Under the pieces are notes generated by a model that did no database searches, had not been told where the DNA came from, and saw nothing but the letters and a program-made list of their open reading frames with translations. A stretch of 64,000 bases of DNA from contig CP021424.1 in assembly GCA_002162095.1 (NCBI GenBank), positions 1,240,001 through 1,304,000 of the forward strand. The letters are read 5' to 3'. The position numbers and the translations under genes are program-made. Positions 1 through 64,000 of this stretch are shown here, piece by piece; within the stretch, counting starts at the first letter, position 1; each line of letters opens with the position of its first letter. The DNA comes from Armatimonadetes bacterium Uphvl-Ar2. GTDB lineage: Bacteria; Armatimonadota; Fimbriimonadia; Fimbriimonadales; Fimbriimonadaceae.

Positions 1-128
1 GGTCCTGCGCACAATAGAACTCGCGCTCGCTCGCGCACAGGGAACGGAAAGATACCTCTTTCCTTCCTTTTCCCTTCGGTGGAACTAGGATTCTGCCCCG
101 TTCTACCGGGACTTACGACGGGTTCCCC
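1..128. other. Non-coding left edge
   Basis: No gene was recognised here. GGAAAG (46-51) and CTTTCC (58-63) form a small inverted repeat followed on the plus strand by a pyrimidine-rich run, so it might end a plus-strand transcript entering from the left. CCCGT (97-101) and ACGGG (118-122) form a second weak pair just past the hydrolase stop. Neither is strong enough to call as a terminator. Confidence 0.3.
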
Positions 129-680
129 TTACCCTGCGAATCGTTTGACCAGGCCCAGAACGTCACGGAACGCCCCGTGGTCGGCCCCGCCCATGGCTTC
201 GTAGACCACGCTCTCGGTGTGGGTGATGACCGCGCCAATGTCGCGCAGGCGCTGCATCGCCACCGTGTGCATCCCAGAGCTGCGAGCGCTGATCGCGTCC
301 TCGGCTAGGAACACGTCGTATTCCGACCCCAGCAAGTCCACGGCGGTTTGCGTCACGCAGATGTGGCTCTCAATGCCGACCAACACCACTTGGTTGCGCT
401 GAGTTGCTTCGAGTTGCGCCACAAAGGCCTCCGCCCCCGCCGCACTGAACGCCATTTTGCCAACGATAGGCTGGCTCACCAGCGGGGCAATCGCCTCGTG
501 GGTGCCGCCCATGCGCTCGGGGTACTGCTCGGTGGCCAGCACGGGGATGTTGAGTAGCTTCGCGGCTTCCAAAAGGAACTGCGTGCGGTGGACCACCCGG
601 TCGGCTTCGTGAATCGCGGCCAAAAAAGTCGGCTGCTCATCAATGACCACGATAACGGCGTCTTCGGCGTGAATCTTCAT
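129..680 (-). CDS. Isochorismatase-family cysteine hydrolase
   Basis: The 183-residue protein has the length and pattern of the isochorismatase/nicotinamidase alpha-beta fold. The expected catalytic triad is visible: Asp14 in VVIDEQ, Lys75 in VGKMAFSA and Cys108 in SHICVTQT, with the GIESHIC strand leading into the nucleophile. The start ATG at 680 has an AAGGAA ribosome site. It is the last gene of a minus-strand operon, 9 bp after fumarylacetoacetase. The substrate cannot be told: family members hydrolyse isochorismate, nicotinamide or other small amides, and the YcaC-like subgroup is largely uncharacterised. An aromatic-catabolism role is only suggested by the neighbour. Confidence 0.85.
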   Translation of the reverse strand: MKIHAEDAVIVVIDEQPTFLAAIHEADRVVHRTQFLLEAAKLLNIPVLATEQYPERMGGTHEAIAPLVSQPIVGKMAFSAAGAEAFVAQLEATQRNQVVLVGIESHICVTQTAVDLLGSEYDVFLAEDAISARSSGMHTVAMQRLRDIGAVITHTESVVYEAMGGADHGAFRDVLGLVKRFAG

Positions 681-689
681 GCGCGTTCC

Positions 690-1949
690 TTACAGGGCGG
701 GCTTGATGGTGCCGCGCACCTCGCCAAACCCGATGCGATAGCCCTCGCCCTGGGCGTAGGCCGACATGATAACGGTGTCGCCATCGTGCAGGAACGTGCG
801 GCGCTCGTTAGTCTCGGCCATTGTCAACGGTCGCTCGCCCTTCCAGGTGAGTTCCAGCAAGGAACCGAACGAATCCGGCGTCTCCCCGCTGATGGTGCCG
901 GTGGCATAGAGATCGCCGAGTTCCACCGGGGTGCCGTTGCTCGTCTGATGGGCCAGCTGCTGGGCGATGGACCAATACAGGTTGCTCATGTTGCTCCGGC
1001 AGATCACCTGCGGGGTCTTCATGCTGCCCGTTTTGATGCTGACTTCGAGCTGCACGTCAAAGTGCGGATTGCCCTTCTGGCGCAGATAGGGCAGCGGCTC
1101 GGGGTCTTGCGCCATGCCTTCGATGCGGAACGGCTCCAGCGCGTCCAGGGTCACGATCCACGGCGATACGCTGGTGGCAAACGACTTGGCGAGGAACGGA
1201 CCGAGCGGCTGGTATTCCCAACGCTGCACGTCGCGGGCGCTCCAGTCATTCACGATGACCAAGCCCAAGATGTGCTCTTCCGCCTGCGTGGTGGGGATAC
1301 GGCGGCCCATATCCACGCCACTGCCCACGTAAAAGCCCATTTCGAGTTCAAAGTCCAATTCTCGGCAGGGGCCCCACTCGGGGGCTTCCGCGTCGGCGGC
1401 CTTGATTTGGCCCTTGGGGCGGATGATCGGCGTGCCCGAGGCCACCACCGTGTTCGCGCGGCCGTTGTAACCAATCGGCACCCAACGGTAGTTGGGGAGA
1501 AGCGGGTCGCCTTGCGGGCGGAACATCTGCCCCACATTGCGGGCATGGTGGATGCCGCTATAGAAGTCCACGTACGCCATCGGCGGGATCGGCACCTGCA
1601 AGTTGGCCTTCTCCAGCGGGATCATCGCCCGCTTTTGCAGCTTCTCCCGGGTGCGCAGGGCGTCGTGGTCGTGCCGGAGCAGGTTGAAAACCACCTGGCG
1701 CAGGTAGCTCAGCTTCTCCCGGTCCATGTCGATGAACGACTCGAGCACCGGAAACTCGCTGTCATCAATCAGCCCGGCTTCGCTCAGCGCCAGCAGGTCC
1801 AGCGCATAGGGGCCAATTGCGGCGACCATCGTCTCGCCCTGCCCCTTGATGTCGGCCAGGCCGAAGGGGATGTTCTGGATCGGGAAGGGGCTATCGGCCG
1901 GGATATCAATCCAGGATTTCGCGCTGGCCGGGATGGAGAAAGTCTTCAT
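690..1949 (-). CDS. fahA: Fumarylacetoacetase
   Basis: This 419-residue protein matches full-length fumarylacetoacetase, which cleaves fumarylacetoacetate to fumarate and acetoacetate as the last step of tyrosine/homogentisate breakdown. The N-terminal SH3-like part is followed by DFYSGIHHARNVGQMFRP, which holds the catalytic His and a metal-binding Asp. The acidic metal site ELDFELEMGFYVG and the NDWSARDVQRWEYQPLGPF stretch come next. The start overlaps the upstream gene's stop by 4 nt (ATGA), so the two are probably translationally coupled. The earlier pathway genes (homogentisate dioxygenase, maleylacetoacetate isomerase) are not in the window. Confidence 0.95.
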   Translation of the reverse strand: MKTFSIPASAKSWIDIPADSPFPIQNIPFGLADIKGQGETMVAAIGPYALDLLALSEAGLIDDSEFPVLESFIDMDREKLSYLRQVVFNLLRHDHDALRTREKLQKRAMIPLEKANLQVPIPPMAYVDFYSGIHHARNVGQMFRPQGDPLLPNYRWVPIGYNGRANTVVASGTPIIRPKGQIKAADAEAPEWGPCRELDFELEMGFYVGSGVDMGRRIPTTQAEEHILGLVIVNDWSARDVQRWEYQPLGPFLAKSFATSVSPWIVTLDALEPFRIEGMAQDPEPLPYLRQKGNPHFDVQLEVSIKTGSMKTPQVICRSNMSNLYWSIAQQLAHQTSNGTPVELGDLYATGTISGETPDSFGSLLELTWKGERPLTMAETNERRTFLHDGDTVIMSAYAQGEGYRIGFGEVRGTIKPAL

Positions 1950-2824
1950 GAGTTGTGCTTGAAAAAGGCCGCGAGGCCGTCGCGGGGTTCGGCCACGCTG
2001 CAGGAGCCGAATCCACCAAAGATCGATCGAAAATCGTGGGCCGCGCTTTCGTCCAGGGTGTAGTCACCCAGGCTGAGGCCCGCCGCGCCATCGCGCACAT
2101 CTTCGGCCAGCAAGAGGTCGTGGACTTCGCGGGTGCTGAGATCCTCGCTGCGGGCGAGAGCGGCCGCGCCGAGAGCATTGAGGAACCCAAAGCGGGTCAC
2201 GCCCAGCTCTTCATCCTCGTGCGTCATCGGGTCGTGCAGGCCGGCAGTGAGCTTGAAGGGCAGGTCCAGACTGGTGGCGGTGTGCAGAAACTCGGCCAGG
2301 CGCGCCGGGCTCGGGAACTCGGCGGCGGTGACACCCCCGGTGCGGGCCTTGAACCCCACATCCTCCCAGGTGCTGGCGGCTTCGCTCATCAGGTCGGGCA
2401 GGTCGTCGCCCCAACCGAGTTCAAAGTAGACCTGCGTTCCGGCGAGATCATCGGCGCGCTTCTTCATCACGCCCAGGGCTTCCTTGAGGGCGGCTTCGTT
2501 TGGCGGGATGGCGATTTCTAGGCTCTCCGGGTGGCCGTCTTCTTCCACCAGGGCCGCGATTTCATCCACGATGGTGGTGAGTTGAGCGCGGAGCCCTTCG
2601 GCGGCCGGGCGTGCCACGATCGCGAGCGGGGTCTCTTGCAAAGTGCCCGAAAGTTCGCTCAGCTGCGGCGCCTTGACGATGAAGCGCCGGGTCCAGAACC
2701 GGTCCGGGCTGCCCATGATGGCCTGGAATTCGGCGGACGCATCCGCCAAGCTCAACGCCGCCGGGGGGAACTGACCGGCATAGTCAATTACTTCGTGGAG
2801 CAATGCGCGCAGGGCCGGACTCAT
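1946..2824 (-). CDS. Unknown protein, first gene of fahA operon
   Basis: I do not recognise this 292-residue family. It is soluble, acidic and has no signal peptide. Glycine-rich loops FKARTGG (about residue 157) and LPFKLTAGLHDP (about residue 190), spaced like strand-end loops of a beta/alpha barrel, suggest a TIM-barrel enzyme that binds an anionic ligand; that is inference. It leads the operon and overlaps fahA by 4 nt, so a role tied to aromatic amino-acid catabolism is plausible. The ATG at 2824 has no Shine-Dalgarno sequence but has TAAACT 6 nt upstream, as expected for a leaderless mRNA. Confidence 0.75.
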   Translation of the reverse strand: MSPALRALLHEVIDYAGQFPPAALSLADASAEFQAIMGSPDRFWTRRFIVKAPQLSELSGTLQETPLAIVARPAAEGLRAQLTTIVDEIAALVEEDGHPESLEIAIPPNEAALKEALGVMKKRADDLAGTQVYFELGWGDDLPDLMSEAASTWEDVGFKARTGGVTAAEFPSPARLAEFLHTATSLDLPFKLTAGLHDPMTHEDEELGVTRFGFLNALGAAALARSEDLSTREVHDLLLAEDVRDGAAGLSLGDYTLDESAAHDFRSIFGGFGSCSVAEPRDGLAAFFKHNS

Positions 2825-2830
2825 TAGGCC

Positions 2831-2836
2831 AGTTTA
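2831..2836 (-). promoter_or_regulatory. Leaderless -10 candidate, TAAACT
   Basis: TAAACT reads on the minus strand and is separated by 6 nt from the ATG at 2824. No Shine-Dalgarno sequence is present, so transcription would begin at or next to the start codon. Confidence 0.5.
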
Positions 2837-2926
2837 GCAGGGTCACCCGGCACCCTCTGCGCCCCGGCGTGTATCCTAAACGTGGCGGTCAGCGTGGATC
2901 GCTCTCCTTTCGAGAGGAAAGAGACC

Positions 2927-3508
2927 ATGACTCCCCTACGAGTAATTATTGCGGACGACGATCCGATCATCCGGCTGGACGTGAAGCAGATGCTTCACAA
3001 GCTGGGATTCGAAGTGGTGGCCGAGGCCGAAGACGGGGCCGTCGCCGTCGACCTGGCCCGCCGCCTGGAACCCGACGTGGTGGTGCTGGACGTGAAAATG
3101 CCCGTGAAAGACGGCATTGACGCGGCCCGCGAGATCACCGACGAAGGCATTGCCCCTACCGTTCTGCTGACCGCCTACAGCGACCAAGAATTGATCGTCC
3201 GGGCCCAAGAGGCCGGCGTTTACGGCTATCTGGTCAAGCCCTTCAACCCCAGCCACCTCGCCCCCGCGATTCAGGTGGCCCGCAGCCGATTTGAAACCAA
3301 TCGGCAGCTGAACAAGGAAGTGGCCGACCTCCGCGACCGGATTGAAACCCGGAAGCTGGTGGAGCGCGCGAAAGGTGCCCTGATGGCCGACCGTGGCTTG
3401 AGCGAGGACGAGGCTTACCGCCGCATTCAGCAGCAGAGCATGAACGCCCGGAAGTCCATGCGCGAGGTGGCGGAAGCGATTCTGCTGGCGCGCGGCGTGT
3501 CAGACTAA
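2927..3508 (+). CDS. ANTAR-domain response regulator (RNA-binding antiterminator)
   Basis: This 193-residue, two-domain protein starts at the ATG at 2927 behind a GAGAGGAAA ribosome site. An upstream in-frame GTG at 2882 is less likely. The receiver domain (about 1-120) has the acidic pocket in IIADDDPI, the phospho-acceptor Asp in VVVLDVKMPVKDG, the Thr in VLLTAYSD and the Lys in YLVKPF. A coiled linker leads to a C-terminal ANTAR domain: LVERAKGALMADRGLSEDEA, then a helix ending REVAEAILLARG. ANTAR proteins such as AmiR, EutV and PdtaR bind paired hexaloop hairpins to prevent termination. No partner histidine kinase lies nearby; the HIT gene follows after 5 bp. Confidence 0.92.
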   Translation: MTPLRVIIADDDPIIRLDVKQMLHKLGFEVVAEAEDGAVAVDLARRLEPDVVVLDVKMPVKDGIDAAREITDEGIAPTVLLTAYSDQELIVRAQEAGVYGYLVKPFNPSHLAPAIQVARSRFETNRQLNKEVADLRDRIETRKLVERAKGALMADRGLSEDEAYRRIQQQSMNARKSMREVAEAILLARGVSD

Positions 3509-3513
3509 GGGGC

Positions 3514-4020
3514 ATGCCCGAGCGCCTGGCCGCACCCTGGCGATTTGAGTATGTGAGCACCGCCGATGCGCAGGCCAAAGGCGGGTGCATCTTTGTGGAT
3601 CTGCCCGCGCAATCGGACGACCGTCGTAACCTCATACTTTATCGAGGGCGGACGGCGTTTGTGATGCTCAACGCCTTCCCGTACACCAGCGGGCACCTGA
3701 TGGTGGCGCCCTACAAGCACACCGCCCGCATGGACGAACTGGACGACGCGGAACTGCTGGAAATCAACCAGCTGGTGGCCCGGGCGATGCGCTGGATTGA
3801 GGCAGTCTATAAGCCGGAGGGGTTCAACGTGGGCGTGAATCTGGGCCAGGCGGGCGGGGCGGGCATCCCCACTCACCTCCACTGGCACATCGTGCCGCGA
3901 TGGCGGGGCGACACCAACTTCATGACCACGGTGGCCGACGTGCGCGTGATTCCGCAGAGCCTGGAATCCGCCTACGACCACCTCAAATCGGCGGTGGATG
4001 CGGATGCTCCCGGCGCTTGA
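3514..4020 (+). CDS. HIT-family nucleotide hydrolase/phosphorylase
   Basis: The 168-residue protein carries the histidine-triad signature THLHWHIVPRW near residue 126 and the upstream strand pair GHLMVAPYKHTARMDELDD typical of HIT proteins. The extended C-terminus resembles the Ap4A-phosphorylase-like branch (for example mycobacterial Rv2613c) more than short HinT proteins. The substrate is probably a dinucleoside polyphosphate or nucleotide adduct. AAGGGGC precedes the ATG. It overlaps the following uracil-DNA glycosylase gene by 23 nt, so the two are co-transcribed. Confidence 0.9.
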   Translation: MPERLAAPWRFEYVSTADAQAKGGCIFVDLPAQSDDRRNLILYRGRTAFVMLNAFPYTSGHLMVAPYKHTARMDELDDAELLEINQLVARAMRWIEAVYKPEGFNVGVNLGQAGGAGIPTHLHWHIVPRWRGDTNFMTTVADVRVIPQSLESAYDHLKSAVDADAPGA

Positions 4021-4648
4021 CGAACTGCGGGCGGCGGCCTCGGGGTGCACAGCCTGCCCGCTGAGCGAACGACGGACGAATGTCGTGTTCGGGAAGGGAG
4101 ACCCGGGTTCGCCGCTGGTGCTGGTGGGGGAAGGCCCCGGGGCTGACGAAGACCGCACGGGCATCCCTTTTGTGGGCCGGGCCGGGCAACTGCTGGACAA
4201 GGCCATTGCCGAGGCCGGGCTGACCACCGAGACCGTTTACATCTGCAATACGGTGAAGTGCCGCGCCTGCGATTGGCGGGACGGCAAGGCGTACAACCGG
4301 CCGCCTTCCGACGAGGAGACGCAAGCCTGCCGCCAGTGGCTGCTGCCGCAATTGAGCTTGATTGCGCCGACGATGGTGCTGTGCATTGGGGCGCCCAGCG
4401 CGAGGAACCTGATTCGGGGGGATTTCAAGATCACCAAGGAGCGGGGGGTGGTTTTTCCTTCCGCCTACGCCCGCGCGACCATGGCGACCCTGCACCCGGC
4501 GTACATTTTGCGGCAGAGCAGCGCCACCCACGACGGCGGATTTAGCCTGCTGGTGGATGACATTGCCAAGGCCTGGCAGCTGGCCTGCGAACTACGCGCG
4601 GCGGGCAAAACGACCCCGAAACTGAGCCTGCCGGAGGTGGAGGCGTGA
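3998..4648 (+). CDS. Uracil-DNA glycosylase, family 4-like, with atypical insert
   Basis: This 216-residue iron-sulfur uracil-DNA glycosylase removes uracil from DNA. Cys17 and Cys20 (CTACPLSERR) are the first two cluster ligands. Motif A is GEGPGADED, followed by GIPFVGRAGQLLDKA, and motif B is ATLHPAYILR. After VYICNTVKCR, where family 4 normally runs directly to PPGNR, there is an insert ACDWRDGKAYN before RPPSDEETQAC. UDGX enzymes also carry an insert at this position, but with KRIH, which is absent here. The start overlaps the HIT gene and the stop overlaps the nanE-nanK start (GTGA). ATG at 4004 is an alternative start. Confidence 0.9.
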   Translation: MRMLPALDELRAAASGCTACPLSERRTNVVFGKGDPGSPLVLVGEGPGADEDRTGIPFVGRAGQLLDKAIAEAGLTTETVYICNTVKCRACDWRDGKAYNRPPSDEETQACRQWLLPQLSLIAPTMVLCIGAPSARNLIRGDFKITKERGVVFPSAYARATMATLHPAYILRQSSATHDGGFSLLVDDIAKAWQLACELRAAGKTTPKLSLPEVEA

Positions 4649-6057
4649 CCCTCGCTTCGCTTTCTACTTTGTTGGCTGAGTGCCCGCTGGTGGCGAGTGT
4701 GCAGCCCGCCCCCGGCGTGACCGCACCGGTGGACTTTTTGGTGGAGGCCGCCCGCCAGCATCAGCGCGAGGGAGTGCGCTTCCTGCGCTTGGAAGGGGTG
4801 GAGGCGATTGCGGCGATTCGGGCGGCGACCGGACTACCGTGTGTGGGTTTGTTAAAGCGGACTTATCCGGATTCGGAGGTCTTCATCACGCCGACGATGG
4901 CCGAAGTCGAGGCGCTGATTGAACTGGGATGCGAGGTGGTGGCGATGGATGCCACCGAACGCCCACGCCCGGGAGAGGTCGCCTTGGCGGACCTGGTGGC
5001 GCGGGTGCACGCCGCCGGACGGCTGGCGATGGCCGACTGCGACACCCCTGCCAGCGTGGACCAGGCGGTGGCCCTGGGATTTGATGTCATTGGCACCACT
5101 CTGAGCGGCTATACACCGGCTAGCTCGGGCGTGGGCGACGGGCCGGACTTGGAATTGGTGGCTCATGCCGTCGGGCGGGGGGCCTTGGTGCTGGCCGAGG
5201 GCCGCTATCAATCCGAAGCCCAGGTGTGGGCGGCCATGCGGCGCGGGGCCAGCGGCATCGTGATGGGTGGGGCGCTGAACGACCCCACCAAGCAAACGCG
5301 CCGTTTTTTGACCGCAACGAGGCCCGCGGCCGAGCGCGTGGGGGCGGTGGACCTGGGCGGCACCTGGCTGCGCTTTGCGGTGGTGAGTGCTTCAGGTGAG
5401 GTGGCCTCGGTCGAACGTATTGCACGGCCCGAAACTCACGAGGAACGCCTGGCGTGGATTGAATCCCGGGTGGCCTCTTCGGGGGTTGGTCGAGTCGGTA
5501 TCGCCGCCGGGGGCACCATCCATCCGCGGACCGGGCAGATTTGGGAGTCTTTGGGCATCATTCCTGGCCAGATTGGCGAGTCGTGGGCTTTAAGTGTGCC
5601 CACCGTGGCCCTCAATGATGGGCTCGCCTGCGCGTGGGGGCATGCCCAGCACCCCGCCTGGGCGGGGCGGAGGGTGTTGACCCTGGCCTTTGGCACCGGG
5701 GTGGGGGCCGGGCTCGTGGATCAAATGCGATTGCTGGTGGGGCCGCAGGGCGAATACCCCCGCCTCAACGACCTCCGTTTGCCGACCGGCGAGCGGTGCG
5801 AAGATGTGCTGGGCGGGGCGGCGCTGGGCCGAGAACCAGATGCCGCGCAGCGCGAGGCGGCGGTGGCGGCGGCGCAATATGCGCTGCGGACGGCGCGCGG
5901 GCTTTATCACCCCGAGGTTGTAGTGATGGCGGGCGGAGTCGGCACGGCTGCCTGGCTGCTGCCGCATTTGGACGATGTCGAATTGACCCCCTACGGCGAC
6001 AACGCCGGCCTGATGGGGGCGGCGTGGCTGGCCCTGCGGCCCCCACACGGGATGTAG
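4645..6057 (+). CDS. nanEK: Fused ManNAc-6-P epimerase and ROK-family sugar kinase
   Basis: This 470-residue bifunctional protein starts at GTG, overlapping the previous stop by 4 nt. Residues about 1-225 are a NanE barrel: LLKRTYPDSEVFITPT carries the active-site Lys, then DCDTPASVDQAVALGFDVIG and AEGRYQSEAQ. Residues about 229-470 are a ROK kinase: AVDLGGTWLRFAVV phosphate loop, NDGLACAWGH with the catalytic-base Asp, and LTLAFGTGVGAGLV. The usual ROK zinc motif (CxCGxxGCxE) is not seen where LPTGERCEDVLGG lies. Expected chemistry is ManNAc phosphorylation and epimerisation to GlcNAc-6-P. Fused NanE/NanK proteins are known in other bacteria. Confidence 0.9.
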   Translation: MTLASLSTLLAECPLVASVQPAPGVTAPVDFLVEAARQHQREGVRFLRLEGVEAIAAIRAATGLPCVGLLKRTYPDSEVFITPTMAEVEALIELGCEVVAMDATERPRPGEVALADLVARVHAAGRLAMADCDTPASVDQAVALGFDVIGTTLSGYTPASSGVGDGPDLELVAHAVGRGALVLAEGRYQSEAQVWAAMRRGASGIVMGGALNDPTKQTRRFLTATRPAAERVGAVDLGGTWLRFAVVSASGEVASVERIARPETHEERLAWIESRVASSGVGRVGIAAGGTIHPRTGQIWESLGIIPGQIGESWALSVPTVALNDGLACAWGHAQHPAWAGRRVLTLAFGTGVGAGLVDQMRLLVGPQGEYPRLNDLRLPTGERCEDVLGGAALGREPDAAQREAAVAAAQYALRTARGLYHPEVVVMAGGVGTAAWLLPHLDDVELTPYGDNAGLMGAAWLALRPPHGM

Positions 6058-6063
6058 GTTTTT

Positions 6064-7065
6064 ATGCAGGTTTCGATAGCCGGGGCGGGCATCACGGGCC
6101 GGTGCGTCGCGGCCACTTTGGCCCGGCGCGGAGCTGACGTCACCCTTTACGATCCCCGGCCGAGTGACCACACCGAAGGCAGCTCTCATGGTCGCTCGCG
6201 CATTGTGCGTCAGGCTTACCCGGAACCGTTTTGGACAAAGATTCTCGCCGAAGGCTATGACGATTGGCGCGTGCTTGAGCAATGGGCCGACGAAGCATTG
6301 GTGAACGAAGTGGGGCTTTGGTACCTCGGCCCGGCGGACCACGAAGAGCTGGCCACCGGGCGCGAAGGGCTGGACGCCTGCGGCGTGGCCTACGACTGGG
6401 TGACCACCGGCACCGACACCCTGCGTTTGCACCCCGGCGAGGCCGCAATTACGACCCCCCGCGCGGGGTGGGTGAATGCCGATCAGGCCCGCGCGGCCGC
6501 CCTGCGCGTGGCGCAGGTGGCCGGGGTGCGGGAGGTGCGTGCGCACTTGGATCAACCCGCCCCGGAGGGCTGCGCCGTGTGGACGGTAGGGCCATGGATC
6601 GCCGCGAAGCTTCCCCAATTGGGTCTGCGCGTGACCCGGCAGTGGGCGGTGTACCTGCGGGGCCACCATGAAGGCCCGGTGTGGATTGAAGCCGCTGATG
6701 ACCACCCTTACGGCTTTCCGAATGAGCCCGGCGAGGCCACGGTGAAGGTGGCGCTCCACTCGCCGGGGCCGGACACGACGCCCGGGAGCGCGCGCGAACC
6801 CGATCCCACGATCGTGGCGCGCACCGCCGAAGCCGCCCGCCACCGACTGCCCCAATGCACCGGCGAAGTGGTGGATGTGGTGCCGTGCCTTTACACCAAC
6901 GCGAAGGACGATGCCTTCCGCATCTTTTGGCTGAACGAGCGGGAGTTGGTGGTGGCGGCGTGCAGCGGGCACGCCTTCAAGTTCGGGCCGTGGCTCGGGC
7001 GCTTTGTGGCCGACGTGCTGCAAGGCCACGAGGACTTGGCAAACTGGCCCGAGTTCCAACCGTAG
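6064..7065 (+). CDS. FAD-dependent amine oxidase, sarcosine oxidase-like
   Basis: The 333-residue protein has the N-terminal dinucleotide fold VSIAGAGITGRCVAATLARR and the monomeric sarcosine oxidase/N-methyltryptophan oxidase hallmark GSSHGRSRIVRQAYPE. Near the C-terminus PCLYTNAKDDAF places a Cys where MSOX enzymes attach FAD covalently, followed by CSGHAFKFGP contacting the flavin. It is somewhat short (MSOX is about 390 residues). It oxidises a secondary or N-methyl amine, but the substrate cannot be assigned. It lies 6 bp after nanEK and 11 bp before the photolyase gene, in the same plus-strand run. Confidence 0.88.
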   Translation: MQVSIAGAGITGRCVAATLARRGADVTLYDPRPSDHTEGSSHGRSRIVRQAYPEPFWTKILAEGYDDWRVLEQWADEALVNEVGLWYLGPADHEELATGREGLDACGVAYDWVTTGTDTLRLHPGEAAITTPRAGWVNADQARAAALRVAQVAGVREVRAHLDQPAPEGCAVWTVGPWIAAKLPQLGLRVTRQWAVYLRGHHEGPVWIEAADDHPYGFPNEPGEATVKVALHSPGPDTTPGSAREPDPTIVARTAEAARHRLPQCTGEVVDVVPCLYTNAKDDAFRIFWLNERELVVAACSGHAFKFGPWLGRFVADVLQGHEDLANWPEFQP

Positions 7066-7068
7066 AAT
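7063..7068 (+). promoter_or_regulatory. Leaderless -10 candidate, TAGAAT
   Basis: TAGAAT lies 8 nt before the photolyase ATG and overlaps the stop of the previous gene. It would let the photolyase gene be transcribed on its own, without a 5' leader. Confidence 0.5.
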
Positions 7069-7076
7069 CCCGTGCC

Positions 7077-8459
7077 ATGCCTGGGGATGCGCTGTGTTGG
7101 ATTCGCCGCGACTTGCGACTGCACGATCATGCTGCCCTCAGTGCCGCCACCGCCCACCACCAAAGAGTGGCGGTTGTATTCGTCTTTGATGCCCTGATCC
7201 TCAATGCATTAGAAGATCGTGACGACAAGCGTGTCACCTTCATCTATGAATCTCTGGCTGAAATTGACGCGGCTTTGCGCGCCCGGGGCAGTCGGCTGAT
7301 TGTGCTGCACGGCGACCCGGTGGAGCTCATCCCTCGCCTTGCTCTGGAGCTGCGCGTGGACGCCGTTTATGCCAACCACGACGATGAACCCTACGCCATC
7401 GCGCGCGATCAGCGCGTGGCGCAGGCCCTGCAATCGCAAGTTCAATCGCTCAATACCTTCAAAGATCATGTGATCTTTGAGCGACAAGAGGTCACCACGC
7501 AGTCGGGGGGCGACTTCCGGGTTTACACCCCGTACATGCGGGCGTGGCGTGCGCGGCTTCGGCCCGCCGATGTCGCCGAGCGCTCCGTTGACGACAAAAG
7601 CTTCTGGTTGAACCTACCAGAATCCGCGCCCGCTCTCGCTCCCCTCTCGGGCTACGGCTTCCAATCAAGCGAGCTTTGGCTGAAGCCCGGCGCATCCGGC
7701 GGAAGGGAACGACTCGCCGCCTTCACCCAAGATCTCCCCCATTACGGCCAGCGACGAGATTTCCCCGCCATCAGCGGCACGAGCGGCCTCAGCGTGCACC
7801 TACGCTTCGGCACCATCAGCATCCGCGAGGCCGTGCGCCACGCCCAACGGCACGACAGCGCGGGCAGCACCAAGTGGCTCAACGAGCTGATCTGGCGCGA
7901 CTTCTACCAGATGATCATGAGCCGCTTCCCGCAGGCCATGACGACCAGCTTCAAGCCCGAGTACCGCGATCTCGTCTGGCCCGGCCCGACGGAACACTTC
8001 GAGGCCTGGAAAGAAGGCCAAACCGGTTACCCGATCGTGGATGCCGCCATGCGCGAGCTGAAGCAAACCGGGTGGATGCACAACCGGCTGCGCATGATTG
8101 TCGCCAGCTTTCTCACCAAGGACTTGCTCGTGTCTTGGCAAGACGGCGAAGCCCATTTTGCCCGTTACCTCCTCGATTTCGACCTCGCCAGCAACAACGG
8201 CGGGTGGCAGTGGGCCGCCAGCACGGGCGTGGATGCGCAGCCTTACTTCCGCATTTTCAACCCCATCACCCAGAGCCAAAAGTTCGACCCGGAAGGCACG
8301 TACATCCGGCGGTGGGTGCCCGAAATCGCCCACCTCGACTCCAAAGACATTCACGCGCCCTGGCAACTCGGTTTGATGGCTCCGGCCGACTACCCGGCCC
8401 CTATTGTGGATCACGCCACCCAGCGCGCTCTTGCCCTGGAGCTCCTGGCCAAAAAGTAA
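7077..8459 (+). CDS. phrB: Deoxyribodipyrimidine photo-lyase, class I
   Basis: The 460-residue class I photolyase repairs cyclobutane pyrimidine dimers with blue light. The N-terminal antenna domain begins ALCWIRRDLRLHDHAAL. The C-terminal FAD domain has SVHLRFGTISIREAVRH, NELIWRDFYQMIM, GYPIVDAAMRELKQTGWMHN and the flavin-site stretch DFDLASNNGGWQWAASTG. The ATG at 7077 gives the normal N-terminus; reading frame upstream of it lies within the oxidase gene and is ignored. A minus-oriented terminator hairpin begins at its stop codon and is shared with the convergent protease gene. Confidence 0.96.
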   Translation: MPGDALCWIRRDLRLHDHAALSAATAHHQRVAVVFVFDALILNALEDRDDKRVTFIYESLAEIDAALRARGSRLIVLHGDPVELIPRLALELRVDAVYANHDDEPYAIARDQRVAQALQSQVQSLNTFKDHVIFERQEVTTQSGGDFRVYTPYMRAWRARLRPADVAERSVDDKSFWLNLPESAPALAPLSGYGFQSSELWLKPGASGGRERLAAFTQDLPHYGQRRDFPAISGTSGLSVHLRFGTISIREAVRHAQRHDSAGSTKWLNELIWRDFYQMIMSRFPQAMTTSFKPEYRDLVWPGPTEHFEAWKEGQTGYPIVDAAMRELKQTGWMHNRLRMIVASFLTKDLLVSWQDGEAHFARYLLDFDLASNNGGWQWAASTGVDAQPYFRIFNPITQSQKFDPEGTYIRRWVPEIAHLDSKDIHAPWQLGLMAPADYPAPIVDHATQRALALELLAKK

Positions 8460-8495
8460 AGACTCCGCCCACCCCAAAAGGGCGAGCGGAGTCTT
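8459..8495 (-). terminator. Intrinsic terminator between convergent genes
   Basis: AAGACTCCGC (8459-8468) pairs perfectly with GCGGAGTCTT (8486-8495). Read on the minus strand it is followed by TTTACTTTTT, a good rho-independent terminator for the tricorn-like gene. On the plus strand there is no U-run, so the photolyase transcript would be stopped only weakly. Confidence 0.8.
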
Positions 8496-8514
8496 GCCAG
8501 CTTCACGCCAACGA

Positions 8515-11500
8515 CTAGTTCAGGCGCTTCAGCAGTTCCTGCACCGCTCGTTCGAGCTGCGCATCGCGGCCTTGCAGCCACAGGTTGGGGTCGTAGAGCA
8601 CTTCCACCGTCGGGCGGCGGCCGTTGCGTTCTAGGTTCTCCATGTCCACGGTGTAGGCCCCGCTCGCCGGCATGCGGATCGAGCCACCGTCCCACATCGA
8701 CATGGAGTACGTCCCGATCACCCCGCCCCCGGTGCGCTCACCGATGACCGGACCGAGCTTCATGGCCTGGAAACCTTCGGAGAAGATTTCCGCGTTGCTA
8801 AACGAATACTGGTTCGTCATGGCCACGGCGGGCATCTCCAGGGCATTGCCTCGGTAGTTGTTCTCGCTAAAGCGCAGCGGCGAGTCCGGGTTGGTGCGGA
8901 TCAGCCACGGCTCCTTGCGCATGATGTTGAGGATGATGTGGCTGGTGTAGCCACCGCCATTGAAGCGCACGTCCACCACCAGGCCATCCTTACCATTGAG
9001 ATCGGTCTGGATCTCGGTGAGGAAGGTGGCCAGGCTCGGCTCATCCATACCTTCGATATGGATATAGCCCAGGCGACCGCTGCTTAACCGATCCACCTCG
9101 CGCTTGCTCCACTGCACCCAGGCGTCGTAGGCCAGGCCGTTCATCAGGGCGCGGCTGGCGGGCTTGATGGCCACATCCACCGTGCGGCCTCCGCGCTCCA
9201 CCTTCAGCATCACCTTGCGGCCGGTGCGGCCATCCAGTAGCTGCGCCAGGGTCATATCACCGCCGAGGGCCGTGCCATTCACGCTCACGATGCGGTCACC
9301 CTTCATGAGCTCCATATCCGGGTGGCTGGCCGGGGAGCCCGGCATCACCGAATCCACTATGTAGCGGCGTGCCACCAGGCCGGCGGGTTCAAAATTGACC
9401 CCCAGCCAGGCGGTGTTGGTGCGCTCGCCCGTGGGGGCGGCCGGGTCGCGCGGGGCGGTAGCCCCCAGGTGGCTGCTGTCCAAGCGCTCCATCATCTCGC
9501 CCATCAAGGCGTAGAAGTCGGCGCGGCTGGTGGCGTGCTTCACCTTCGGCTCATACTCGCGGCGGATGCCATCCCAATCCTTGCCGTGGAAGTCGCGGTC
9601 GTAATAGCCCCGCGCCATCGTCCACCAAATCTCCTCAAACAAGGCTTGCTCTTCGGCGGCTTGGTCCACGCGCTGCTCGCAGCTCACGCTGATGGGCGAG
9701 ACGGCGCCATTGGCCAGGTTAATGGCCAGCAGGCGGCCACCTTGGCTCACGTACGCCTTGGTCTTGGTGACAAAAGCCACCGAAGCCGGGCCGGTAATGC
9801 CGGTCACAGGGGTCGCCCCGCCGCGCTCGATGTTGATGGCACTGAACTGGCCGTCCACATTGCCCCACACAAAGTTGGCCGTAGGGTGCGGGGTGTAGCC
9901 CTGCGCCCCCTCGGGCAGCAGCACCCGACGGCGCTGGCGCAAGCCGTTCGGCTCTACCTTCACCTGAACCGGAGCGGCTTCGGTGCGGGCAGCTTCACCT
10001 TCCAGAGCATCCTCATCGAAGGTCACCGGCTCCGGCACCAGGCGGAAGGCTTCCAGCGTTGTGGTGCCGTTGCGAATTTCGCTGTAGTTGTTGCCCTCCA
10101 CGGCCGAGAACACCAGGTACTTGCCGTCGGCGGAGAACACTGGCGTGCCCGCGTCCTTGCCAACGGCGCCGACCACGACCGGGCTCCCGCCCTTCAGCGG
10201 CACCAGCTGGAGCTCCACGCCGCGTTGGCGGGTCAGGCTGACGGCCAAGTATTGGCCATCCGGCGACCAGGTGTACGGCTGGCCACCAAACACCCCTTCC
10301 AGGTAGTTGCCTTCGCTCAGCACCTTGGTTTCGCCGCCCTCCACCGGGCGGGCGCACAAGTAGCGCAGGCCGCGCACAAAGACCACGGTCTTGCCATCCG
10401 GCGAGAGGCTGTGGCCGGTGAGGTCTTCGCCTGCTTCCTCGTACCAGGTGGAGCTTTGGCCATCGCGCGTCACCACATTCAGGCGGCGGCGACCTTGATC
10501 GGTGACCTCGTTGTAAAGGATGCGGTCGTCATCCAGCCAGGTCGGACGCGTATCCGGGCGCACGTTGGTGGTCAGGCGCCGGGTCGCGCCACCGCGCTCG
10601 GTGGTCAGGAACAGGTCGCCCCCGGCCACCACGACGCCCCATTTGCCGTTGGGCGACACCGACCAGCCGTTGAAGCCGGTGGTAATGGTCTTGGTGACAT
10701 AGGGATCGCGTCGGCTATCGGCCGGGGCCGTGATGTTCAACGGGGCGGCGGTGCGCGATTCGGTCTTCAGCGTCCAGATGGCGCTGTCCTTTTGGAAGGC
10801 CGCCGTCTTGCCGTCGGCACTCACCGAGAGGAACCGGATGGTGCCATCGCTGAAGTTGGTAAGCATCCGCGGCTGGCTGCCATCGGCATTCATCGCCCAC
10901 ACGTTGGGCGCGCCGGAGCGGTTGCTCACAAAGAACACGCGGCCCGTGCTGTAGACCGGGAAGTTGTCTACTGCCTCATTGGTGGTGAGCTTCTTAAAGT
11001 TGCGGAACGGCGCACTGCCATCCGCCACCCAGATCTCGCTGGTGTTGGCACCATTGTGGCCCGGCTTGCGCCAGTGGCCGGCGCTGCCGCCGCCCGCCAT
11101 GTAGACCTTGCCCTCCGACCCCGGTGAGGGGTTGTAGAACATCTCCAGGAAGTGGGTGGTATGCGGCACCAGGTCGCCCCCGGCGCGCAGGGAGAACACA
11201 TTCAGGCGGCCAAATGCGTTGGTGTAGCCATAGACTATCGAACCATCCGCGCTGATGGCGGTGGGGTATTCGTCGCTGCTTTCCCAACTCAGGCGCGTGA
11301 GGCCGCTGCCATCGGGGGCCATACGGAAGAGGTCGAGATTGCCAAAGCGGTTGCTGGCGAAGGTGATGGACTTGCCATCGGGCGCCCACACGGGGAAGGT
11401 CTCGTCGGCCCCGTGGACGGTGAGACGGGTGGCATGACCCCCGGCCGCCGGCACCGACCATAGATCGCCCTGCCAGCTAAAGACAATCGTTTGCCCATCG

Positions 11501-11604
11501 GGCGAGAGCGCCGGATCTTGGGTCCTCAGGATGCCTTGCGCAAACGAGGCACCCGCCACCGTCACCAGGGCGAGTGCCATTGCGGAGCGAATACTGAAAC
11601 TCAT
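8515..11604 (-). CDS. Tricorn-like S41 peptidase, exported
   Basis: The 1029-residue protein begins with a signal peptide (SIRSAMALALVTVAGASFAQ, cleavage near residue 23). Repeated beta-propeller blades follow, with WD40/TolB-like signatures such as DPALSPDGQTIVFSWQGDLW and PVWAPDGKSITFASNR. A C1 helical region and a PDZ domain (PGSPASHPDMELMKGDRIVS) precede the S41 catalytic core with QYSFSNAEIFSEGF, whose second Ser is the likely nucleophile, and IGERTGGGVIG. Such proteins degrade peptides in a caged site; the signal suggests a periplasmic or outer location. The ATG at 11604 sits in the 3' arm of a hairpin. A TTG three bases upstream is less likely. Confidence 0.92.
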   Translation of the reverse strand: MSFSIRSAMALALVTVAGASFAQGILRTQDPALSPDGQTIVFSWQGDLWSVPAAGGHATRLTVHGADETFPVWAPDGKSITFASNRFGNLDLFRMAPDGSGLTRLSWESSDEYPTAISADGSIVYGYTNAFGRLNVFSLRAGGDLVPHTTHFLEMFYNPSPGSEGKVYMAGGGSAGHWRKPGHNGANTSEIWVADGSAPFRNFKKLTTNEAVDNFPVYSTGRVFFVSNRSGAPNVWAMNADGSQPRMLTNFSDGTIRFLSVSADGKTAAFQKDSAIWTLKTESRTAAPLNITAPADSRRDPYVTKTITTGFNGWSVSPNGKWGVVVAGGDLFLTTERGGATRRLTTNVRPDTRPTWLDDDRILYNEVTDQGRRRLNVVTRDGQSSTWYEEAGEDLTGHSLSPDGKTVVFVRGLRYLCARPVEGGETKVLSEGNYLEGVFGGQPYTWSPDGQYLAVSLTRQRGVELQLVPLKGGSPVVVGAVGKDAGTPVFSADGKYLVFSAVEGNNYSEIRNGTTTLEAFRLVPEPVTFDEDALEGEAARTEAAPVQVKVEPNGLRQRRRVLLPEGAQGYTPHPTANFVWGNVDGQFSAINIERGGATPVTGITGPASVAFVTKTKAYVSQGGRLLAINLANGAVSPISVSCEQRVDQAAEEQALFEEIWWTMARGYYDRDFHGKDWDGIRREYEPKVKHATSRADFYALMGEMMERLDSSHLGATAPRDPAAPTGERTNTAWLGVNFEPAGLVARRYIVDSVMPGSPASHPDMELMKGDRIVSVNGTALGGDMTLAQLLDGRTGRKVMLKVERGGRTVDVAIKPASRALMNGLAYDAWVQWSKREVDRLSSGRLGYIHIEGMDEPSLATFLTEIQTDLNGKDGLVVDVRFNGGGYTSHIILNIMRKEPWLIRTNPDSPLRFSENNYRGNALEMPAVAMTNQYSFSNAEIFSEGFQAMKLGPVIGERTGGGVIGTYSMSMWDGGSIRMPASGAYTVDMENLERNGRRPTVEVLYDPNLWLQGRDAQLERAVQELLKRLN

Positions 11605-11628
11605 CAAACAGGGGATACCTGTTTTGAT
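11603..11628 (-). promoter_or_regulatory. Hairpin overlapping the protease start codon
   Basis: ATCAAACAGG (11603-11612) can pair with CCTGTTTTGAT (11618-11628), with one bulged T. On the minus-strand mRNA the 3' arm ends in the ATG of the tricorn-like gene and covers its only AGG. It could hide the start codon or end transcription from the upstream gene. No U-run follows. Confidence 0.4.
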
Positions 11629-11638
11629 GCCGAATTGG

Positions 11639-12073
11639 TTACAGTTTCAGGTCCACAATCCCGGAAACACCCACGCCGGGCACCCCCTGGATCTCCTTGG
11701 GGTTGGTGATGTTGACCGAATCCACCGGGATGAGGGCGCGAATGCGGACTTCACCCAAGAATTCAGCTTCCGGAGAGGCCACAGCCTGCACTTTATCCAC
11801 CTGCGTCTTGGTTCCCATCACCTGGGCGGCGCCGATGGCGTCGCGGGTGTTAATGCCAATGCTGATGATGGGAACCACCTTGCTGTAACTTGCGTTGGTG
11901 TCCTTGTGCCCGGTGAGCCCGTTGAAGGCGCGGTTGATCTCCGGCGCAAACTGCTTGACGGCGGCCCCTACGCCGAGGATCTTGATGATTTGGCGGACTT
12001 GCCCCTGAGCCCCGGTGGACATCAGCATGACGGCGGCCAAGGCGAGGCCTGAGACTTTCCAAGTTCGTTTCAC
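11639..12073 (-). CDS. Small exported protein of unknown function
   Basis: The 144-residue protein starts at GTG behind AAAGAAG. A clear signal peptide (KRTWKVSGLALAAVMLMSTGAQG) is followed by a small mixed domain rich in Val, Ile and Gly, with no cysteines and no recognisable motif. The C-terminus VGVSGIVDLKL could be a beta strand. It lies between the SLH porin and the tricorn-like protease on the same strand, 31-35 bp upstream of the latter. A role at the cell surface is inferred from the signal peptide only. Confidence 0.7.
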   Translation of the reverse strand: MKRTWKVSGLALAAVMLMSTGAQGQVRQIIKILGVGAAVKQFAPEINRAFNGLTGHKDTNASYSKVVPIISIGINTRDAIGAAQVMGTKTQVDKVQAVASPEAEFLGEVRIRALIPVDSVNITNPKEIQGVPGVGVSGIVDLKL

Positions 12074-12130
12074 ACTTCTTTAGACGATCCATAAGGGTTG
12101 GGGGTTTGCCCTTACCGTCCTTGAGCAAAG

Positions 12131-12164
12131 GAAAGGCCCCCAACCCGAAGAGTGGAGGCCTTTC
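12131..12164 (-). terminator. Terminator after the SLH porin
   Basis: GAAAGGCC and GGCCTTTC (12131-12138 and 12157-12164) form a perfect stem whose inner part also pairs around a loop reading TTCG on the minus strand. A short U-rich stretch (TTTCCTTT) follows on that strand. It ends the porin transcript. Confidence 0.7.
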
Positions 12165-12183
12165 TTGCTTTCCGAAAGTTCGT

Positions 12184-14070
12184 TTAGAACTTGACGGAGA
12201 GCTGGGTGGTGATCAGACCACCGCGGTAGCGGTTGTTGGCGAAACCAAAGGCAGCATTGCGGCCCTTGAAGTCAACATCGCTGTAGAGGTAGCCGATGGC
12301 CACGTTGCTGTTGGCGCCCAGACCGTAGTCGAAGCCGACTTGGAACCATCGCTGGTTCGGGTCGGTGCCGGCGGAGTAGTTCCAGCGGACATCTTCGTAC
12401 GAAGCCTTGAAGCCCCAGTTGGAGGCCAGCTTGTAGTCGAGACCAACCTTGAAGGCAGTCACGTCATCGTTGGTGGACACCAGCGGGTTGCCGGCGGCAC
12501 CGGCTTGCACCGGCGTCAAGAATTGACCCTTCACGTAGACGCTCAGGTCGTTCGACGGCTTGAAGTTCACGCCAGCGAAGAAGCCTTCGATGTTGCGCGG
12601 GTTCCAAACCGTACCGACGCGATCCCAGCTACCAGCAGCGAGGAAGTTGCTCTCCACGCGTCGGAAACCACCGGTCAGGTCGAAGTTGCTGACCTTGTAG
12701 CCAAGGCCGACTTCGAACGCCGAGTTGTCGGTGTCGATCACGCTCGTGTCGCCGCGGCCAGCCACGGACTGGCTGAACTTACCGGAGACGGCCAGGCCGC
12801 TAAAGTTGAAGTCAGCTTCGGCGCCGTAGACGCTCAGGCGGTTCACGCCACCGTTAGTGGTGGGGTTCACATCGCTGTCATGGATGATGTAAGCAAGGTT
12901 GAGCTTGCCGTTGTCACCCAGACCGAACATGGCTTGCAGACCGAGGGTGGTGTCCACCACGGCGGCCGGGTTGCCCAGGTTCAGACTGATCGAGTTGAGG
13001 TCCGTACCGTTGGTCGAGTTGCGCTGGCTGTTCTGACCGCCGAACAGGTTGACCTTCGCTTCACCAAAGTTGAAGCCCAGGATCGCACCGTCGAAGATGA
13101 AGTTGCCATTGTCCCATCGCTCGTTGGCGTAGTACGGCGTGTAGTCGCTGCGCTTCCACAGGTACTTACCGACTTGGTGACCCACGCGACCCACTTCAGC
13201 ATTGAAACCTTGACCGGCCAGGGCGCTGTTGAAGTTCGCGGAGAGGTTGTAGATGTAGACGTCGCTGGCGTTGCCACCGTTGTTGAACGGCAGACCGGCG
13301 TTGCGCGAATTCAGCGAACCGAGCGCAGCGAGCGTATCGCCGGTGACCAGCGTGCCCTTGAAGGAGGTGTTGTCGTCGACCTTGCCGCTGAGGCTCAGGC
13401 CGAGTTCGTGCAGCACGCTCAGGTCGCGGGTCACGCCAACCGGGTTGGTCAGGTTGCCAACGCCCGTCGGGCGGCCGTCTTGCGTCAGACCGAAGTCTCC
13501 TTCGTTGCTGTGACCACCGAGGATCAGGAAGTTGACGTCACCACCGATCTTCACGCTGGCGCCGCCGCTTTCCAGTCGTCGCACGCGCTCATCGAGCGAG
13601 GCCACGTCGGATTGCAACTTGTCAACGTCCACGCCGAGGCTGGCGAGTTCCTTTTCGAACTCGGTGCTCAGTCGCTTGAAGTTTTCGATGTCGGAGCGCC
13701 AGGCCTTCATGCCGTCCACGTCGCGCTTCAGCGCTTCGAGGGCGGTGCGGAGGTCGCTGTTGTCGCCACCTTGGTTCTGGCCGATCATGCGCTCAAGATC
13801 AGAGATCTTGCCTTCCATGCCTTCGACCACACCCATCATGCGCATGTAGAGCTGGTTCAGCGCCACCGCGAATTCGTAGCGGGTCGTCGGTCGGTTGCCG
13901 CGATAGAGGCCATCCGGGTAACCGAAGAGCACGCTGCCCTTCAGGTTCGACAGAGCTTCAAAAGCCCAGTGATTGTCCGGAACGTCCGGGAAGTTGTCCT
14001 GCGCGAGGGCCGGCACGATGAGACCCGCACCGAGCACCGCCGTCAGGGCGAACTTGATCATTTTGTTCAT
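12184..14070 (-). CDS. SLH-domain outer-membrane porin (OmpM/OprB-like)
   Basis: The 628-residue protein starts at the ATG at 14070 behind TTTTGGAG. A signal peptide (MIKFALTAVLGAGLIVPALA) leads into one S-layer-homology domain (about 25-80: NFPDVPDNHWAFEALSNLKG through RPTTRYEFAVALNQLY). A charged coiled coil (about 90-170) follows, then a beta-barrel with alternating hydrophobic strands ending in FGFANNRYRG and a C-terminal TTQLSVKF with a terminal aromatic residue. SLH porins of Negativicutes, Thermus and cyanobacteria bind wall polymers through SLH and anchor the outer membrane; the same is expected here. It has its own strong promoter, leader and terminator. Confidence 0.92.
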   Translation of the reverse strand: MNKMIKFALTAVLGAGLIVPALAQDNFPDVPDNHWAFEALSNLKGSVLFGYPDGLYRGNRPTTRYEFAVALNQLYMRMMGVVEGMEGKISDLERMIGQNQGGDNSDLRTALEALKRDVDGMKAWRSDIENFKRLSTEFEKELASLGVDVDKLQSDVASLDERVRRLESGGASVKIGGDVNFLILGGHSNEGDFGLTQDGRPTGVGNLTNPVGVTRDLSVLHELGLSLSGKVDDNTSFKGTLVTGDTLAALGSLNSRNAGLPFNNGGNASDVYIYNLSANFNSALAGQGFNAEVGRVGHQVGKYLWKRSDYTPYYANERWDNGNFIFDGAILGFNFGEAKVNLFGGQNSQRNSTNGTDLNSISLNLGNPAAVVDTTLGLQAMFGLGDNGKLNLAYIIHDSDVNPTTNGGVNRLSVYGAEADFNFSGLAVSGKFSQSVAGRGDTSVIDTDNSAFEVGLGYKVSNFDLTGGFRRVESNFLAAGSWDRVGTVWNPRNIEGFFAGVNFKPSNDLSVYVKGQFLTPVQAGAAGNPLVSTNDDVTAFKVGLDYKLASNWGFKASYEDVRWNYSAGTDPNQRWFQVGFDYGLGANSNVAIGYLYSDVDFKGRNAAFGFANNRYRGGLITTQLSVKF

Positions 14071-14233
14071 TTGGTTTCTCCAAAAGGGACACCATTTGCC
14101 GAACAACTAGACCGCTCGTGCGTTTCGATTGACCTTAAGCACATCTTTCCTCAAGTTCCTTGTGCCCCAGCAACCGTCGCAGTTGTGGTCGCGCGTCCTG
14201 CGCGTGGTATCACCTGGTTTCCCAGGCATCCCC

Positions 14234-14262
14234 ATTATTACAGAACGATCTACCCAGGTCAA
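14234..14262 (-). promoter_or_regulatory. Sigma-70-type promoter of the SLH porin
   Basis: On the minus strand TTGACC (14257-14262) and TAATAA (14235-14240) are 16 nt apart, the nearest match to a housekeeping promoter in the window. It gives a 5' leader of about 155-160 nt before the porin ATG, with a Shine-Dalgarno site, unlike the leaderless starts elsewhere. Confidence 0.65.
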
Positions 14263-14305
14263 CCATTTCGGGCACCCTGGTAAAAATTAGGTCTAAAAAC
14301 AGGAC

Positions 14306-15649
14306 CTACTGCCGCACCAATTGCAGAACTTCGTCCGTCTTTGCGCGCATCAGGGCCCCGTCGCCCCGGCTCTCCACGTTCAAACGGATGACCGGCTCAG
14401 TATTCGAACCCCGCAAATTGAAGCGCCAATTCGGGTAGCTGATGCTGATGCCGTCAGTAGTGTCCAGTTCGCCGTCGGCGTACTGCGCTTGCACGCGGGC
14501 CAGCACTTCTTTCACGTCCGCCACGGTGCTGTTGATCTCGCCACTGCAGGGGTATTTGGCCATCATGTCGGCCACCAGGGCCCCCAGGCTTTGCCCGGTC
14601 ACGCTCACCAGCTTGGCCACCAGCATCAGCGGAATCATCCCGCTGTCGCAATACCAGTGGTCGCGGAAGTAGTGGTGGGCGCTCATTTCGCCGCCGTACA
14701 CCGCGTTTTCGACGCGCATTTTTTCCTTTATGAAAGCGTGCCCGCTCTTGCACAGCACGGCGCGGCCGCCGGCCTCGGCCACGATGTCAAGCGTGTTCCA
14801 TGTCAGGCGCGGGTCGTAAACAATCGCCGCCCCGGGGTTGTCCTGCAAGATCGCCTTGGCCAGCAACCCCACAATATAGTAACCCTCAATGAAGGTGCCG
14901 TCCTCGGTGAGGAAGAAACAGCGGTCGTAGTCGCCATCCCAGGCCACGCCAAAGTCAAAACCACCCTCCTTGAGTCGAGCTTCGATCGGGGCGCGAGATT
15001 CGGGTAGGATCGGGTTGGGCACCCCGTTGGGGAAGTGGCCGTCCGGCTCGAACATCATCCGCTCCACCTGCAGCGGGATGTGCGGCATCAACTTCTCCAT
15101 CGCCACACCGGCCGCGCCGTTGCCGGGGCTGGCCAGCACTTTCAGCGGCTTTATCTCGTGGTTCGCATCAAAGGTCAGCAGGTGCTGGATGAAATCGTCG
15201 TAGACGTCGCGCTGGCTCACCTGGCCCTGGCCCTCACGCTCCCACTTTTGCTCGTAGGCGCGGCGTTCAATCTCATTCAGGCCGGTGTCGCTGCTGATGG
15301 GGCGGCTTTCCACTCGCACCATCTTCATGCCGTTGTCCTGCGGCGGGTTGTGGCTGGCGGTGATCATCACGCCGCCGTCGTAGCCGTAGTGCGCGGTGGC
15401 AAAGTAGACCATCTCGGTGCCGATGAGCCCCAGCTGAATCACGTCCACCCCGGCGTCAGCGAGCCCCCGGGTCAGGGCCTCCATCAGGTCAGGCCCACTC
15501 AGGCGGATATCGTGGCCCACGCACACCGATTTGGACCCCGTCTCATCCGCGAAGGCGCGCCCTACGCGGTAGGCCAGCTCGGGGTTCAAATCATTGGGCA
15601 CCTGCCCGCGGATGTCATACGCTTTGAAGCAGGCGAAATACTGACCCAT
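14306..15649 (-). CDS. manB: Phosphomannomutase/phosphoglucomutase
   Basis: The 447-residue alpha-D-phosphohexomutase converts mannose-6-P and mannose-1-P (and often the glucose forms) for surface polysaccharide synthesis. Domain 1 begins FKAYDIRGQVPNDL; the phospho-serine loop is MITASHNPPQDNGMK; the metal loop is VAWDGDYDRCFF; domain 3 carries GGEMSAHHYFRDHWYCDSG for sugar recognition; domain 4 has RGSNTEPVIRLNVES. The ATG at 15649 gives the standard N-terminus. TAACTT lies 10 nt before it, so the leader would be only a few bases long. Confidence 0.93.
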   Translation of the reverse strand: MGQYFACFKAYDIRGQVPNDLNPELAYRVGRAFADETGSKSVCVGHDIRLSGPDLMEALTRGLADAGVDVIQLGLIGTEMVYFATAHYGYDGGVMITASHNPPQDNGMKMVRVESRPISSDTGLNEIERRAYEQKWEREGQGQVSQRDVYDDFIQHLLTFDANHEIKPLKVLASPGNGAAGVAMEKLMPHIPLQVERMMFEPDGHFPNGVPNPILPESRAPIEARLKEGGFDFGVAWDGDYDRCFFLTEDGTFIEGYYIVGLLAKAILQDNPGAAIVYDPRLTWNTLDIVAEAGGRAVLCKSGHAFIKEKMRVENAVYGGEMSAHHYFRDHWYCDSGMIPLMLVAKLVSVTGQSLGALVADMMAKYPCSGEINSTVADVKEVLARVQAQYADGELDTTDGISISYPNWRFNLRGSNTEPVIRLNVESRGDGALMRAKTDEVLQLVRQ

Positions 15650-15704
15650 ACCAAGCGGGAAGTTACCCGACCCGGGCGGTAACCTCAACCGAAGGAGTAC
15701 CAGA

Positions 15705-16574
15705 GTGGCGGCAAAACGTATCGGAGCGCACATGCCGACGGGCAAAGGGCTGGCGGACGCGCTGCGGCGCGGAGTGGATATCGGGTGCACGGCCGTGCAG
15801 GTGTTCACCAGTAGCCCGCAGCAATGGGCGGCCCGGCCGATCACCGAGGAGATGGCGACCGAATTCCGGGCGACGGCGGAAGAGCTGAACCTGACGCCTT
15901 TCACCGTCAGCCACGACAGCTACCTCATCAACCTGGCCGCCCCCGACGAAGAAAAGCGGGAGAAATCCATGCGCGGCCTGGCGCGAGAGCTGGAGCGCTG
16001 CGCCCATCTCGGCATCCCTTATGTCATTAGCCACATGGGCGCGCACATGGGCGAAGGCGAAGAGGTGGGCTTGGCCAAAGTGGCCGAAGCGGCCCGCTCG
16101 ATCCTGGCCGAAACTCCCGCCGGCGTCACCCTGCTGATGGAGACTACCGCCGGGCAGGGATCATCTCTCAACTACAAGTTCGAGCACCTGGAGTGGCTGC
16201 TGAACGCCTGCAATGGCCACCCCCAACTAGGAGTGTGCGTGGACACCTGCCACATCTTTGCGGCGGGTTACGACATCCGCACCGAGGAAGGCTATGCCAC
16301 GACCATGGCCGAACTGGACCAGCGCATCGGCGCCGAACGGGTGAAGGTCATCCACGTCAACGATAGTCAAAAGCCATTCGGCAAGCGAGTGGACCGGCAC
16401 GCTCACCTCGGCCAAGGCGAGATCGGGCCGGTGGCCTTTGCGTGCCTGTGCCAGGACGCGCGATGGACGGAAACGCCTTTGATTGTGGAAACCCCGGAAG
16501 CCGAAACCCACCACCAAGTGAACGTGGCGAGGCTGTGGGCGTGGAGTCGTGGCGAAAATCCTGTAATGGACTGA
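15705..16574 (+). CDS. nfo: Endonuclease IV (AP endonuclease)
   Basis: The 289-residue zinc-dependent AP endonuclease cuts 5' of abasic sites in base-excision repair. The family features are visible in order: RIGAHMPTGKGLADAL, AVQVFTSSPQQW, SHDSYLINLAAPDEEKR, the metal-site strands MGAHMGEG, METTAGQGSSLNY, VDTCHIFAAGYD, and VIHVNDSQKPFGKRVDRHAHLGQGEIG. The GTG start at 15705 has an excellent GAAGGAG site 7 nt upstream. It is divergent from the mutase gene, with 55 bp between the start codons. Confidence 0.96.
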   Translation: MAAKRIGAHMPTGKGLADALRRGVDIGCTAVQVFTSSPQQWAARPITEEMATEFRATAEELNLTPFTVSHDSYLINLAAPDEEKREKSMRGLARELERCAHLGIPYVISHMGAHMGEGEEVGLAKVAEAARSILAETPAGVTLLMETTAGQGSSLNYKFEHLEWLLNACNGHPQLGVCVDTCHIFAAGYDIRTEEGYATTMAELDQRIGAERVKVIHVNDSQKPFGKRVDRHAHLGQGEIGPVAFACLCQDARWTETPLIVETPEAETHHQVNVARLWAWSRGENPVMD

Positions 16575-16635
16575 ACAATCTGGCCTTTTCGTCGTCTCAT
16601 TACTGTGGGTAGCCGACTGAGGCCACCTGCAGACG

Positions 16636-16733
16636 CAAAAAAGCCGGACACAGTGGAGAGGACTTACTGAGCCCGGCAACGGTTGTTTTCTCGCATTGCT
16701 ACCGCATCTGACGTGCGTTTCACGTTGCAACCC
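16636..16733 (-). ncRNA. Candidate small RNA with promoter and terminator
   Basis: On the minus strand a GATAAAAT -10 (TAAAAT, 16736-16741) is followed after about 7 nt by a plausible transcript start. The RNA could fold with GCAACG (16728-16723) pairing to CGTTGC (16681-16676). It ends in a hairpin, GCCGG/CCGGC (16677-16673 with 16647-16643) plus CAGT/ACTG inside, followed by six U. No open frame with a ribosome site is inside. I checked it against SRP, RNase P, tmRNA and common riboswitch consensus strings from memory and found no match. Expression is unproven. Confidence 0.4.
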
Positions 16734-16895
16734 TAATTTTATCCGATTTCTGGGTCCCCCCTGTATAGGGGGTATGACCGGTTTTTTATCGTTACAGCAA
16801 TAATTGTGGGGCCCGCCGGTTCGGGGAGCCATGGCGGCATTCGTAGGCGATCCCCAAAACCTCCTCTCCAGTTCTAGGATTTTGTGCCGAAAACC

Positions 16896-16901
16896 TAAAG
16901 T
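16896..16901 (+). promoter_or_regulatory. Leaderless -10 candidate, TAAAGT
   Basis: TAAAGT is 8 nt before the ATG of the GAF-domain sensor, which lacks a Shine-Dalgarno sequence. Confidence 0.5.
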
Positions 16902-16909
16902 GAAACCTC

Positions 16910-18784
16910 ATGGTTGAACTGGTTGGACGACTCATCCTCATGGCGGGCGGCCTCGCGAGCGCAGGATTGCGCCAGGGTCCGACGTGGGACTTGGCCTGGC
17001 GGGCCATGCTGTTCTTCGGGGCCTATTCCGTGATGCTCTACCTGATGGAGCAACGCGGATTGCGCAACCGAGGGGTGTCCGGCCTTGCGGCCAGCCTGGA
17101 TGGGGTGGTGCTCGCGATCCTGCTTCAGGATGCCGGCCAAATCGAGAATTTCGGCTTCCTCACCCTCGCTCCGCTCATTTGGGCGGCCACGCGCCACGGC
17201 AGCGACCCCGTTTTAATGGCGCCGATCATTGCGGCGGGCTTGGTGAGCTCCGCCAACTTCCGCAACTCCAACCCTTCCACCTTGCTCATAGCCCAGGCGG
17301 CCGGGGTCCTCATCGCCGGTTTGATGATGAAGCCCGCCCGCGCCCAAACCATCGTGAAAGAGGTGATGTCCACGCCCGCCGTACAAGAGGACATGACGCG
17401 CGAGCTGCGAGTGCAACTCCGCGATGCCCTGGTCGAACTCAGTGCCAGCGAAACGCGCGCCAAGGTGGATTCACTGGCTGGCCATCTCGCCCGCACCCTG
17501 CCCGCTCGCGGTGCGGACCATAACGGCCTCACCCACGCCGTAGCCGAAGCCCTTGGTCTGAGCGGCGCCCTGATTTACACCCGCGATGAAAGCGGAGAAC
17601 GCCTGGTGGTGAAAGGTGCGGCAGGCACCCTACCGCTGGAACTGCAAACCATTGGCATCGAATGGCCTCAAGGTCAAAGCGAAGCCCAGATGAAGACCCG
17701 GATCCAGAGTGCCATCCGCAACCTGGCCGAAGTGGATACCTGCCATTCCGTACGCGTCATCCGCGACCAGGGCGTGCCCATCGGTGCGGTAGCAATTTTC
17801 CACCCGACGATTCATGGACTTGAAGAGGCCCTCGACCAACTCGAGGCCGCCGACGAGGTGCTGGGCCGATTTGTGGCGCAGGCCGAAGCCCGCAACGCCG
17901 AAGCCAACCGCCTCGCCGTCGCCGAACTTCTCTACACCATCGCCGCCAGTGCCCCGGGCACTGATGACACCGAAACGCTGAGTGGACGCATTTGCCGCGA
18001 GACCTTCGCCGCCGTCAATGTAGACCACGTCTCCATCGTGCAACTGCAAGGCAACCAAGAGCGGTTGCTGGCCCGCGAAGGCGCCGAGTCGCGCATGCTG
18101 GATCTCATCGAGTTTCCGAGCGGCACCGGTTACGCCGGCTGGGTCGCCGCGGGGCGCGAAGAAGTTTGGATTGACGACTGCCTGCACGACAGCCGTGTGG
18201 TGGGCCGTGAAGCCCTGAAGCGCCGCGTGGGCTCGTTCATCCTCATCCCCTTGCGGAACGCCGAGCGCGTGCTGGGCTACATCAGCGTGGCCACGCACCG
18301 CGCCGGTGGCCTGGATGCCCCCACTGTGGGTCACCTGCGAGTCATCGCCGGGGAGACCGCCCGCGCTCTGGACCGCATGAGCGGACGAGTGCGCGAAACC
18401 GAAGGCTTGGCCACCCCCAACGAACTGCGAAAGTTCATCGCGCAAGCCCCGCAAGGCTGCCTCGTCTACCTGGACGTGCCGCGCCGCGAGAAAATGATCG
18501 AAAAGTACGGGCGGCCCGCCTTTGACCGCGCGATCCGGCAGCTTGCCCTGCGTGTGCGAGCTCTCGTGCCGAGCGGAAGCCTCATCTGCCGCCGGGATGA
18601 CGGGGACTATATCGTCTTCTTGCGAGGCCAAAACGAAGAGACGGCCCGGGTGTGGGCCAACGAAATCGTGGCCACCGCCGCCCTGGTCCCGCTGACGACT
18701 CTGGATGGCCGGAACCGAATGCCCATGGCGCTCCGGGCAAAAGTTGCCACTTTAACCCCGCAAAAGGACCGGATTCCTGCATGA
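16910..18784 (+). CDS. Membrane GAF sensor with degenerate GGDEF domain
   Basis: The 624-residue protein has four to five hydrophobic segments in residues 1-145. A linker helix and a GAF-like region (about 190-320) follow, then a clearer GAF domain (about 335-500, including FPSGTGYAGWVAAGREEVWI and SFILIPLRNAERVLGYISVA). The C-terminal region (about 505-615) has GGDEF-like layout: CLVYLDVPRREKMIEKYG replaces the usual DIDxFK strand, and LICRRDDGDYIVFLRG replaces RxGGDEFxxLL. The catalytic GGDEF motif is therefore lost, so it probably senses or binds a ligand but makes no c-di-GMP. It stands alone with a leaderless-type start. Confidence 0.82.
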   Translation: MVELVGRLILMAGGLASAGLRQGPTWDLAWRAMLFFGAYSVMLYLMEQRGLRNRGVSGLAASLDGVVLAILLQDAGQIENFGFLTLAPLIWAATRHGSDPVLMAPIIAAGLVSSANFRNSNPSTLLIAQAAGVLIAGLMMKPARAQTIVKEVMSTPAVQEDMTRELRVQLRDALVELSASETRAKVDSLAGHLARTLPARGADHNGLTHAVAEALGLSGALIYTRDESGERLVVKGAAGTLPLELQTIGIEWPQGQSEAQMKTRIQSAIRNLAEVDTCHSVRVIRDQGVPIGAVAIFHPTIHGLEEALDQLEAADEVLGRFVAQAEARNAEANRLAVAELLYTIAASAPGTDDTETLSGRICRETFAAVNVDHVSIVQLQGNQERLLAREGAESRMLDLIEFPSGTGYAGWVAAGREEVWIDDCLHDSRVVGREALKRRVGSFILIPLRNAERVLGYISVATHRAGGLDAPTVGHLRVIAGETARALDRMSGRVRETEGLATPNELRKFIAQAPQGCLVYLDVPRREKMIEKYGRPAFDRAIRQLALRVRALVPSGSLICRRDDGDYIVFLRGQNEETARVWANEIVATAALVPLTTLDGRNRMPMALRAKVATLTPQKDRIPA

Positions 18785-18900
18785 AACCCGCGCGAAACGG
18801 TATGACTGGTACGTTCACAGGGGCAAAAACAGCCGCGCACCAAATAGGATGGGTGAGCGGGGCTCCGAAGAACCCCGCCCTTCGGGGAGGAGATCAAGGA

Positions 18901-19362
18901 ATGAGACAAAGCCTAACGCGCACGGATGCGCCGCAAGCCGTGGTCACGACCACGCCCACCATTCATCGGGCGAACATGACCCGCGACGCCCAAAGTCGTC
19001 TGAAACATTACGACTGGATGGGAGCCCTGGCCCAATGCGAGGAAGTGCTGGCCATGGACCCCCTGCACCTGGGAGCCCTGGAAGTGCAAGCCCAAGCCCT
19101 GTGGTTTGGCGCGCGATTCCCGGAAGTGGTGACGGTCACCACCCGGTTGCTCCGCCTCAACCCCGGCGAACCCGGGTACCGCTACACGCGGGGCATGGCG
19201 CACCTGAGCATGGGCAACCTGAGCGGCGCCCGCCGCGATTTTGAGGATGCCATTGCGCAGAGCCAAGATGAGCAGTTCCGCCAGCAAGTGCGGGAAGCTC
19301 TGGAAGCCCTGCATGAAGGCCCGGTGACGCTGAACAGCGCCACCTACACCCTCATTAACTAA
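18901..19362 (+). CDS. TPR-repeat protein
   Basis: The 153-residue protein starts at the ATG at 18901 behind GGGAGGAGATCAAGGA. After about 30 unstructured residues it has two to three tetratricopeptide-like helical pairs, for example YDWMGALAQCEEVLAMDPLH, ARFPEVVTVTTRLLRLNPGE and MGNLSGARRDFEDAIAQSQD. TPRs mediate protein contacts; no partner is evident. A GC-rich hairpin (CTCCGAAG 18863-18870 with CTTCGGGG 18880-18887) lies just before the ribosome site. It is convergent with metK, 3 bp between stops. Confidence 0.75.
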   Translation: MRQSLTRTDAPQAVVTTTPTIHRANMTRDAQSRLKHYDWMGALAQCEEVLAMDPLHLGALEVQAQALWFGARFPEVVTVTTRLLRLNPGEPGYRYTRGMAHLSMGNLSGARRDFEDAIAQSQDEQFRQQVREALEALHEGPVTLNSATYTLIN

Positions 19363-19365
19363 GCC

Positions 19366-20559
19366 TTAGCTGCGAAGCCGTTCGGCGGCCTCGGTGCTTT
19401 CCCACGGGAAGTGCGCCGGGCCGAAGTGGCCGTTCTTGGCCGTTTCGCGATAGAAAGGCTTGTAAAGCCGCACCTGGCGGCCTTCTTCGGTCACGTCTTC
19501 GTAGCCGAAGTGGCTGGCGTCGCGCAGACCCAAGTGCTTGGCGATGCCCGCCGGGCTCATGTCGAACGCGTTCATGATGCGCGTGCGGATTTCGGCGTGG
19601 GGCACCTTCTCGGTGCCGTAGGTTTCCACGTTCACGCTCACCGGTTGGGCCACCCCAATGGCGTAGGCCAGCGTGATCACGCATCGCTCGGCCAGGCCGG
19701 CGGCCACCACACACTTGGCCACGTGGCGCGCCATGTAAGCTGCGCTGCGGTCCACCTTGGTGGGGTCCTTGCCGCTGAAGGCACCGCCCCCGTGCGAGCA
19801 CAGCCCGCCGTAGGTGTCCACGATGATCTTGCGGCCGGTCAGGCCGGTATCGCCCCACGGCCCGCCCTGCACAAATCGGCCAGTCGGGTTGATGTGGTAG
19901 ATGATCTCCTGCTTGTTGTAATCCGAGTACTCGGCCAGAACCGGCTTGATGATGTGCTCTTGCACGATCTCTTCCACCGCCTTCTGCGTGAGGTGCGGCG
20001 CGTGCTGCTGGCTCACCACCACGGTCTGGATGCGCTGCGCAAAGCCGTCTTCGTAAATCACCGAGACTTGCGCCTTCATGTCCGGGCGCAGGCCCAGGCT
20101 GGGGTGCTTGCGGCGCACTTCGGCGGCCCGGCGAGAAAGCGCGTGGGCCACGCTGATCGGCAGGGGCATAAGCTCCGGCGTTTCCGTGGTGGCGTAGCCA
20201 AACATCATGCCCTGGTCGCCCGCGCCGCCCGTGTCCACGCCCATGGCGATGTCGGGGCTCTGCTCTTGCACGGCCAGCATCACGCCGCAGGTGCGGCCGT
20301 CCATCCCCAGATCGGTGTCGTTGTAGCCCACCTCGTTGATGGTGCGACGGACGATGTCGGCCATCGGCACGTAGCCGTCCATCGTCAGTTCGCCAGCAAT
20401 CACGCACAGGCCGTGCGTGACGAGCGTTTCGATGGCGACGCGCGCCTGGTTGTCCTCGGCGAGGATGGCGTCGAGCAACGAATCCGAAATCTGGTCGGCG
20501 AGCTTATCCGGATGGCCTTCGCCGACGGATTCTGAGGTGTAGATGTGGGTGAGGGACAT
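19366..20559 (-). CDS. metK: S-adenosylmethionine synthase
   Basis: The 397-residue enzyme makes SAM from methionine and ATP. The conserved landmarks are TSESVGEGHPDKLADQISD at the N-terminus, GAGDQGMMFGYA (the methionine/ATP loop), GGPWGDTGLTGRKIIVDTYG, and HGGGAFSGKDPTKVDRSAAY. The ATG at 20559 gives the standard length; sequence upstream in frame belongs to the divergent leader. The 99-bp gap to lnt is strongly GC-rich and can fold into a branched structure (see the regulatory entry). Confidence 0.97.
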   Translation of the reverse strand: MSLTHIYTSESVGEGHPDKLADQISDSLLDAILAEDNQARVAIETLVTHGLCVIAGELTMDGYVPMADIVRRTINEVGYNDTDLGMDGRTCGVMLAVQEQSPDIAMGVDTGGAGDQGMMFGYATTETPELMPLPISVAHALSRRAAEVRRKHPSLGLRPDMKAQVSVIYEDGFAQRIQTVVVSQQHAPHLTQKAVEEIVQEHIIKPVLAEYSDYNKQEIIYHINPTGRFVQGGPWGDTGLTGRKIIVDTYGGLCSHGGGAFSGKDPTKVDRSAAYMARHVAKCVVAAGLAERCVITLAYAIGVAQPVSVNVETYGTEKVPHAEIRTRIMNAFDMSPAGIAKHLGLRDASHFGYEDVTEEGRQVRLYKPFYRETAKNGHFGPAHFPWESTEAAERLRS

Positions 20560-20583
20560 TGCCGTCGAGGGGAAAGGGTACCC

Positions 20584-20642
20584 CTGGGGTCCGGCAGGGC
20601 CGGGGGCAGGCCCGATGCGCGCCGGAACTCTTGGCCCCCCAG
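20584..20642 (-). promoter_or_regulatory. Structured metK/lnt intergenic leader
   Basis: CTGGGG and CCCCAG (20584-20589, 20637-20642) can enclose two further hairpins, CCGGC/GCCGG (20591-20595, 20599-20603) and a GGCC/GGCC pair. The fold would be available in the metK transcript (minus) or the lnt leader (plus). It matches no SAM riboswitch consensus I know. High GC makes chance pairing likely, so confidence is low. Confidence 0.25.
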
Positions 20643-20658
20643 CGTGGTTGGGGAGAAC

Positions 20659-22023
20659 ATGGCCAAAGTTCTTGCGGGATTCCTTGCCATCGTCCTGAGC
20701 GGGGTCGCCCTCGCTCTCTCCCTGCCGCTCTTTGGCTGGTCCGCGCTGGGGTTTGTGTGCTTGGTGCCGGCGCTCTCGTTGGCGCGTGGGGTCGGATTTC
20801 TGCGGGGCTTCCTGGTGGGTGTTGGGGTGGCGGTGGTGGCCGCTTGGATCAGCACCTCCCCGTGGCAACCCGAACCGGCCCTAGTGGACGGCACCTTCAA
20901 CTGGAACTACGTGGCGTTCTTCCTGTTCGGCACGGTGATTTCTCTGTTCCTCGGGATCTTTGCGGAGGTCAAGACGTTCACTTGGCGCACCGTGCTGGGG
21001 CTCGCTTGCGTGGGCGTGTTGCTGGAGGGCATCACCTTCATCCGCATGCCGGCGCAGATGGCGCTTTCTCAATTTGCGAATCCGGCGGCGCTGGCGCTGG
21101 CTTCAGTCACCGGGATTTGGGGCGTTTCTTGGCTCATGTGGCTGGCGAACCTGGCCTGGTTCGCTCCGCTGGCTTCGCGGCAGCGCTGGGTGGCGGGGGC
21201 AACTTTGGCGGGGCTGGCCCTTTGGGGGCAGTGGGGCACAGTGCAAGCCCACGCCCGGATGCATGAAGCACGTTTGGTGCGGAGCCATGCTCCCATCGGG
21301 TTGGTGCAAACGCCGCAGGTCGGAGCGGATGCGCTGCTTCGAGTGCAAGAGCCCCTGGGTGCCGTTTCGCCCCGTTGGGTGGTGTGGCCCGAGGTCAGTG
21401 TGACCACCTTTGACCATGACTCTCTCCGTGACTTTGCCCGGTCCGAAAACGGCTGGCCCATTGTCACCTCGTACCTCGATGAGCACCAACCTCTCCCGCA
21501 CAACGCGGCGGCGGTTTTCTCTAAGTCCGGAACCTCACGGCCGTACCACAAGCGACATCCCTTTGGTGACGAAGCCAAGCTCGTCACCGCGGGCACGGCG
21601 GCGCAGGTGGTGGCGGTGAAGTCGGAGAATGTTGGCCTCAACATCTGCTTTGACTCGTGCTTCCCGTGGACGATGCGCGACACCGTGCGCGAAGGGGCCG
21701 AGGTGATTGCCTTGCCCACGCTGGACCCGGTTTCGCCCAACGGATTCATCCAGGCGGGGCACGCCGCCTTCACCCCGTTCCGTTCGGCCGAACTGGGCGT
21801 ACCGATTGTGCGAAGTGAAGCCACCGCGTGGAGCATGGTCACCGATGCCTCCGGGCAAATCACAGGCTTGCTACCCACCGGCCACGAGGGCGTGCTAGCC
21901 AGGCCCCTGCCCGCCGCCCGGCGCACCACCGTTTATCGCGTGCTGGGCGACTGGTTTGTGGGCGCAGCCCTCTTGGGATTGCTCTTGTTCATCCCGACGG
22001 CCCGGCGCACGCCCAAATCTTGA
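20659..22023 (+). CDS. lnt: Apolipoprotein N-acyltransferase
   Basis: The 454-residue protein N-acylates the lipid-modified cysteine of lipoproteins. The first half (about 1-205) has six hydrophobic segments. The second half is a nitrilase-type domain with the Glu-Lys-Cys triad visible: Glu in VVWPEVSVT, Lys in RPYHKRHPFGDE and Cys in NICFDSCFPW. One more membrane segment (WFVGAALLGLLLFIP) lies at the C-terminus. It is a little shorter than the E. coli enzyme (512). The ATG at 20659 has a GGGGAG site. It implies a diderm-type lipoprotein pathway; other lgt/lsp genes are outside the window. Confidence 0.93.
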   Translation: MAKVLAGFLAIVLSGVALALSLPLFGWSALGFVCLVPALSLARGVGFLRGFLVGVGVAVVAAWISTSPWQPEPALVDGTFNWNYVAFFLFGTVISLFLGIFAEVKTFTWRTVLGLACVGVLLEGITFIRMPAQMALSQFANPAALALASVTGIWGVSWLMWLANLAWFAPLASRQRWVAGATLAGLALWGQWGTVQAHARMHEARLVRSHAPIGLVQTPQVGADALLRVQEPLGAVSPRWVVWPEVSVTTFDHDSLRDFARSENGWPIVTSYLDEHQPLPHNAAAVFSKSGTSRPYHKRHPFGDEAKLVTAGTAAQVVAVKSENVGLNICFDSCFPWTMRDTVREGAEVIALPTLDPVSPNGFIQAGHAAFTPFRSAELGVPIVRSEATAWSMVTDASGQITGLLPTGHEGVLARPLPAARRTTVYRVLGDWFVGAALLGLLLFIPTARRTPKS

Positions 22024-22045
22024 CCCGCCATTAACACGCGGCGCG

Positions 22046-22051
22046 TAACGT
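22046..22051 (+). promoter_or_regulatory. Leaderless -10 candidate, TAACGT
   Basis: TAACGT is 7 nt before the phosphoesterase ATG; the gene has no Shine-Dalgarno sequence despite following lnt by 35 bp. Confidence 0.5.
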
Positions 22052-22058
22052 AAGCGGC

Positions 22059-23093
22059 ATGACGCGTCGTCAGTTTCTGCACGGGGTGGCAGCCGCCGGG
22101 GCCGCCACCATGCTCCCGGCCCGCATTTTCAGCCTGCCCGCCGCCCCCGGCATGGAGATCGTCCGCACCGCCACCGACCGGGTGGAACTGCGCCTCCCCT
22201 CGGGCCAGCGCCGCTTCCGCATCTTGCAACTGACGGACACGCACTTCGGCACCAATTCCGACGCCAACCGCGCCAAGGACGCCGCCAGCCGCGCCCTCAT
22301 CCGGCAAATGCACCACGCCCACCAGCCGGACCTCCTCTTCCACACCGGCGACTTTGTGAACAACGACAAGGAGAACCCGGCGCACGCCGCGTACGACTTT
22401 ATGAACGACCTCGGCACGCCGTGGGCGCTGGTCTATGGCAACCACGACCACCCCAACGGCAAGCCTGGCCAACTCTCGCTCGATGAACTCGCGAAGCGCC
22501 AAGAGAACTCGATTTCCGGCTGGGCCAGCCGGGGCGGCAACGAACGCGACTACTGCTGGCGCGCCGAGCTGATGCAGGACGGAGAAACCCGGGCCAGCCT
22601 CTTTGCCTTCAACACCGGCGACCCGCAGACCGGCATGATCATCAACCCCTCGCAGACCGCGTGGTTCCTGCGCCAAATGGAAGAAGATCGCCGGGCCGGT
22701 CTAGACCACCCCATCTTTGTGATGCAGCACATCCCCACGGTGGAGTTCAAGACCGTTTACGACCAGAACCGCGCGGTGGGCCGGCGAGGCGAAGACGTTT
22801 GCTACGAACTCGATAAGGGCGAGATCTTTGGCCACTTCCAAACCAGCGGGCGCGTGCGGGCGATCTTTGTCGGGCACGACCACGTGAACGACTACGTGGG
22901 CGACTACGAAGGAATCAAGCTGATTTACGGCAAATGCAGTGGCTATAGCGGGTACGGCGACTGGCAACGCGGCGGCCGCCTCATCGATATTGACTGCAGC
23001 ACCGCCCGGGGCCGCACCCGTGTGGTGCTGGGGCCGAACATGCAAGAAGCGCCCGAGTGGCGTGGGACTATGCAAGAGACAGACGCGGGTTAA
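22059..23093 (+). CDS. Tat-exported calcineurin-like metallophosphoesterase
   Basis: The 344-residue protein starts MTRRQFLHGVAAAGAATML, a twin-arginine signal. The two-metal phosphoesterase motifs follow in order: LQLTDTHFG (D-x-H), HTGDFVNND (GDxxx), VYGNHDHP (GNHD), VMQHIPTVEF (H) and FVGHDHVNDY (GHxH). The layout resembles the Dcr2/purple-acid-phosphatase-like group. It probably hydrolyses a phosphoester in the periplasm, but the substrate is unknown. The stop codon is embedded in an 11-bp terminator-like stem shared with the convergent gene. Confidence 0.9.
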   Translation: MTRRQFLHGVAAAGAATMLPARIFSLPAAPGMEIVRTATDRVELRLPSGQRRFRILQLTDTHFGTNSDANRAKDAASRALIRQMHHAHQPDLLFHTGDFVNNDKENPAHAAYDFMNDLGTPWALVYGNHDHPNGKPGQLSLDELAKRQENSISGWASRGGNERDYCWRAELMQDGETRASLFAFNTGDPQTGMIINPSQTAWFLRQMEEDRRAGLDHPIFVMQHIPTVEFKTVYDQNRAVGRRGEDVCYELDKGEIFGHFQTSGRVRAIFVGHDHVNDYVGDYEGIKLIYGKCSGYSGYGDWQRGGRLIDIDCSTARGRTRVVLGPNMQEAPEWRGTMQETDAG

Positions 23094-23113
23094 GCCGCGG
23101 GCTAACCCGCGTC
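23082..23113. terminator. Shared hairpin between convergent genes
   Basis: GACGCGGGTTA (23082-23092) and TAACCCGCGTC (23103-23113) are perfectly complementary over 11 bp, with a 10-nt loop. The stem includes the phosphoesterase stop codon. Neither strand has a convincing U-run, so it may block read-through or protect 3' ends rather than act as a classical terminator. Confidence 0.6.
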
Positions 23114-23117
23114 CCAG

Positions 23118-23516
23118 TTACGCGCCGATGGCCGCCAGCCAACCGCGCAGGTTGTAATAGCTGGTGACCCGGGTGATGAGGCCGTCCTTGACCTCAAAAA
23201 AGGCGGCCGCCGGGATGCTGTACGTCTGCCCGGTGGCAGGCGGCAGGCTGCCGTCCGTGCTCAGGTAGGTGCCCGAGCAGGTGAACTCCACCGCGCCGCG
23301 CGTGCCGTTGCTGAACACCACCAAGTCCGTAATCTGCTCGCGGTAGCAGGTGTCCATGTGGGTTTTGAACTTGCGGAACGCCTCGCGGCCTACCTCGGTG
23401 CCCCCTTCGTTGATCTCGTGCACCACGTCTTCGCTGAGGGTGGCCAGCATGCCCTCGAGGTCGTGGGCGTTGAAGGCGTCAAAGTAGGCGCGGATCGCGC
23501 GTTCGGTGTCGTTCAT
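23118..23516 (-). CDS. SnoaL/NTF2-like fold protein
   Basis: The 132-residue protein has the cone-shaped NTF2-like pattern: N-terminal helices AIRAYFDAFNAHDLEGMLATL, then strands with EDVVHEINEGGTEVGREAFRK and a C-terminal sheet PAAAFFEVKDGLITRVTSYY, where polyketide cyclases and ketosteroid isomerases carry their pocket. The actual activity cannot be assigned. It appears to be a single gene, convergent with the phosphoesterase; 54 bp separate it from the acetyltransferase stop upstream. Confidence 0.82.
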   Translation of the reverse strand: MNDTERAIRAYFDAFNAHDLEGMLATLSEDVVHEINEGGTEVGREAFRKFKTHMDTCYREQITDLVVFSNGTRGAVEFTCSGTYLSTDGSLPPATGQTYSIPAAAFFEVKDGLITRVTSYYNLRGWLAAIGA

Positions 23517-23570
23517 GGAGCTAGTGTGCCCCGGCCTTGGCGGGGGTCCCCGTCATCCGGCCCGCGCCCC

Positions 23571-24338
23571 TCAGAACTGGTCGGTCATGAACATCCGCAC
23601 GGGATGCGGCAGGCCGCGCGTCATCAGCAGCAGCTCTTCCTTCTGGTCACTCAGCTGCAGCCCCAGTTCCGCCGCCACCTGGGCCAAGCCGTACCAGCGG
23701 GTGCCGTTGGGCACCGGCCATAGCTCTGTGGGGTGCGGGCTTACCACCTCGCGCACCAGGTTGCCCTCCAGGCAGATATAGCCTTCGCCGATGGTTTCGC
23801 ACGGGCGGTGGAACCAGTGCCAATACCGCCAGCGCCGCTCGTCGCGCACCACCCATCGCTCATCCCGCGCCGCCCACTGCGAATACAGCCGGTGGATATC
23901 CAGCGCCGAAAGAAGCTCCCCCCGACTCCCGGGGTCGCACGGCACGGTGCCCGATATGACCCGGTCAGTGGTGGCAAACCCGAACCGAGCGTACAGTTCT
24001 TCCTGGTGGGCAAAAAGCATGGCCGGCCCCTCACCTTGCCGCGCCGCTTCGTCCAGCACGTGCATCAGCAAGTGCCCGGCGTAGCCCCGGCCGCGGTCTT
24101 CTTGCCGCGTAGCCACCCCCGCGATGCCGATGGCCCGCCCCCACCCGAACTGCATGCCCGTGGTGGTGAGGATGGAGCGCATCTGGTGGTTTTCGAACAG
24201 CGCCCATTTTCGGTTGAGGTCAAACATCGGGTCGGCGTAGAACGCCTGGCGCGCCCGGCTGATGTCCAGATGGAAGGCCCCCGCCAGTAGCCGCAAAAAG
24301 GCGTCCGCTTCGTTCGGCTGGATGGGCCGGCAGATCAT
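23571..24338 (-). CDS. GNAT-family N-acetyltransferase in the cdaA operon
   Basis: The 255-residue protein has an N-terminal GNAT domain with the acetyl-CoA loop GVATRQEDRGRGYAGHLL and AMLFAHQEELYARFGFATTD, then a second, GNAT-derived C-terminal half as in Eis-like enzymes. The ATG at 24338 overlaps the cdaR stop by 4 nt, so it is translated with the c-di-AMP genes. The acceptor substrate is unknown. This coupling is not the usual third gene (glmM in Firmicutes). Confidence 0.83.
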   Translation of the reverse strand: MICRPIQPNEADAFLRLLAGAFHLDISRARQAFYADPMFDLNRKWALFENHQMRSILTTTGMQFGWGRAIGIAGVATRQEDRGRGYAGHLLMHVLDEAARQGEGPAMLFAHQEELYARFGFATTDRVISGTVPCDPGSRGELLSALDIHRLYSQWAARDERWVVRDERRWRYWHWFHRPCETIGEGYICLEGNLVREVVSPHPTELWPVPNGTRWYGLAQVAAELGLQLSDQKEELLLMTRGLPHPVRMFMTDQF

Positions 24339-25255
24339 GATCCACTCGCCCGGCCGATGATGAGGGTAACGCGCACGCGTTCGGGTGAGAGGCTCACGCC
24401 CTCGGGCGAGACCAACTTCACATCAAAAGACTTGTCGGCTTTGAGATCGGAGATGTCAATCGGCTCGGTCATGACGCCGCTTTGGCGGGCCATCAGGTCG
24501 GGTTCGCCACTGGCCAGAGCCATGTTCGGCGTGATGGTGTACGACTTGACCTCGTAACCAAAGGCCAGTTGCCCCTTGGTCCGCAACTGGACGAAGAGGT
24601 TGCGACTGGTCGGCGCGGTGAAGATGACCGGGCTGACCGTAACCTGCTTGGGCTCAATGCTCACCCCCGCCACCGGCCGGCGCGAAGTGTCCAACGCCTC
24701 CAGGTTGAGCGCATAAGCCCCCTTGGGTTGGGCGTCCTCCAGGTTCAAAATGGCGCGCACGTGCGCCACCTGCTCCATCATGCTGGCGGGGCCGCTCACC
24801 GTGACCTGCATAGGCTGGAAGCTCGCACCCCCATAGGAATAGAGCGGCGAGAGGCTGCCCACCGGCTCGAGTTCCACATCAATGCGCTTCACGGTGCGCT
24901 CTTCCACCGTTATGCGAATCACGGGGTCGCGGGCCGTCACCCGCACGTTCGCGCGTGTGGGTACGTTCAGGCGCACAGCGTATTCACCCTCGCCCGGTAC
25001 GGCACGGGTCATGGAGACGCTGGCCTCCACCTGCCGGGTGTCAAACACGCGGAGCTCTTCTTCGGTGCCCGTGGCCAGCAGGAGGACCGAACTCGGCACC
25101 TCGCGGGCGGCAAACTTGGGTTCTAGCCCCACCACTTGCAAAGGCACGCTGAACTCGCGCTCTCGCTCAATCTTGTCGCCGGGTTGCACCTGCAAGTAGA
25201 GTCCCAAGGCGACCAGCAACGAGGCGATGAGCAGCCAGGCTTCGGATCGTCTCAC
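24335..25255 (-). CDS. cdaR: YbbR-domain CdaA regulator
   Basis: The 306-residue protein has one N-terminal membrane helix (AWLLIASLLVALGLYLQV) and then three to four extracytoplasmic YbbR repeats (about 30-300), seen in recurring strands such as VSMTRAVPGEGEYAVRLNVP and VTVSGPASMMEQVAHVRAIL. In Firmicutes the YbbR protein binds and tunes the CdaA cyclase in the membrane. Here it overlaps cdaA by 4 nt, which fits the same partnership. Confidence 0.88.
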   Translation of the reverse strand: MRRSEAWLLIASLLVALGLYLQVQPGDKIEREREFSVPLQVVGLEPKFAAREVPSSVLLLATGTEEELRVFDTRQVEASVSMTRAVPGEGEYAVRLNVPTRANVRVTARDPVIRITVEERTVKRIDVELEPVGSLSPLYSYGGASFQPMQVTVSGPASMMEQVAHVRAILNLEDAQPKGAYALNLEALDTSRRPVAGVSIEPKQVTVSPVIFTAPTSRNLFVQLRTKGQLAFGYEVKSYTITPNMALASGEPDLMARQSGVMTEPIDISDLKADKSFDVKLVSPEGVSLSPERVRVTLIIGRASGS

Positions 25256-26133
25256 GCGTCATCTCCTCCAGATTCTTCTCCGGATTCTTCTTCGTTGCGC
25301 TTGGCGCGGCGGGACGACCGGCGGCGCGTGGCTTCCGCGTCGGTAGTTAGCCCCTCGGAGAGCAGTTGCAATAGCTCTTCCGGTGACTTCACCGGTGTAA
25401 GGATCCCCGCGCGGGCCACCGTAATTTCGCCCCGCTCTTCACTCACGATGACCACCAAGGCGTCCGAATGTTCGGTCACACCCACCCCGGCCCGGTGGCG
25501 CATGTGGTACTCCGCCCGGATGGCCGGATTGTCGCTCAGCGGCAGCTGGCATGCCGCCGACACGAGCTCATCCTGGCGCACAATGATGGCCCCGTCGTGG
25601 AGCGGGTTACCAGCATAGAAAATGGACTGGAGCAGGGGCGCCGAAACCACGGCGTGCAGAGGCACCCCGCTGCGGATTTCGGCATCCAGTTGGCGGCTAC
25701 GGTCAATCACAATGAGCGCCCCCGTGCGGGATTGTGCCATGGCCTGCGCCGCCACGGTGATCTCTTCAATCGTGGTGCCCCGGGCTGCGCCCTCAGTGCC
25801 CACCAAGCGGTCGCTGAGACCCCCGATGCGGGCAAAGCCCTCAATGGTTTGTCGTAGTTCAGGCAGGAAAAGAATCACCAATGCCACCGGACCGAGCAGC
25901 GTGGCCTTATCCAGCACCCAGTGCAATGTGCGCAAACCCAGGACATCGCTGGCCAGCAACGCCACCAAGAAGACGAAAACCCCGAAAAGGATGCGCCAGG
26001 CGCGGGTGCCGCGCACGAGCTTGAGAAGCCGCCAGATAAGGTAGGCGACCAGCAACACATCCAGGATGTTGATGACCGCTTGGGGCCACGGTTCACCCAG
26101 CGTGCTCAAGCGACGCAGGAATTCATCACGCAA
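25252..26133 (-). CDS. cdaA: CdaA-type diadenylate cyclase
   Basis: The 293-residue enzyme makes c-di-AMP from ATP. Three hydrophobic segments (about 17-35, 45-63 and 76-92) place it in the membrane. The DAC domain follows with the two catalytic signatures DGAIIV (about residue 182) and MRHRAGVGVTEHSDALVVIV (about residue 211). A charged tail (RRRSSRRAKRNEEESGEE) ends it. The start appears to be TTG at 26133, 15 bp after the aldolase stop. The operon is cdaA-cdaR-acetyltransferase. Confidence 0.94.
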   Translation of the reverse strand: MRDEFLRRLSTLGEPWPQAVINILDVLLVAYLIWRLLKLVRGTRAWRILFGVFVFLVALLASDVLGLRTLHWVLDKATLLGPVALVILFLPELRQTIEGFARIGGLSDRLVGTEGAARGTTIEEITVAAQAMAQSRTGALIVIDRSRQLDAEIRSGVPLHAVVSAPLLQSIFYAGNPLHDGAIIVRQDELVSAACQLPLSDNPAIRAEYHMRHRAGVGVTEHSDALVVIVSEERGEITVARAGILTPVKSPEELLQLLSEGLTTDAEATRRRSSRRAKRNEEESGEESGGDDA

Positions 26134-26148
26134 GGAACTAGCCTCATT

Positions 26149-27039
26149 CTAGCCAAGAAACTCCCCGCCGGGCAGGGATTCATACCACGCTGAAAATGCC
26201 GATTCCTCCGGCAGGGTGAGCGGGGGGCGTACATCGGGTCGCTCGATGCGCCCTTGTAGGAATGCAGACCGCTTGTGGTGGGCGGGCTGGGGCACGCGGC
26301 GCAGGGCTTCGATGAGCGGCAAGATCCGGGCAAAGAGGCGTTCCGCGCGCTCGGTTTCGCCCGTCTCCCAGGCTTGCACCACCTGGCAAAGGGGGGCTGC
26401 CATCACATTGGCGCACCCGCTGATGGTGCCGTGCCAGCCCGCCTGCAGGGCGGGCAACAGCAGACGTTCATCGCCCACCCATAGAGGTGCCTCCGGCCAA
26501 GCGGCGCGGAATTCGGCCAAGTTCGCCGGGTCGCCACTGCTATCTTTCAGGCCCATGCATTGCGGGTGGGCGGCTAGCTCCGCCACGTGCTCGCCGCGCC
26601 AGGTGACGCGCGACATGAGTGGGTGGTGATAGAGGATAAGTGGCAAAGGTGAGGCATCGGCCAGGCGGAAAAACCAATCCCGGATGCCCGCGGCGTCGAG
26701 GTTGGCGTAGCCCCCGGGGGCCATCACCAGCACTGCATCGGCCCCGGATTTTGCGGCCTGCTGGGCCAGCCAAATCGCCTCGGTCAGACTGCTGGTGGCC
26801 AGCCCCGCCACAACCTTTAACTGTCCCCGCGCCGGGGCGAAGCCCCGCACCAGGTCGCGCTTTTCCACCGCGCTCAGCGAGGGGCCTTCCCCGTTGGTGC
26901 CGCCCAGCACGATGCCCACGCTCCCGGCGGCTTCGAACCCTGCCCCCAGCCGGGCCAGGCCCACGGCATCCACCTCGCCCTGTGGGCCATAAGGGGTGAG
27001 GGAGGCGGGCATCACCCCGCGCGGCCACGTTGCGCTCAT
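26149..27039 (-). CDS. DapA/NanA-family class I aldolase
   Basis: The 296-residue barrel has the family landmarks: LGGTNGEGPSLS (the GTTGE-type phosphate/carboxylate loop), ILYHHPLMSR with the catalytic Tyr, and MGLKDSSGDPANL with the Schiff-base Lys. The GGTNGEG loop differs from true DapA (GTTGE), so it is more likely an aldolase or lyase acting on a keto-acid sugar than the lysine-pathway enzyme. It is probably the first gene of the cdaA operon (15 bp gap). The start has no Shine-Dalgarno site but has TAGATT 7 nt upstream. Confidence 0.85.
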   Translation of the reverse strand: MSATWPRGVMPASLTPYGPQGEVDAVGLARLGAGFEAAGSVGIVLGGTNGEGPSLSAVEKRDLVRGFAPARGQLKVVAGLATSSLTEAIWLAQQAAKSGADAVLVMAPGGYANLDAAGIRDWFFRLADASPLPLILYHHPLMSRVTWRGEHVAELAAHPQCMGLKDSSGDPANLAEFRAAWPEAPLWVGDERLLLPALQAGWHGTISGCANVMAAPLCQVVQAWETGETERAERLFARILPLIEALRRVPQPAHHKRSAFLQGRIERPDVRPPLTLPEESAFSAWYESLPGGEFLG

Positions 27040-27046
27040 GAACGAA

Positions 27047-27052
27047 AATCTA
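27047..27052 (-). promoter_or_regulatory. Leaderless -10 candidate, TAGATT
   Basis: TAGATT on the minus strand lies 7 nt before the ATG at 27039. It sits 10 bp from the plus-strand TATAAT of the divergent CBS gene. Confidence 0.55.
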
Positions 27053-27061
27053 CCCGTGCGC

Positions 27062-27067
27062 TATAAT
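27062..27067 (+). promoter_or_regulatory. Consensus -10 TATAAT, very short leader
   Basis: TATAAT lies 11 nt before the ATG at 27079, which would leave a leader of only about 4-5 nt. No -35 element is seen at the proper distance. Confidence 0.6.
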
Positions 27068-27078
27068 GGGCGAAGCGC

Positions 27079-28377
27079 ATGGAGCCTCCATTACAAACGG
27101 CCCTCATTGTGGGACTCCTTCTCATCTTAGGCAATGCCTTCTTTGTCGCCGCCGAGTACGCGCTGGTTGGCACTTCGCGCCGCCGCATTGAGGCCCTCGC
27201 CAAGAAGGGGAGTAAGTCCGCCAAGCTGGTGCTCGCCGCCCTGGATGACATGTCCACCTACGTGGCCGGCATCCAGACACTCATCACCCTGTTCGGCCTC
27301 GGCATCGGGGCGTTGACCGAGCCCGCCATCACGGCGATGATCAAGCCCGGCCTCTCCTTCTTGCCCGAAGGTGCGGTGAGCGTGATCTCGGTCATCCTCA
27401 TGTCCTTCCCCTTGGTGGTGCTGGGCGAACTGGTGCCGAAGTACGCGGCGCTGCCGGTTTCGGACCGCTTTGCCATGGCCACTATCCGGGTGCTCCGGTT
27501 CAGCATTCTCATCCTCACCCCGCTGGTATGGGCGTTCAAGGTGAGCGGGCGGGCGGTGCTCAAGCCGTTCGGGGTGAACATCGACCAAGTGGAACAAGCG
27601 GCCTCGCGAGAAGAGATTGACCAGCTCCTGCGCGACCCCACCACCGAGAACCTGGACGCCACCCACGCCAACCTGGTGAGCAAGGCCCTGCGCCTGGACC
27701 AAAAGACGGCCGAAGACCTGATGAACCACCGCGTGGACATCCAGTGGCTACCGCTGGAGATCACCCGGGAAGAACTCGCTCAGGAACTCAAGAAGATCCC
27801 GCATAGCCGCATTCCGGTGGCGCGGGGCGACCTCGACGACATCGTGGGCGTGGTCTATTTGCAGGATTTGGTGGGGCGCTGGGATGACCCGGACTTCACC
27901 CTCGAATCCATTCTTCGCCCGGCGGAGTTTGTGCCCGAATCCATGGGCGCCGACCGCCTGGTGCAGCGTATGCGCGAGGCCAAGACGCAAATCCTGATCG
28001 TGAGCGACGAATACGGCGGTACGAGCGGCTTGCTGACGCTAGAAGACATTACGGAAGAGGTTTTCGGTGACCTCGAGGATCGCCTGGAAGCCGACCGGCC
28101 GCCCATCGAGCGGGTGAGCGACAAGCGCATCGTGGCCCGGGCCGATGTCCGTTATGATGAAGTCCTTGAGTTCCTCGATTACGAAGATCCAAGTGAGACT
28201 TACACCACGGAGACGCTTTCCGAAATCGTGATGGAAGAGCTCAAGCGTATCCCCGTGGTGGGCGACACGGTGCCCATCCCGATTGGCACGCTCCGGGTGG
28301 ACCACATGACGCGCCGGCGCGTCATTCGGGTTTCGGTGGAAGTTACTCCGCGCCCCGTTGAGGCTGAAGAAGAATAA
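27079..28377 (+). CDS. CorC/HlyC-like CBS-domain membrane protein
   Basis: The 432-residue protein has an N-terminal CNNM/DUF21 domain with four hydrophobic stretches (LIVGLLLILGNAFFVAAEYA, then segments near 60-85, 95-115 and 135-155). A CBS pair follows (about 215-335, including HRVDIQWLPLEIT and QILIVSDEYGGTSGLLTLED), then a CorC/HlyC domain (about 350-430). Homologues are Mg2+ exporters or transport regulators (CNNM/MpfA). Its 3' end overlaps the convergent FkbM gene by 35 bp. Confidence 0.92.
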   Translation: MEPPLQTALIVGLLLILGNAFFVAAEYALVGTSRRRIEALAKKGSKSAKLVLAALDDMSTYVAGIQTLITLFGLGIGALTEPAITAMIKPGLSFLPEGAVSVISVILMSFPLVVLGELVPKYAALPVSDRFAMATIRVLRFSILILTPLVWAFKVSGRAVLKPFGVNIDQVEQAASREEIDQLLRDPTTENLDATHANLVSKALRLDQKTAEDLMNHRVDIQWLPLEITREELAQELKKIPHSRIPVARGDLDDIVGVVYLQDLVGRWDDPDFTLESILRPAEFVPESMGADRLVQRMREAKTQILIVSDEYGGTSGLLTLEDITEEVFGDLEDRLEADRPPIERVSDKRIVARADVRYDEVLEFLDYEDPSETYTTETLSEIVMEELKRIPVVGDTVPIPIGTLRVDHMTRRRVIRVSVEVTPRPVEAEEE

Positions 28378-29137
28378 GCTCGTGCCCGACCTCTTGCCAC
28401 TGGTAGCCACAGGCTTCCACGTGGTCCTTGAGGTCGGTGAGGGCCAGCCCGCGTTGCTCCAATAGCGGCGGGTGGACTTCCACCACAAATGCCCGCACCC
28501 GGCGACTCATCAGCACATCGGTAGCGGCCCAGAAGAGCTCGTATTCAAAGCTCTCGATGTCCACCTTCGCCACATCCACCTCGTCTAGGCCGTGTTCATC
28601 GAGCAGGGTGGCGAGAGTGGTGACCCGCACCGTTTCGGTGGGGATGGCGTACTTGGTGGCGCGGGCCAAACCCGACGCGCCCGTATTCATGTCGGGGAAC
28701 AGATGGATCTCCGCCGAGCCCTCTTGGTCGGCCACCGCGAGCTTCGCAATCTGAGCCGATGATGCCCCGTTGGCATCAAGATTTCGGCGCAAGACTTCCT
28801 GCAATCGAGACTGCGGCTCCACCGCCACGATGCGCCCGGTCTCGCCCTGCGCCTGCTGCGCCAGCACCGAAAAGTAACCCTCATTGGCCCCGATATCGAG
28901 GAACGTACCGCCGCGCCGCCACAGCCGCTGCAAGGCCGCCGTCATCTCCGGCTCGTAGGGTTCGCCCCGCAAGATGCGCGCGCCAAAGTTCGAAGCCGGG
29001 TCCACCCAAAACGTGCCCTGCGGGCCCGTGAACTCAATCCTGTCCAGCCGCAGCCAGCGCTTGAGCCGGGCCGCCAGCGAGGCGGGGCGCACCCGCCGAA
29101 GCCAACCCGCCAACCGTAGCTGCGACTGAGGATTCAT
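28343..29137 (-). CDS. FkbM-family methyltransferase
   Basis: The 264-residue protein has the SAM-binding motif FLDIGANEGYFSVLAQQ and the acidic strand end VAVEPQSR, then VAKVDIESFEYELFWAA and VEVHPPLLEQRG, which are typical of FkbM O-methyltransferases acting on polysaccharides or natural products. The basic N-terminus (about 1-35) may be a membrane or targeting segment. The ATG at 29137 is preceded by TATTCT 7 nt upstream. The target is unknown. Confidence 0.88.
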   Translation of the reverse strand: MNPQSQLRLAGWLRRVRPASLAARLKRWLRLDRIEFTGPQGTFWVDPASNFGARILRGEPYEPEMTAALQRLWRRGGTFLDIGANEGYFSVLAQQAQGETGRIVAVEPQSRLQEVLRRNLDANGASSAQIAKLAVADQEGSAEIHLFPDMNTGASGLARATKYAIPTETVRVTTLATLLDEHGLDEVDVAKVDIESFEYELFWAATDVLMSRRVRAFVVEVHPPLLEQRGLALTDLKDHVEACGYQWQEVGHELILLQPQRGAE

Positions 29138-29144
29138 GCCGGAG

Positions 29145-29150
29145 AGAATA
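29145..29150 (-). promoter_or_regulatory. Leaderless -10 candidate, TATTCT
   Basis: TATTCT on the minus strand is 7 nt from the FkbM ATG; no ribosome site is visible. Confidence 0.5.
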
Positions 29151-29156
29151 GCCGAC

Positions 29157-30539
29157 CTACGCCACGCGGCGCTTGTGGCTGGAGAGCATGCGGGCGCGGT
29201 CACGGTACTTGTTCACCGTGCGGCGGGCCACTTGTAACCCCTTCTGTGCCAAGCGATCCGCGATGTCTTGGTCGCTCAGCGGATGGTCCGGATTCTCACT
29301 GGCCAGGATGTCCTCGATCATGCGCTGCACCCGCAGGGCCGCCTTAAAGAACACATCGAAAGAGACCACTTCTCCCGTTGCAATTTGAATGAACTTGCCG
29401 TTGGTGGCGCGACTGATCGTGCTCTCGTGCAGACCCAAATCCTTGGCCATCTCCACGCGGGTCAGGTTCTGCAAGAACTTGTAGTCCCCGGTTTTCACGA
29501 AGCCCTCTTGGCGTTCGGCGAGGTACTTAGCGACGCGGGCCAGCGTTTCCCGGCGGCTATTGAGGGCCGAGAGGAAGTGCCGCGCGCGGTCCACGTATTC
29601 CGTGATGTGGCGCTTCTCGTCCTTGGCGCCTTGGCGGCGGCCTTGGAGCTCCCAGTACCGATCTTCGTAGCCCCGGTCCACCCGCAGGTTGAGCGGCGAC
29701 GGCCCCGGAATCTCGATGATCCAGCCGTATTCGTCAAAGCTCAGCATCACGTCCGGCTGCGCCCCGATCGAGCGCTCGGAGACTTGCGGCACATTGTGCG
29801 CGCAGAATCCTTCACCCGGGAACGGATTGAGCCCCGTGATGACATCAAACGCGGCCTCAATCAGCTCATCCGCCACCTTGTAGCGGTGGCGCAGGCTGCG
29901 GGTGTTGCGCTGCACCAGTTCGTCCCAGTGGCTGCGCAGAATCTGGCGGGCCAGTCGCTCGGCATCCGTCTGCGGGCGTTGCAGTTGCAATATCAAGCAG
30001 TCGCGAAGGTCATAAGCACCCACCCCCGCCGGCTCGCAGCTGCGCAGGGCATCAATCGCAGCCTCGGCGTCTTCCAGGCTCACCCCGCAGTCCAGGGCTG
30101 CCTCTTCAATCGTGGTCGTCAGATAGCCGCGCTCGTTGATGTTACCGATGAGATACAGGCCCAAGGTGCGGCTCTCGGCCGGGAGCATGGTGAGCAACTG
30201 AGCCCGCAAGTGATCCCAAAGAGAGTCGTGCGAGGCCGCCAGCTCAATCCAGTCCGGGGTGGAATCATCCGTCGGTCGGCAGCGGTTGGCCTCCCAGGTG
30301 TCGCCCGAGGGGCGCAGTTCGGACGGGGCCACGTGCTTCAGGATCTCTTCCCGGGTCAGCGGCTGAAACTCGTCATCAATCCGTTCCAGTGCCGGGTTCT
30401 CCAGCAGTTCGGCTTCCACGGCCTGGAAAAGGTCCGCCTGCGCCAACTGCAAAATCTGGCTATTGAGAACAACTTTCGGGTCCGCTGTCGTGCGGAGTCC
30501 CGTTCGTACGGAGGTTCGGATGGATGCGCCCGGTTTCAT
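29157..30539 (-). CDS. rpoN: RNA polymerase sigma-54 factor
   Basis: The 460-residue protein has the region I activator-interaction helices (VVLNSQILQLAQADLFQAVE), an acidic region II, the core-binding region III (YDLRDCLILQLQRP), the helix-turn-helix KDLGLHESTISRATNGKFIQ and the C-terminal RpoN box ARRTVNKYRDRA, which reads the -24 element. The ATG at 30539 with AAGG upstream is preferred over the GTG at 30560. Sigma-54 needs a bacterial enhancer-binding ATPase, but none is encoded here and no -24/-12 promoter was found in the window. Confidence 0.96.
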   Translation of the reverse strand: MKPGASIRTSVRTGLRTTADPKVVLNSQILQLAQADLFQAVEAELLENPALERIDDEFQPLTREEILKHVAPSELRPSGDTWEANRCRPTDDSTPDWIELAASHDSLWDHLRAQLLTMLPAESRTLGLYLIGNINERGYLTTTIEEAALDCGVSLEDAEAAIDALRSCEPAGVGAYDLRDCLILQLQRPQTDAERLARQILRSHWDELVQRNTRSLRHRYKVADELIEAAFDVITGLNPFPGEGFCAHNVPQVSERSIGAQPDVMLSFDEYGWIIEIPGPSPLNLRVDRGYEDRYWELQGRRQGAKDEKRHITEYVDRARHFLSALNSRRETLARVAKYLAERQEGFVKTGDYKFLQNLTRVEMAKDLGLHESTISRATNGKFIQIATGEVVSFDVFFKAALRVQRMIEDILASENPDHPLSDQDIADRLAQKGLQVARRTVNKYRDRARMLSSHKRRVA

Positions 30540-30663
30540 GCGTTGTCGACCTTGTGACACTCAAGGTCTCGGTGCTTTCCGGGCCGGGCTTCTCCGGGGG
30601 AATACTAGGATTTGCAGAACGGGCCGCAATGGCTCGTCGTAGCGTAGGAGGGAAGGAAGAACG

Positions 30664-31254
30664 ATGTTTACGGGGTTGATTGAGGCCGTTGGGGAAGTGG
30701 TGCGGCATGAGGCGCCCCGTCTGGTGGTGCGCCCACCCACCGAGGGGATGGGCGAGCCCTGGGCCCTCGGGGAGAGTATCGCCATCAACGGTTGCTGCCT
30801 GACCCTGGTGGACTTTGCCAAGGACCTCGCCTTTGACCTCAGCGAGGAAACGTACGCCCGCACGGCCCTAAGTCATCTCACCCCCGGCACCCCGGTGAAC
30901 CTGGAACGCGCCATGCGGGTGGGCGACCGCCTGGGCGGCCACATGGTGCAGGGCCACGTGGACACCACCGGCACCCTGGTGAGCCTAGAACCCAGCGGCG
31001 ACGGCTGGACCATGACCGTGCAAGCCCCCGCCGAAGATGCCGCCCTGCTGGTGGACAAAGGGAGCGTGACCGTGGACGGCATCAGCCTGACGGTGGTGGA
31101 GCCGGATGCCACCGGGCGATTCCAGGTAGCCGTCATCCCGCATACCTTTGCCCACACGCACCTGCGCGCCGCCCAGCCCGGGCAGCGGGTGAACCTGGAG
31201 TTCGATATCATCGCCAAGCAGGTGGTGCGCTACCTGCAGCTGCGGCAGGGCTAG
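30664..31254 (+). CDS. ribE: Riboflavin synthase, alpha subunit
   Basis: The 196-residue protein has the two tandem lumazine-binding domains of riboflavin synthase: MFTGLIEAVGEV at the start, SIAINGCCLTLV, and the second copy GSVTVDGISLTVVE, with the inter-domain GHMVQGHVDTTG. It dismutates two lumazines to riboflavin and its pyrimidine partner. A strong GGAGGGAAGG site precedes the ATG. It is unlinked to other rib genes and has no FMN-riboswitch-like leader. Its stop overlaps the convergent lpxC stop by 4 nt. Confidence 0.96.
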   Translation: MFTGLIEAVGEVVRHEAPRLVVRPPTEGMGEPWALGESIAINGCCLTLVDFAKDLAFDLSEETYARTALSHLTPGTPVNLERAMRVGDRLGGHMVQGHVDTTGTLVSLEPSGDGWTMTVQAPAEDAALLVDKGSVTVDGISLTVVEPDATGRFQVAVIPHTFAHTHLRAAQPGQRVNLEFDIIAKQVVRYLQLRQG

Positions 31255-32066
31255 TTCTCGCGGGTGATGGTGATGCACTCGGCGAGGCGGGCGGCGGCTG
31301 CCACGTTAGTGCGGTGCCCGCTGCGATGGGCCGTGACCTGCATCACTGACCAAGGCACCCCTGCTAGCAGGAGGTCGCCCATCAGGTCCAGCAGTTTGTG
31401 CCGCGCAGGCTCATCCGGGAATCGCGGCGGATACGCGTAACCATCCGCCTCCAAAATCACGCAACTGTCTTCGCTCAGCCCGAGCCCGAGCCCCATCTGG
31501 CGGAGCGGCTCGACTTCTTCCCGGAAGGCAAACGTGCGGGCGGGGGCAATCTCTGCGGCATAGCTTTCGGGGCTCAAAACGAACTCGACTTCTTGCACAC
31601 CCGGCCAGCGCGGGGTGTTGTCGTATTCGTAGCGCACGCGCCCGGTGCCAGCGGCCATCGCCACCTTCACATCGCCCTCAATGAAGTACACGCGCTTGAA
31701 GAGACCCTCAATGTGGAGCTTCCCGCAGGGTGCCATCCCCACGGACTGCAAACCCGCCACGAACTCCTTGGCACTGCCATCCAGCGCCGGCATCTCGCCG
31801 CCCTCGACTTCGATTTCGGCATCGGTGATGCCCAGCCCCGCGAAGGCGCTCATCAGGTGCTCAATCGTGGCGACCGGGCCGAGTTGCGTACACCGGCGGG
31901 TGTCGGTCACTTCATTCGGCGTGGCGGGTACGCGCTGGTCACCGACTCGGAAAGCGATCCCGGCCGCCCCCGGGTGCACCGTCACGCGCACCGGCTGCCC
32001 GCCGTGCAATCCTTGCCCCGCAAACGAGACGCCATCGGCCACGGTGAGGCGGGGCGCGGAGATCAC
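31251..32066 (-). CDS. lpxC: UDP-3-O-acyl-GlcNAc deacetylase
   Basis: The 271-residue zinc hydrolase carries out the committed step of lipid A synthesis. Zinc and active-site motifs are present: TIEHLMSAFAGLGI (first zinc His), EMPALDGSAKEFV, FAFREEVEPLRQMGLGLG and ARHKLLDLMGDLLL (zinc His and Asp), with the catalytic His in AHRSGH. It overlaps lpxD by 4 nt at its start and is the last gene of the outer-membrane operon. Confidence 0.96.
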   Translation of the reverse strand: MISAPRLTVADGVSFAGQGLHGGQPVRVTVHPGAAGIAFRVGDQRVPATPNEVTDTRRCTQLGPVATIEHLMSAFAGLGITDAEIEVEGGEMPALDGSAKEFVAGLQSVGMAPCGKLHIEGLFKRVYFIEGDVKVAMAAGTGRVRYEYDNTPRWPGVQEVEFVLSPESYAAEIAPARTFAFREEVEPLRQMGLGLGLSEDSCVILEADGYAYPPRFPDEPARHKLLDLMGDLLLAGVPWSVMQVTAHRSGHRTNVAAAARLAECITITREN

Positions 32067-33097
32067 GCTTTCTCCCCGTCGCCTTGGGCTTTCTCCAGCT
32101 TGGTGATGCGGGCCACGATCTCCGGGAGCTTCTGCATCAGCGCCAACATCCGCATATGTTGGCGGGCCGGGACTGCGGGTAAGCCCATGTATTGCCCCGG
32201 CTCCATCAGCTGCTTCATCACCCCGCTGCGGCCGCCCAGGGCGATGTCGCTGCCGACTTCGGCGTGGTCGGCGATCCCAGTTTGGCCGCCCATGATGACG
32301 CGCTCGCCCACGGTGGAACTCCCCGCGAGTGAACAGTGCCCGGCAATCACCGTGTGTGCCCCCACCCGCGCGTTGTGGCCCACCTGGACAAGGTTATCAA
32401 GCTTCACGCCCGCCGCAATGTGCGTCACCCCGCAGGTGGCGCGATCCACACAGGTGTTGGCGCCAACTTCGACGTCATCTTCCAGCACGACGCGCCCGAT
32501 CTGCGGAATCTTGAACTGACGTCCGCCGACCATGGAGTAGCCGAAGCCATCCGCGCCCAGCACGCTGCCCGAGTGGATGCGGCACCGCGCCCCTACCGTA
32601 ACTGAGTGCACCAGCGTGACGTGCGGGAAGAGCACGCTCTCCGGGCCTACGTGGCAATCATCGCCCACAAAGCAACCCGCATGGATGTGGGCTCCGGCCG
32701 CGACGGTTGCACCTTCGCCCACCACTACATAGGGGCCAAGATGTGCCAGCGGGCTCACCTGCGCGGATTCCGCCACCACCGCCGTAGGGTGCACACCGTG
32801 GGCAATCGTGAGGGGGCGATCAAGCTTGTTGAGAACCCAGCCGAAGGCCATCCGGGGCTGGTCTACGGCCACCACGGGCCGGTCGAGCGCCGGAGCTTGG
32901 GTGGGGACAATCAAGGCCGTGACATCGCTGGCCAAGGCCCGTCGCACGTATTCCTCATTGGTCGCAAAGGTAATGCTGTGGGGGCCACCCTCGCCCGCGG
33001 GTACGGCCTGCCGGATCACCAGATCCTCAGGGCCACGAAGCTCGCCGCCTACGGCCTGGGCGAGTTCAGAGAGGGTGAAAGAAGGCGTGTTCGCCAT
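32063..33097 (-). CDS. lpxD: UDP-3-O-acylglucosamine N-acyltransferase
   Basis: The 344-residue enzyme adds the second acyl chain in lipid A synthesis. The N-terminal uridine-binding domain begins FTLSELAQAVGGEL. A left-handed beta-helix of hexapeptide repeats (about 105-300) follows, with the catalytic His region DNLVQVGHNARVGAHTVIAG. A C-terminal helix ends KLEKAQGD. The ATG at 33097 lies inside the preceding gene (49-nt overlap), which implies tight coupling. Confidence 0.95.
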   Translation of the reverse strand: MANTPSFTLSELAQAVGGELRGPEDLVIRQAVPAGEGGPHSITFATNEEYVRRALASDVTALIVPTQAPALDRPVVAVDQPRMAFGWVLNKLDRPLTIAHGVHPTAVVAESAQVSPLAHLGPYVVVGEGATVAAGAHIHAGCFVGDDCHVGPESVLFPHVTLVHSVTVGARCRIHSGSVLGADGFGYSMVGGRQFKIPQIGRVVLEDDVEVGANTCVDRATCGVTHIAAGVKLDNLVQVGHNARVGAHTVIAGHCSLAGSSTVGERVIMGGQTGIADHAEVGSDIALGGRSGVMKQLMEPGQYMGLPAVPARQHMRMLALMQKLPEIVARITKLEKAQGDGEKA

Positions 33098-34086
33098 GCG
33101 ATGTATTCCGTGGTGACATCCTTCACGCCGGGCGCGGCCGGAACGACCTTGTAGCCCCGCGATTCGGCAAAATGTCGTATCCATTCTTGCTCATTCGAGC
33201 GAGGAGTGGTTGGCCAGGGGGAGGATTCCCGCGCCACGCCTTGGGTCCGACGGGCCTGCGCGGCCACCGAAAACTGCGTGTTCCCACCCGCTACCGCCCG
33301 GAGTTGGCGATCCGATGTCAGCGTAATGGGAGTGACAGAGAGGAAATCTGTCCCCACAGTGCGCTCGGCGCTCAGGCGGGCGGCCTCCATTTCCTCCAGC
33401 TCTAGGGGCACCAGGTCGAACATGGCTTGGCGGCGCTCATCTTCCAGTTGCGTTTGCATCTCCGCCCACCGGTCGTCCCACTCGGCGCGGATGGTGGCGG
33501 ATTCATGACTCACGCTTTGCCGAACCTGGGTGGGGTAGCCGGGCTTGGCCGACGAAAACGGACCGAACCGCTGGGGAGGACGAAGAGAGAACGGATCGGG
33601 ATCGGGCCAGCCCATGCGCCAGGCAAGGATGCTGCGCCAATCCCCCGCGGCCGCGATGCGGCCCTGCTGGTCCGCCCACCACTCTTGGCGGGCTTCGGCG
33701 GTGGTGGCCACAAAGCCTTCCTCGATGGCCGCGAGCTGCTGGCGGCGGATGGCTTCGTAGCGGGCGGCCACTTCACGGATCTCTCGATCCGCAGCACGCT
33801 TGAGGGCCATCTGTCGCAATCGCTCCACTTCGGCCAGCGCGGCTTGGGCACGGGCTTCTTCCGGACCCGCAATGATGCGGCGTGGCTTCTGGTCGGCGAG
33901 ATTGGCCGAAAAACTGGCTTGCCCGGCCCCCAGTTCGGGCAGGGCAAAGTCGGCGGACGCGGCATCCCGCGGGATGCGCGAGACATCAATGCTGACGACG
34001 GGGGCCGGGCGCATACACCCGGCTCCCGCCATACCGAGGATTGCCGCACTGGCAATCCCGAAAAGACTCCACTTACGGAGCGGCAT
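33049..34086 (-). CDS. Unknown coiled-coil, exported protein between skp and lpxD
   Basis: I do not recognise this 345-residue protein. The N-terminus (KWSLFGIASAAILGMAGAGC) is a signal with a Cys at residue 24 that resembles a weak lipobox, so it may be a lipoprotein. Residues about 75-130 and 190-240 are Ala/Arg/Glu-rich with coiled-coil character; a Pro-rich middle (WPDPDPFSLRPPQRFGPF) separates them. It overlaps skp by 14 nt at its start and lpxD by 49 nt at its end, so it is firmly embedded in the outer-membrane operon. A periplasmic chaperone or envelope scaffold role is inferred from position and helices only. Confidence 0.75.
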   Translation of the reverse strand: MPLRKWSLFGIASAAILGMAGAGCMRPAPVVSIDVSRIPRDAASADFALPELGAGQASFSANLADQKPRRIIAGPEEARAQAALAEVERLRQMALKRAADREIREVAARYEAIRRQQLAAIEEGFVATTAEARQEWWADQQGRIAAAGDWRSILAWRMGWPDPDPFSLRPPQRFGPFSSAKPGYPTQVRQSVSHESATIRAEWDDRWAEMQTQLEDERRQAMFDLVPLELEEMEAARLSAERTVGTDFLSVTPITLTSDRQLRAVAGGNTQFSVAAQARRTQGVARESSPWPTTPRSNEQEWIRHFAESRGYKVVPAAPGVKDVTTEYIAWRTRLLSPSLNSPRP

Positions 34087-34714
34087 TGACGGCCTTCACG
34101 ACCTCAGGAGTGAGGTCCGTGGAGGAGTAAACGAGGACGCTGGATTCAAACACCATGGTGAAACCTTGGCGCTTGGCGACTTCGCCAATCTTGGCCCGCA
34201 CTTGGGCAATGGCTTCTTCGCGCAGGGTGCTCCCCAGCGAATCCATATCATTGTTGAAGACCTCGTTCCACTGCCCCAGCACGCTCTGGGCGATCTGCAG
34301 GCGACCGTTCAGGTCGGTCAGCAGTTCCTTCTCTTGGTCCGTCTTGTCGGCCTTGGTCACCAGCGTCTGCAGCTGCTTGGCGGCGTCGCGCACGGCGGTC
34401 TTGGTGGCTTCCAGCTTCGTCTTTTCGGCGGCCGTCAGGTTCTCCTTCAGGCTCAGCGTGAGAAGGTCGTTGGCCTGTTCGTTGTTCAGGCACGGATTCT
34501 CACGCACGAAGTTGAGGATGTCGCTGCGGACCTGCCAGGCATTGCGCAGCTTTTCGTTCTGCGCCTTACCCAGATTGCTGTCTTCCAGCACCTTGGTGAT
34601 ATCCACCGCCGCGTACTTTTCCGTGTTGTTCTGGAAGCCGGGGGCGATGATCAGGGCGCCCACCAGCGTAAGGGCCAGCGCAACTGTCGGGAACCATTGA
34701 GTGGGTTTGTTCAT
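34073..34714 (-). CDS. skp: Skp/OmpH-type periplasmic chaperone
   Basis: The 213-residue protein has an N-terminal membrane/signal segment (WFPTVALALTLVGALIIAPG), then AAVDITKVLEDSNLGKAQNE, two long coiled-coil helices (about 45-165), and the OmpH-like end GFTMVFESSVLVYSSTDLTP. Skp grips unfolded outer-membrane proteins on the way to BamA, whose gene lies immediately upstream (36 bp between). It is longer than E. coli Skp (161), mainly in the helical tentacles. Confidence 0.88.
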   Translation of the reverse strand: MNKPTQWFPTVALALTLVGALIIAPGFQNNTEKYAAVDITKVLEDSNLGKAQNEKLRNAWQVRSDILNFVRENPCLNNEQANDLLTLSLKENLTAAEKTKLEATKTAVRDAAKQLQTLVTKADKTDQEKELLTDLNGRLQIAQSVLGQWNEVFNNDMDSLGSTLREEAIAQVRAKIGEVAKRQGFTMVFESSVLVYSSTDLTPEVVKAVNAAP

Positions 34715-34750
34715 GGGTTTGTGTGTTCGTTTTCTGGTCAGTCCGGCGGG

Positions 34751-36589
34751 TTAGAATCCTGTGCCGATGTTGAAGTGAACGCGACTGCCACCGTCTTGGT
34801 TGATCGCGTAATCGAGTCGAATGGGGCCGAGCGGCGTGGTGAACGCCAAGCCCAGGCCGTAAGCGAGCTTAAGATTGGCCGTGCTAAACTGCGGGAAGCC
34901 CGTGACCTCGCCGTAGCCACCCCAGGCCCCGCCGTAGTCGGCAAAGCCGACGAGGCTAAAGTTGCGCTGGAGCGGGCGGCGGTACTCGACCGTTGTGAGG
35001 AACGAGCGCGATCCCCAGAACTGCTGGTTTTCGTAGCCGCGCAGGCTGCTGGAGCCCCCAATGAAGAGCTGCTCGAAGAACGGCACTCGGCCCGAAATGA
35101 AGCCGTAGCGCGAGCGCAGCGCAATGCTGGGCACCATCTGGTCCACCGGCGCATCAATGCGGTTCTGGTTGGCAATGCGCCCCATCGGCCAGTACTGGCG
35201 GTATTCCAGCTGCGTGCGGATGAAGGAGTTCCGGCCGAGGATGTCTTCCAGGCCGGTCACTTGGCCCGCAATCTTGGTAATGTTGCTAAAGCCCGGCTCC
35301 AGCGTGATGCTGGCGAGACGACCTTCATACGGGTCCAGTCGGGGGAAGCGCTGGTCCATGCTCGCACCGAGCTTGAGGATAATGAGGTCGCCATCCTGCT
35401 GCACCGAGCGCGCATCCTGGTTGCCGGTATTCGTGGTATCGAGGTTGAGGCTCCTGATGTTCTCCGCGTTGAGGCCCACCTGCGCCAGCAGGTCTTTGCC
35501 CATCGGCGTGGTGTAGATCAGATCGAGACCCGTGCGGCGCTCGTCAAAGCCCTGCCCCGAGTTCCCGCCGAACGGATTCGAACCCGAGCCGGTGAAGTTG
35601 TAAACCACGCGGGAATACACGTTGGCGTTGATGCCCGCGCCCCGGCGGCTGAGATATTCGTTGCCCCAGGCCAGGTCCACGCTCGCGCCACCGCCTACGG
35701 TGGCTTGCGAGAGCACCAGGCCGACGTTTTGGCCCGAACCCCGGAAGTTGGTGTCGGAGTAGCTGACCTGACCGACCAGGCGGCTTTGCGGGTCCAGCGC
35801 GACGCCGGCGTTGAAGAGGCCGGTCGGCCGCTCTTTCACAATCAGCGTGACGTCGTATTCGCCCGGCACCGAACCGTTATCCAGGCGCGGCACGATGTTG
35901 TCGAACCAGCGGGTGGCGAAGAGGTCTTCGATGCCCTTGCGGAATTCACGCTCGTTGAGGGCAGAACCCCGTTCGGGGCGACCAAGAATGCGTTCGAAAA
36001 CGCTTTGGCGGGTGCGGAGGTTGCCTGGCGCTTCGTTGACGATGCGAACCTCGCCCAACTTGGGTTCCAGCACGCTAATGGTGAGAGTCTCTTCCACGTC
36101 ACGGTCCGGGCCGACTTGTTCAATCTGAATGCGGTAACCACGGGCTTCGTAGAGCGCTGTTACGCGGTCGGCGATGGCGCGACCGTTGCGAAGATTGTAA
36201 AGCTGGCCGAGCGGTTGAACTTCGGTGGCGATGGCGGTGATTTCGTCGGTCGAGACCTCGGTGTTGCCGATGACGCGGAACTCCTTGACCAACGGGTTCT
36301 CGACAATATTGACAATGACGTCCACTTGGCCTTCGCCCGCGGGCTGGCTGGTGATCGCGACTTCGCGGAACACGCCCAAGGCCAGAATCAAATCTTCTTC
36401 CGAAGCAACTTCGGCGGCATTAAAGGGTCCGCCCACCTTGAGTCGCATCGGGCCAATGACGTCCGCCGCGGCGAGGCGCACGTTGCCCTCGACCTTGATC
36501 TCCCTGATTGTGGGATTGGATTGCGCCCACGCGCACATTATCATTGTCAGGGCCGCCCCCAGGGCCGCCGACCGCTTCCACCGCATCAT
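34751..36589 (-). CDS. bamA: BamA outer-membrane assembly factor, three POTRA domains
   Basis: The 612-residue protein has a signal peptide (RSAALGAALTMIMCAWAQ), then three POTRA modules: about 25-95 (IREIKVEGNVRLAAADV), about 96-170 (VKEFRVIGNTEVSTDEI) and about 171-255 (GEVRIVNEAPGNLRTRQSVF). The Omp85 barrel follows with the conserved SYSDTNFRGSGQNVGL strand and the GGSSSLRGYENQQFWG loop (VRGF/Y-type), ending HFNIGTGF with the C-terminal Phe signature. E. coli BamA has five POTRAs; three recalls cyanobacterial Omp85. The start is MM at 36589; the ribosome site is weak. It lies between tamB and skp. Confidence 0.94.
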   Translation of the reverse strand: MMRWKRSAALGAALTMIMCAWAQSNPTIREIKVEGNVRLAAADVIGPMRLKVGGPFNAAEVASEEDLILALGVFREVAITSQPAGEGQVDVIVNIVENPLVKEFRVIGNTEVSTDEITAIATEVQPLGQLYNLRNGRAIADRVTALYEARGYRIQIEQVGPDRDVEETLTISVLEPKLGEVRIVNEAPGNLRTRQSVFERILGRPERGSALNEREFRKGIEDLFATRWFDNIVPRLDNGSVPGEYDVTLIVKERPTGLFNAGVALDPQSRLVGQVSYSDTNFRGSGQNVGLVLSQATVGGGASVDLAWGNEYLSRRGAGINANVYSRVVYNFTGSGSNPFGGNSGQGFDERRTGLDLIYTTPMGKDLLAQVGLNAENIRSLNLDTTNTGNQDARSVQQDGDLIILKLGASMDQRFPRLDPYEGRLASITLEPGFSNITKIAGQVTGLEDILGRNSFIRTQLEYRQYWPMGRIANQNRIDAPVDQMVPSIALRSRYGFISGRVPFFEQLFIGGSSSLRGYENQQFWGSRSFLTTVEYRRPLQRNFSLVGFADYGGAWGGYGEVTGFPQFSTANLKLAYGLGLAFTTPLGPIRLDYAINQDGGSRVHFNIGTGF

Positions 36590-36665
36590 TGTCAGTATGG
36601 ACGCTTTGCGCGGCACCGCGATACAACCGGGCGGTTCGTGGTCCTGATTCCTGCCGCCCGTCGCC

Positions 36666-39600
36666 CTAAATGCGTCGGCTCCAATCGATGCGGAACCGCC
36701 ACGGCAAGTCTTGCGTGAGACCAAAGCTCACTTGCACGCGGCGGATGCGGCTGGGGACGTCATAAACCAAGTCCAGGCCGAACTTTTGCCGCTGACCATC
36801 CAGCGGAGTGGAGAGTTGGCGGAACGCAGTGGCGTTCAGGCGCGGCGCAATCTCCTTGCCGATGGTGACGAGGGCCCCATCGAAGGGGTTGTAATCCAAG
36901 AAGACAAAGCTCAGCCCAAGGTTCTGGGCCAGAGCACTCGTCACCGGATCGAGCAGGCTCGGCACCAGCGCCGTAGCCAGGCTGCGCGAAAGACTGGTGC
37001 CCGTGAGGCCGCCGCTGGTGAGGCTGGAAATGAGTTCGCCCTGGCCGATAATCGCCAGAATCTCGTTCGTGCTGAGGTCGGGCGGGTCGCTCTCAGCGAT
37101 GAAGCGCAGCCGCTCCGTGGTGCTGAGAAGGTCGCCCTGAATGTCAAGGTTGACCCGGTAGACCTGGTACCGACCGTTGTCGCGCGGAGCGGCCAGCGAC
37201 GTGCGGCCCTGGAGATTGAGGTCGAGGCGCGCGGCACCTCCCGCAAAGCGATCGCCGGAGTAGTTGAGCACAATCTCGCCATCGGGCAGGATGTTGATAC
37301 GGGCCGAGGTGAGGGTGAGACGCCCGCCACTCACCGTGAGCGGGAGTGCGAGATTAGGTTCAATCAGGCTCCCGTTGAGCGTGCCGACGCCGTTGACATC
37401 CAGCAAGAGCGCCGGACCCTCAATTCGGGCCGGATTCTGCACCACTAGGCGTACCCCGGCAAACTGCGGATTGATGGCGGGCGGCACCCCCGCCCCGCCC
37501 GTGAGCGGCTCGACCGGGAGGACGATGACGCCCTTTTCAGCCTGGAAATAGCCCACCACAACCGGCGAACCGACGTACTGCGAGAAAGCGAGATCCATGG
37601 AGACTTCGCCGCTACTGGCCTTGGGTGCGGTGGGGATGGTGCCCTTCACCGGGAAGCTGCGCGCCACGACCTTGCCCTGGATGAATCCCGAATTGAGCCA
37701 GGTTTCGAAGTCGGCGGTCCCCGCGAGCAGGTCGGTGACGCCCACGGTGGCATCGAGCTCGAGGTCCGGTCGGTCGCTCAGGGCGGGTCGATCCGCGTAG
37801 GCCGAGCCGGTGAGGGTCAGCGCGTCGGCGGTGATCGCCAGCACGGTGTTGAGCTTGTTGAGAACTTGGTCGCCCACCACCAGTCGCTCGGATTGAATCG
37901 CCAGTTGGCCCGACGGCGCCCACCGCCCGGCCTCATCGCGGACCACTAAATCGAGATTCGCGGTGCCATTGGCTTCGTACCGCGTGACATCGAGGAACTC
38001 ACGAAGGTCGCTCAGGGGCACGTCCTTTGCGGTCAGCCGAATCTCACCCGGTTTCTCTTGCAGCTGCGCGGTTAAGGCAGGATATTCGGCCCCGACTTGC
38101 ACCTTTAACTGGCCCGCTTGCAGATTTCCATCCGCAAAGTAGACGTTGGGGGTCAGCCGCACCCGATCCAGATTGAGGCTGGCGTCCAGCGTTTGCAGCT
38201 GTCCGTTTTGGAAGAACTGAGGCGAAGTCACCGCCAGCCGCCCTTCGCCAAAGGGTTGGCTCACGGTGCCGTCGATCTTGAACTGCGCGTTCAGTTGCCC
38301 ACTGCGGAGGGGCAGGTCACCCCGCACGGTGGCCAGCCAGCCGAGGTCGAAGTTCTCGAGACTGAGTTCACCGGCGAGGGACTCATCGCCACCGAACTTG
38401 GCATTGCGAACGGCCAGACCTTGATCCCAAGCAAAGGAATCGAGGAACCAATCATGCCCCTCTTGCCGCGCCGTGAGCACGATTTCGCCGGCGTCTCGGC
38501 CGTAAACCGAGAGGTTTTGCGCGCGGAACAGCTCGGCCTTCGTGAAGAGTTCACCGTCGGTGACGGTCAATTCAAAGGAGCCCAGCACATCTCCCTGCAA
38601 GGTCTCGAATGCGCGGCGGACATCCTCCGGCGAGTCGATCCAGCGCGCACGGGTGAGGTCTACAATCGGTTCTATTTCAATACCGTAAACATCCACCCAA
38701 CCGGATCCCGTATCGTTATCGGGCTGGAACCGAACATCGCGCAGGGCTAGGTAGCGCTCGGCCGTACCAATGCTGCCGTCGGCCGTCCACTGGCCGTTGC
38801 CAAATCGCACATCCAGCGGGCCGCCCCCGTAGCCGGTCTCGCCCACCAGGGTGTCACTCAGTCGGAGGTTGGCTTCGGCACTGGTGAGTTGCCCGTTCGT
38901 GCCTTTCGCGACCAGTTCTCCTCGGACGCCGCCGCTAATGGGAATCTCCGGCGCCTGCTCGGGTCGGAACGCTAGCGTAATGTCGTCAATGTCCGCCGAG
39001 GCATCAAAGTCGCCATCCTCCCATCGGTAACGGCCCCGGCCCCGGGCCACACCCTGTCCAATGAAGAGCGTGATCTCCTTGAGATCAAGGCCCTCCTTGT
39101 TGGCCTGCACACTCACGCTGCCGGAGCGCGAATCGAACTGCCCATAGCCGATATCGCGAAGCGAGACCAGCGATTCGATCACCGGGTCATCCAGCGTGCC
39201 CCGAATACGCGTGGCGAGCAATCGGGCTGTGCCCTTGACGTTAAGATCAGGGAGCCAATCTGCCACAAAAAACTCGCGGCTAAGGACGGAGCCGTCCAGT
39301 TCGTTGGTCTTGAGATCGAGCGTGACATTGCCGCGAATGGGGGTGGCTTGCACCAGGCCTCGCACGTCCCGCGCAATCAGGCGATTGGCATCGAGAGAAA
39401 ACTCGCTGCCCAAAATCGGCACGATCTGGTCCCCGGCGCGCAGACCAAACACCTCCGTGCGTCCTTCCACGTTCCATTCGTTGCCGCTCCACTCCACCTC
39501 GGCTCGGGCGTAGGTTTGGCCCTCCACGTCCTGATCAGGCAGGAGTTCTTCGAGGGGCAACCCCACCGCATCCACCACGGCTTGACCGCCCTTAGAGAAC

Positions 39601-41162
39601 GTGCCTTTGCCCGAGGCCAAAATCCGGCCCGAACCCAGGCTCGCTTCCGCGCGGCGGATTTCGAAGGCGTCGCCCGTCGTGAAAATGCGCGCGCTCAAAC
39701 GGTCAAAGTCGAACGTGCGCCCGTCTTCGAGGGCATAGGTGGCCGCCCCGTCCACCCCAATCTGAAGCTCGGGCGTGCGATCGTTCCCGCCCACCAACAC
39801 CGTCGTGCTGACTTGCCCGGCCAGCCCCGCAATCCCCGCCCGCGCGGCCAGCGGAGTGAGAGCAATCGCGGGCGTCTTGGCCGCGCCGCTTAGACGCTTC
39901 GACTTGAGATCGTAAGAGAGGCCCGCTTCCCAGTTCGCGCCCAGGGCGCGGGCTTTTTTGACATTCACGCCCAGTTGTCGCCCGTTGCTGGCCAGCTGGC
40001 CTTCCAGGCTGTCCACCTGCTCGCCCGCCACCCGCACTTGGCCCGCCTTCGCGCTGCCCTGGAGCCGCAAGCCACTATCATCAGTTTGCACCCAGCCATC
40101 AAAGGCCAGTCCCCGAAAATCCAGATCGCGCGGCAAGCCCCGGGCGGCATCGGCCCACAGGGCGTTGCGGTTATCCACCTTGGCCACCACCCGGCCCGAC
40201 CACGTGGGGGTTCCGCTCCACGTGGCGACCCCGTGGGCGCGCACGCTGCGGCCGGGCTCCACCACGTCCGCCAAAACCTGAGCTTCGGCATCTACTAAGC
40301 GCACGCGACCCTTCACTTGGGCGCGACTGAGATACGGCGCATAGGCAATTGCTTCGCCTTCTAGGCCCAAGTCAGCCCGGATTTGCGGCGCTTTGCCGGG
40401 CGCCCACGCCGCATCCGCCCGACCGGACGCCAGTAGCTTCCGCCCCGCAAAGGGAGCCAGCGGCTTGCGATCCGCCGGGGCCAGCCACGGGTCAGCCCAG
40501 CGCACTGCCGCCACGATATCCGCCGCGCGCACATCAGAGCGCATCCACCCGTAGCCATCGTCCCGCGCGAGCAGCGACACTTCGGCACGCCCAAAGGGAC
40601 CGCCCCGCAGCATCATCGCGGCCGTGGTCTGGCCCTGGGTGCGCTCCAGGTCGAGGGCATCCACGTCGAAGATGCCGCCCACGGCTTCGGCGCCCATTTC
40701 ATCCCGGTACACCAGGCGCAGCCGGTCGGTGCGGAGGGTGATGGGAGTTTCTTCGCCAGTCGGTTCACCCTGCGGGAAGAGAAGGTCGTTGAACGACCAC
40801 TTGTCCCCCTTGCGGCGGCTCACGCGGGCCAGCACGGTGCCGGCATCAATCTGCACGGCCTCGCCGCTCCACTCCACGCGGCCTTGGTCAAGAGTGACCT
40901 GGGGTTCTTGCCCCGGCTTGCCCCAGCGCAGCCCATTCACACGGGCCGTCGCCGTCCAAGGGTCCACGGAGTAGCTTTCGGCGCGGATTTCCGCCGGCCC
41001 GCCTTGGCCGTCGTACTGAACCCAAATGGGCTGCCCGGGGGCCAACATGAAGAGGCCCAGTTGGTAGAGGTGAGTCAGCCCGAGAAAGAGGACGAGGGCG
41101 GCTGGAAACCAGCCGATGGACCAGCGCGCGAGGCGTAGCAGACTGCGGCTGATCCCTCGCAC
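36666..41162 (-). CDS. tamB: TamB-like translocation/assembly protein (DUF490)
   Basis: This very long protein (1498 residues) has one N-terminal membrane helix (GWFPAALVLFLGLTHLYQLGL). A long periplasmic body of repetitive amphipathic strands follows, ending in a DUF490/TamB domain (about 1150-1498) with LTVSGGRLTLTSARINILPD, LSTNEILAIIGQGELIS and RRVQVSFGLTQDLPW. TamB/AsmA-like proteins form hydrophobic grooves that bridge the envelope, carrying phospholipid or assisting barrel insertion. The GTG start is 4 bp after lipA's stop. bamA begins 76 bp downstream. Confidence 0.9.
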   Translation of the reverse strand: MRGISRSLLRLARWSIGWFPAALVLFLGLTHLYQLGLFMLAPGQPIWVQYDGQGGPAEIRAESYSVDPWTATARVNGLRWGKPGQEPQVTLDQGRVEWSGEAVQIDAGTVLARVSRRKGDKWSFNDLLFPQGEPTGEETPITLRTDRLRLVYRDEMGAEAVGGIFDVDALDLERTQGQTTAAMMLRGGPFGRAEVSLLARDDGYGWMRSDVRAADIVAAVRWADPWLAPADRKPLAPFAGRKLLASGRADAAWAPGKAPQIRADLGLEGEAIAYAPYLSRAQVKGRVRLVDAEAQVLADVVEPGRSVRAHGVATWSGTPTWSGRVVAKVDNRNALWADAARGLPRDLDFRGLAFDGWVQTDDSGLRLQGSAKAGQVRVAGEQVDSLEGQLASNGRQLGVNVKKARALGANWEAGLSYDLKSKRLSGAAKTPAIALTPLAARAGIAGLAGQVSTTVLVGGNDRTPELQIGVDGAATYALEDGRTFDFDRLSARIFTTGDAFEIRRAEASLGSGRILASGKGTFSKGGQAVVDAVGLPLEELLPDQDVEGQTYARAEVEWSGNEWNVEGRTEVFGLRAGDQIVPILGSEFSLDANRLIARDVRGLVQATPIRGNVTLDLKTNELDGSVLSREFFVADWLPDLNVKGTARLLATRIRGTLDDPVIESLVSLRDIGYGQFDSRSGSVSVQANKEGLDLKEITLFIGQGVARGRGRYRWEDGDFDASADIDDITLAFRPEQAPEIPISGGVRGELVAKGTNGQLTSAEANLRLSDTLVGETGYGGGPLDVRFGNGQWTADGSIGTAERYLALRDVRFQPDNDTGSGWVDVYGIEIEPIVDLTRARWIDSPEDVRRAFETLQGDVLGSFELTVTDGELFTKAELFRAQNLSVYGRDAGEIVLTARQEGHDWFLDSFAWDQGLAVRNAKFGGDESLAGELSLENFDLGWLATVRGDLPLRSGQLNAQFKIDGTVSQPFGEGRLAVTSPQFFQNGQLQTLDASLNLDRVRLTPNVYFADGNLQAGQLKVQVGAEYPALTAQLQEKPGEIRLTAKDVPLSDLREFLDVTRYEANGTANLDLVVRDEAGRWAPSGQLAIQSERLVVGDQVLNKLNTVLAITADALTLTGSAYADRPALSDRPDLELDATVGVTDLLAGTADFETWLNSGFIQGKVVARSFPVKGTIPTAPKASSGEVSMDLAFSQYVGSPVVVGYFQAEKGVIVLPVEPLTGGAGVPPAINPQFAGVRLVVQNPARIEGPALLLDVNGVGTLNGSLIEPNLALPLTVSGGRLTLTSARINILPDGEIVLNYSGDRFAGGAARLDLNLQGRTSLAAPRDNGRYQVYRVNLDIQGDLLSTTERLRFIAESDPPDLSTNEILAIIGQGELISSLTSGGLTGTSLSRSLATALVPSLLDPVTSALAQNLGLSFVFLDYNPFDGALVTIGKEIAPRLNATAFRQLSTPLDGQRQKFGLDLVYDVPSRIRRVQVSFGLTQDLPWRFRIDWSRRI

Positions 41163-41166
41163 AATG

Positions 41167-42066
41167 CTAGGACGGTTCAGCCGCCGCCGAGAGTCGCTCG
41201 AGGCGCTCTTTCATCACCTTTTCGCTGAGGGCGATGGCGTTATAAGAGCTGCGGATAAACGGTCCGCTGGCCACAAAGATGAATCCAAGTTCCTCGCCGA
41301 TCTCCTGATACTCCTTGAAGACGTCGGGGTGGATGTATTCCACCACCGGCAAGTGCTTCATGGTCGGGCGAAGATATTGCCCAATGGTGACGGCATCCAC
41401 GCCAATCGCGCGCAGGTCCTTGAGCGTATCCACCACCTCATCCTTCGTCTCGCCCAGACCGAGCATGAGGCCCGACTTGGTGTAGATCGTGGGATCCAGT
41501 TCCTTCACCATTTCCAGCAGGCGCATGGTGCGGTCGTACTTGGCCTGCGGCCGCACGATGGTGTGCAGGCGCTCCACGGTCTCGATGTTGTGGTTGTAGA
41601 TGTCCGGGCGGGCTTCCACCACGGTGCGCAGGATGTCCTCGCGGCCCTTGAAGTCCGGCGTCAGCACCTCGACGATCACGTCCGGGCAGTGCTTTTGAAT
41701 CTGCTTGATGGTTTTGGCGAACTGCTCGGCCCCTTGGTCGGGCAGGTCGTCGCGGGCCACGCTGGTCACCACCACGTGCTTCATGCCCATGGTCTTCGTG
41801 GTCTGCGCGATGTGGAACGGCTCGAACGGATCGACTTCCAGGCCTCGCCCCACCTTGATGGCGCAGAACCCGCAGCTCCGGGTGCAGGTGTCCCCCAGAA
41901 TCATGAACGTGGCGGTCTTCTTGCTCCAACATTCGGGCAGGTTGGGGCAGCGCGCACTTTCGCACACGGTGTGCAGATTTTTGGTCCGCATCATCTGCTC
42001 GACTTCCTTGATGGAATCGGGTCGAGGCAGGCGGATCGTCAGCCACTCGGGCAGACGTTGGGACAT
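41167..42066 (-). CDS. lipA: Lipoyl synthase
   Basis: The 299-residue radical-SAM enzyme inserts two sulfurs into octanoyl groups. The auxiliary cluster motif C-x4-C-x5-C is visible in CESARCPNLPECW. The radical-SAM CxxxCxxC is in DTCTRSCGFCAIKVGRG. It ends with the conserved FVASGPFIRSSYNA. It leads the outer-membrane operon without functional relation to it. The ATG at 42066 has no Shine-Dalgarno site; TACAAT lies 6 nt upstream. Confidence 0.97.
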   Translation of the reverse strand: MSQRLPEWLTIRLPRPDSIKEVEQMMRTKNLHTVCESARCPNLPECWSKKTATFMILGDTCTRSCGFCAIKVGRGLEVDPFEPFHIAQTTKTMGMKHVVVTSVARDDLPDQGAEQFAKTIKQIQKHCPDVIVEVLTPDFKGREDILRTVVEARPDIYNHNIETVERLHTIVRPQAKYDRTMRLLEMVKELDPTIYTKSGLMLGLGETKDEVVDTLKDLRAIGVDAVTIGQYLRPTMKHLPVVEYIHPDVFKEYQEIGEELGFIFVASGPFIRSSYNAIALSEKVMKERLERLSAAAEPS

Positions 42067-42072
42067 GCAGAT

Positions 42073-42078
42073 ATTGTA
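42073..42078 (-). promoter_or_regulatory. Leaderless -10 candidate, TACAAT
   Basis: TACAAT on the minus strand is 6 nt from the lipA ATG. A TTGACC lies upstream at a long, 20-nt spacing. This would drive lipA and the whole outer-membrane operon. Confidence 0.55.
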
Positions 42079-42177
42079 CCGGTCAGGCTCAGTTTTACGG
42101 TCAAAAGCACCCGGTAAGCATGGGGAGCAAGGCCCTGGCGGGCACGCCCCCCGGAGAGCGGTACGTCACACTGAGAT

Positions 42178-42885
42178 ATGCGGATCCCCACTTGGGTCTT
42201 GGTCGCGTCGGTCGTCGCGACCGGTGGCGTACTGGTCTACAACGTGGTGAGCGCCCCGCGCCCCAACACCGATGACGCCCCCGTGGCCGAAATCATAAGC
42301 AGCGCGGCCAACTCTTACGGCGCGCCTCGGCACCCCGTGACGGACGACATGAAGAAGCGGGCCGCCGCCATGGATGGCCAGAAGCTGGCCGACATGACCT
42401 TGCCCGACGATACGGGCAAGCCGGTGCAAGTGGCCGAGATTTTGAAGGCCAAGCCGACCCTGTTTTTGGGGATCAAGGATGGCTGTCCGTGCAACCTGGA
42501 GTCGCAGCACTTCTTCAACGATCTGTACGATCATTACGGCAGCAAGATTGGCTTTTACGGGGTGATGGATGCCGATGAGAAGGTGGCCAAGCTCTTCAAG
42601 GAAAGTCTTCTCATGGAGTTCCCGGTACTGTGCAGCCCCAAGGAGACGAAGATCTTCGAAGCGCTGGGCACCGAGCAGTCGGTGTATACAACTCTGGTCA
42701 ACCAAGATGGCGTCATCATTCGGCAGTGGCCGGGCTACAGCAAGCAGATCCTGAGCGAGATCAACGATGAACTGGCCAAGCTGAGCGGCTTGGAACGCGT
42801 CTCGATGGACCTCACCATGGCTCCCGAGGAGCCGACCAGCGGCTGCTTCTACGGCATGCCCATCGGCTGGGATCCGAACAAGTAA
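42178..42885 (+). CDS. Membrane-anchored peroxiredoxin-like thioredoxin-fold protein
   Basis: The 235-residue protein starts with one membrane segment (TWVLVASVVATGGVLVYNVV). A thioredoxin-fold domain follows (about 75-210): DMTLPDDTGKPVQVAEIL, FLGIKDGCPCNLESQHFFND with the CPC motif at the redox position, VMDADEKVAKLFKESLLMEF and TTLVNQDGVIIRQWPGYSKQ. This is the AhpC/TSA-redoxin layout, though the CPC motif is not the classical peroxidatic TxxC or thioredoxin CxxC. It probably acts outside the membrane. The DinB gene follows after 5 bp. Confidence 0.85.
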   Translation: MRIPTWVLVASVVATGGVLVYNVVSAPRPNTDDAPVAEIISSAANSYGAPRHPVTDDMKKRAAAMDGQKLADMTLPDDTGKPVQVAEILKAKPTLFLGIKDGCPCNLESQHFFNDLYDHYGSKIGFYGVMDADEKVAKLFKESLLMEFPVLCSPKETKIFEALGTEQSVYTTLVNQDGVIIRQWPGYSKQILSEINDELAKLSGLERVSMDLTMAPEEPTSGCFYGMPIGWDPNK

Positions 42886-42890
42886 GGCCC

Positions 42891-43358
42891 ATGCAAACTC
42901 CCTATTTGCTCGAGGGCTTAGCATCCGGCCCTTCCGTGGTGGAAACCCTCATCGGCCGCATTGGCTCCCAACACTACGACACCGTGGTCTCGCCGGATCG
43001 CTTTACGGTGCGGGAGATTGTCGCCCACCTGGCGGATTGGGAAGCCATTTGGCGGGAACGCGCCGAGCATGGTCAGGCCCAGGCCGAGGGATCGGTACAG
43101 GCAATGGATGAAGGCGAGCGCGCCGCCACCTTGAACTACGCCACCTGGGACGTGGCCGAATCTCTGGCTATTTACCGTCAGCGCCGCGCGGACTTCGTCG
43201 AGCGTGTCCGGTCACTCAGCGCCGAAGAGATGGACCGCGCGTACCAGCACCCCCAATACGGGCCAGTCACGGTGTGGGTGCACTGCGTGATGCTGGCCGG
43301 CCACGATCTTTATCACATCCAGCAACTGCTGGACTACCAAGCCGAATTCACGCGCTAA
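42891..43358 (+). CDS. DinB-family protein
   Basis: The 155-residue four-helix-bundle protein has the three metal-binding histidines of the DinB/YfiT family: His in VREIVAHLADWEAIW and two in the C-terminal VMLAGHDLYHIQQLLDY. The family includes thiol S-transferases such as bacillithiol transferases; the actual substrate is unknown. It is in one transcript with the redoxin gene, and its stop overlaps the convergent HD gene by 4 nt. Confidence 0.87.
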   Translation: MQTPYLLEGLASGPSVVETLIGRIGSQHYDTVVSPDRFTVREIVAHLADWEAIWRERAEHGQAQAEGSVQAMDEGERAATLNYATWDVAESLAIYRQRRADFVERVRSLSAEEMDRAYQHPQYGPVTVWVHCVMLAGHDLYHIQQLLDYQAEFTR

Positions 43359-43918
43359 GGGGTAGCTCCGGCGAGGCCCAGGGCGTCCGCCTCGGCTTGC
43401 AGGAACCGAATGACGTTGCCAATGTGCTCGTCCAGGTCCAGACCGATCATCGCCGCGCCCTGCTCAATGTCATCCCGGGAGACGGCGGCGGCAAAGGCAG
43501 GGGTCTTCAGCTTCTTGCGCACGCTCTTGACCTCCAAATCGAGCACTGACTTCGACGGCCGGACATAGACGCACGCCACCACAAACCCGCTCAACTCATC
43601 GCACGCAAACAGGTGCTTGTCAAGATCGGATGTGGGGGCCACGCCGGTTTTGGCCTCGTAGTGCGCGGCCACGGCTTGGATCAGCGCCGGGTCCTCGCCC
43701 AAGGCCTCCAGCAACGCCAAGCCCGGCAGCGGGTGATCATCCGGGTGGCGTTCGTAATCAAAGTCGTGCAGCAAGCCCGCCCGGCCCCACAGTTCCACAT
43801 CTTCGCCCCGGGCGGCCGCGTAGCCCCGCAGGCAGGCTTCCACGCACAGCATGTGGCGCTGGAGAGATTCCGAAGGCGTCCATTCGGTCATCAGGCGCAG
43901 AGCCTGGTTGCGATCCAT
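43355..43918 (-). CDS. HD-domain phosphohydrolase-like protein
   Basis: The 187-residue protein shows RHMLCVEACLRGYA (first metal His), LLHDFDYERHPDDHPLPG (the HD pair) and DELSGFVVACVYVRPSKSV, typical of a compact, uncharacterised HD hydrolase family found in many bacteria. The catalytic His-Asp metal site appears intact. Nucleotide phosphohydrolase activity is plausible but not assigned. TAAACT lies 5 nt before the ATG. Confidence 0.85.
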   Translation of the reverse strand: MDRNQALRLMTEWTPSESLQRHMLCVEACLRGYAAARGEDVELWGRAGLLHDFDYERHPDDHPLPGLALLEALGEDPALIQAVAAHYEAKTGVAPTSDLDKHLFACDELSGFVVACVYVRPSKSVLDLEVKSVRKKLKTPAFAAAVSRDDIEQGAAMIGLDLDEHIGNVIRFLQAEADALGLAGATP

Positions 43919-43923
43919 AGCCT

Positions 43924-43929
43924 AGTTTA
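43924..43929 (-). promoter_or_regulatory. Leaderless -10 candidate, TAAACT
   Basis: TAAACT on the minus strand lies 5 nt before the HD-protein ATG at 43918, in the 8-bp gap after the AlbA_2 gene stop. Confidence 0.45.
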
Positions 43930-45255
43930 GTCAGGTTCGGCGGTGGGGGAGCGACCGGGGGAAGGGGGACTCACCAATGGGGCGTGCCGGTGCCTCTCCA
44001 CAATGAACTGGTCGCGCATCTTGCCCTCAAGCTTGAGCGAGCGCAAGCCGTCCCGCACGTAGACTTCATCCGTCAATTCGCCACCCCCCTGGCTGGTCCG
44101 CAGATAAGTGACGCCCGGGCGGGGCCGCACCTCAATCTTGAGATAGCCCTGGCCGCCGGAGGTGGTTTCCACGGCCACGTTCAAGAACCCGATGGGGGCG
44201 GGATCGAGGGCCTGGTGGATCGTATCCAACACCTGCCCCTGGAGTTGTTCGCGGGCCTCATTGCCGGCGCTCGCAGGCCATTCGTGCCCGATGCCGACCA
44301 CACGCCCTTCCGGATTCACCCCGATGAACAAGGTGCCGCCATCGGCGTTGAGGAAAGCCGCCACCGTCCGCAGGGAGGCAAGTTCAATCTTGGCCAGTCG
44401 CTGCCGGCTGAGGCGGTGAGTGCGGAAGCTGGTCTTCCATTCGCACACCTGGCTCTCCGATGGCACCACGGCCATGGGGTGGGGCACCACGCGCACCATG
44501 TCTCGCAGGTCTTCCACGGGGCGCACCCCGTGCATCCGCCAGTCCATCAGCAGCCACCACAGACGCACCCGCCAGGCCTCTTCTTCGTTGGACACCAGCA
44601 GCGGCAGGTCCCGGCCCGGACCCGCCCCGAGAGACCACGGGATCAAGCCGAGAGCGTGACCGTAGGCTTCCGGCGTAATGGTCTCGCCTTCCGGCCGTGC
44701 GTGGAGGCCAAGAGGGAAGCGAGAGTGCACGCCATCTCGGCCGAGGAGGGCAATCAGAAAGCCATCCGGCACGCGCAGCGAGCCCTGCTCGGCATCGTAG
44801 GTTTCTTCATCCGGGTCGGGGGTAAAGAAGGCGGCCCCCAAGTTGGGCACGCGCCCAAATTCCGGCTCCCAGCGCTTGCGCAGGTGGGCCGAGGGCTCGG
44901 TGAGCACCCGCTGGGTCAGCTGCACCCACCGCTGGCCTAAAGTGTAAGGAGAATCCGACCCCGAGCCGTGGCGCTGGCAAAAATCTGCACTGAATCCCGC
45001 GGGCAACGCCCCCGCCCGCTCCGCAAAGGCAAGTGCGGCAGTGCGCATGAGCGTCCGCCGAAGAAGGCAACGACCCCGATCGGGCGGGCAGAGCTGCAGC
45101 TGATCTTTCTGGCCTTTGGCGGGCACGAGGGGCACTTGCGATTCCCACGCATCCACCACGATTTGGCAATCATGGAGCCAATCCCATACGAGCGATCCCT
45201 GGCCCCGCTTCGATACGGAGCCAGGTGGTAAGTCCCCTTGCTCTTGGCGCTCCAT
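43927..45255 (-). CDS. AlbA_2 (Schlafen-type) protein with unknown N-terminal half
   Basis: The 442-residue protein has a C-terminal AlbA_2 domain (about 275-415): VCEWKTSFRTHRLSRQRLAK, then AAFLNADGGTLFIGVNPEGR and VVGIGHEW, which is the ExK...NxxGGxLxxGV...G signature of the Schlafen-type nucleic-acid-binding fold. The first 270 residues match nothing I know; they contain paired Cys (LHDC, LCPPDRGRCLL) and several Trp-rich segments. AlbA_2 proteins range from transcription regulators to RNA/tRNA nucleases and defence proteins. ATG at 45255 has TAGAGT 7 nt upstream; GTG at 45264 is the alternative. An inverted repeat with TATAAT lies 85 bp further upstream. Confidence 0.78.
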   Translation of the reverse strand: MERQEQGDLPPGSVSKRGQGSLVWDWLHDCQIVVDAWESQVPLVPAKGQKDQLQLCPPDRGRCLLRRTLMRTAALAFAERAGALPAGFSADFCQRHGSGSDSPYTLGQRWVQLTQRVLTEPSAHLRKRWEPEFGRVPNLGAAFFTPDPDEETYDAEQGSLRVPDGFLIALLGRDGVHSRFPLGLHARPEGETITPEAYGHALGLIPWSLGAGPGRDLPLLVSNEEEAWRVRLWWLLMDWRMHGVRPVEDLRDMVRVVPHPMAVVPSESQVCEWKTSFRTHRLSRQRLAKIELASLRTVAAFLNADGGTLFIGVNPEGRVVGIGHEWPASAGNEAREQLQGQVLDTIHQALDPAPIGFLNVAVETTSGGQGYLKIEVRPRPGVTYLRTSQGGGELTDEVYVRDGLRSLKLEGKMRDQFIVERHRHAPLVSPPSPGRSPTAEPD

Positions 45256-45262
45256 CCGCTCC

Positions 45263-45268
45263 ACTCTA
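45263..45268 (-). promoter_or_regulatory. Leaderless -10 candidate, TAGAGT
   Basis: TAGAGT on the minus strand is 7 nt before the ATG at 45255. A second, fuller -10 (TATAAT) lies upstream inside an inverted repeat, so the gene may have two starts. Confidence 0.4.
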
Positions 45269-45333
45269 GATGCTTAAGGAAAACCGGAGCCCCGGACTTC
45301 CCGGATCTCGCGAGCGTTCTTCTCACGCAACTG

Positions 45334-45365
45334 AATTGCATTATAAGGGCACGGTTAATGCAATT
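45334..45365 (-). promoter_or_regulatory. Perfect 10-bp inverted repeat over a TATAAT
   Basis: AATTGCATTA (45334-45343) and TAATGCAATT (45356-45365) are exact inverted copies 12 bp apart. The minus-strand TATAAT (45340-45345) overlaps the inner part of the left arm. It lies upstream of the AlbA_2 gene and downstream of the S9 peptidase stop. No U-run follows on the minus strand, so an operator is more likely than a terminator. Confidence 0.55.
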
Positions 45366-45386
45366 GCTCAGGGCCAGCGCGCTTTC

Positions 45387-47492
45387 TTAGCCCGCCGTGG
45401 CGCGTTTGCCGCTCTTGGCCGCCTTGCTTGCTTTCTTCGGCGGCTTGGCGACTTCCTTCGCTTTCTTGTCCGCAGATTTCTTAGATTTGCCTGGCTTTTG
45501 AAGGTAAGTCCCCCACCAAGTCACGATCTCGGTCAGGCGGTGCTCGCGCATATCAATCGGGCCGTTGCGGCTCATGCCGTGGCTGGTGTTGCGCGGGTAT
45601 CGCACAAACCGGGAGGGGACCCCTTGGGCCTGTAACGCCATGAATACTTGTTCGCCTTGTTCGATGTTGCAACGCAGGTCGCCCTCGCTGTGGATCACCA
45701 GCATCGGCGTCTTCACCTGGTCAAAGTAGGCAATGGGGGATTGCTGCCACAACTTTTCGAGTTGGGCGTACCCGGCGTAGAACCGTCCCCCGAAGTAGTC
45801 ATCGCGGTTCAGCGGTACGTCGCTGTTGCCCGCCGCGCTCACCCAGTTGCTCACGCACCGGTCTGTGATGGCGGCGCAGTAATCCGAAGCGTGCCCCACC
45901 GCCCAGTTGGTGAGATAGCCTCCGTAGCTGCCCCCCATCACGCCGATGCGGGTGGCATCCACCAGCGGGTCGCTTTGGATGAACTTGGTCACCGCCTGCA
46001 GGTCATCCCAGTCCTTGTTGCCCCAATCGTTGCGGATGGCCGCGCAGAAGGCTTCGCTGTACCCCTTGCTGCCGCGCGGGTTGCTGTAGACCACGGTGTA
46101 ACCCTGCGCCGCCAGCAGCTGGAACTCAAAGAAGAACGCGCAGCCGTACTGCGTGTGCGGGCCGCCGTGGATTTCGATGACGGCCGGGGAGACTTTCTCC
46201 CGCCCTCGAATCACCCAGGTCTGCACCTTCACGCCGTCGGTGCTGGGCACCCAGTGCGTGGACGGGGCCTTGATCTCCACTTCCTTCAGCAAGGCCTCGT
46301 GAACATTCGTCAGCGTGGTGATCTTGCCGCTCTTCAGCTCGACCACCCCCACTTCGGCCGGGCGCACCGGGTCACCAAGGGTGACGGCCATGCGCTTGCC
46401 CTCGGTATCCAGGCTGGCCAGGCCCAGCACGTGTTCGCCCTTGGTCAGCACCTTCACGGTGGCTTTGGCCACATCTACGCGGGCCACCTGCACCTCGCCG
46501 TGCATCGGCACCTTGACGTAGAGGGCCACGCCGTCCGGGCTCCATGCTAGCGCCGAGGGACCGTCGGCTTCCGTGTCACTCAAGGTGGAACCGGTGAGGC
46601 AACAATCAAAGTCCGCGGTCAGCACCCGCTCCGAACCGCCCGCCAGCGGCGCCAGCAGCACCTGGGAGTTCTCGGTGCCCCAGCCACCTTCGGGGTTCTG
46701 GCGGCCCAAGCTAGCCACCCACTGCCCATCGGGGCTCACACTCAGGTCGCCGCGGCTGGCCCGAGGGAGTCCCGGAATTTCCGTAGCCTTGCCGCTCAGC
46801 GTCACGCGGAAAAGGCGGTCATCGGCGGGGTCAAACAGGGGCCGCGCACACCGCGAGGCACTTACCACCAACTCCTGGCCGCCGGGGAGCCAATCAAAAT
46901 CAATCTGGCCGAGCGGGTCGTCATCGAAAATCATCCGCGTCTTGCCCGTGGCGACTTCCACCACATAAAGCGCATACCGGGCCGAACCAAAATATCCGTC
47001 CCCGTCCAGCCGGTACCAGTAGTGGTCGGTGGCCCAGGGGGCATCGCTCTCGCCCGCCTCGGTGCGGCGCTTGGCTTCGGCCTTGGTGTGGGCGGCTTCG
47101 GTGGGCCGGTAGAGGAAAGCAATGTGGGCCCCGTCCGGCGACCACTTGAAGCCCGCAATGCGGCCTTCTTCCAGCTTGGTGAGCGGCTCCGGGTCGCCCC
47201 CCGCCAGGTACAGCAAGAAAATCTGGCCCAGACCCTCTTCGCGCCCGCTGAGGAAGGCGATCTGCTGCCCGCCGGGCGACCACCGCCCGTGGCCATTGCC
47301 ATCCTTGCCGCGTGTGAGGGCACGCATGGCTCCGCCCGCGGCCGGCACGACGAAGAGGTTGACTTCCGCCCGGTTCTTCTCTCCGATCCGCTTTTTGGCG
47401 AACAAGATCTGCTCCCCACACGGCGAAAACTGAGGGTCACTCAGGACTTCGATCCGACGGAGATCGGAGAGTTGAACGGGGCGGCGTGCCAT
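45387..47492 (-). CDS. S9-family prolyl oligopeptidase-like peptidase with Lys-rich tail
   Basis: The 701-residue protein has a seven-bladed propeller (about 1-410; blades such as DPQFSPCGEQILFAKKRIGE) and an alpha/beta-hydrolase domain with IEIHGGPHTQYG, the nucleophile elbow GVMGGSYGGYLTNW, HSEGDLRCNIEQGEQ (Asp) and NTSHGMSRNG (His). This is the acylaminoacyl-peptidase/DPP-like branch. There is no signal peptide. The last ~35 residues are an unusual Lys/Ala tail (KSKKSADKKAKEVAK onward) like histone H1 tails. CAGAAT lies 7 nt before the ATG. Confidence 0.93.
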   Translation of the reverse strand: MARRPVQLSDLRRIEVLSDPQFSPCGEQILFAKKRIGEKNRAEVNLFVVPAAGGAMRALTRGKDGNGHGRWSPGGQQIAFLSGREEGLGQIFLLYLAGGDPEPLTKLEEGRIAGFKWSPDGAHIAFLYRPTEAAHTKAEAKRRTEAGESDAPWATDHYWYRLDGDGYFGSARYALYVVEVATGKTRMIFDDDPLGQIDFDWLPGGQELVVSASRCARPLFDPADDRLFRVTLSGKATEIPGLPRASRGDLSVSPDGQWVASLGRQNPEGGWGTENSQVLLAPLAGGSERVLTADFDCCLTGSTLSDTEADGPSALAWSPDGVALYVKVPMHGEVQVARVDVAKATVKVLTKGEHVLGLASLDTEGKRMAVTLGDPVRPAEVGVVELKSGKITTLTNVHEALLKEVEIKAPSTHWVPSTDGVKVQTWVIRGREKVSPAVIEIHGGPHTQYGCAFFFEFQLLAAQGYTVVYSNPRGSKGYSEAFCAAIRNDWGNKDWDDLQAVTKFIQSDPLVDATRIGVMGGSYGGYLTNWAVGHASDYCAAITDRCVSNWVSAAGNSDVPLNRDDYFGGRFYAGYAQLEKLWQQSPIAYFDQVKTPMLVIHSEGDLRCNIEQGEQVFMALQAQGVPSRFVRYPRNTSHGMSRNGPIDMREHRLTEIVTWWGTYLQKPGKSKKSADKKAKEVAKPPKKASKAAKSGKRATAG

Positions 47493-47497
47493 GCCGT

Positions 47498-47968
47498 TTA
47501 TTCTGACTCAGTTCGGGCGAGGAGTCGGTCGACCGACAACGCCCCGGAGCCCGCGATCATCGTCACAATCGCCAGGCCAATGGTGAGCAGGTGGTATTCG
47601 TACCCCTCGCCCGCTTGCTGACCAAACCAGTTCATAAAGAACCCGTTTTTGACGTGCATCATGCCCGCTACCACCATGGTCACGCCGATGCCAAAGGCGG
47701 CCAGTCGACCACCAAGGCCGAAGATCAGCATGAGCGCGCCAATGCTCTCGGCCATGATGGCCAGGAAGACGAGCGGCTGCGGGATGCCCAGCCCCTGCGA
47801 CATGCCCTGCATGGTGCCCTGGAAGCCGTTGCCCCCAAACCACCCGAAGAGCTTCTGCGTCCCGTGCGGGAACATCACCCCGCCAAGCGTGACGCGGGCC
47901 ACCATCAGGCCGTAATCGGATCGGGTCGCCAAGAATCGTTGCAAGAAATTGCCTTTCATACTTTGCAT
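47498..47968 (-). CDS. DoxX-family membrane protein
   Basis: The 156-residue protein has four hydrophobic helices (about 20-40, 65-85, 90-110, 130-150), with GLMVARVTLGGVMFPHGTQK and LGGRLAAFGIGVTMVVAGMM characteristic of DoxX/DoxD-like proteins, some of which join oxidoreductase or redox-stress complexes. The start is unsure: ATG at 47968, ATG at 47959 or TTG at 47977, none with a ribosome site. It lies 5 bp upstream of the S9 peptidase and is likely co-transcribed with it. Confidence 0.85.
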   Translation of the reverse strand: MQSMKGNFLQRFLATRSDYGLMVARVTLGGVMFPHGTQKLFGWFGGNGFQGTMQGMSQGLGIPQPLVFLAIMAESIGALMLIFGLGGRLAAFGIGVTMVVAGMMHVKNGFFMNWFGQQAGEGYEYHLLTIGLAIVTMIAGSGALSVDRLLARTESE

Positions 47969-48046
47969 AATCGCCAACGGGGAAGAAATAGCTCCCAGTG
48001 CAACAATATGGTGACCGATGGACTTATCGACTGGCGCCGATAGGCA

Positions 48047-48916
48047 TCAAAAAACGACTTTGTTCAGCGGGTACTCCACGATTCCGGTGGCCCCGGCCAT
48101 GCTCAGGCGCGGGATCAGGTCGCGGGATTCCTTGTCCGTCAGGATCACTTCCGCCGCCACCCACTCGGGGTCGGCCAGGGGAGAGAGCGTCGGATTCTTG
48201 AGCGAGGGCAGCAGGCCCAGAATCTCGGCCTCGCTCGAGCGGGGAAGGTTCATCTTGAGGCCCACGAGCTTGGCCGCGTTCATCGCTCCAGTGAGGAGGA
48301 TCTTCAGAGACTCGATCTTGCGTTGCTTCTCCGAGTCCGCGTAGGCGGCGTGCGAGCACACGAAGCGGGTGGTGCTAGTCAGCAGGGTCTCGATGATGCG
48401 CAGGTTGTGGGCACGTAGAGAATTGCCTGTCTCGGTGTTCACCACAATGGCTTCCACCAGGGTCGGCACCTTCACTTCGCAGGCCCCCCAGCTGAACTCA
48501 ACCCGGGCGGGCACACCTTTCTCCTCGAAGTACGACTGCGTCAAGCGCACGTACTCGGTGGCGATGCGATGATCCTTGAGATCGTGTACGGACTGGTACG
48601 GAGAGTCGTTGTGCACGGCCAGCACAATCCGGATGGGGTTGGTGGTGAGCTTGCTGTAGCGCAGCTCGCACACCTCGTGGAGGTCAGCCCCCACATCACA
48701 AATCCAGTCGTAGCCGGTGAGCCCCGCGTCAATAATGCCTTCCTCGATGTAGCGCGGAATCTCCTGCGGGCGAAGGAGAACGGGCACGATCTCGGGGTCG
48801 TCCACCATCGGCTCGTAAGAGCGGGTCGCCGCCCGAAACTCAAAGCCCGCGCGCTGAAAAAGCGAGAACGTAGCCTCTTGCAGGCTGCCTTTGGGGAGTC
48901 CAAGTCGCAAAGTCAT
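48047..48916 (-). CDS. hisG: ATP phosphoribosyltransferase, long form
   Basis: The 289-residue enzyme starts histidine synthesis by joining PRPP to ATP. Catalytic parts include LRLGLPKGSLQEATF, DAGLTGYDWI and the PRPP loop VEAIVVNTETGNSLRAHNL. Residues about 215-289 are the ACT-like regulatory HisG_C domain (GLLPSLKNPTLSPLADPEWV), so this is the long, HisZ-independent, histidine-inhibited form. No other his gene is near. TACGTT lies 6 nt before the ATG. Confidence 0.95.
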   Translation of the reverse strand: MTLRLGLPKGSLQEATFSLFQRAGFEFRAATRSYEPMVDDPEIVPVLLRPQEIPRYIEEGIIDAGLTGYDWICDVGADLHEVCELRYSKLTTNPIRIVLAVHNDSPYQSVHDLKDHRIATEYVRLTQSYFEEKGVPARVEFSWGACEVKVPTLVEAIVVNTETGNSLRAHNLRIIETLLTSTTRFVCSHAAYADSEKQRKIESLKILLTGAMNAAKLVGLKMNLPRSSEAEILGLLPSLKNPTLSPLADPEWVAAEVILTDKESRDLIPRLSMAGATGIVEYPLNKVVF

Positions 48917-48922
48917 GAGTTG

Positions 48923-48928
48923 AACGTA
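48923..48928 (-). promoter_or_regulatory. Leaderless -10 candidate, TACGTT
   Basis: TACGTT on the minus strand lies 6 nt before the hisG ATG. There is no Shine-Dalgarno site and no attenuator-like leader peptide. Confidence 0.5.
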
Positions 48929-48984
48929 CCAGGCCTGAGGAGAGGCTACGGGACTGCCAAAGATACGAGGTAGGAGTTACTGCC

Positions 48985-50655
48985 TTGAATCGTCCTGCAA
49001 GCATTGCCGTCTATCTGGCACCCGATGACCCGTACGCCTTTGAATACTGCGAGATTCTGGCCTACGGCGGATTCCCTATTGTGCAAGTGGACGACTTCAA
49101 AGCTGATGAACTCGCCCACCACAACGTCCTGTTGCTGTGCGGTCGCGGAGAACTGACGGCGGCCCAGCGTAAGATCCTGGCCGACTGGATTAGCAACACC
49201 GGCGGATCGGTCGTGGTCAGTGGCAGCACCTGGGGCCTGGAATACCTTTTGAGCCTCACCGTCAACCCACCCACTCGCCAGCGATGCTGGGCCAAGCCGG
49301 TGGACACCAACGACCGCCTGTGGCCGAAGGGAGCGCCGGATGTGCACGCCCTTCTTCCGCTGAACCTGGGCCTCAATGGCGCCACCGCCGCCGTCGTGGA
49401 TGAACTCGGCCAGCCGCTGGTGACGCGCAACCGCGTCGGCATTCTGGTGGGATGCCACCTGGGTGCCCTGCAAAAGATTTACACGCTCGGCCGCGGGGTG
49501 GAAAGTGAAGCCGTTCCCGCCTGGGATGGCACCGGCGGCGACCTGAGCGGCTTGCCGCAGGCCATTGACGGCACCGCGCTCAACTTCGAAACCGACCGTG
49601 ACCAGCCCGAAGGCGCCCCGGTCCCATATTTTGCCCGTCCGCATGTGGACGTGTGGCGCGAGATCTATTTACGCGCGGTGGTGGAAGCCGTCGAGAAGGC
49701 CAAAGCCATGGTCGCGATCCCGTGGTACTGGCCGCAAGGCGCGGATTCCTGCGCCGCCATGTCCGTGGACTGCGACGACCTGAACCCCGAATCGCTCCTC
49801 ATTCTGGTGAGCTCGCTTCAGCGCTACTCGATGCCCGCCACCTGGATGGTGCCGGTGCCGGGGTTGCCGCTGGATGCCTACCGCGCCCTCCGCAAACTCG
49901 GCCACGAGATCGGCCTGTTGTTCCGGGGGCAAGACCACACCTTTAACGTGGACAACATCCGCGTGCAACACCAGCAGATTACCCGGGGCAGCGGCTCCAA
50001 CGTCATCTCCGCCCGTAATCACGGCGGCTACTGGCACCGGCATCGTTTGTTTTACGAAATGATCTCCGCCAGCGGCCTGGGCTACTCCGTCGCGAAGGGC
50101 GGCACCTCCGCGGGTACGGCGGGCTTCCCGTTTGGCACCTGCCACCCGTTCTTGGCATATCCCGAGTCCCTGCGACGCATGGCGGTGTTCGAAATGCCTT
50201 ACGTGCTGCACCAACTCGGGGACGAAGACTCGGCCCGGCTCCAGGGAGCAATTTTTGAGACCGTGGCCAACATGAATGGTTTGATGCACGTGGCCCAGCG
50301 CACCAGCCAAGCCTCGTGTGAGCAACGCGAAACCGCTACGCAGGAGTTCTTTATTCGGGTGCGTCAGTACAACATGCTCCAGGTCAATTTGGATGACCTC
50401 AACAAGTTCTTGCAGGCTCGCCGCACGCTCAAGCAGCGGTACCTCAGCAACAAGCTGATCCTGACCAACGACAACGAAGTGAAGGGGCTCACCATCATGG
50501 TGAACGACCTGGAACTGGCCGCCGACAGTGAAAACGGCACCATGAGCGGCACGGTGGTGGAGCGCTACGGCGTGAAGTGGAAGCAGTTTGTGATTGACAT
50601 GGAGCGGAAGGACAATTTCGACCTCTCGTTCCGAGCGTCCCCCATCGCTGCATAA
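48985..50655 (+). CDS. GATase-like plus polysaccharide deacetylase-like fusion
   Basis: The 556-residue protein starts at TTG behind AGGAG (48972-48976, 8-nt spacing). The first ~220 residues look like a class-I glutamine-amidotransferase/DJ-1-like fold (VLLLCGRGELTAAQRKILAD, TGGSVVVSGSTWGLEYLL) without a clear nucleophile Cys. Residues about 245-420 resemble a NodB deacetylase barrel: AMSVDCDDLNPESLL (Asp pair), LGHEIGLLFRGQDHTF (metal His region) and ARNHGGYWHRHRLFYEM. The C-terminal ~130 residues are unassigned. No signal peptide is present, so a cytoplasmic role in a sugar or glycan reaction is possible. Function is unproven. Confidence 0.72.
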   Translation: MNRPASIAVYLAPDDPYAFEYCEILAYGGFPIVQVDDFKADELAHHNVLLLCGRGELTAAQRKILADWISNTGGSVVVSGSTWGLEYLLSLTVNPPTRQRCWAKPVDTNDRLWPKGAPDVHALLPLNLGLNGATAAVVDELGQPLVTRNRVGILVGCHLGALQKIYTLGRGVESEAVPAWDGTGGDLSGLPQAIDGTALNFETDRDQPEGAPVPYFARPHVDVWREIYLRAVVEAVEKAKAMVAIPWYWPQGADSCAAMSVDCDDLNPESLLILVSSLQRYSMPATWMVPVPGLPLDAYRALRKLGHEIGLLFRGQDHTFNVDNIRVQHQQITRGSGSNVISARNHGGYWHRHRLFYEMISASGLGYSVAKGGTSAGTAGFPFGTCHPFLAYPESLRRMAVFEMPYVLHQLGDEDSARLQGAIFETVANMNGLMHVAQRTSQASCEQRETATQEFFIRVRQYNMLQVNLDDLNKFLQARRTLKQRYLSNKLILTNDNEVKGLTIMVNDLELAADSENGTMSGTVVERYGVKWKQFVIDMERKDNFDLSFRASPIAA

Positions 50656-50673
50656 CTGAGTCAAAATCGAGAC

Positions 50674-50907
50674 ATGCCCGTCGTGCGTGTCTCTGTTACC
50701 CTGAAGCCCTCGCTCTTGGACTCGGCGGGTCGCACCGTTGCCGATGCCTTGCATCGTCAGTCCTTCACCGAGGTCACGGACGTCCGCATCGGCAAACTGA
50801 TTGAGTTGCAGGTGACCGAAGTGGACGAAGCCCGCATTCGCCAGATGTGCGCCGACCTGCTGGCCAACCCGGTGATCGAAGACTTCTCCTACGAGGTTGT
50901 GCGATGA
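50674..50907 (+). CDS. purS: Phosphoribosylformylglycinamidine synthase, PurS subunit
   Basis: The 77-residue protein matches PurS (VRVSVTLKPSLLDSAGRTVA, VTDVRIGKLIEL, CADLLANPVIEDFSYEV). It bridges PurQ and small PurL in the purine pathway step making FGAM. The stop overlaps the purQ start (ATGA). CAAAAT lies 6 nt before its ATG. purL is not in the window. Confidence 0.95.
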   Translation: MPVVRVSVTLKPSLLDSAGRTVADALHRQSFTEVTDVRIGKLIELQVTEVDEARIRQMCADLLANPVIEDFSYEVVR

Positions 50908-51566
50908 AGGTGGCGGTGCTCCGGTTTCCGGGGAGCAACTGCGATGCCGATGCCCTCCATGCCCTCCGCCGCGACGTCGGCGTGGATGCTGATTATGTGT
51001 GGCAGACCGACACCAGCCTGGACGGGTTTGATGCCGTGTGGGTGCCTGGAGGCTTCAGCTACGGTGACTACCTTCGCTGCGGGGCCATGGCTGCGCGGGC
51101 ACCAATCATGAGTACGGTGCGAGACTTTGCAGGCCGCGGCGGACTAGTCATTGGGGCGTGTAACGGCTTCCAAGTCTTGTGTGAGAGCGGTTTACTGCCC
51201 GGGGCGCTGGTGCGCAATGTCAAGCAACGATTTATCTGCCAAAACGTGGTGCTCGAACCCGCCACGCAGCGCGGCCCGTGGATGGCCGGAGTGAACCGCA
51301 CGATCACGCTCCCTATTGCTCACGGTGAGGGCCGCTTCGTATGCTCGCCGGAGACGCTGAAGGAACTCCAAGACAACGACCAAATCGCGTTCCGCTACGC
51401 GAGCGAGAACGTGAATGGGAGCACCGAAGCCATCGCCGGCGTGATGAACGCGACGGGCAACGTGCTGGGCTTGATGCCGCACCCGGAACGCGCCACCCGC
51501 GATTTGGTGGGCGGCACCGACGGTTTATTGTTGTTGCAAGCCCTAAAAATGGTCCGAACTGGGTAG
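50904..51566 (+). CDS. purQ: Phosphoribosylformylglycinamidine synthase, PurQ glutaminase
   Basis: The 220-residue class-I glutamine amidotransferase supplies ammonia for FGAM synthesis. It shows VLRFPGSNCDADALHAL, the oxyanion region WVPGGFSYGDYLRCGAMA, the nucleophile Cys in VIGACNGFQVLCE and the catalytic His-Glu in LMPHPERATRD. The ATG at 50904 overlaps the purS stop; upstream in-frame sequence is the purS gene in another frame. Confidence 0.97.
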   Translation: MKVAVLRFPGSNCDADALHALRRDVGVDADYVWQTDTSLDGFDAVWVPGGFSYGDYLRCGAMAARAPIMSTVRDFAGRGGLVIGACNGFQVLCESGLLPGALVRNVKQRFICQNVVLEPATQRGPWMAGVNRTITLPIAHGEGRFVCSPETLKELQDNDQIAFRYASENVNGSTEAIAGVMNATGNVLGLMPHPERATRDLVGGTDGLLLLQALKMVRTG

Positions 51567-51612
51567 ATTACGGGACACGTCTTTCCGATAACCAAGGAAG
51601 GGCACTGTAGGT

Positions 51613-52362
51613 ATGCGTCGAACTGCACTGGGTTTGGGGGTTAGCGCCATTCTGGCGTCTTGCGCTTTCGGTCAAGCGACCGGAGGAGCCCAACCGAATA
51701 CCAAGGTCATCGGCAAGCTGGGCCAAGCCATCAACACCTCCAAGATCTATGCGGGGATGAACACCAACGCACGCGTCTACTGGACGGTGAAGCCCAACGA
51801 TTACATCGTGGTGAACCCCGTCGCCAACAACGACAAGTGGCTGAGCGTGATCCTGAAGAACGGCAGCATCGGTTACATCCTGACCGCTGATGTCGCGAGC
51901 CTGCCTTACGACGTACGCATCCCAGTGACGCAGAACCTGCAGCAAACCACAACGGCGGGCCGAAGCTCGATCCAAGACGTGCAGGGCATGCTGAACTTCT
52001 CCTACCAGTTTGTGGGCACCCCCTATAAGTGGGGCGGCAACAGCCTGACCGGAGGCATTGACTGCAGCGCATTTGTGCAGCAAGTCTTCCGCCGCCGAGG
52101 CATCAACTTGCCGCGCACCGCCGCCGAGCAGGCCAAGGTGGGGCGACCGGTAGAGCGACTGGAGCACCTCCAGGCCGGGGACCGACTCTACTTCTGGGAC
52201 AAGCGCCGCAACATGATTGGCCACTGCGGCATCTTTATGGGCTTCCACCCGGATGGAGGCGCGTACTTCATCCACAGCAGCTCCAACAATCGCTGCATTG
52301 ATACGGACGACCTCCGGAATCAGAAGTGGCGCGACACGCTGGTCGGCGCCCGCCGCGACTAA
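51613..52362 (+). CDS. Exported NlpC/P60 endopeptidase with SH3-like domain
   Basis: The 249-residue protein has a signal peptide (ALGLGVSAILASCAFGQ), an SH3-like domain (about 30-100, RVYWTVKPNDYIVVNPVANN) and a C-terminal NlpC/P60 domain with the triad visible: Cys in GGIDCSAFVQQVF, His in MIGHCGIFMGF and a third polar residue in YFIHSSSNNRC. Such enzymes cut the gamma-D-Glu-diaminopimelate bond in peptidoglycan stems. AAGGAAGGG and a following spacer precede the ATG. Confidence 0.93.
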   Translation: MRRTALGLGVSAILASCAFGQATGGAQPNTKVIGKLGQAINTSKIYAGMNTNARVYWTVKPNDYIVVNPVANNDKWLSVILKNGSIGYILTADVASLPYDVRIPVTQNLQQTTTAGRSSIQDVQGMLNFSYQFVGTPYKWGGNSLTGGIDCSAFVQQVFRRRGINLPRTAAEQAKVGRPVERLEHLQAGDRLYFWDKRRNMIGHCGIFMGFHPDGGAYFIHSSSNNRCIDTDDLRNQKWRDTLVGARRD

Positions 52363-52376
52363 TTCTCACTTCAATT

Positions 52377-52399
52377 TTGCCAAGGTTGATTCTTGGCAA
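52377..52399. promoter_or_regulatory. Perfect palindrome 1
   Basis: TTGCCAAG (52377-52384) and CTTGGCAA (52392-52399) pair exactly across a 7-nt spacer. No U-run follows on either strand, so an operator fits better than a terminator. Confidence 0.5.
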
Positions 52400-52409
52400 T
52401 GGGCTAGTG

Positions 52410-52428
52410 GTGGTGAATCTTTCACCAC
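52410..52428. promoter_or_regulatory. Perfect palindrome 2 in the -35 region
   Basis: GTGGTGAA (52410-52417) and TTCACCAC (52421-52428) pair exactly across a 3-nt spacer. It ends 8 bp before the TAAAAT of the DUF4143 ATPase gene, so a bound repressor would cover the -35 position. Confidence 0.55.
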
Positions 52429-52436
52429 ATATACGC

Positions 52437-52442
52437 TAAAAT
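52437..52442 (+). promoter_or_regulatory. Leaderless -10 candidate, TAAAAT
   Basis: TAAAAT lies 6 nt before the GTG start at 52449. No Shine-Dalgarno sequence is present, so the mRNA would begin with the GTG. Confidence 0.6.
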
Positions 52443-52448
52443 CCCACC

Positions 52449-53636
52449 GTGTGGTCGCGGAAAATCTCGGGTTACTTGGATGAAGTCCTGACGGATACCC
52501 CCGTCGTGATCCTGCAGGGTCCGCGCCAATGCGGCAAGACCACCCTGGTGCAAAACCGCCCCGGCACCACTTACATCACTCTGGACGATTCACTGGCGCT
52601 GGACGCCGCGCTCCTTCGCCCGGACGCCTTTTTGGCGGCCCACACCGGCCCGGTGGTGGTGGACGAGATCCAGCGCGCGCCGCAGCTCTTCCGCAACATC
52701 AAGAAGCTGGTGGACCAAGACCGCACGCCGGGGCGATTCTTGCTCACGGGGTCGGCCAACGTGCTGCTCATCCCGAAGCTCAGCGAGAGCCTCGCGGGGC
52801 GCATGGAAGTGGTGCCGCTTGGTCCGCTGACTCAGGCCGAAGTGGAAGGCAGCCCCGGCCAGTTTGTGGACTGGGCGTTTTCGGGTGAGCCTGCCCCCGC
52901 CTTGCCCCCGGTACCGAACCTTGACGAGCGGATGCGCACCGGGGGCTATCCCGAACCCCTCACCCGCAAGAGCGACAGCCGCCGCCAGGCGTGGTTCAGC
53001 CAGTACCTGCGCGCCATCCTGGAGCGGGACGTGCGCGACCTCGCCAAGATTGACGGGCTGACCCTGCTTCCCCGGGTGCTGCGTGCCGTAGCCCGTGACG
53101 CGGGAGAGCCCCTCAATATCAGCGAACTCAGCCGCGAGACCGGCATCCCTCACACCACGCTCACGCGCTATCTGGCCCTGATGGAGGCAGCCTTCCTCAC
53201 CTGGACCGCCCCCGCCTGGGGACCGCCGGATGGGGTGATGGCCACCCGCACCGGCAAGATCTACATCGCCGACACCGGGCTGCTGGGGCACCTGACTGGA
53301 GGCGTGGAAGTTCCCGGCATGCGCGAGACCTTTTTGGCCAACGAACTGCGCGCCCTATGCACCTGGAGCGAAACCCGGCCCGAGGTGATGCACTTCCGCT
53401 CCATCCGCCGCTACCGAGTGCCGCTGGTGCTACGCGCCCCCGATGGGCGCTTGGTGGCCGTGGCATTGGCCCCGGACGGCAATCCGTCTCCCGCCGACTT
53501 TGACGGGCTGCGATTCCTCAAAGAGTTGGCCGGGCCGGAATGGTGTCGCGGGGTCCTGTTGCATCCCGGCGAACAGACCCAAAACGTTGAGCCGGACCTG
53601 CAGGCCCTGCCCATGTCGGCCCTATGGCATTTTTAG
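52449..53636 (+). CDS. DUF4143-type AAA ATPase with degraded nuclease-like end
   Basis: The 395-residue protein has a P-loop ATPase domain (Walker A LQGPRQCGKTTLV, Walker B PVVVDEIQRAP, sensor RFLLTGSANVLL). A winged-helix-like stretch (EPLNISELSRETGIPHTTLTRYLALME) and the DUF4143 region follow. In most relatives the C-terminus carries a nuclease-like core with an EVD strand and an ExK motif. Here the matching places read RYRVPLVLRAPDG and VAVALAPDGNP, so Asp, Glu and Lys are missing. Biological roles of the family are poorly known. It starts with GTG behind two palindromes and is the best candidate for an acquired accessory gene in this part. Confidence 0.88.
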   Translation: MWSRKISGYLDEVLTDTPVVILQGPRQCGKTTLVQNRPGTTYITLDDSLALDAALLRPDAFLAAHTGPVVVDEIQRAPQLFRNIKKLVDQDRTPGRFLLTGSANVLLIPKLSESLAGRMEVVPLGPLTQAEVEGSPGQFVDWAFSGEPAPALPPVPNLDERMRTGGYPEPLTRKSDSRRQAWFSQYLRAILERDVRDLAKIDGLTLLPRVLRAVARDAGEPLNISELSRETGIPHTTLTRYLALMEAAFLTWTAPAWGPPDGVMATRTGKIYIADTGLLGHLTGGVEVPGMRETFLANELRALCTWSETRPEVMHFRSIRRYRVPLVLRAPDGRLVAVALAPDGNPSPADFDGLRFLKELAGPEWCRGVLLHPGEQTQNVEPDLQALPMSALWHF

Positions 53637-53647
53637 GCTTGGCCTAA
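53633..53647. terminator. Short hairpin between convergent genes
   Basis: TTAGGC (53633-53638) and GCCTAA (53642-53647) pair around a 3-nt loop and include the ATPase stop codon. No U-run is present, so efficiency is doubtful. Confidence 0.35.
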
Positions 53648-53653
53648 CCTGAC

Positions 53654-54685
53654 CTACGACAGCAGGGCCGCGAGGGCATCCGCGCCGTGCCGCACCGGGT
53701 CCACGCAGGGCCAGCCCGTGTGCAGCGAAATCTCCTCGCAGGCGGTGAGGGCGGCCGCATCATCCAGGTGCGCGGTATTGAGTGCCACGCCGATGGTTTG
53801 GGGGCGAGGAAAGGCTCCGGCGGCTTCGGCGAGGTCTTCGTATGCTTGGGCGAGCCGACGCAGGTCGGGCACGTGCACCCAGGGGTGGCGCGGGAGGGTG
53901 TGCATGCCCGCCCGGTGCACCATCAGCAGGTGGGAGGGCACCGACCCCCGAATGAGGGCCAGGGTGGCCGTGCTGGCGGGGTTGATGAGCGAACCTTGGC
54001 CTTCGACGACGATCACTTCGCTCTCGGCGGCGGCCATGACTTCGCGCTCAATGGCCCCGGCGGAGAAGTCCACGCGGATGGCATCGAGCGGCACGCCGCG
54101 CCCCGAAATCGCCATACCGGTTTGCCCGGTGGCCACAAAGGCGGAAATGCGGCCGCGCCGGCGGAGGGCGGCATGGAGTTCGAGGGAGGCCGTCATCTTG
54201 CCCACGCTCATATCCGTGCCCACGGTGAGCACGCGGGCGGCTTTCAGCTCCCTCGCCGCCCCGGTGGCGGGCTTGAGCCCAGCGGGCTCGGTGCGGACAT
54301 CCCAAATCCACTGATCTTGCGCTCGATTGGGGTAGCGGGGGTTCAGCGGCTCGTGCAAGCCGTTGAGAATGTGGAATCCTAGCGCCACCGCTTCGTCCAA
54401 AACCGGCCACCAGTCGGCGGGAATTTCACCACCAGGTGGGGCAATTCCCAGCACCAAAACCTCTGCTCCGCAGGCCTTCGCTTCGGCCAGGGTGGCGACA
54501 ATGGGGGCATCCGAAGCAATTCCCGTCACCTCGGCGATGCTGCGTCCGGCGAGTTCCGGCTCAATCATCGCCGCCACCGGGTGCTCGCCGTAGCGGAGGA
54601 TCCCCAGCCCCATTTTGCCAGTGTGGTTGGCAAAGGCACCCGCCATGTAGAGGGCCAGCGGCTGGCCGGGACGCATTGGGCTCAT
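53654..54685 (-). CDS. dgcN: DUF1611 protein, probable D-glutamate N-acetyltransferase
   Basis: The 343-residue protein has the DUF1611 layout: an N-terminal Rossmann-like part (LALYMAGAFANHTGKMGLG), then a P-loop-like domain VLTVGTDMSVGKMTASLELH, FVATGQTGMAISGRG and VIVVEGQGSLINPAS. DgcN proteins acetylate D-Glu, and a DgcA racemase then converts N-acetyl-D-Glu to the L form. An enolase-family racemase/epimerase lies 16 bp upstream on the same strand, which is the expected pairing. The assignment rests on family and neighbour. Confidence 0.75.
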   Translation of the reverse strand: MSPMRPGQPLALYMAGAFANHTGKMGLGILRYGEHPVAAMIEPELAGRSIAEVTGIASDAPIVATLAEAKACGAEVLVLGIAPPGGEIPADWWPVLDEAVALGFHILNGLHEPLNPRYPNRAQDQWIWDVRTEPAGLKPATGAARELKAARVLTVGTDMSVGKMTASLELHAALRRRGRISAFVATGQTGMAISGRGVPLDAIRVDFSAGAIEREVMAAAESEVIVVEGQGSLINPASTATLALIRGSVPSHLLMVHRAGMHTLPRHPWVHVPDLRRLAQAYEDLAEAAGAFPRPQTIGVALNTAHLDDAAALTACEEISLHTGWPCVDPVRHGADALAALLS

Positions 54686-54701
54686 GGTTGTTCGCCTGAT
54701 T

Positions 54702-55748
54702 CTACGCGAGTTCGCCGCTGAGTTCCACGCCCAGTCCGGGTCGGTCGCTGGGCATCACGATGCCGTTCTCAAATCCCAGCCCCACCGCCGGGTCCGGGTT
54801 GAGATTGAGGTGGCTATCGAGGTCAATGTGGTCAAACAAGGCACCGAGCGACGCCCCCGCCCCGATGGCGACGCTACTCTCGCCCATGCAGCCGATCATG
54901 GTGTTCAGCCCGTGCGCGCGAGCGGTGGCCACCAGACGCAGGGCTTCGGTGATGCCGCCCGTCTTCATGAGCTTGAGGTTCACGCCGTCGCAGCGCCCGG
55001 CAAGGGGTGGCACATCGTGGCTGGTGCGCAGGCTTTCGTCCAGATAAATCGGCAGCTTGCGCCGCTCGAAGACATAGGGGAGGTCATCCTCTTGCCCCCG
55101 GGCCAGGGGCTGCTCCACGTAGTCGCAATCGCGCTCACTCAGCCACGCAATCATCTCCACCGCGTCTTGGGGGCTCCAGCCTCCGTTGGCGTCCACACGA
55201 AGCTGGGCACCGTGCCGCCGGGCGGCCTCGCGGGCGGCCTCGTAGCGTTGCTGGTCGGCCGCCGGCCCTCCGGCCCCACCGAGCTTCACCTTGAGCGCCT
55301 TCGCCGAGGTGCGGGCCAGAAACTCCTCCGCGCGCGCCAGCACCACGTCCGGCTCGTTGATGCCCACCGTCACGCTGGTAGCCACCGTGGGCCGCCCCAG
55401 CCCCAGAAGTCGGTACAGCGGCAAGCCAGCGCGCTTCGCCCAGAAATCCCACAACGCCACATCCATCGCGGCCATGGCGGCCGGATCCACGTGCGCGGCG
55501 GCCATGCGGGCGTACACGGCGTGGGGTGAGCCGTCCCCCAGGCCAACCTGCACGATGCTTTCCAGCTGCGCCTGGGCTTCGGCGGCCAGGGTGTCGTCGT
55601 AGCCCGTCCCGGGCGCGCACTCGCCGATGCCGGTGACGTCGCCATCCGTCACCATCACAAACAGGTTGTTGGAGCCCGTGGACGTGCCCCGGCTGATGGT
55701 CAGCGGGTGCAACTTGGTGAGGCGCACGGTACGGAAGATGACGCGCAT
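54702..55748 (-). CDS. dgcA: Enolase-superfamily racemase/epimerase, probable DgcA or L-Ala-D/L-Glu epimerase
   Basis: The 348-residue enzyme has the muconate-lactonizing-like set: KVKLGG (KxK acid/base Lys), the metal ligands in RVDANGGW, YVEQPLARG and YLDESL, and the opposite Lys in NLKLMKTGG. This set fits both dipeptide epimerases of wall recycling and N-acetyl-D-Glu racemases (DgcA). The DUF1611 neighbour favours DgcA. The start is ATG at 55748 (GTG at 55754 is possible); TATTCT lies 9 nt before the ATG. Confidence 0.85.
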   Translation of the reverse strand: MRVIFRTVRLTKLHPLTISRGTSTGSNNLFVMVTDGDVTGIGECAPGTGYDDTLAAEAQAQLESIVQVGLGDGSPHAVYARMAAAHVDPAAMAAMDVALWDFWAKRAGLPLYRLLGLGRPTVATSVTVGINEPDVVLARAEEFLARTSAKALKVKLGGAGGPAADQQRYEAAREAARRHGAQLRVDANGGWSPQDAVEMIAWLSERDCDYVEQPLARGQEDDLPYVFERRKLPIYLDESLRTSHDVPPLAGRCDGVNLKLMKTGGITEALRLVATARAHGLNTMIGCMGESSVAIGAGASLGALFDHIDLDSHLNLNPDPAVGLGFENGIVMPSDRPGLGVELSGELA

Positions 55749-55782
55749 GGTCACCCCAGAATACCGGGCAGGTTCGCTGGGT

Positions 55783-57507
55783 TTACCGCTTGAGGGCGTC
55801 CACCAGGTTGGCGTACTTTTCCTTCACCACCTTGCGGCGCACCTTGAGCGAGGGCGTCAATTCGCCCCCTTCGATCGAGAACGGGGCGGGCACCAGCACG
55901 TGACGCTTCACACGTTCGAAGTCGGCCAGGCCCTCGTTGGCGCGTTGCACCTCGCCTTTGATCAGGGCAGTTACGTCCGGGTGCACGGCCATCTCTTCCG
56001 GCTCCTTCACGTTCACTCCCTTCTCCTTGAGCCAGGTGGCGACCCGCTCGAATTCCGGCACGATCATCGCCACCACACTCTCCATCCCGTCGCCCAGCAG
56101 CACGGCCTCGTTGATGTAGGCCGACTCCTTCAGGCGGCTTTCGATGGGCTGGGGGGCCACATTCTTGCCGTTGCCCAGCACCAGCAGGTCCTTCTTGCGG
56201 TCGGTGATGCGCAAGTTGCCACGATCAAGTTCCCCAATGTCGCCGGTGTGGAGCCAGCCTTCGGCGTCCAGGGTGGCGGCGGTGTCTTCGGGCAAGTTGT
56301 AGTAGCCCTGCATGATGCAGCGGCCACGCAGCAGGATCTCGCCGTCCGCGGCGATCTTGACTTCTACGCCCTTGAGCGGCGGGCCGACGGTGTCCGGGCG
56401 GTTGTCTTCCGGCCGGTTGATGCACGCGGCGGCACAGTTCTCGGTGAGGCCGTAACCCTGCAGGACGTGGATGCCCAGGGCCAGATAGAACTCGCTGACG
56501 TGGGTGGGCAGGGCCGCGCCCCCGCTGACAAAGTAACGCAGTCGGCCGCCGAACTTCGCCTTGATTTTGCTGCCCACCAGACCTTCCAGCACACCGGCCA
56601 ACGGGGCAAACTCGCCGCGCATACGCTTGAGGCCTTGCTCTTGCGCCATGCGGAACAGTCGCTGGCGGAGCGGCGGGGCCTTGAGAACGCCGTCTTCGAT
56701 GCGGCCCTTCAGGCTTTCCAGCAATCGCGGCACCACCAGCATGATGGTGGGCTTCACTCGTTCCATGTCGTGGCCCAGGCTGGCCAGCGAGCCGACGTAG
56801 CCAATGGTGGCCCCCATGGACATAGGCAGCACGTGGCCGGCGAATCGCTCGAACACATGGCTGAGCGGCAGGAAGCTGAGGAAGACATCCTCTTCCTTGA
56901 GCGGGATGCACGAGGGGATATCCGCGCAAAGGTAGGTGAAGGTGCGGTGCGGCAGCATCACGCCCTTGGGCACGCCGGTGGTGCCGCTGGTGTAGATCAG
57001 GGTGGCGAGGTCTTCTTCGCCCGCGGCCTGCGCACCTTGCACCCAGGCGTCTTGGCTTAGCTGGTCGGGTTGGGCGCGTTCCCTCAGGCCGGGTTGGTCG
57101 CCTTCTTTGCTCAGCAGCACCACCTGGATGCCGGTTAGGCCTTCCATCTTCACGGCCTGCTTGGTGTTTTGCGAGACCACAAGCTTGGCGCCGCAATCCT
57201 GCACGATGTATTGGCTTTGGTCAGCGGGCAACGTGGGGTAGATCGGCACCAGCACCGCCCCCAGGGTTTGGCACGCCCAGTCGCACATCGCCCAGTCAGC
57301 GCTGCTCTCGGCTTGCAGAACCACGCGGTCACCGCGTTGCACCCCCAGTCCCACCAGGGCCGAGGCAAAGCCGTGAACCTGCGTGCGAAGCTCGCCGTAA
57401 GTCACCGGAATCGGGTCTTTGCCGGATTGAGGGATGAGGTGCGCGGTCTTGGTGGCAAACCGTTCGGTCTGCCCCAGGAACATCTGGCCAAGAGTTGCGT
57501 ATACCAT
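55783..57507 (-). CDS. fadD: Long-chain acyl-CoA synthetase (AMP-forming)
   Basis: The 574-residue adenylating enzyme has LIYTSGTTGVPKGVMLPHR (the AMP/phosphate loop), QGYGLTENCAA (A5), GWLHTGDIGELD (A7) and DRKKDLLVLGNGKNVAPQPI (A8/A10 region with the catalytic Lys context). The length and the KPTIMLVVPRLLE stretch fit the long-chain fatty acyl-CoA ligase group (FAA/FadD15-like). It activates fatty acids for degradation or lipid synthesis. It stands as its own unit between DUF58 and dgcA, all on the minus strand. Confidence 0.94.
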   Translation of the reverse strand: MVYATLGQMFLGQTERFATKTAHLIPQSGKDPIPVTYGELRTQVHGFASALVGLGVQRGDRVVLQAESSADWAMCDWACQTLGAVLVPIYPTLPADQSQYIVQDCGAKLVVSQNTKQAVKMEGLTGIQVVLLSKEGDQPGLRERAQPDQLSQDAWVQGAQAAGEEDLATLIYTSGTTGVPKGVMLPHRTFTYLCADIPSCIPLKEEDVFLSFLPLSHVFERFAGHVLPMSMGATIGYVGSLASLGHDMERVKPTIMLVVPRLLESLKGRIEDGVLKAPPLRQRLFRMAQEQGLKRMRGEFAPLAGVLEGLVGSKIKAKFGGRLRYFVSGGAALPTHVSEFYLALGIHVLQGYGLTENCAAACINRPEDNRPDTVGPPLKGVEVKIAADGEILLRGRCIMQGYYNLPEDTAATLDAEGWLHTGDIGELDRGNLRITDRKKDLLVLGNGKNVAPQPIESRLKESAYINEAVLLGDGMESVVAMIVPEFERVATWLKEKGVNVKEPEEMAVHPDVTALIKGEVQRANEGLADFERVKRHVLVPAPFSIEGGELTPSLKVRRKVVKEKYANLVDALKR

Positions 57508-57569
57508 GGGCTTTACAGTCCTTATACGGAGTCCGTACCTTACCCTCAGCCGTCAGGGCCGAACGAGGA

Positions 57570-58880
57570 TTAGATCAGGGCGCGTTCCTTGACCACCAGG
57601 TACGCCGTGACCAAAGCCGCCGAGAGGTCTTGGGGTTCGGAGTCGATGTTCTGGACTCCGCTGCTGGCGAGGATGTTGCTGGCCTGGTTCCGCTCCGATC
57701 GGTACCAGTGGGTGGCCGCGCGTCGGTACATTTCGTACCGGTTGGTGGGGATGTAGCCCTCGAGCTCCTTCATCTTGGGGTCATCCACTCGCACCACAAA
57801 GACGAGATGCTGGCGGCGCAGCTGGCTCACGGCGGCGGCCAGTTCGCGGGCGGCGTCGGGGTCTTCCGCGTCGGTAAAGATCACGACCAGGGAACGCTTT
57901 TTCCACCGGGCACGCAGGAAGGCGATGGCGGCCAGATAGTCGGACTGCACGGCCTCCGCCCGCACGTCGTGGATGCGTTCCAGGATGGACGCGATTTGCG
58001 CCCGGCCCTTACGAGGTAGCGACAGGCTGTGGACGGCATCGTTGAACACCATCATGCCCACCTGGTCGCCTTTGTCCTTAGCGGCATGCATCAGCATCAG
58101 GGCGGCATCAAGCGCGTAGTCCAGCTTGGGCACACCTTCGACTTCGCCGAGCATGGTGCGGCCGACATCGATGCAGAGGAACACCGCCTGGTTGCGCTCT
58201 TCTTGGAACTGCTTGACCACTAACCGGCCCCGCCGAGCCGTGGCCTTCCAGTCCACCATGCGCATGTCGTCGTCGGCGTAGTCGCGCAGGGATTCGAACT
58301 CTTGCCCCAGCCCTCGGATCCGGCTGCGCCGCACGCCGATTTGGTTGAGATGCCCCTTCTGCTTCAGCAGGTCGTACTCTTGCAGGGCCAGCACGTTGGG
58401 ATACACCCGGACTTCCTCCTGCACCGGCAGGAGTTGCTGCACTTCGCACAGACCGAGGGGAGCTTGATAGCGCAGGAAGACGCCCCCAAACCGCTCTTGG
58501 CCGCGCCGAAGCGGCGTGACGGAGTAGCGAAGGTCTCGCTCTTCGCCCGGGCGGAGGGTGAGGTTCCATTCAGGGTGATCGGCCACCACCAGCGGCGGCG
58601 GATCATCCTTCAGGCGAATGCGGATCGTTTGATCAGCGAGGTTGCGGACCCGCAGGCGAATGCTGTTAGCCACCCGGGCGGAGAGCACGGGGTCCATGCG
58701 CCGATCGACTTCCACCAAGTCCCACTTCTTGGCGATTTGGCCGGTGACGAAGAAGAGGACCAGGAGGGCCACATTCCAGGGCAACACTAGGCTTTCTAGG
58801 CCGGGCACGAACGCACCCCCGAGGGCGAGCGGGATTCCGGCCCCCACGAGCCACCAGAGCCTTGGTGTCGGAATCAGCAT
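57570..58880 (-). CDS. DUF58 (vWA-like) membrane protein
   Basis: The 436-residue protein has two N-terminal hydrophobic segments (LWWLVGAGIPLALGGAFV, LPWNVALLVLFFVTGQIA), a beta-sandwich part (about 65-150), the DUF58 signature FESLRDYADDDMRMVDWKAT and a vWA-like core with a partial metal site (FLCIDVGRTM, VVIFTDAEDPD). DUF58 proteins normally accompany a MoxR ATPase; none is adjacent here. TAGGGT lies 7 nt before the ATG, back to back with the RDD gene promoter. Confidence 0.9.
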   Translation of the reverse strand: MLIPTPRLWWLVGAGIPLALGGAFVPGLESLVLPWNVALLVLFFVTGQIAKKWDLVEVDRRMDPVLSARVANSIRLRVRNLADQTIRIRLKDDPPPLVVADHPEWNLTLRPGEERDLRYSVTPLRRGQERFGGVFLRYQAPLGLCEVQQLLPVQEEVRVYPNVLALQEYDLLKQKGHLNQIGVRRSRIRGLGQEFESLRDYADDDMRMVDWKATARRGRLVVKQFQEERNQAVFLCIDVGRTMLGEVEGVPKLDYALDAALMLMHAAKDKGDQVGMMVFNDAVHSLSLPRKGRAQIASILERIHDVRAEAVQSDYLAAIAFLRARWKKRSLVVIFTDAEDPDAARELAAAVSQLRRQHLVFVVRVDDPKMKELEGYIPTNRYEMYRRAATHWYRSERNQASNILASSGVQNIDSEPQDLSAALVTAYLVVKERALI

Positions 58881-58887
58881 CCACGCA

Positions 58888-58893
58888 ACCCTA
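58888..58893 (-). promoter_or_regulatory. Leaderless -10 candidate, TAGGGT
   Basis: TAGGGT on the minus strand is 7 nt from the DUF58 ATG at 58880, within the 30-bp gap to the divergent RDD gene. Confidence 0.5.
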
Positions 58894-58897
58894 GAGG

Positions 58898-58903
58898 TAG
58901 CAT
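58898..58903 (+). promoter_or_regulatory. Leaderless -10 candidate, TAGCAT
   Basis: TAGCAT is 7 nt before the RDD GTG at 58911. It lies 4 bp from the minus-strand TAGGGT, so the two divergent promoters cannot be occupied fully independently. Confidence 0.5.
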
Positions 58904-58910
58904 CTTACTC

Positions 58911-59654
58911 GTGACCCAGGAGCATTTGATCCTCTCTCCCGAGAAGACCCTGCTCTCCTTCCGGCTGGCTCCCATTACCCGCCGGATGTGGGCTCAATTG
59001 CTGGACCTGATGATCCTGACCGGGATCAGCAGTTTGGCGACCACTTTGTCGCTCCTCTTCTTCTCGGCGCTGCCGGAGTTTGCTTTTGCGTTCAGCTCGT
59101 TCGTGACTGCGTTCGCCTTTTTCGGCTACTTCGCCATTAGTGAAGCCAAATTCCAGGGGCAAACCCTGGGCAAGAAGGCACTGAATGTGCGGGTCATCAG
59201 CGTCGATGGAACGCCCATTACGGTACGCCAAGCGTGGCTGAGGAACCTGCTCCGTATTGCCGACCTCTTGCCCGGCGCCTATGTTGTCGGTGTTACGAGC
59301 ATCCTGGCCAACCCGCGCGCCCAGCGCCTGGGAGACATGGTGGCCGGCACGATGGTGGTGGTGGAACCCAAGGTGAGCACTAACTTTGCCGCCGCTCCGC
59401 ACCGCTACGGCATGCACCACTTTGAGCAGTACCTGGCCGAACTGCCAAACATGACCCTGGAGGAGTACATCGCGATGAAGCGGCTGTGCGACCGGTTCCC
59501 TTATCTTCCAGCCGAGGAGCAAGCGCGGTCCATCCAAGACCTGTGGGTGCCCTTTGCCGAGCGGCACCAGGTGCCCGCTTTTGCCAATGTCCATCCCATC
59601 CTGATGATGGAAGCCGTGGTGATGCGCTTCTCGCGCATTCATCACCTGGTGTAA
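58911..59654 (+). CDS. RDD-family membrane protein
   Basis: The 247-residue protein has an RDD domain (about 15-150): FRLAPITRRMWAQLLDLMIL (the R...D pair), two or three hydrophobic helices, QGQTLGKKALNVRVIS, and RNLLRIADLLPG. The C-terminal 100 residues (RYGMHHFEQYLAELPNMTLE onward) form a helical domain often seen in RDD proteins linked with DUF58/MoxR systems. RDD proteins are thought to act in transport or Na+/H+ exchange; the role here is unknown. The start is GTG, divergent from DUF58 by 30 bp. Confidence 0.85.
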   Translation: MTQEHLILSPEKTLLSFRLAPITRRMWAQLLDLMILTGISSLATTLSLLFFSALPEFAFAFSSFVTAFAFFGYFAISEAKFQGQTLGKKALNVRVISVDGTPITVRQAWLRNLLRIADLLPGAYVVGVTSILANPRAQRLGDMVAGTMVVVEPKVSTNFAAAPHRYGMHHFEQYLAELPNMTLEEYIAMKRLCDRFPYLPAEEQARSIQDLWVPFAERHQVPAFANVHPILMMEAVVMRFSRIHHLV

Positions 59655-59666
59655 GCCGTGGTGCAG

Positions 59667-59851
59667 TTTTCCACCACTCGGGCGGGAAAAGCCTGGGGAC
59701 GTGAGTTGTCCCCGCTTATCCCCAGGATGTCCCCGGCTGGGTTGGTCGCGGATTGGGTTCAAAAGACGGGTTGTCCCCGCAATCCAAAGCTTAATAAGCA
59801 ACAAGAGATTCTCTCTTCTCTTTCTTTGAAACCAGAGAGGGGGCCGGGGGA
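59667..59851. other. oriC: Candidate replication origin: DnaA-box-like 9-mers before recF
   Basis: Repeated 9-mers close to TTATCCACA occur in under 120 bp: TTTTCCACC (59667), CGTCCCCAG (minus strand, 59694-59702), TTGTCCCCG (59706), TTATCCCCA (59716), ATGTCCCCG (59727) and TTGTCCCCG (59771). An AT-richer stretch with AAGCTTAATAAGCAACAAGAG and pyrimidine tracts follows (59781-59833). The neighbouring recF and dciA support a replication context. dnaA and dnaN are not in the window, so this could also be a DnaA-regulated promoter or DnaA-titrating site. Confidence 0.45.
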
Positions 59852-60949
59852 ATGACCGGTTACTTGGAACGGTTGGTGCTCCGTAATCTCAGACGATTGA
59901 CGGAGGCAGAAATTAGCCCGGCGCAGGGTCTGACATTGATTGTTGGGCGGAACGGCCAGGGCAAGACGACGGTTCTGGAAGGGATTCACTTGCTCTCGAC
60001 CGGACGCCTGCTGCGGGCGGGGACGGAGAACGACGCCATCCAACTCGGCCAAGACGGGGCGCGGGTGGAGGGCACCCTTACCGGGGGCACAGAATTGGCA
60101 GTGACTTTGCGGCGAGGGTCGCGGAAGATGGCGTATCTGAACGGGCTGGGCCAACGCCGAGCCAGTGACCTGATTGGCCGGATGCCGGTGGTGGCGTTTT
60201 CGGCGCAGGATTTGAGCCTGGTGACCGGGGAGCCGGCCGACCGACGGATGTATCTGGACCTGGAGATCTCGCAAGTGTCTCCGGCCTACCTGCGTGACCT
60301 GACGGTGTACAAGAAGAACCTGAAGGAGCGCAACGCCCTGCTGCGCCAAGAGGAGTGGGTGAGCGACGACCTGCTAGCGACTTACGAAGAGGCCATGGCC
60401 GAAGCGGGGGCGGGCCTGCGGCAGGCGCGGGCGCAATGGGTGACAGAGCTGGCTCCCTTGGCGCGGGACGCTTACGCTACGCTAGCCCCCGGCGAAACCT
60501 TGCATGTGGAGTATCTGCCCCACGAGGAGTGGATGGACGCGGAAGGGGCGCGGGAAGACTACGCCGTAAACCGCCGCCGCGACCGGGAACGCCGGATGAG
60601 CATCCGGGGGCCGCACCGGGATGACATGGCGATTGAGGTGGCGGGCGTGGACGGGCGCAAATACGGGAGCCAGGGCCAGCAGCGCACCGCCGTGATTGCC
60701 GTGAAAATGGCCACCCGGGCCCTGATGGCCGCGAGGCGGGGTGAGTGGCCCCTGCTGCTGCTGGACGACGTCTTTAGCGATCTGGACGCCCAACGCAGGG
60801 CATGCCTGGCGGAATGGGCTTCGCAGCCGGGCGGCCAAGTGATCCTGACGGGCACGGAGCCGGAACTGGCGGGGTCGGCGTTGATTTCGGCGCAGGCGCT
60901 CTACTGGGTAGATTCGGGGGTGGTCACACGCGATGAAATCCGTGGATGA
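59852..60949 (+). CDS. recF: RecF recombination mediator ATPase
   Basis: The 365-residue SMC-like ATPase has Walker A (IVGRNGQGKTTVLEGIHLLS), the ABC signature YGSQGQQRTAVIAVKMA and Walker B LLLLDDVFSDLD. It loads RecA at gaps with RecO and RecR. A GGGGG stretch precedes the ATG. dciA overlaps its 3' end by 17 nt; recF-dciA is a common order next to dnaA-dnaN and gyrB in other bacteria, but those genes are not visible here. Confidence 0.95.
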   Translation: MTGYLERLVLRNLRRLTEAEISPAQGLTLIVGRNGQGKTTVLEGIHLLSTGRLLRAGTENDAIQLGQDGARVEGTLTGGTELAVTLRRGSRKMAYLNGLGQRRASDLIGRMPVVAFSAQDLSLVTGEPADRRMYLDLEISQVSPAYLRDLTVYKKNLKERNALLRQEEWVSDDLLATYEEAMAEAGAGLRQARAQWVTELAPLARDAYATLAPGETLHVEYLPHEEWMDAEGAREDYAVNRRRDRERRMSIRGPHRDDMAIEVAGVDGRKYGSQGQQRTAVIAVKMATRALMAARRGEWPLLLLDDVFSDLDAQRRACLAEWASQPGGQVILTGTEPELAGSALISAQALYWVDSGVVTRDEIRG

Positions 60950-61250
60950 ACTGCTGATGGCGGCCCTGCGCCGACCCCGCATTGTGCAGAAGGTGAAGGC
61001 CCTGGCCGCCGCCCGGCACTGGGGCGAAGCCGTGGGCGAACCCCTGGCCGGCATGGCGGAAGTGTGTGACTTTGACGACGGGGTGCTGTGGCTGAGCTGC
61101 CAAGAACCAGCGGCGGCGGCGGAATTGAGGCTGCGGGCGCCGGAGATTCTGCGCTTTTTAAACGCTCGATTTGACGTCGCGGTGTTTACCGAGTTGCGGA
61201 CGACCACCCGTGCCCCGCGCCGCCCGGACCCCGGGCAAAGCTTAAGATGA
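60933..61250 (+). CDS. dciA: DciA-like (DUF721) helicase loader
   Basis: The 105-residue protein matches DUF721: VDELLMAALRRPRIVQKVKA at the N-terminus, then HWGEAVGEPLAGMAEVCDFD and the KH-like LWLSCQEPAAAAELRLRAPE. DciA assists loading of the DnaB helicase in bacteria lacking DnaC/DnaI. It overlaps recF (17 nt) and comEC (ATGA). Confidence 0.88.
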   Translation: MKSVDELLMAALRRPRIVQKVKALAAARHWGEAVGEPLAGMAEVCDFDDGVLWLSCQEPAAAAELRLRAPEILRFLNARFDVAVFTELRTTTRAPRRPDPGQSLR

Positions 61251-62551
61251 CTAGGGAGCGCATGGTCAACGAACTGGCGATGCGCCCCCTGGTGGTGGCT
61301 TTTGCCGCGGCCCTAGCTGTGGCGTGGTCGGGCGAAGTCTGGGCGTCCTTGCTGTTGTTGGTGCCCTTGGTGGCCCTGGCGGTGATGCAGCGCGGCTGGC
61401 TGTGGGTGTGGGTGGTGGCGGGCTGCCTGTGGGGTGGCGTGGGCCGGGTGGAGTTTGAGAAGGCACCCTTTTTTGAGCCTTCCGTGGTGGTGCGAGAAGG
61501 GGTGGTGCAGGGGGCGGGCGACCCCTTGACCTTGGTGACTGCTGAGGGTACCTATCGGTTAGGTCGCGGTACGAATATGTGGCCGGGCTCGGTGGTGCGG
61601 GTGGAGGGACGTCTCTCTCCCTTGGCCGAAGGGTTCGATGGATCATCGGGGGAAATCGGTCGCCTTTCGGTGAAATCTTGGACGGAAGTACGGCCTTCGC
61701 CATCGTGGCGGGCGGGGCCAGAAGTGGTGCGCCGACGCTTTGCGGCGTGGGCGGAGAAGGCCTTGCACCCCAGCACGCAAGGCTTGGTGCGGGCACTTTG
61801 CTTTAACGAAACGACGGCTTTATCGCCCGCGGATGCGCAGGCGTTGCGCAAGAGTGGCACCTACCACGTGGTCAGTGCCAGCGGCATGCACATCATGTTT
61901 TTGGCGGCGGGGATGATGCTGCTCTTCCGCCGTTTGCCCGTGCCCTACGGGGTGCGAATGCTGCTGATTGGCGTGGTTTTGGTGGCCTTTGCGGTGGCGG
62001 TGGGGGGCCGCCCTTCCATCATTCGGGCGTTGCTGATGGCGGCGGTGTGGGCAAGCGCGTTTCCGTTGCGGCAGCAGTTTGATGGCCCTTCGGCTTGGGC
62101 GCTCGCCGGGTTTGTGGGGTGGTTTTCGAGCCCGGCTGGGGTGGCCGACCTCGGCTACCAGCTGAGCATGGCCGCCGTCGGGGGCCTGATGCTGGGAATG
62201 AACGATGAGAACGGCTGGCGGGGGGCGCTGAAGGCGACCTTGCTGGCTTCTTTGGGCACGCTACCGCTGATTGCCTACCACTTTGGCAACCTCCCGCTGT
62301 GGGGGTTGCCCGCCAATTTGCTGGTGTTGCCGGCGGTTTCCGCGACCATGGTGCTCGCTCTGGCGGGGGCGATGGGGCTCCCGGTGGGATTCTTGATTGA
62401 CGGGCTGGCCGCCTATATGCGCACGGTGGTGCACGCGGCGGCGGATGCCCCCGGCGCTCAGATCATGGTGCCTGCGTTCCATCCGGTGTGGATCGGGTTG
62501 CTGTGGCTAGCCTGGCTGACCCTGTGGAGGCCGCGTGAAGTCGAACCTTAG
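61247..62551 (+). CDS. comEC: ComEC-like DNA uptake channel, membrane part
   Basis: The 434-residue protein has N-terminal hydrophobic helices and an OB-like DUF4131 region (about 75-140), then the competence domain with SGTYHVVSASGMHIMFLAAG (the ComEC SGxxH..SG signature) and six to eight further helices. It lacks the C-terminal metallo-beta-lactamase domain, which lies in the next, overlapping frame. ComEC brings single-stranded DNA across the inner membrane during transformation. ATG at 61247 overlaps the dciA stop; ATG at 61262 is an alternative. Confidence 0.9.
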   Translation: MTRERMVNELAMRPLVVAFAAALAVAWSGEVWASLLLLVPLVALAVMQRGWLWVWVVAGCLWGGVGRVEFEKAPFFEPSVVVREGVVQGAGDPLTLVTAEGTYRLGRGTNMWPGSVVRVEGRLSPLAEGFDGSSGEIGRLSVKSWTEVRPSPSWRAGPEVVRRRFAAWAEKALHPSTQGLVRALCFNETTALSPADAQALRKSGTYHVVSASGMHIMFLAAGMMLLFRRLPVPYGVRMLLIGVVLVAFAVAVGGRPSIIRALLMAAVWASAFPLRQQFDGPSAWALAGFVGWFSSPAGVADLGYQLSMAAVGGLMLGMNDENGWRGALKATLLASLGTLPLIAYHFGNLPLWGLPANLLVLPAVSATMVLALAGAMGLPVGFLIDGLAAYMRTVVHAAADAPGAQIMVPAFHPVWIGLLWLAWLTLWRPREVEP

Positions 62552-63330
62552 CCTCCTGTGGGTGCCCTTTGGGGTGACCCTGGCGTGGGTCGCGAACCTT
62601 GGCGTCGAAAGTTCGGCGAAGCCAGAGCGGGTGTCCATGCTGGCGGTGGGGCAAGGCCACGCCACGCTCATCCAGTCTCAGGGGGTGACCGTGCTGGTGG
62701 ACACTGGCCCGCCGCCCTTTGATGAGGCATTGTCGCCCCGCGCGCTGAGTCAAGAACTCCGGCAGAAGGGGGTGACGGTGATTGATTTGATCGTGATTAC
62801 GCACCCCGATGTCGACCACGCGGGGGCGTTGTCCGCGCTGGCGCGCGACTACCCGGTGCGCGAAATTTGGGCGAATGAGACGTTCCGCATGCACCCGGAC
62901 ACCGGCGATTGGGAGAAGGTGGCCCCGGTGCGGTGGCTGGATGGGCAAAGCCAGGTGAAGTGGGGGCGTGGGCCGTGGATTTATACGCTCCGGCCTGGGA
63001 GGGCAGCGACAACGAACGCTCTCTGGCGGTGCGAGCGGAGCGGGACGAGGCGTCCTTTTTGATCACTGGTGACCTCCCGGCGGGGAGTGAACTCCGGCTA
63101 CCGCCGGCTTTTCTGGAGCCTACAAGCATCGTTTTAGCCGGGCACCACGGGGCGAATAGCTCCCTCCACGAGAACTTCTTGCGCCGCACGCAACCGGAGT
63201 GGGTGGTGTTTTCGGCCGGGCGGGGCAATTCGTATGGCCACCCCGCCCCGGGGCCATCGACCGGGCCGAGGCGATCGGCGCGCGCATTTGGCGCACCGAC
63301 CGCGACGGCACCTTTACCGATTCACCCTAG
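62535..63330 (+). pseudogene. ComEC metallo-beta-lactamase domain, two frameshifts
   Basis: The GTG at 62535 opens a frame with a membrane/signal segment and MLAVGQGHATLIQ, LVDTGPP and ITHPDVDHAGALSAL (HxDxDH metal motif). The sequence continues in a second frame from about 62966 (WAVDLYAPAWEGSDNERSLA, FLITGDLPAG, VLAGHHGANSS, SAGRGNSYGHP) and in a third from 63253 (AIDRAEAIGARIWRTDRDGT) to TAG at 63330. Adding one G to the run at 62962-62966 and one to 63250-63253 restores a single protein of about 265 residues. This is either true decay or homopolymer sequencing error. Confidence 0.85.
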
Positions 63331-63333
63331 CCC

Positions 63334-64000
63334 TTAGCTGAAGATGGCCATACGGGCGGCCAGCTTAGCGCGTAGACCCTGGATCTCTTCCACACGCGCG
63401 CGTTCCCGGGCGACCACTTCCGGCTTGGCCCGCTCGGCGAATTGCGGGTTGGCCAGCCGGGCTTCCAGCCGTTCCAGCTCCTCCGCCAACTTGGCGTCTT
63501 CCTTGCTGATGCGCTCCCGTTCCGCCACCGGGTCAATCAGACCCTCGATGGGGAGGTGGGCGTCGGCGTTGCCGCTGGTGGTGGTGAGGAACGCGCCTTC
63601 CGGCCGGCCACGGCGCAATTCGGTGAACCACGCTTGGCTGCGCACAAACTCCTCGCCGCCTTCCAGATCGGCCTCCACATACAGGGCCGGGAGGGTGCGC
63701 ATGGCGGGCAGGCTGGCCTCGGCGCGCAGGGCGCGCACGCTGCGCACCAGGGCAATCCAACGTTCCACCGTGGCTTCGGCCGCCTCATCCACCTTCATGG
63801 CGGAGGCATCCGGCCAGGCCGCTTGCACCAAGAAGTCCTGGCGATTCGCGAACGGCATGCGCTGGGTGAGCTCTTCGGTGATGAACGGCATGAACGGGTG
63901 CAGGAGCTTGAGAAACACCTCAAACACATGTATCAGCACGCCCAGCACCTCGTCCCGTTGGGCGGGGTCGGCCAGGCGCGGCTTGCTGACCTCGATGTAC
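63334..64000 (-). CDS. valS: Valyl-tRNA synthetase, C-terminal part (runs off window)
   Basis: Only the last ~221 residues are present, cut by the right edge. YIEVSKPRL, then VFEVFLKLLHPFMPFITEEL is the anticodon-binding domain of ValRS, and the end ISKEDAKLAEELERLEARLA to EEIQGLRAKLAARM is its C-terminal coiled-coil arm that grips tRNA(Val). The motif FITEELTQRM and the arm separate it from IleRS and LeuRS. It is convergent with the comEC remnant, 3 bp between stops. Confidence 0.94.
   Translation of the reverse strand, partial: YIEVSKPRLADPAQRDEVLGVLIHVFEVFLKLLHPFMPFITEELTQRMPFANRQDFLVQAAWPDASAMKVDEAAEATVERWIALVRSVRALRAEASLPAMRTLPALYVEADLEGGEEFVRSQAWFTELRRGRPEGAFLTTTSGNADAHLPIEGLIDPVAERERISKEDAKLAEELERLEARLANPQFAERAKPEVVARERARVEEIQGLRAKLAARMAIFS

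Follow-up and report, generated by a model that had tools for sequence, protein, structure and literature searches.

The window, by which we mean the whole 64,000-nucleotide stretch that was analysed (bases 1,240,001-1,304,000 of one contig of 2,633,441 bp), contains a 197-bp gap between a gene for an RDD-family membrane protein and the recF-dciA pair (Table 1). The gap holds an array of DnaA-box-like 9-mers, which an earlier note had described as sharing a TCCCC core within about 115 bp. This description was accurate: the cluster has five TCCCC cores, or six boxes when the TTTTCCACC form is included, within 113 bp (59667-59779), and one 9-mer, TTGTCCCCG, indeed occurs in two exact copies. The minus-strand 9-mer at 59692-59700 is degenerate and carries the TCCCC core. 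The boxes are followed, as had been stated, by an AT-richer stretch and then by recF and dciA, both of which were confirmed by Pfam. The AT content of this stretch is 61%, compared with 36% in the window as a whole. The 50-bp segment that starts at 59781, abutting the last box, has the highest AT content (68%) of any in the 64 kb. An AT-rich candidate unwinding element beside the boxes, as is looked for in an oriC, is present in the gap. Elsewhere in the window (62535-63337), the gene that follows comEC (metallo-beta-lactamase-like part) is broken near a G run, giving two frames that overlap. The same gene lies in one frame in a close relative (L074), and the split is either a sequencing error or the mark of a pseudogene.

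Table 1. Features of the recF gap and its flanking genes (positions in the window)
Feature	Position	Strand	Basis or remark
RDD-family membrane protein gene, left flank	58911-59654	+	Pfam RDD, E 4.6e-19
Candidate oriC, the entire gap between the RDD gene and recF	59655-59851		Boxes and AT-rich element, skew switch, nearby parS, conservation
DnaA-box-like TTTTCCACC	59667-59675	+	Matches the box form of relatives, TTTTCCAC
Two degenerate boxes (59682-59690 and 59692-59700)	59682-59700	-	Weak in sequence; inverted boxes there in relatives
DnaA box TTGTCCCCG	59706-59714	+	Altered in the sister genome (G001, locus L045)
DnaA box TTATCCCCA, first member of the upstream pair	59716-59724	+	Retained in L045 and L074
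DnaA box ATGTCCCCG, second member of the upstream pair	59727-59735	+	44 bp ahead of the proximal box
GGTTCAAAA	59756-59764	+	Matches a TTCAAA-type element that many relatives conserve between pair and proximal box
Proximal DnaA box TTGTCCCCG, R1-like	59771-59779	+	Box search and layout in relatives
TTAATAAGCAACAAGAG, candidate unwinding-element motif	59791-59807	+	TTGTT and TTATT on the minus strand; conserved across relatives
AT-rich candidate DUE, 61% AT	59780-59841		Includes the 50-bp segment with the highest AT content in the window
recF	59852-60949	+	Pfam SMC_N/AAA_23
dciA, helicase-loader-type gene	60933-61250	+	Pfam DciA, E 5.2e-15

The 9-mer TTGTCCCCG has 17 copies in the 2,633,441-bp genome, and the two in the array, 65 bp apart, form the only close pair; the next nearest pair is separated by about 21 kb. 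The wider pattern TTRTCCMCR was found 140 times genome-wide, compared with 75 times for the reversed control, and at this density chance would give only 0.001 triples within 74 bp. Boxes with one mismatch, which were counted in the window alone, showed no overall enrichment (47 found, 48.8 expected), so the signal of the array lies in its clustering and not in the total. This chance-level total, and the fact that TCCCC is a likely core at 64% GC, speak for an accidental cluster of GC-rich 9-mers in an intergenic gap. However, such an accident is hardly credible given the expected number of triples, and it is contradicted by conservation at the same place in other genera (see below). The array is a DnaA-box cluster above chance, which is one of the features sought in an oriC.

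The concern raised in the earlier note, that the 9-mers might be equally common around the genome, was answered by the uniqueness of the close pair and by the nature of the one other TTRTCCMCR triple present among the 100 of 140 matches listed. This triple, at C1:242911-242970 (about 4911-4971 of L042), consists of TTATCCCCG, TTATCCCCA and TTATCCACA, and three exact boxes within 60 bp could be taken for the origin itself. However, it sits in a prophage, between capsid-like and portal-like genes (named by reading their translations), and its position fits the corrected skew described below 36.1 log-likelihood units worse than the best one. An origin at this site was rejected for these two reasons and has next to no probability; the cluster is perhaps a phage origin or a DnaA decoy.

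The genes that usually mark an origin are far from the array. The sole DnaA match, which has all three DnaA domains, is at 1,011,896, 287 kb away, and the DnaN match is at 2,530,712, 1.23 Mb away. Adjacency to dnaA, which is common for an oriC but does not define it, is absent here. Skew was sampled in 40 evenly spread stretches and in 17 more around the array. Plain GC skew was mostly negative to the left of the array and positive to the right, and, with a free terminus, it did not separate recF from dnaA (R2 0.369 vs 0.359). Because plain skew was too noisy for this distinction, we adopted third-position skew corrected for coding strand, using GC3 of 673 long ORFs on a 20-kb grid with about 36% of the genome sampled. 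The best origin in this model was 1,300,000, the sole grid point within 2 log-likelihood units, and the array is at 1,299,700; the position of dnaA was 17.8 units worse. By the corrected skew, the array lies at the switch between replication strands. The skew analysis that the earlier note had proposed as a check thus came out in its favor, with no better minimum elsewhere in this genome. The array is at 49% of the contig, and its antipode is close to the contig ends.

Two perfect matches to what we take to be the parS consensus were found at 1,305,983 and 1,306,877, 5.0 and 5.9 kb past the end of recF, and no further site was found in the genome at up to 2 mismatches. A nearby parS is usual for an oriC, without defining it. 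An ABC-transporter gene (C1:1305971-1306978; L021:1971-2978) has the first of these sites at one end and the second near the other.

DnaA doubles as a transcription factor, and the array abuts recF. The boxes might on these grounds be a regulatory or titration site for DnaA that acts on recF-dciA transcription, with the true origin elsewhere, for example at dnaA, and the skews of Fimbriimonas ginsengisoli and of one other relative (G008) do lean to dnaA. In the genome of the window, however, the skew peaks at the array, parS lies by recF, and a single exact box motif, 1.4 kb from the dnaA start and without any cluster, is found near dnaA among the 100 of 140 matches listed. A regulatory site would also have no need for a conserved AT-rich element with motifs of the E. 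coli DUE. We regard the regulatory reading as improbable, and an origin at dnaA was rejected for this genome on account of the skew, the distance of 287 kb and the lack of a listed box cluster there.

Homologues of recF were found in 58 of 61 genomes at E <= 0.001, some of them weak SMC-like matches; at E <= 1e-30, 101 of 113 genomes from the order have one. Wherever dnaA and recF are on one contig (20 of 20 genomes), they are more than 100 kb apart; in G041, dnaN is 47 kb from recF. At no more than 1 mismatch, parS is present in 33 of the 61 genomes and absent in 28. Six of the positive genomes have no strong recF match (G009, G030, G042, G048, G050 and G054), and in six others recF and parS are on different contigs (G023, G031, G034, G035, G036 and G052). 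All 21 genomes with both on one contig have a parS site no more than 20 kb from recF, usually some 5 kb past it. In one family of the order (f2; G037, G041, G043 and others), recF is present and none of the genomes searched has a parS at this threshold. A search with 2 mismatches in 20 further or earlier-negative genomes gave a site in 14 and none in six, matches which are weak since the reversed control also scores in several genomes. In 11 of the 14 the site is within 20 kb of recF and in one it is on another contig (G066), while the only sites in G019 and G093 are more than 1 Mb from recF.

Corrected skew was also computed for relatives. In G019 recF is at the best fit and dnaA is 5.6 units worse, and G011 is compatible with recF (1.1 below the best, with dnaA at 2.4). 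In G008, for which 20 stretches were used, the best fit is at 20-120 kb, and recF (2.216 Mb) is 9.0 units worse and dnaA 2.8. Despite this contrary skew, G008 keeps the composite module described below before recF; either its chromosome has been rearranged, or the 20-stretch sample is misleading, or the origin has moved.

The stretch upstream of recF was compared in 30 loci, made up of 29 of the 30 fetched loci, which extend far enough upstream (L056, whose contig ends 5 bp upstream, was omitted), and F. ginsengisoli. In most relatives, the upstream stretch includes the end of a reading frame that can be aligned. The alignment shows a box, gTTTTCCAC(A), a short spacer and then cctTAAtAa.aA.aAtAag; it also shows an upstream box pair, a TTCAAA-type element in between and inverted boxes on both sides. 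The TTCAAA-type element between the pair and the proximal box is kept in most recF loci. A position weight matrix matched 264 times in the 360 bp upstream of recF, compared with a shuffled mean of 33.8 and with coding controls of 24 (30 recF coding sequences) and 27 (29 upstream coding sequences), the matrix having been trained on the loci that it scored and shifted matches being counted twice, in the controls too.

In the usual layout, a box pair is followed after about 88 bp by the proximal box, and then by a spacer of 12-14 nt and a TAATAA-type element. The second box of the pair and the proximal box are 87-90 bp apart in most loci and 77-78, 55-59 or 44-47 bp apart in others, with 44 bp in the window and L045. 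The nine loci outside the 87-90 bp mode were in phase with 88 bp at 10.5 bp per turn (Rayleigh p about 0.01; 0.0065 without the window) in a test that was exploratory and used a hand-picked list of loci. In three loci (L046, L052 and L066), the common form of a pair plus a proximal box is not clearly seen. A composite pattern, TTTTCCAC-N8-18-TAAYAR, was searched in the 61 genomes and found in 20 of them, at about 27 distinct sites, 11 of which precede recF by no more than about 220 bp (G004, G007, G008, G014, G016, G018, G021, G025, G026, G029 and G044). Having TTGTCCCCG as its box, the genome of the window gives no match to this pattern. The module is conserved in both place and layout among relatives, as would be looked for in an origin.

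Of the literature on origins in Armatimonadetes (Armatimonadota) or Fimbriimonas, only one report was found relevant (PMC4072686), and its proposal, in the part available, is a guess from noisy skew; no located origin for this lineage turned up in the literature searched. The accessible part gives 5,231,762 bp for the genome of F. ginsengisoli Gsoil 348T, with dnaA as the first gene, recF at 1,929 kb, and dnaA, dnaN, recF and gyrB scattered; it describes no clear origin, one reverse box at 5.20 Mb with no box cluster, and 5.13 Mb as the origin suggested by GC skew (PMC4072686). In the sequence that we used (G062; 5,231,762 bases), the DnaA match is at base 415 and recF at 1,928,535-1,929,596. 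Upstream of this recF lies the module of the family, with TTATCCACT followed after 12 bp by TTTTCCACT and after another 88 bp by TTTTCCCCA, and the sole parS-like site of the genome (1 mismatch) is at 1,922,434, 6.1 kb from recF. Corrected skew from 20 stretches was best at dnaA, with 5.13 Mb at -1.6 and recF at -2.1. The published guess thus concerns the same family and the same scattering of dnaA, dnaN, recF and gyrB, and it places the origin at 5.13 Mb in the part seen, whereas the conserved module, like the sole parS-like site, is found at recF, at 1.92-1.93 Mb.

These results argue that the gap at 59655-59851 of the window is very probably the origin from which this Fimbriimonadales bacterium replicates its chromosome. 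The reading proposed in the earlier note, an oriC beside recF with dnaA and dnaN displaced and with a GC-shifted box, was supported, and the neighboring parS sites and the family-wide conservation add to the case beyond what had been claimed. The element seems to be of an ordinary kind in an unexpected place, a view that is well supported by the sequence. We lean, with some reserve, to a wider statement for the family Fimbriimonadaceae and perhaps the whole order: that the ancestral dnaA-oriC-dnaN-recF cluster was broken and the origin kept with recF while dnaA and dnaN left, that the distance between box groups is helix-phased (88 bp, or whole turns shorter at 77-78, 55-59 and 44-47 bp), and that the position published for the origin of the type genome is about 2 Mb off.

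A defined module of 200-300 bp beside recF offers a testable origin for Fimbriimonas-like bacteria and would correct the annotation. It would also be an added case of an oriC that stayed with recF after the departure of dnaA. The natural series of distances between box groups, apparently in whole helical turns, bears on how DnaA complexes face each other, and with an overall skew as weak as in these genomes, it is understandable that such origins get missed.

As to how the origin might open, two known systems were considered. E. coli DnaA is described as binding single-stranded TT[G/A]T(T) (PMC10316083, in the part available), and TT[A/G]TT is present on the strand opposite to the box strand, next to the proximal box of the module. 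Across the 30 loci, AA[CT]AA follows the box 34 times, compared with a mean of 9.6 and a maximum of 21 in 2000 shuffles, and the mirror motif occurs once; in these counts and in those of adenine runs, the window and L045 were anchored at the -136 box and not at the -81 box, so that their AT-rich element is excluded. The basal unwinding system of B. subtilis type is defined, in the accessible part of PMC8287927, as a box, a spacer of no more than 16 bp with a peak at 10-13, and at least three DnaA-trios (3'-NAN-5') running outward from the box on the strand with the distal 5' end, the polarity being as we interpret it. A period-3 NAN run of at least three on the box strand was found in 24 of 30 loci (the longest run averaging 3.97, vs 2.37 in shuffles), the spacing of 12-14 nt is within the trio limit and matches the published peak, and opening by box and trios was the reading that we first favored from the adenine run. 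It was set back when the run proved to have, with respect to the proximal box, the reverse of the published polarity: runs of at least three in the published polarity were seen in only 7 of 30 loci, and the run would have to face a weak inverted box near recF, some 30 bp off. We now consider trio-based opening rather unlikely, and E. coli-like strand capture, combined with an upstream pair that would act across a phased distance, is favored because the adenine run has the opposite polarity in most loci.

In this favored scheme, DnaA made from the gene 287 kb away would bind at 59771 (the proximal box) and at 59716/59727 (the upstream pair). The helix-phased distance between the box groups would let the DnaA molecules meet on one face, and the complex would melt 59780-59841 and capture the TTGTT/TTATT strand, much as at the E. 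coli R1-DUE. Helicase loading would come next, possibly through DciA, which is encoded next door and, judging from that neighborhood, may be the helicase loader. With parS near the origin, new origin copies would be segregated first.

Distal upstream boxes in B. subtilis act with helical phasing on the proximal box beside the unwinding element, according to the accessible part of PMC6669920. Distant, apparently phased upstream boxes and a period-3 adenine run make the recF module resemble B. subtilis incC and its basal unwinding system. However, the B. subtilis origin stays by dnaA, and the adenine run of the recF module has the opposite polarity to the proximal box. E. coli oriC differs in its flanking genes, mnmG and mioC compared with the RDD gene and recF in the window, and in its boxes, which are GC-shifted in the genus of the window (TTGTCCCCG). 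On the other hand, the two origins have in common a box pointing at an AT-rich element and a location away from dnaA. The E. coli R1-DUE reads TTATCCACA, 14 nt and TAATAAG, the window reads TTGTCCCCG, 12 nt and TAATAAG, and the opposite strand carries TTGT and TTATT in E. coli and, in the same order, TTGTT and TTATT in the window.
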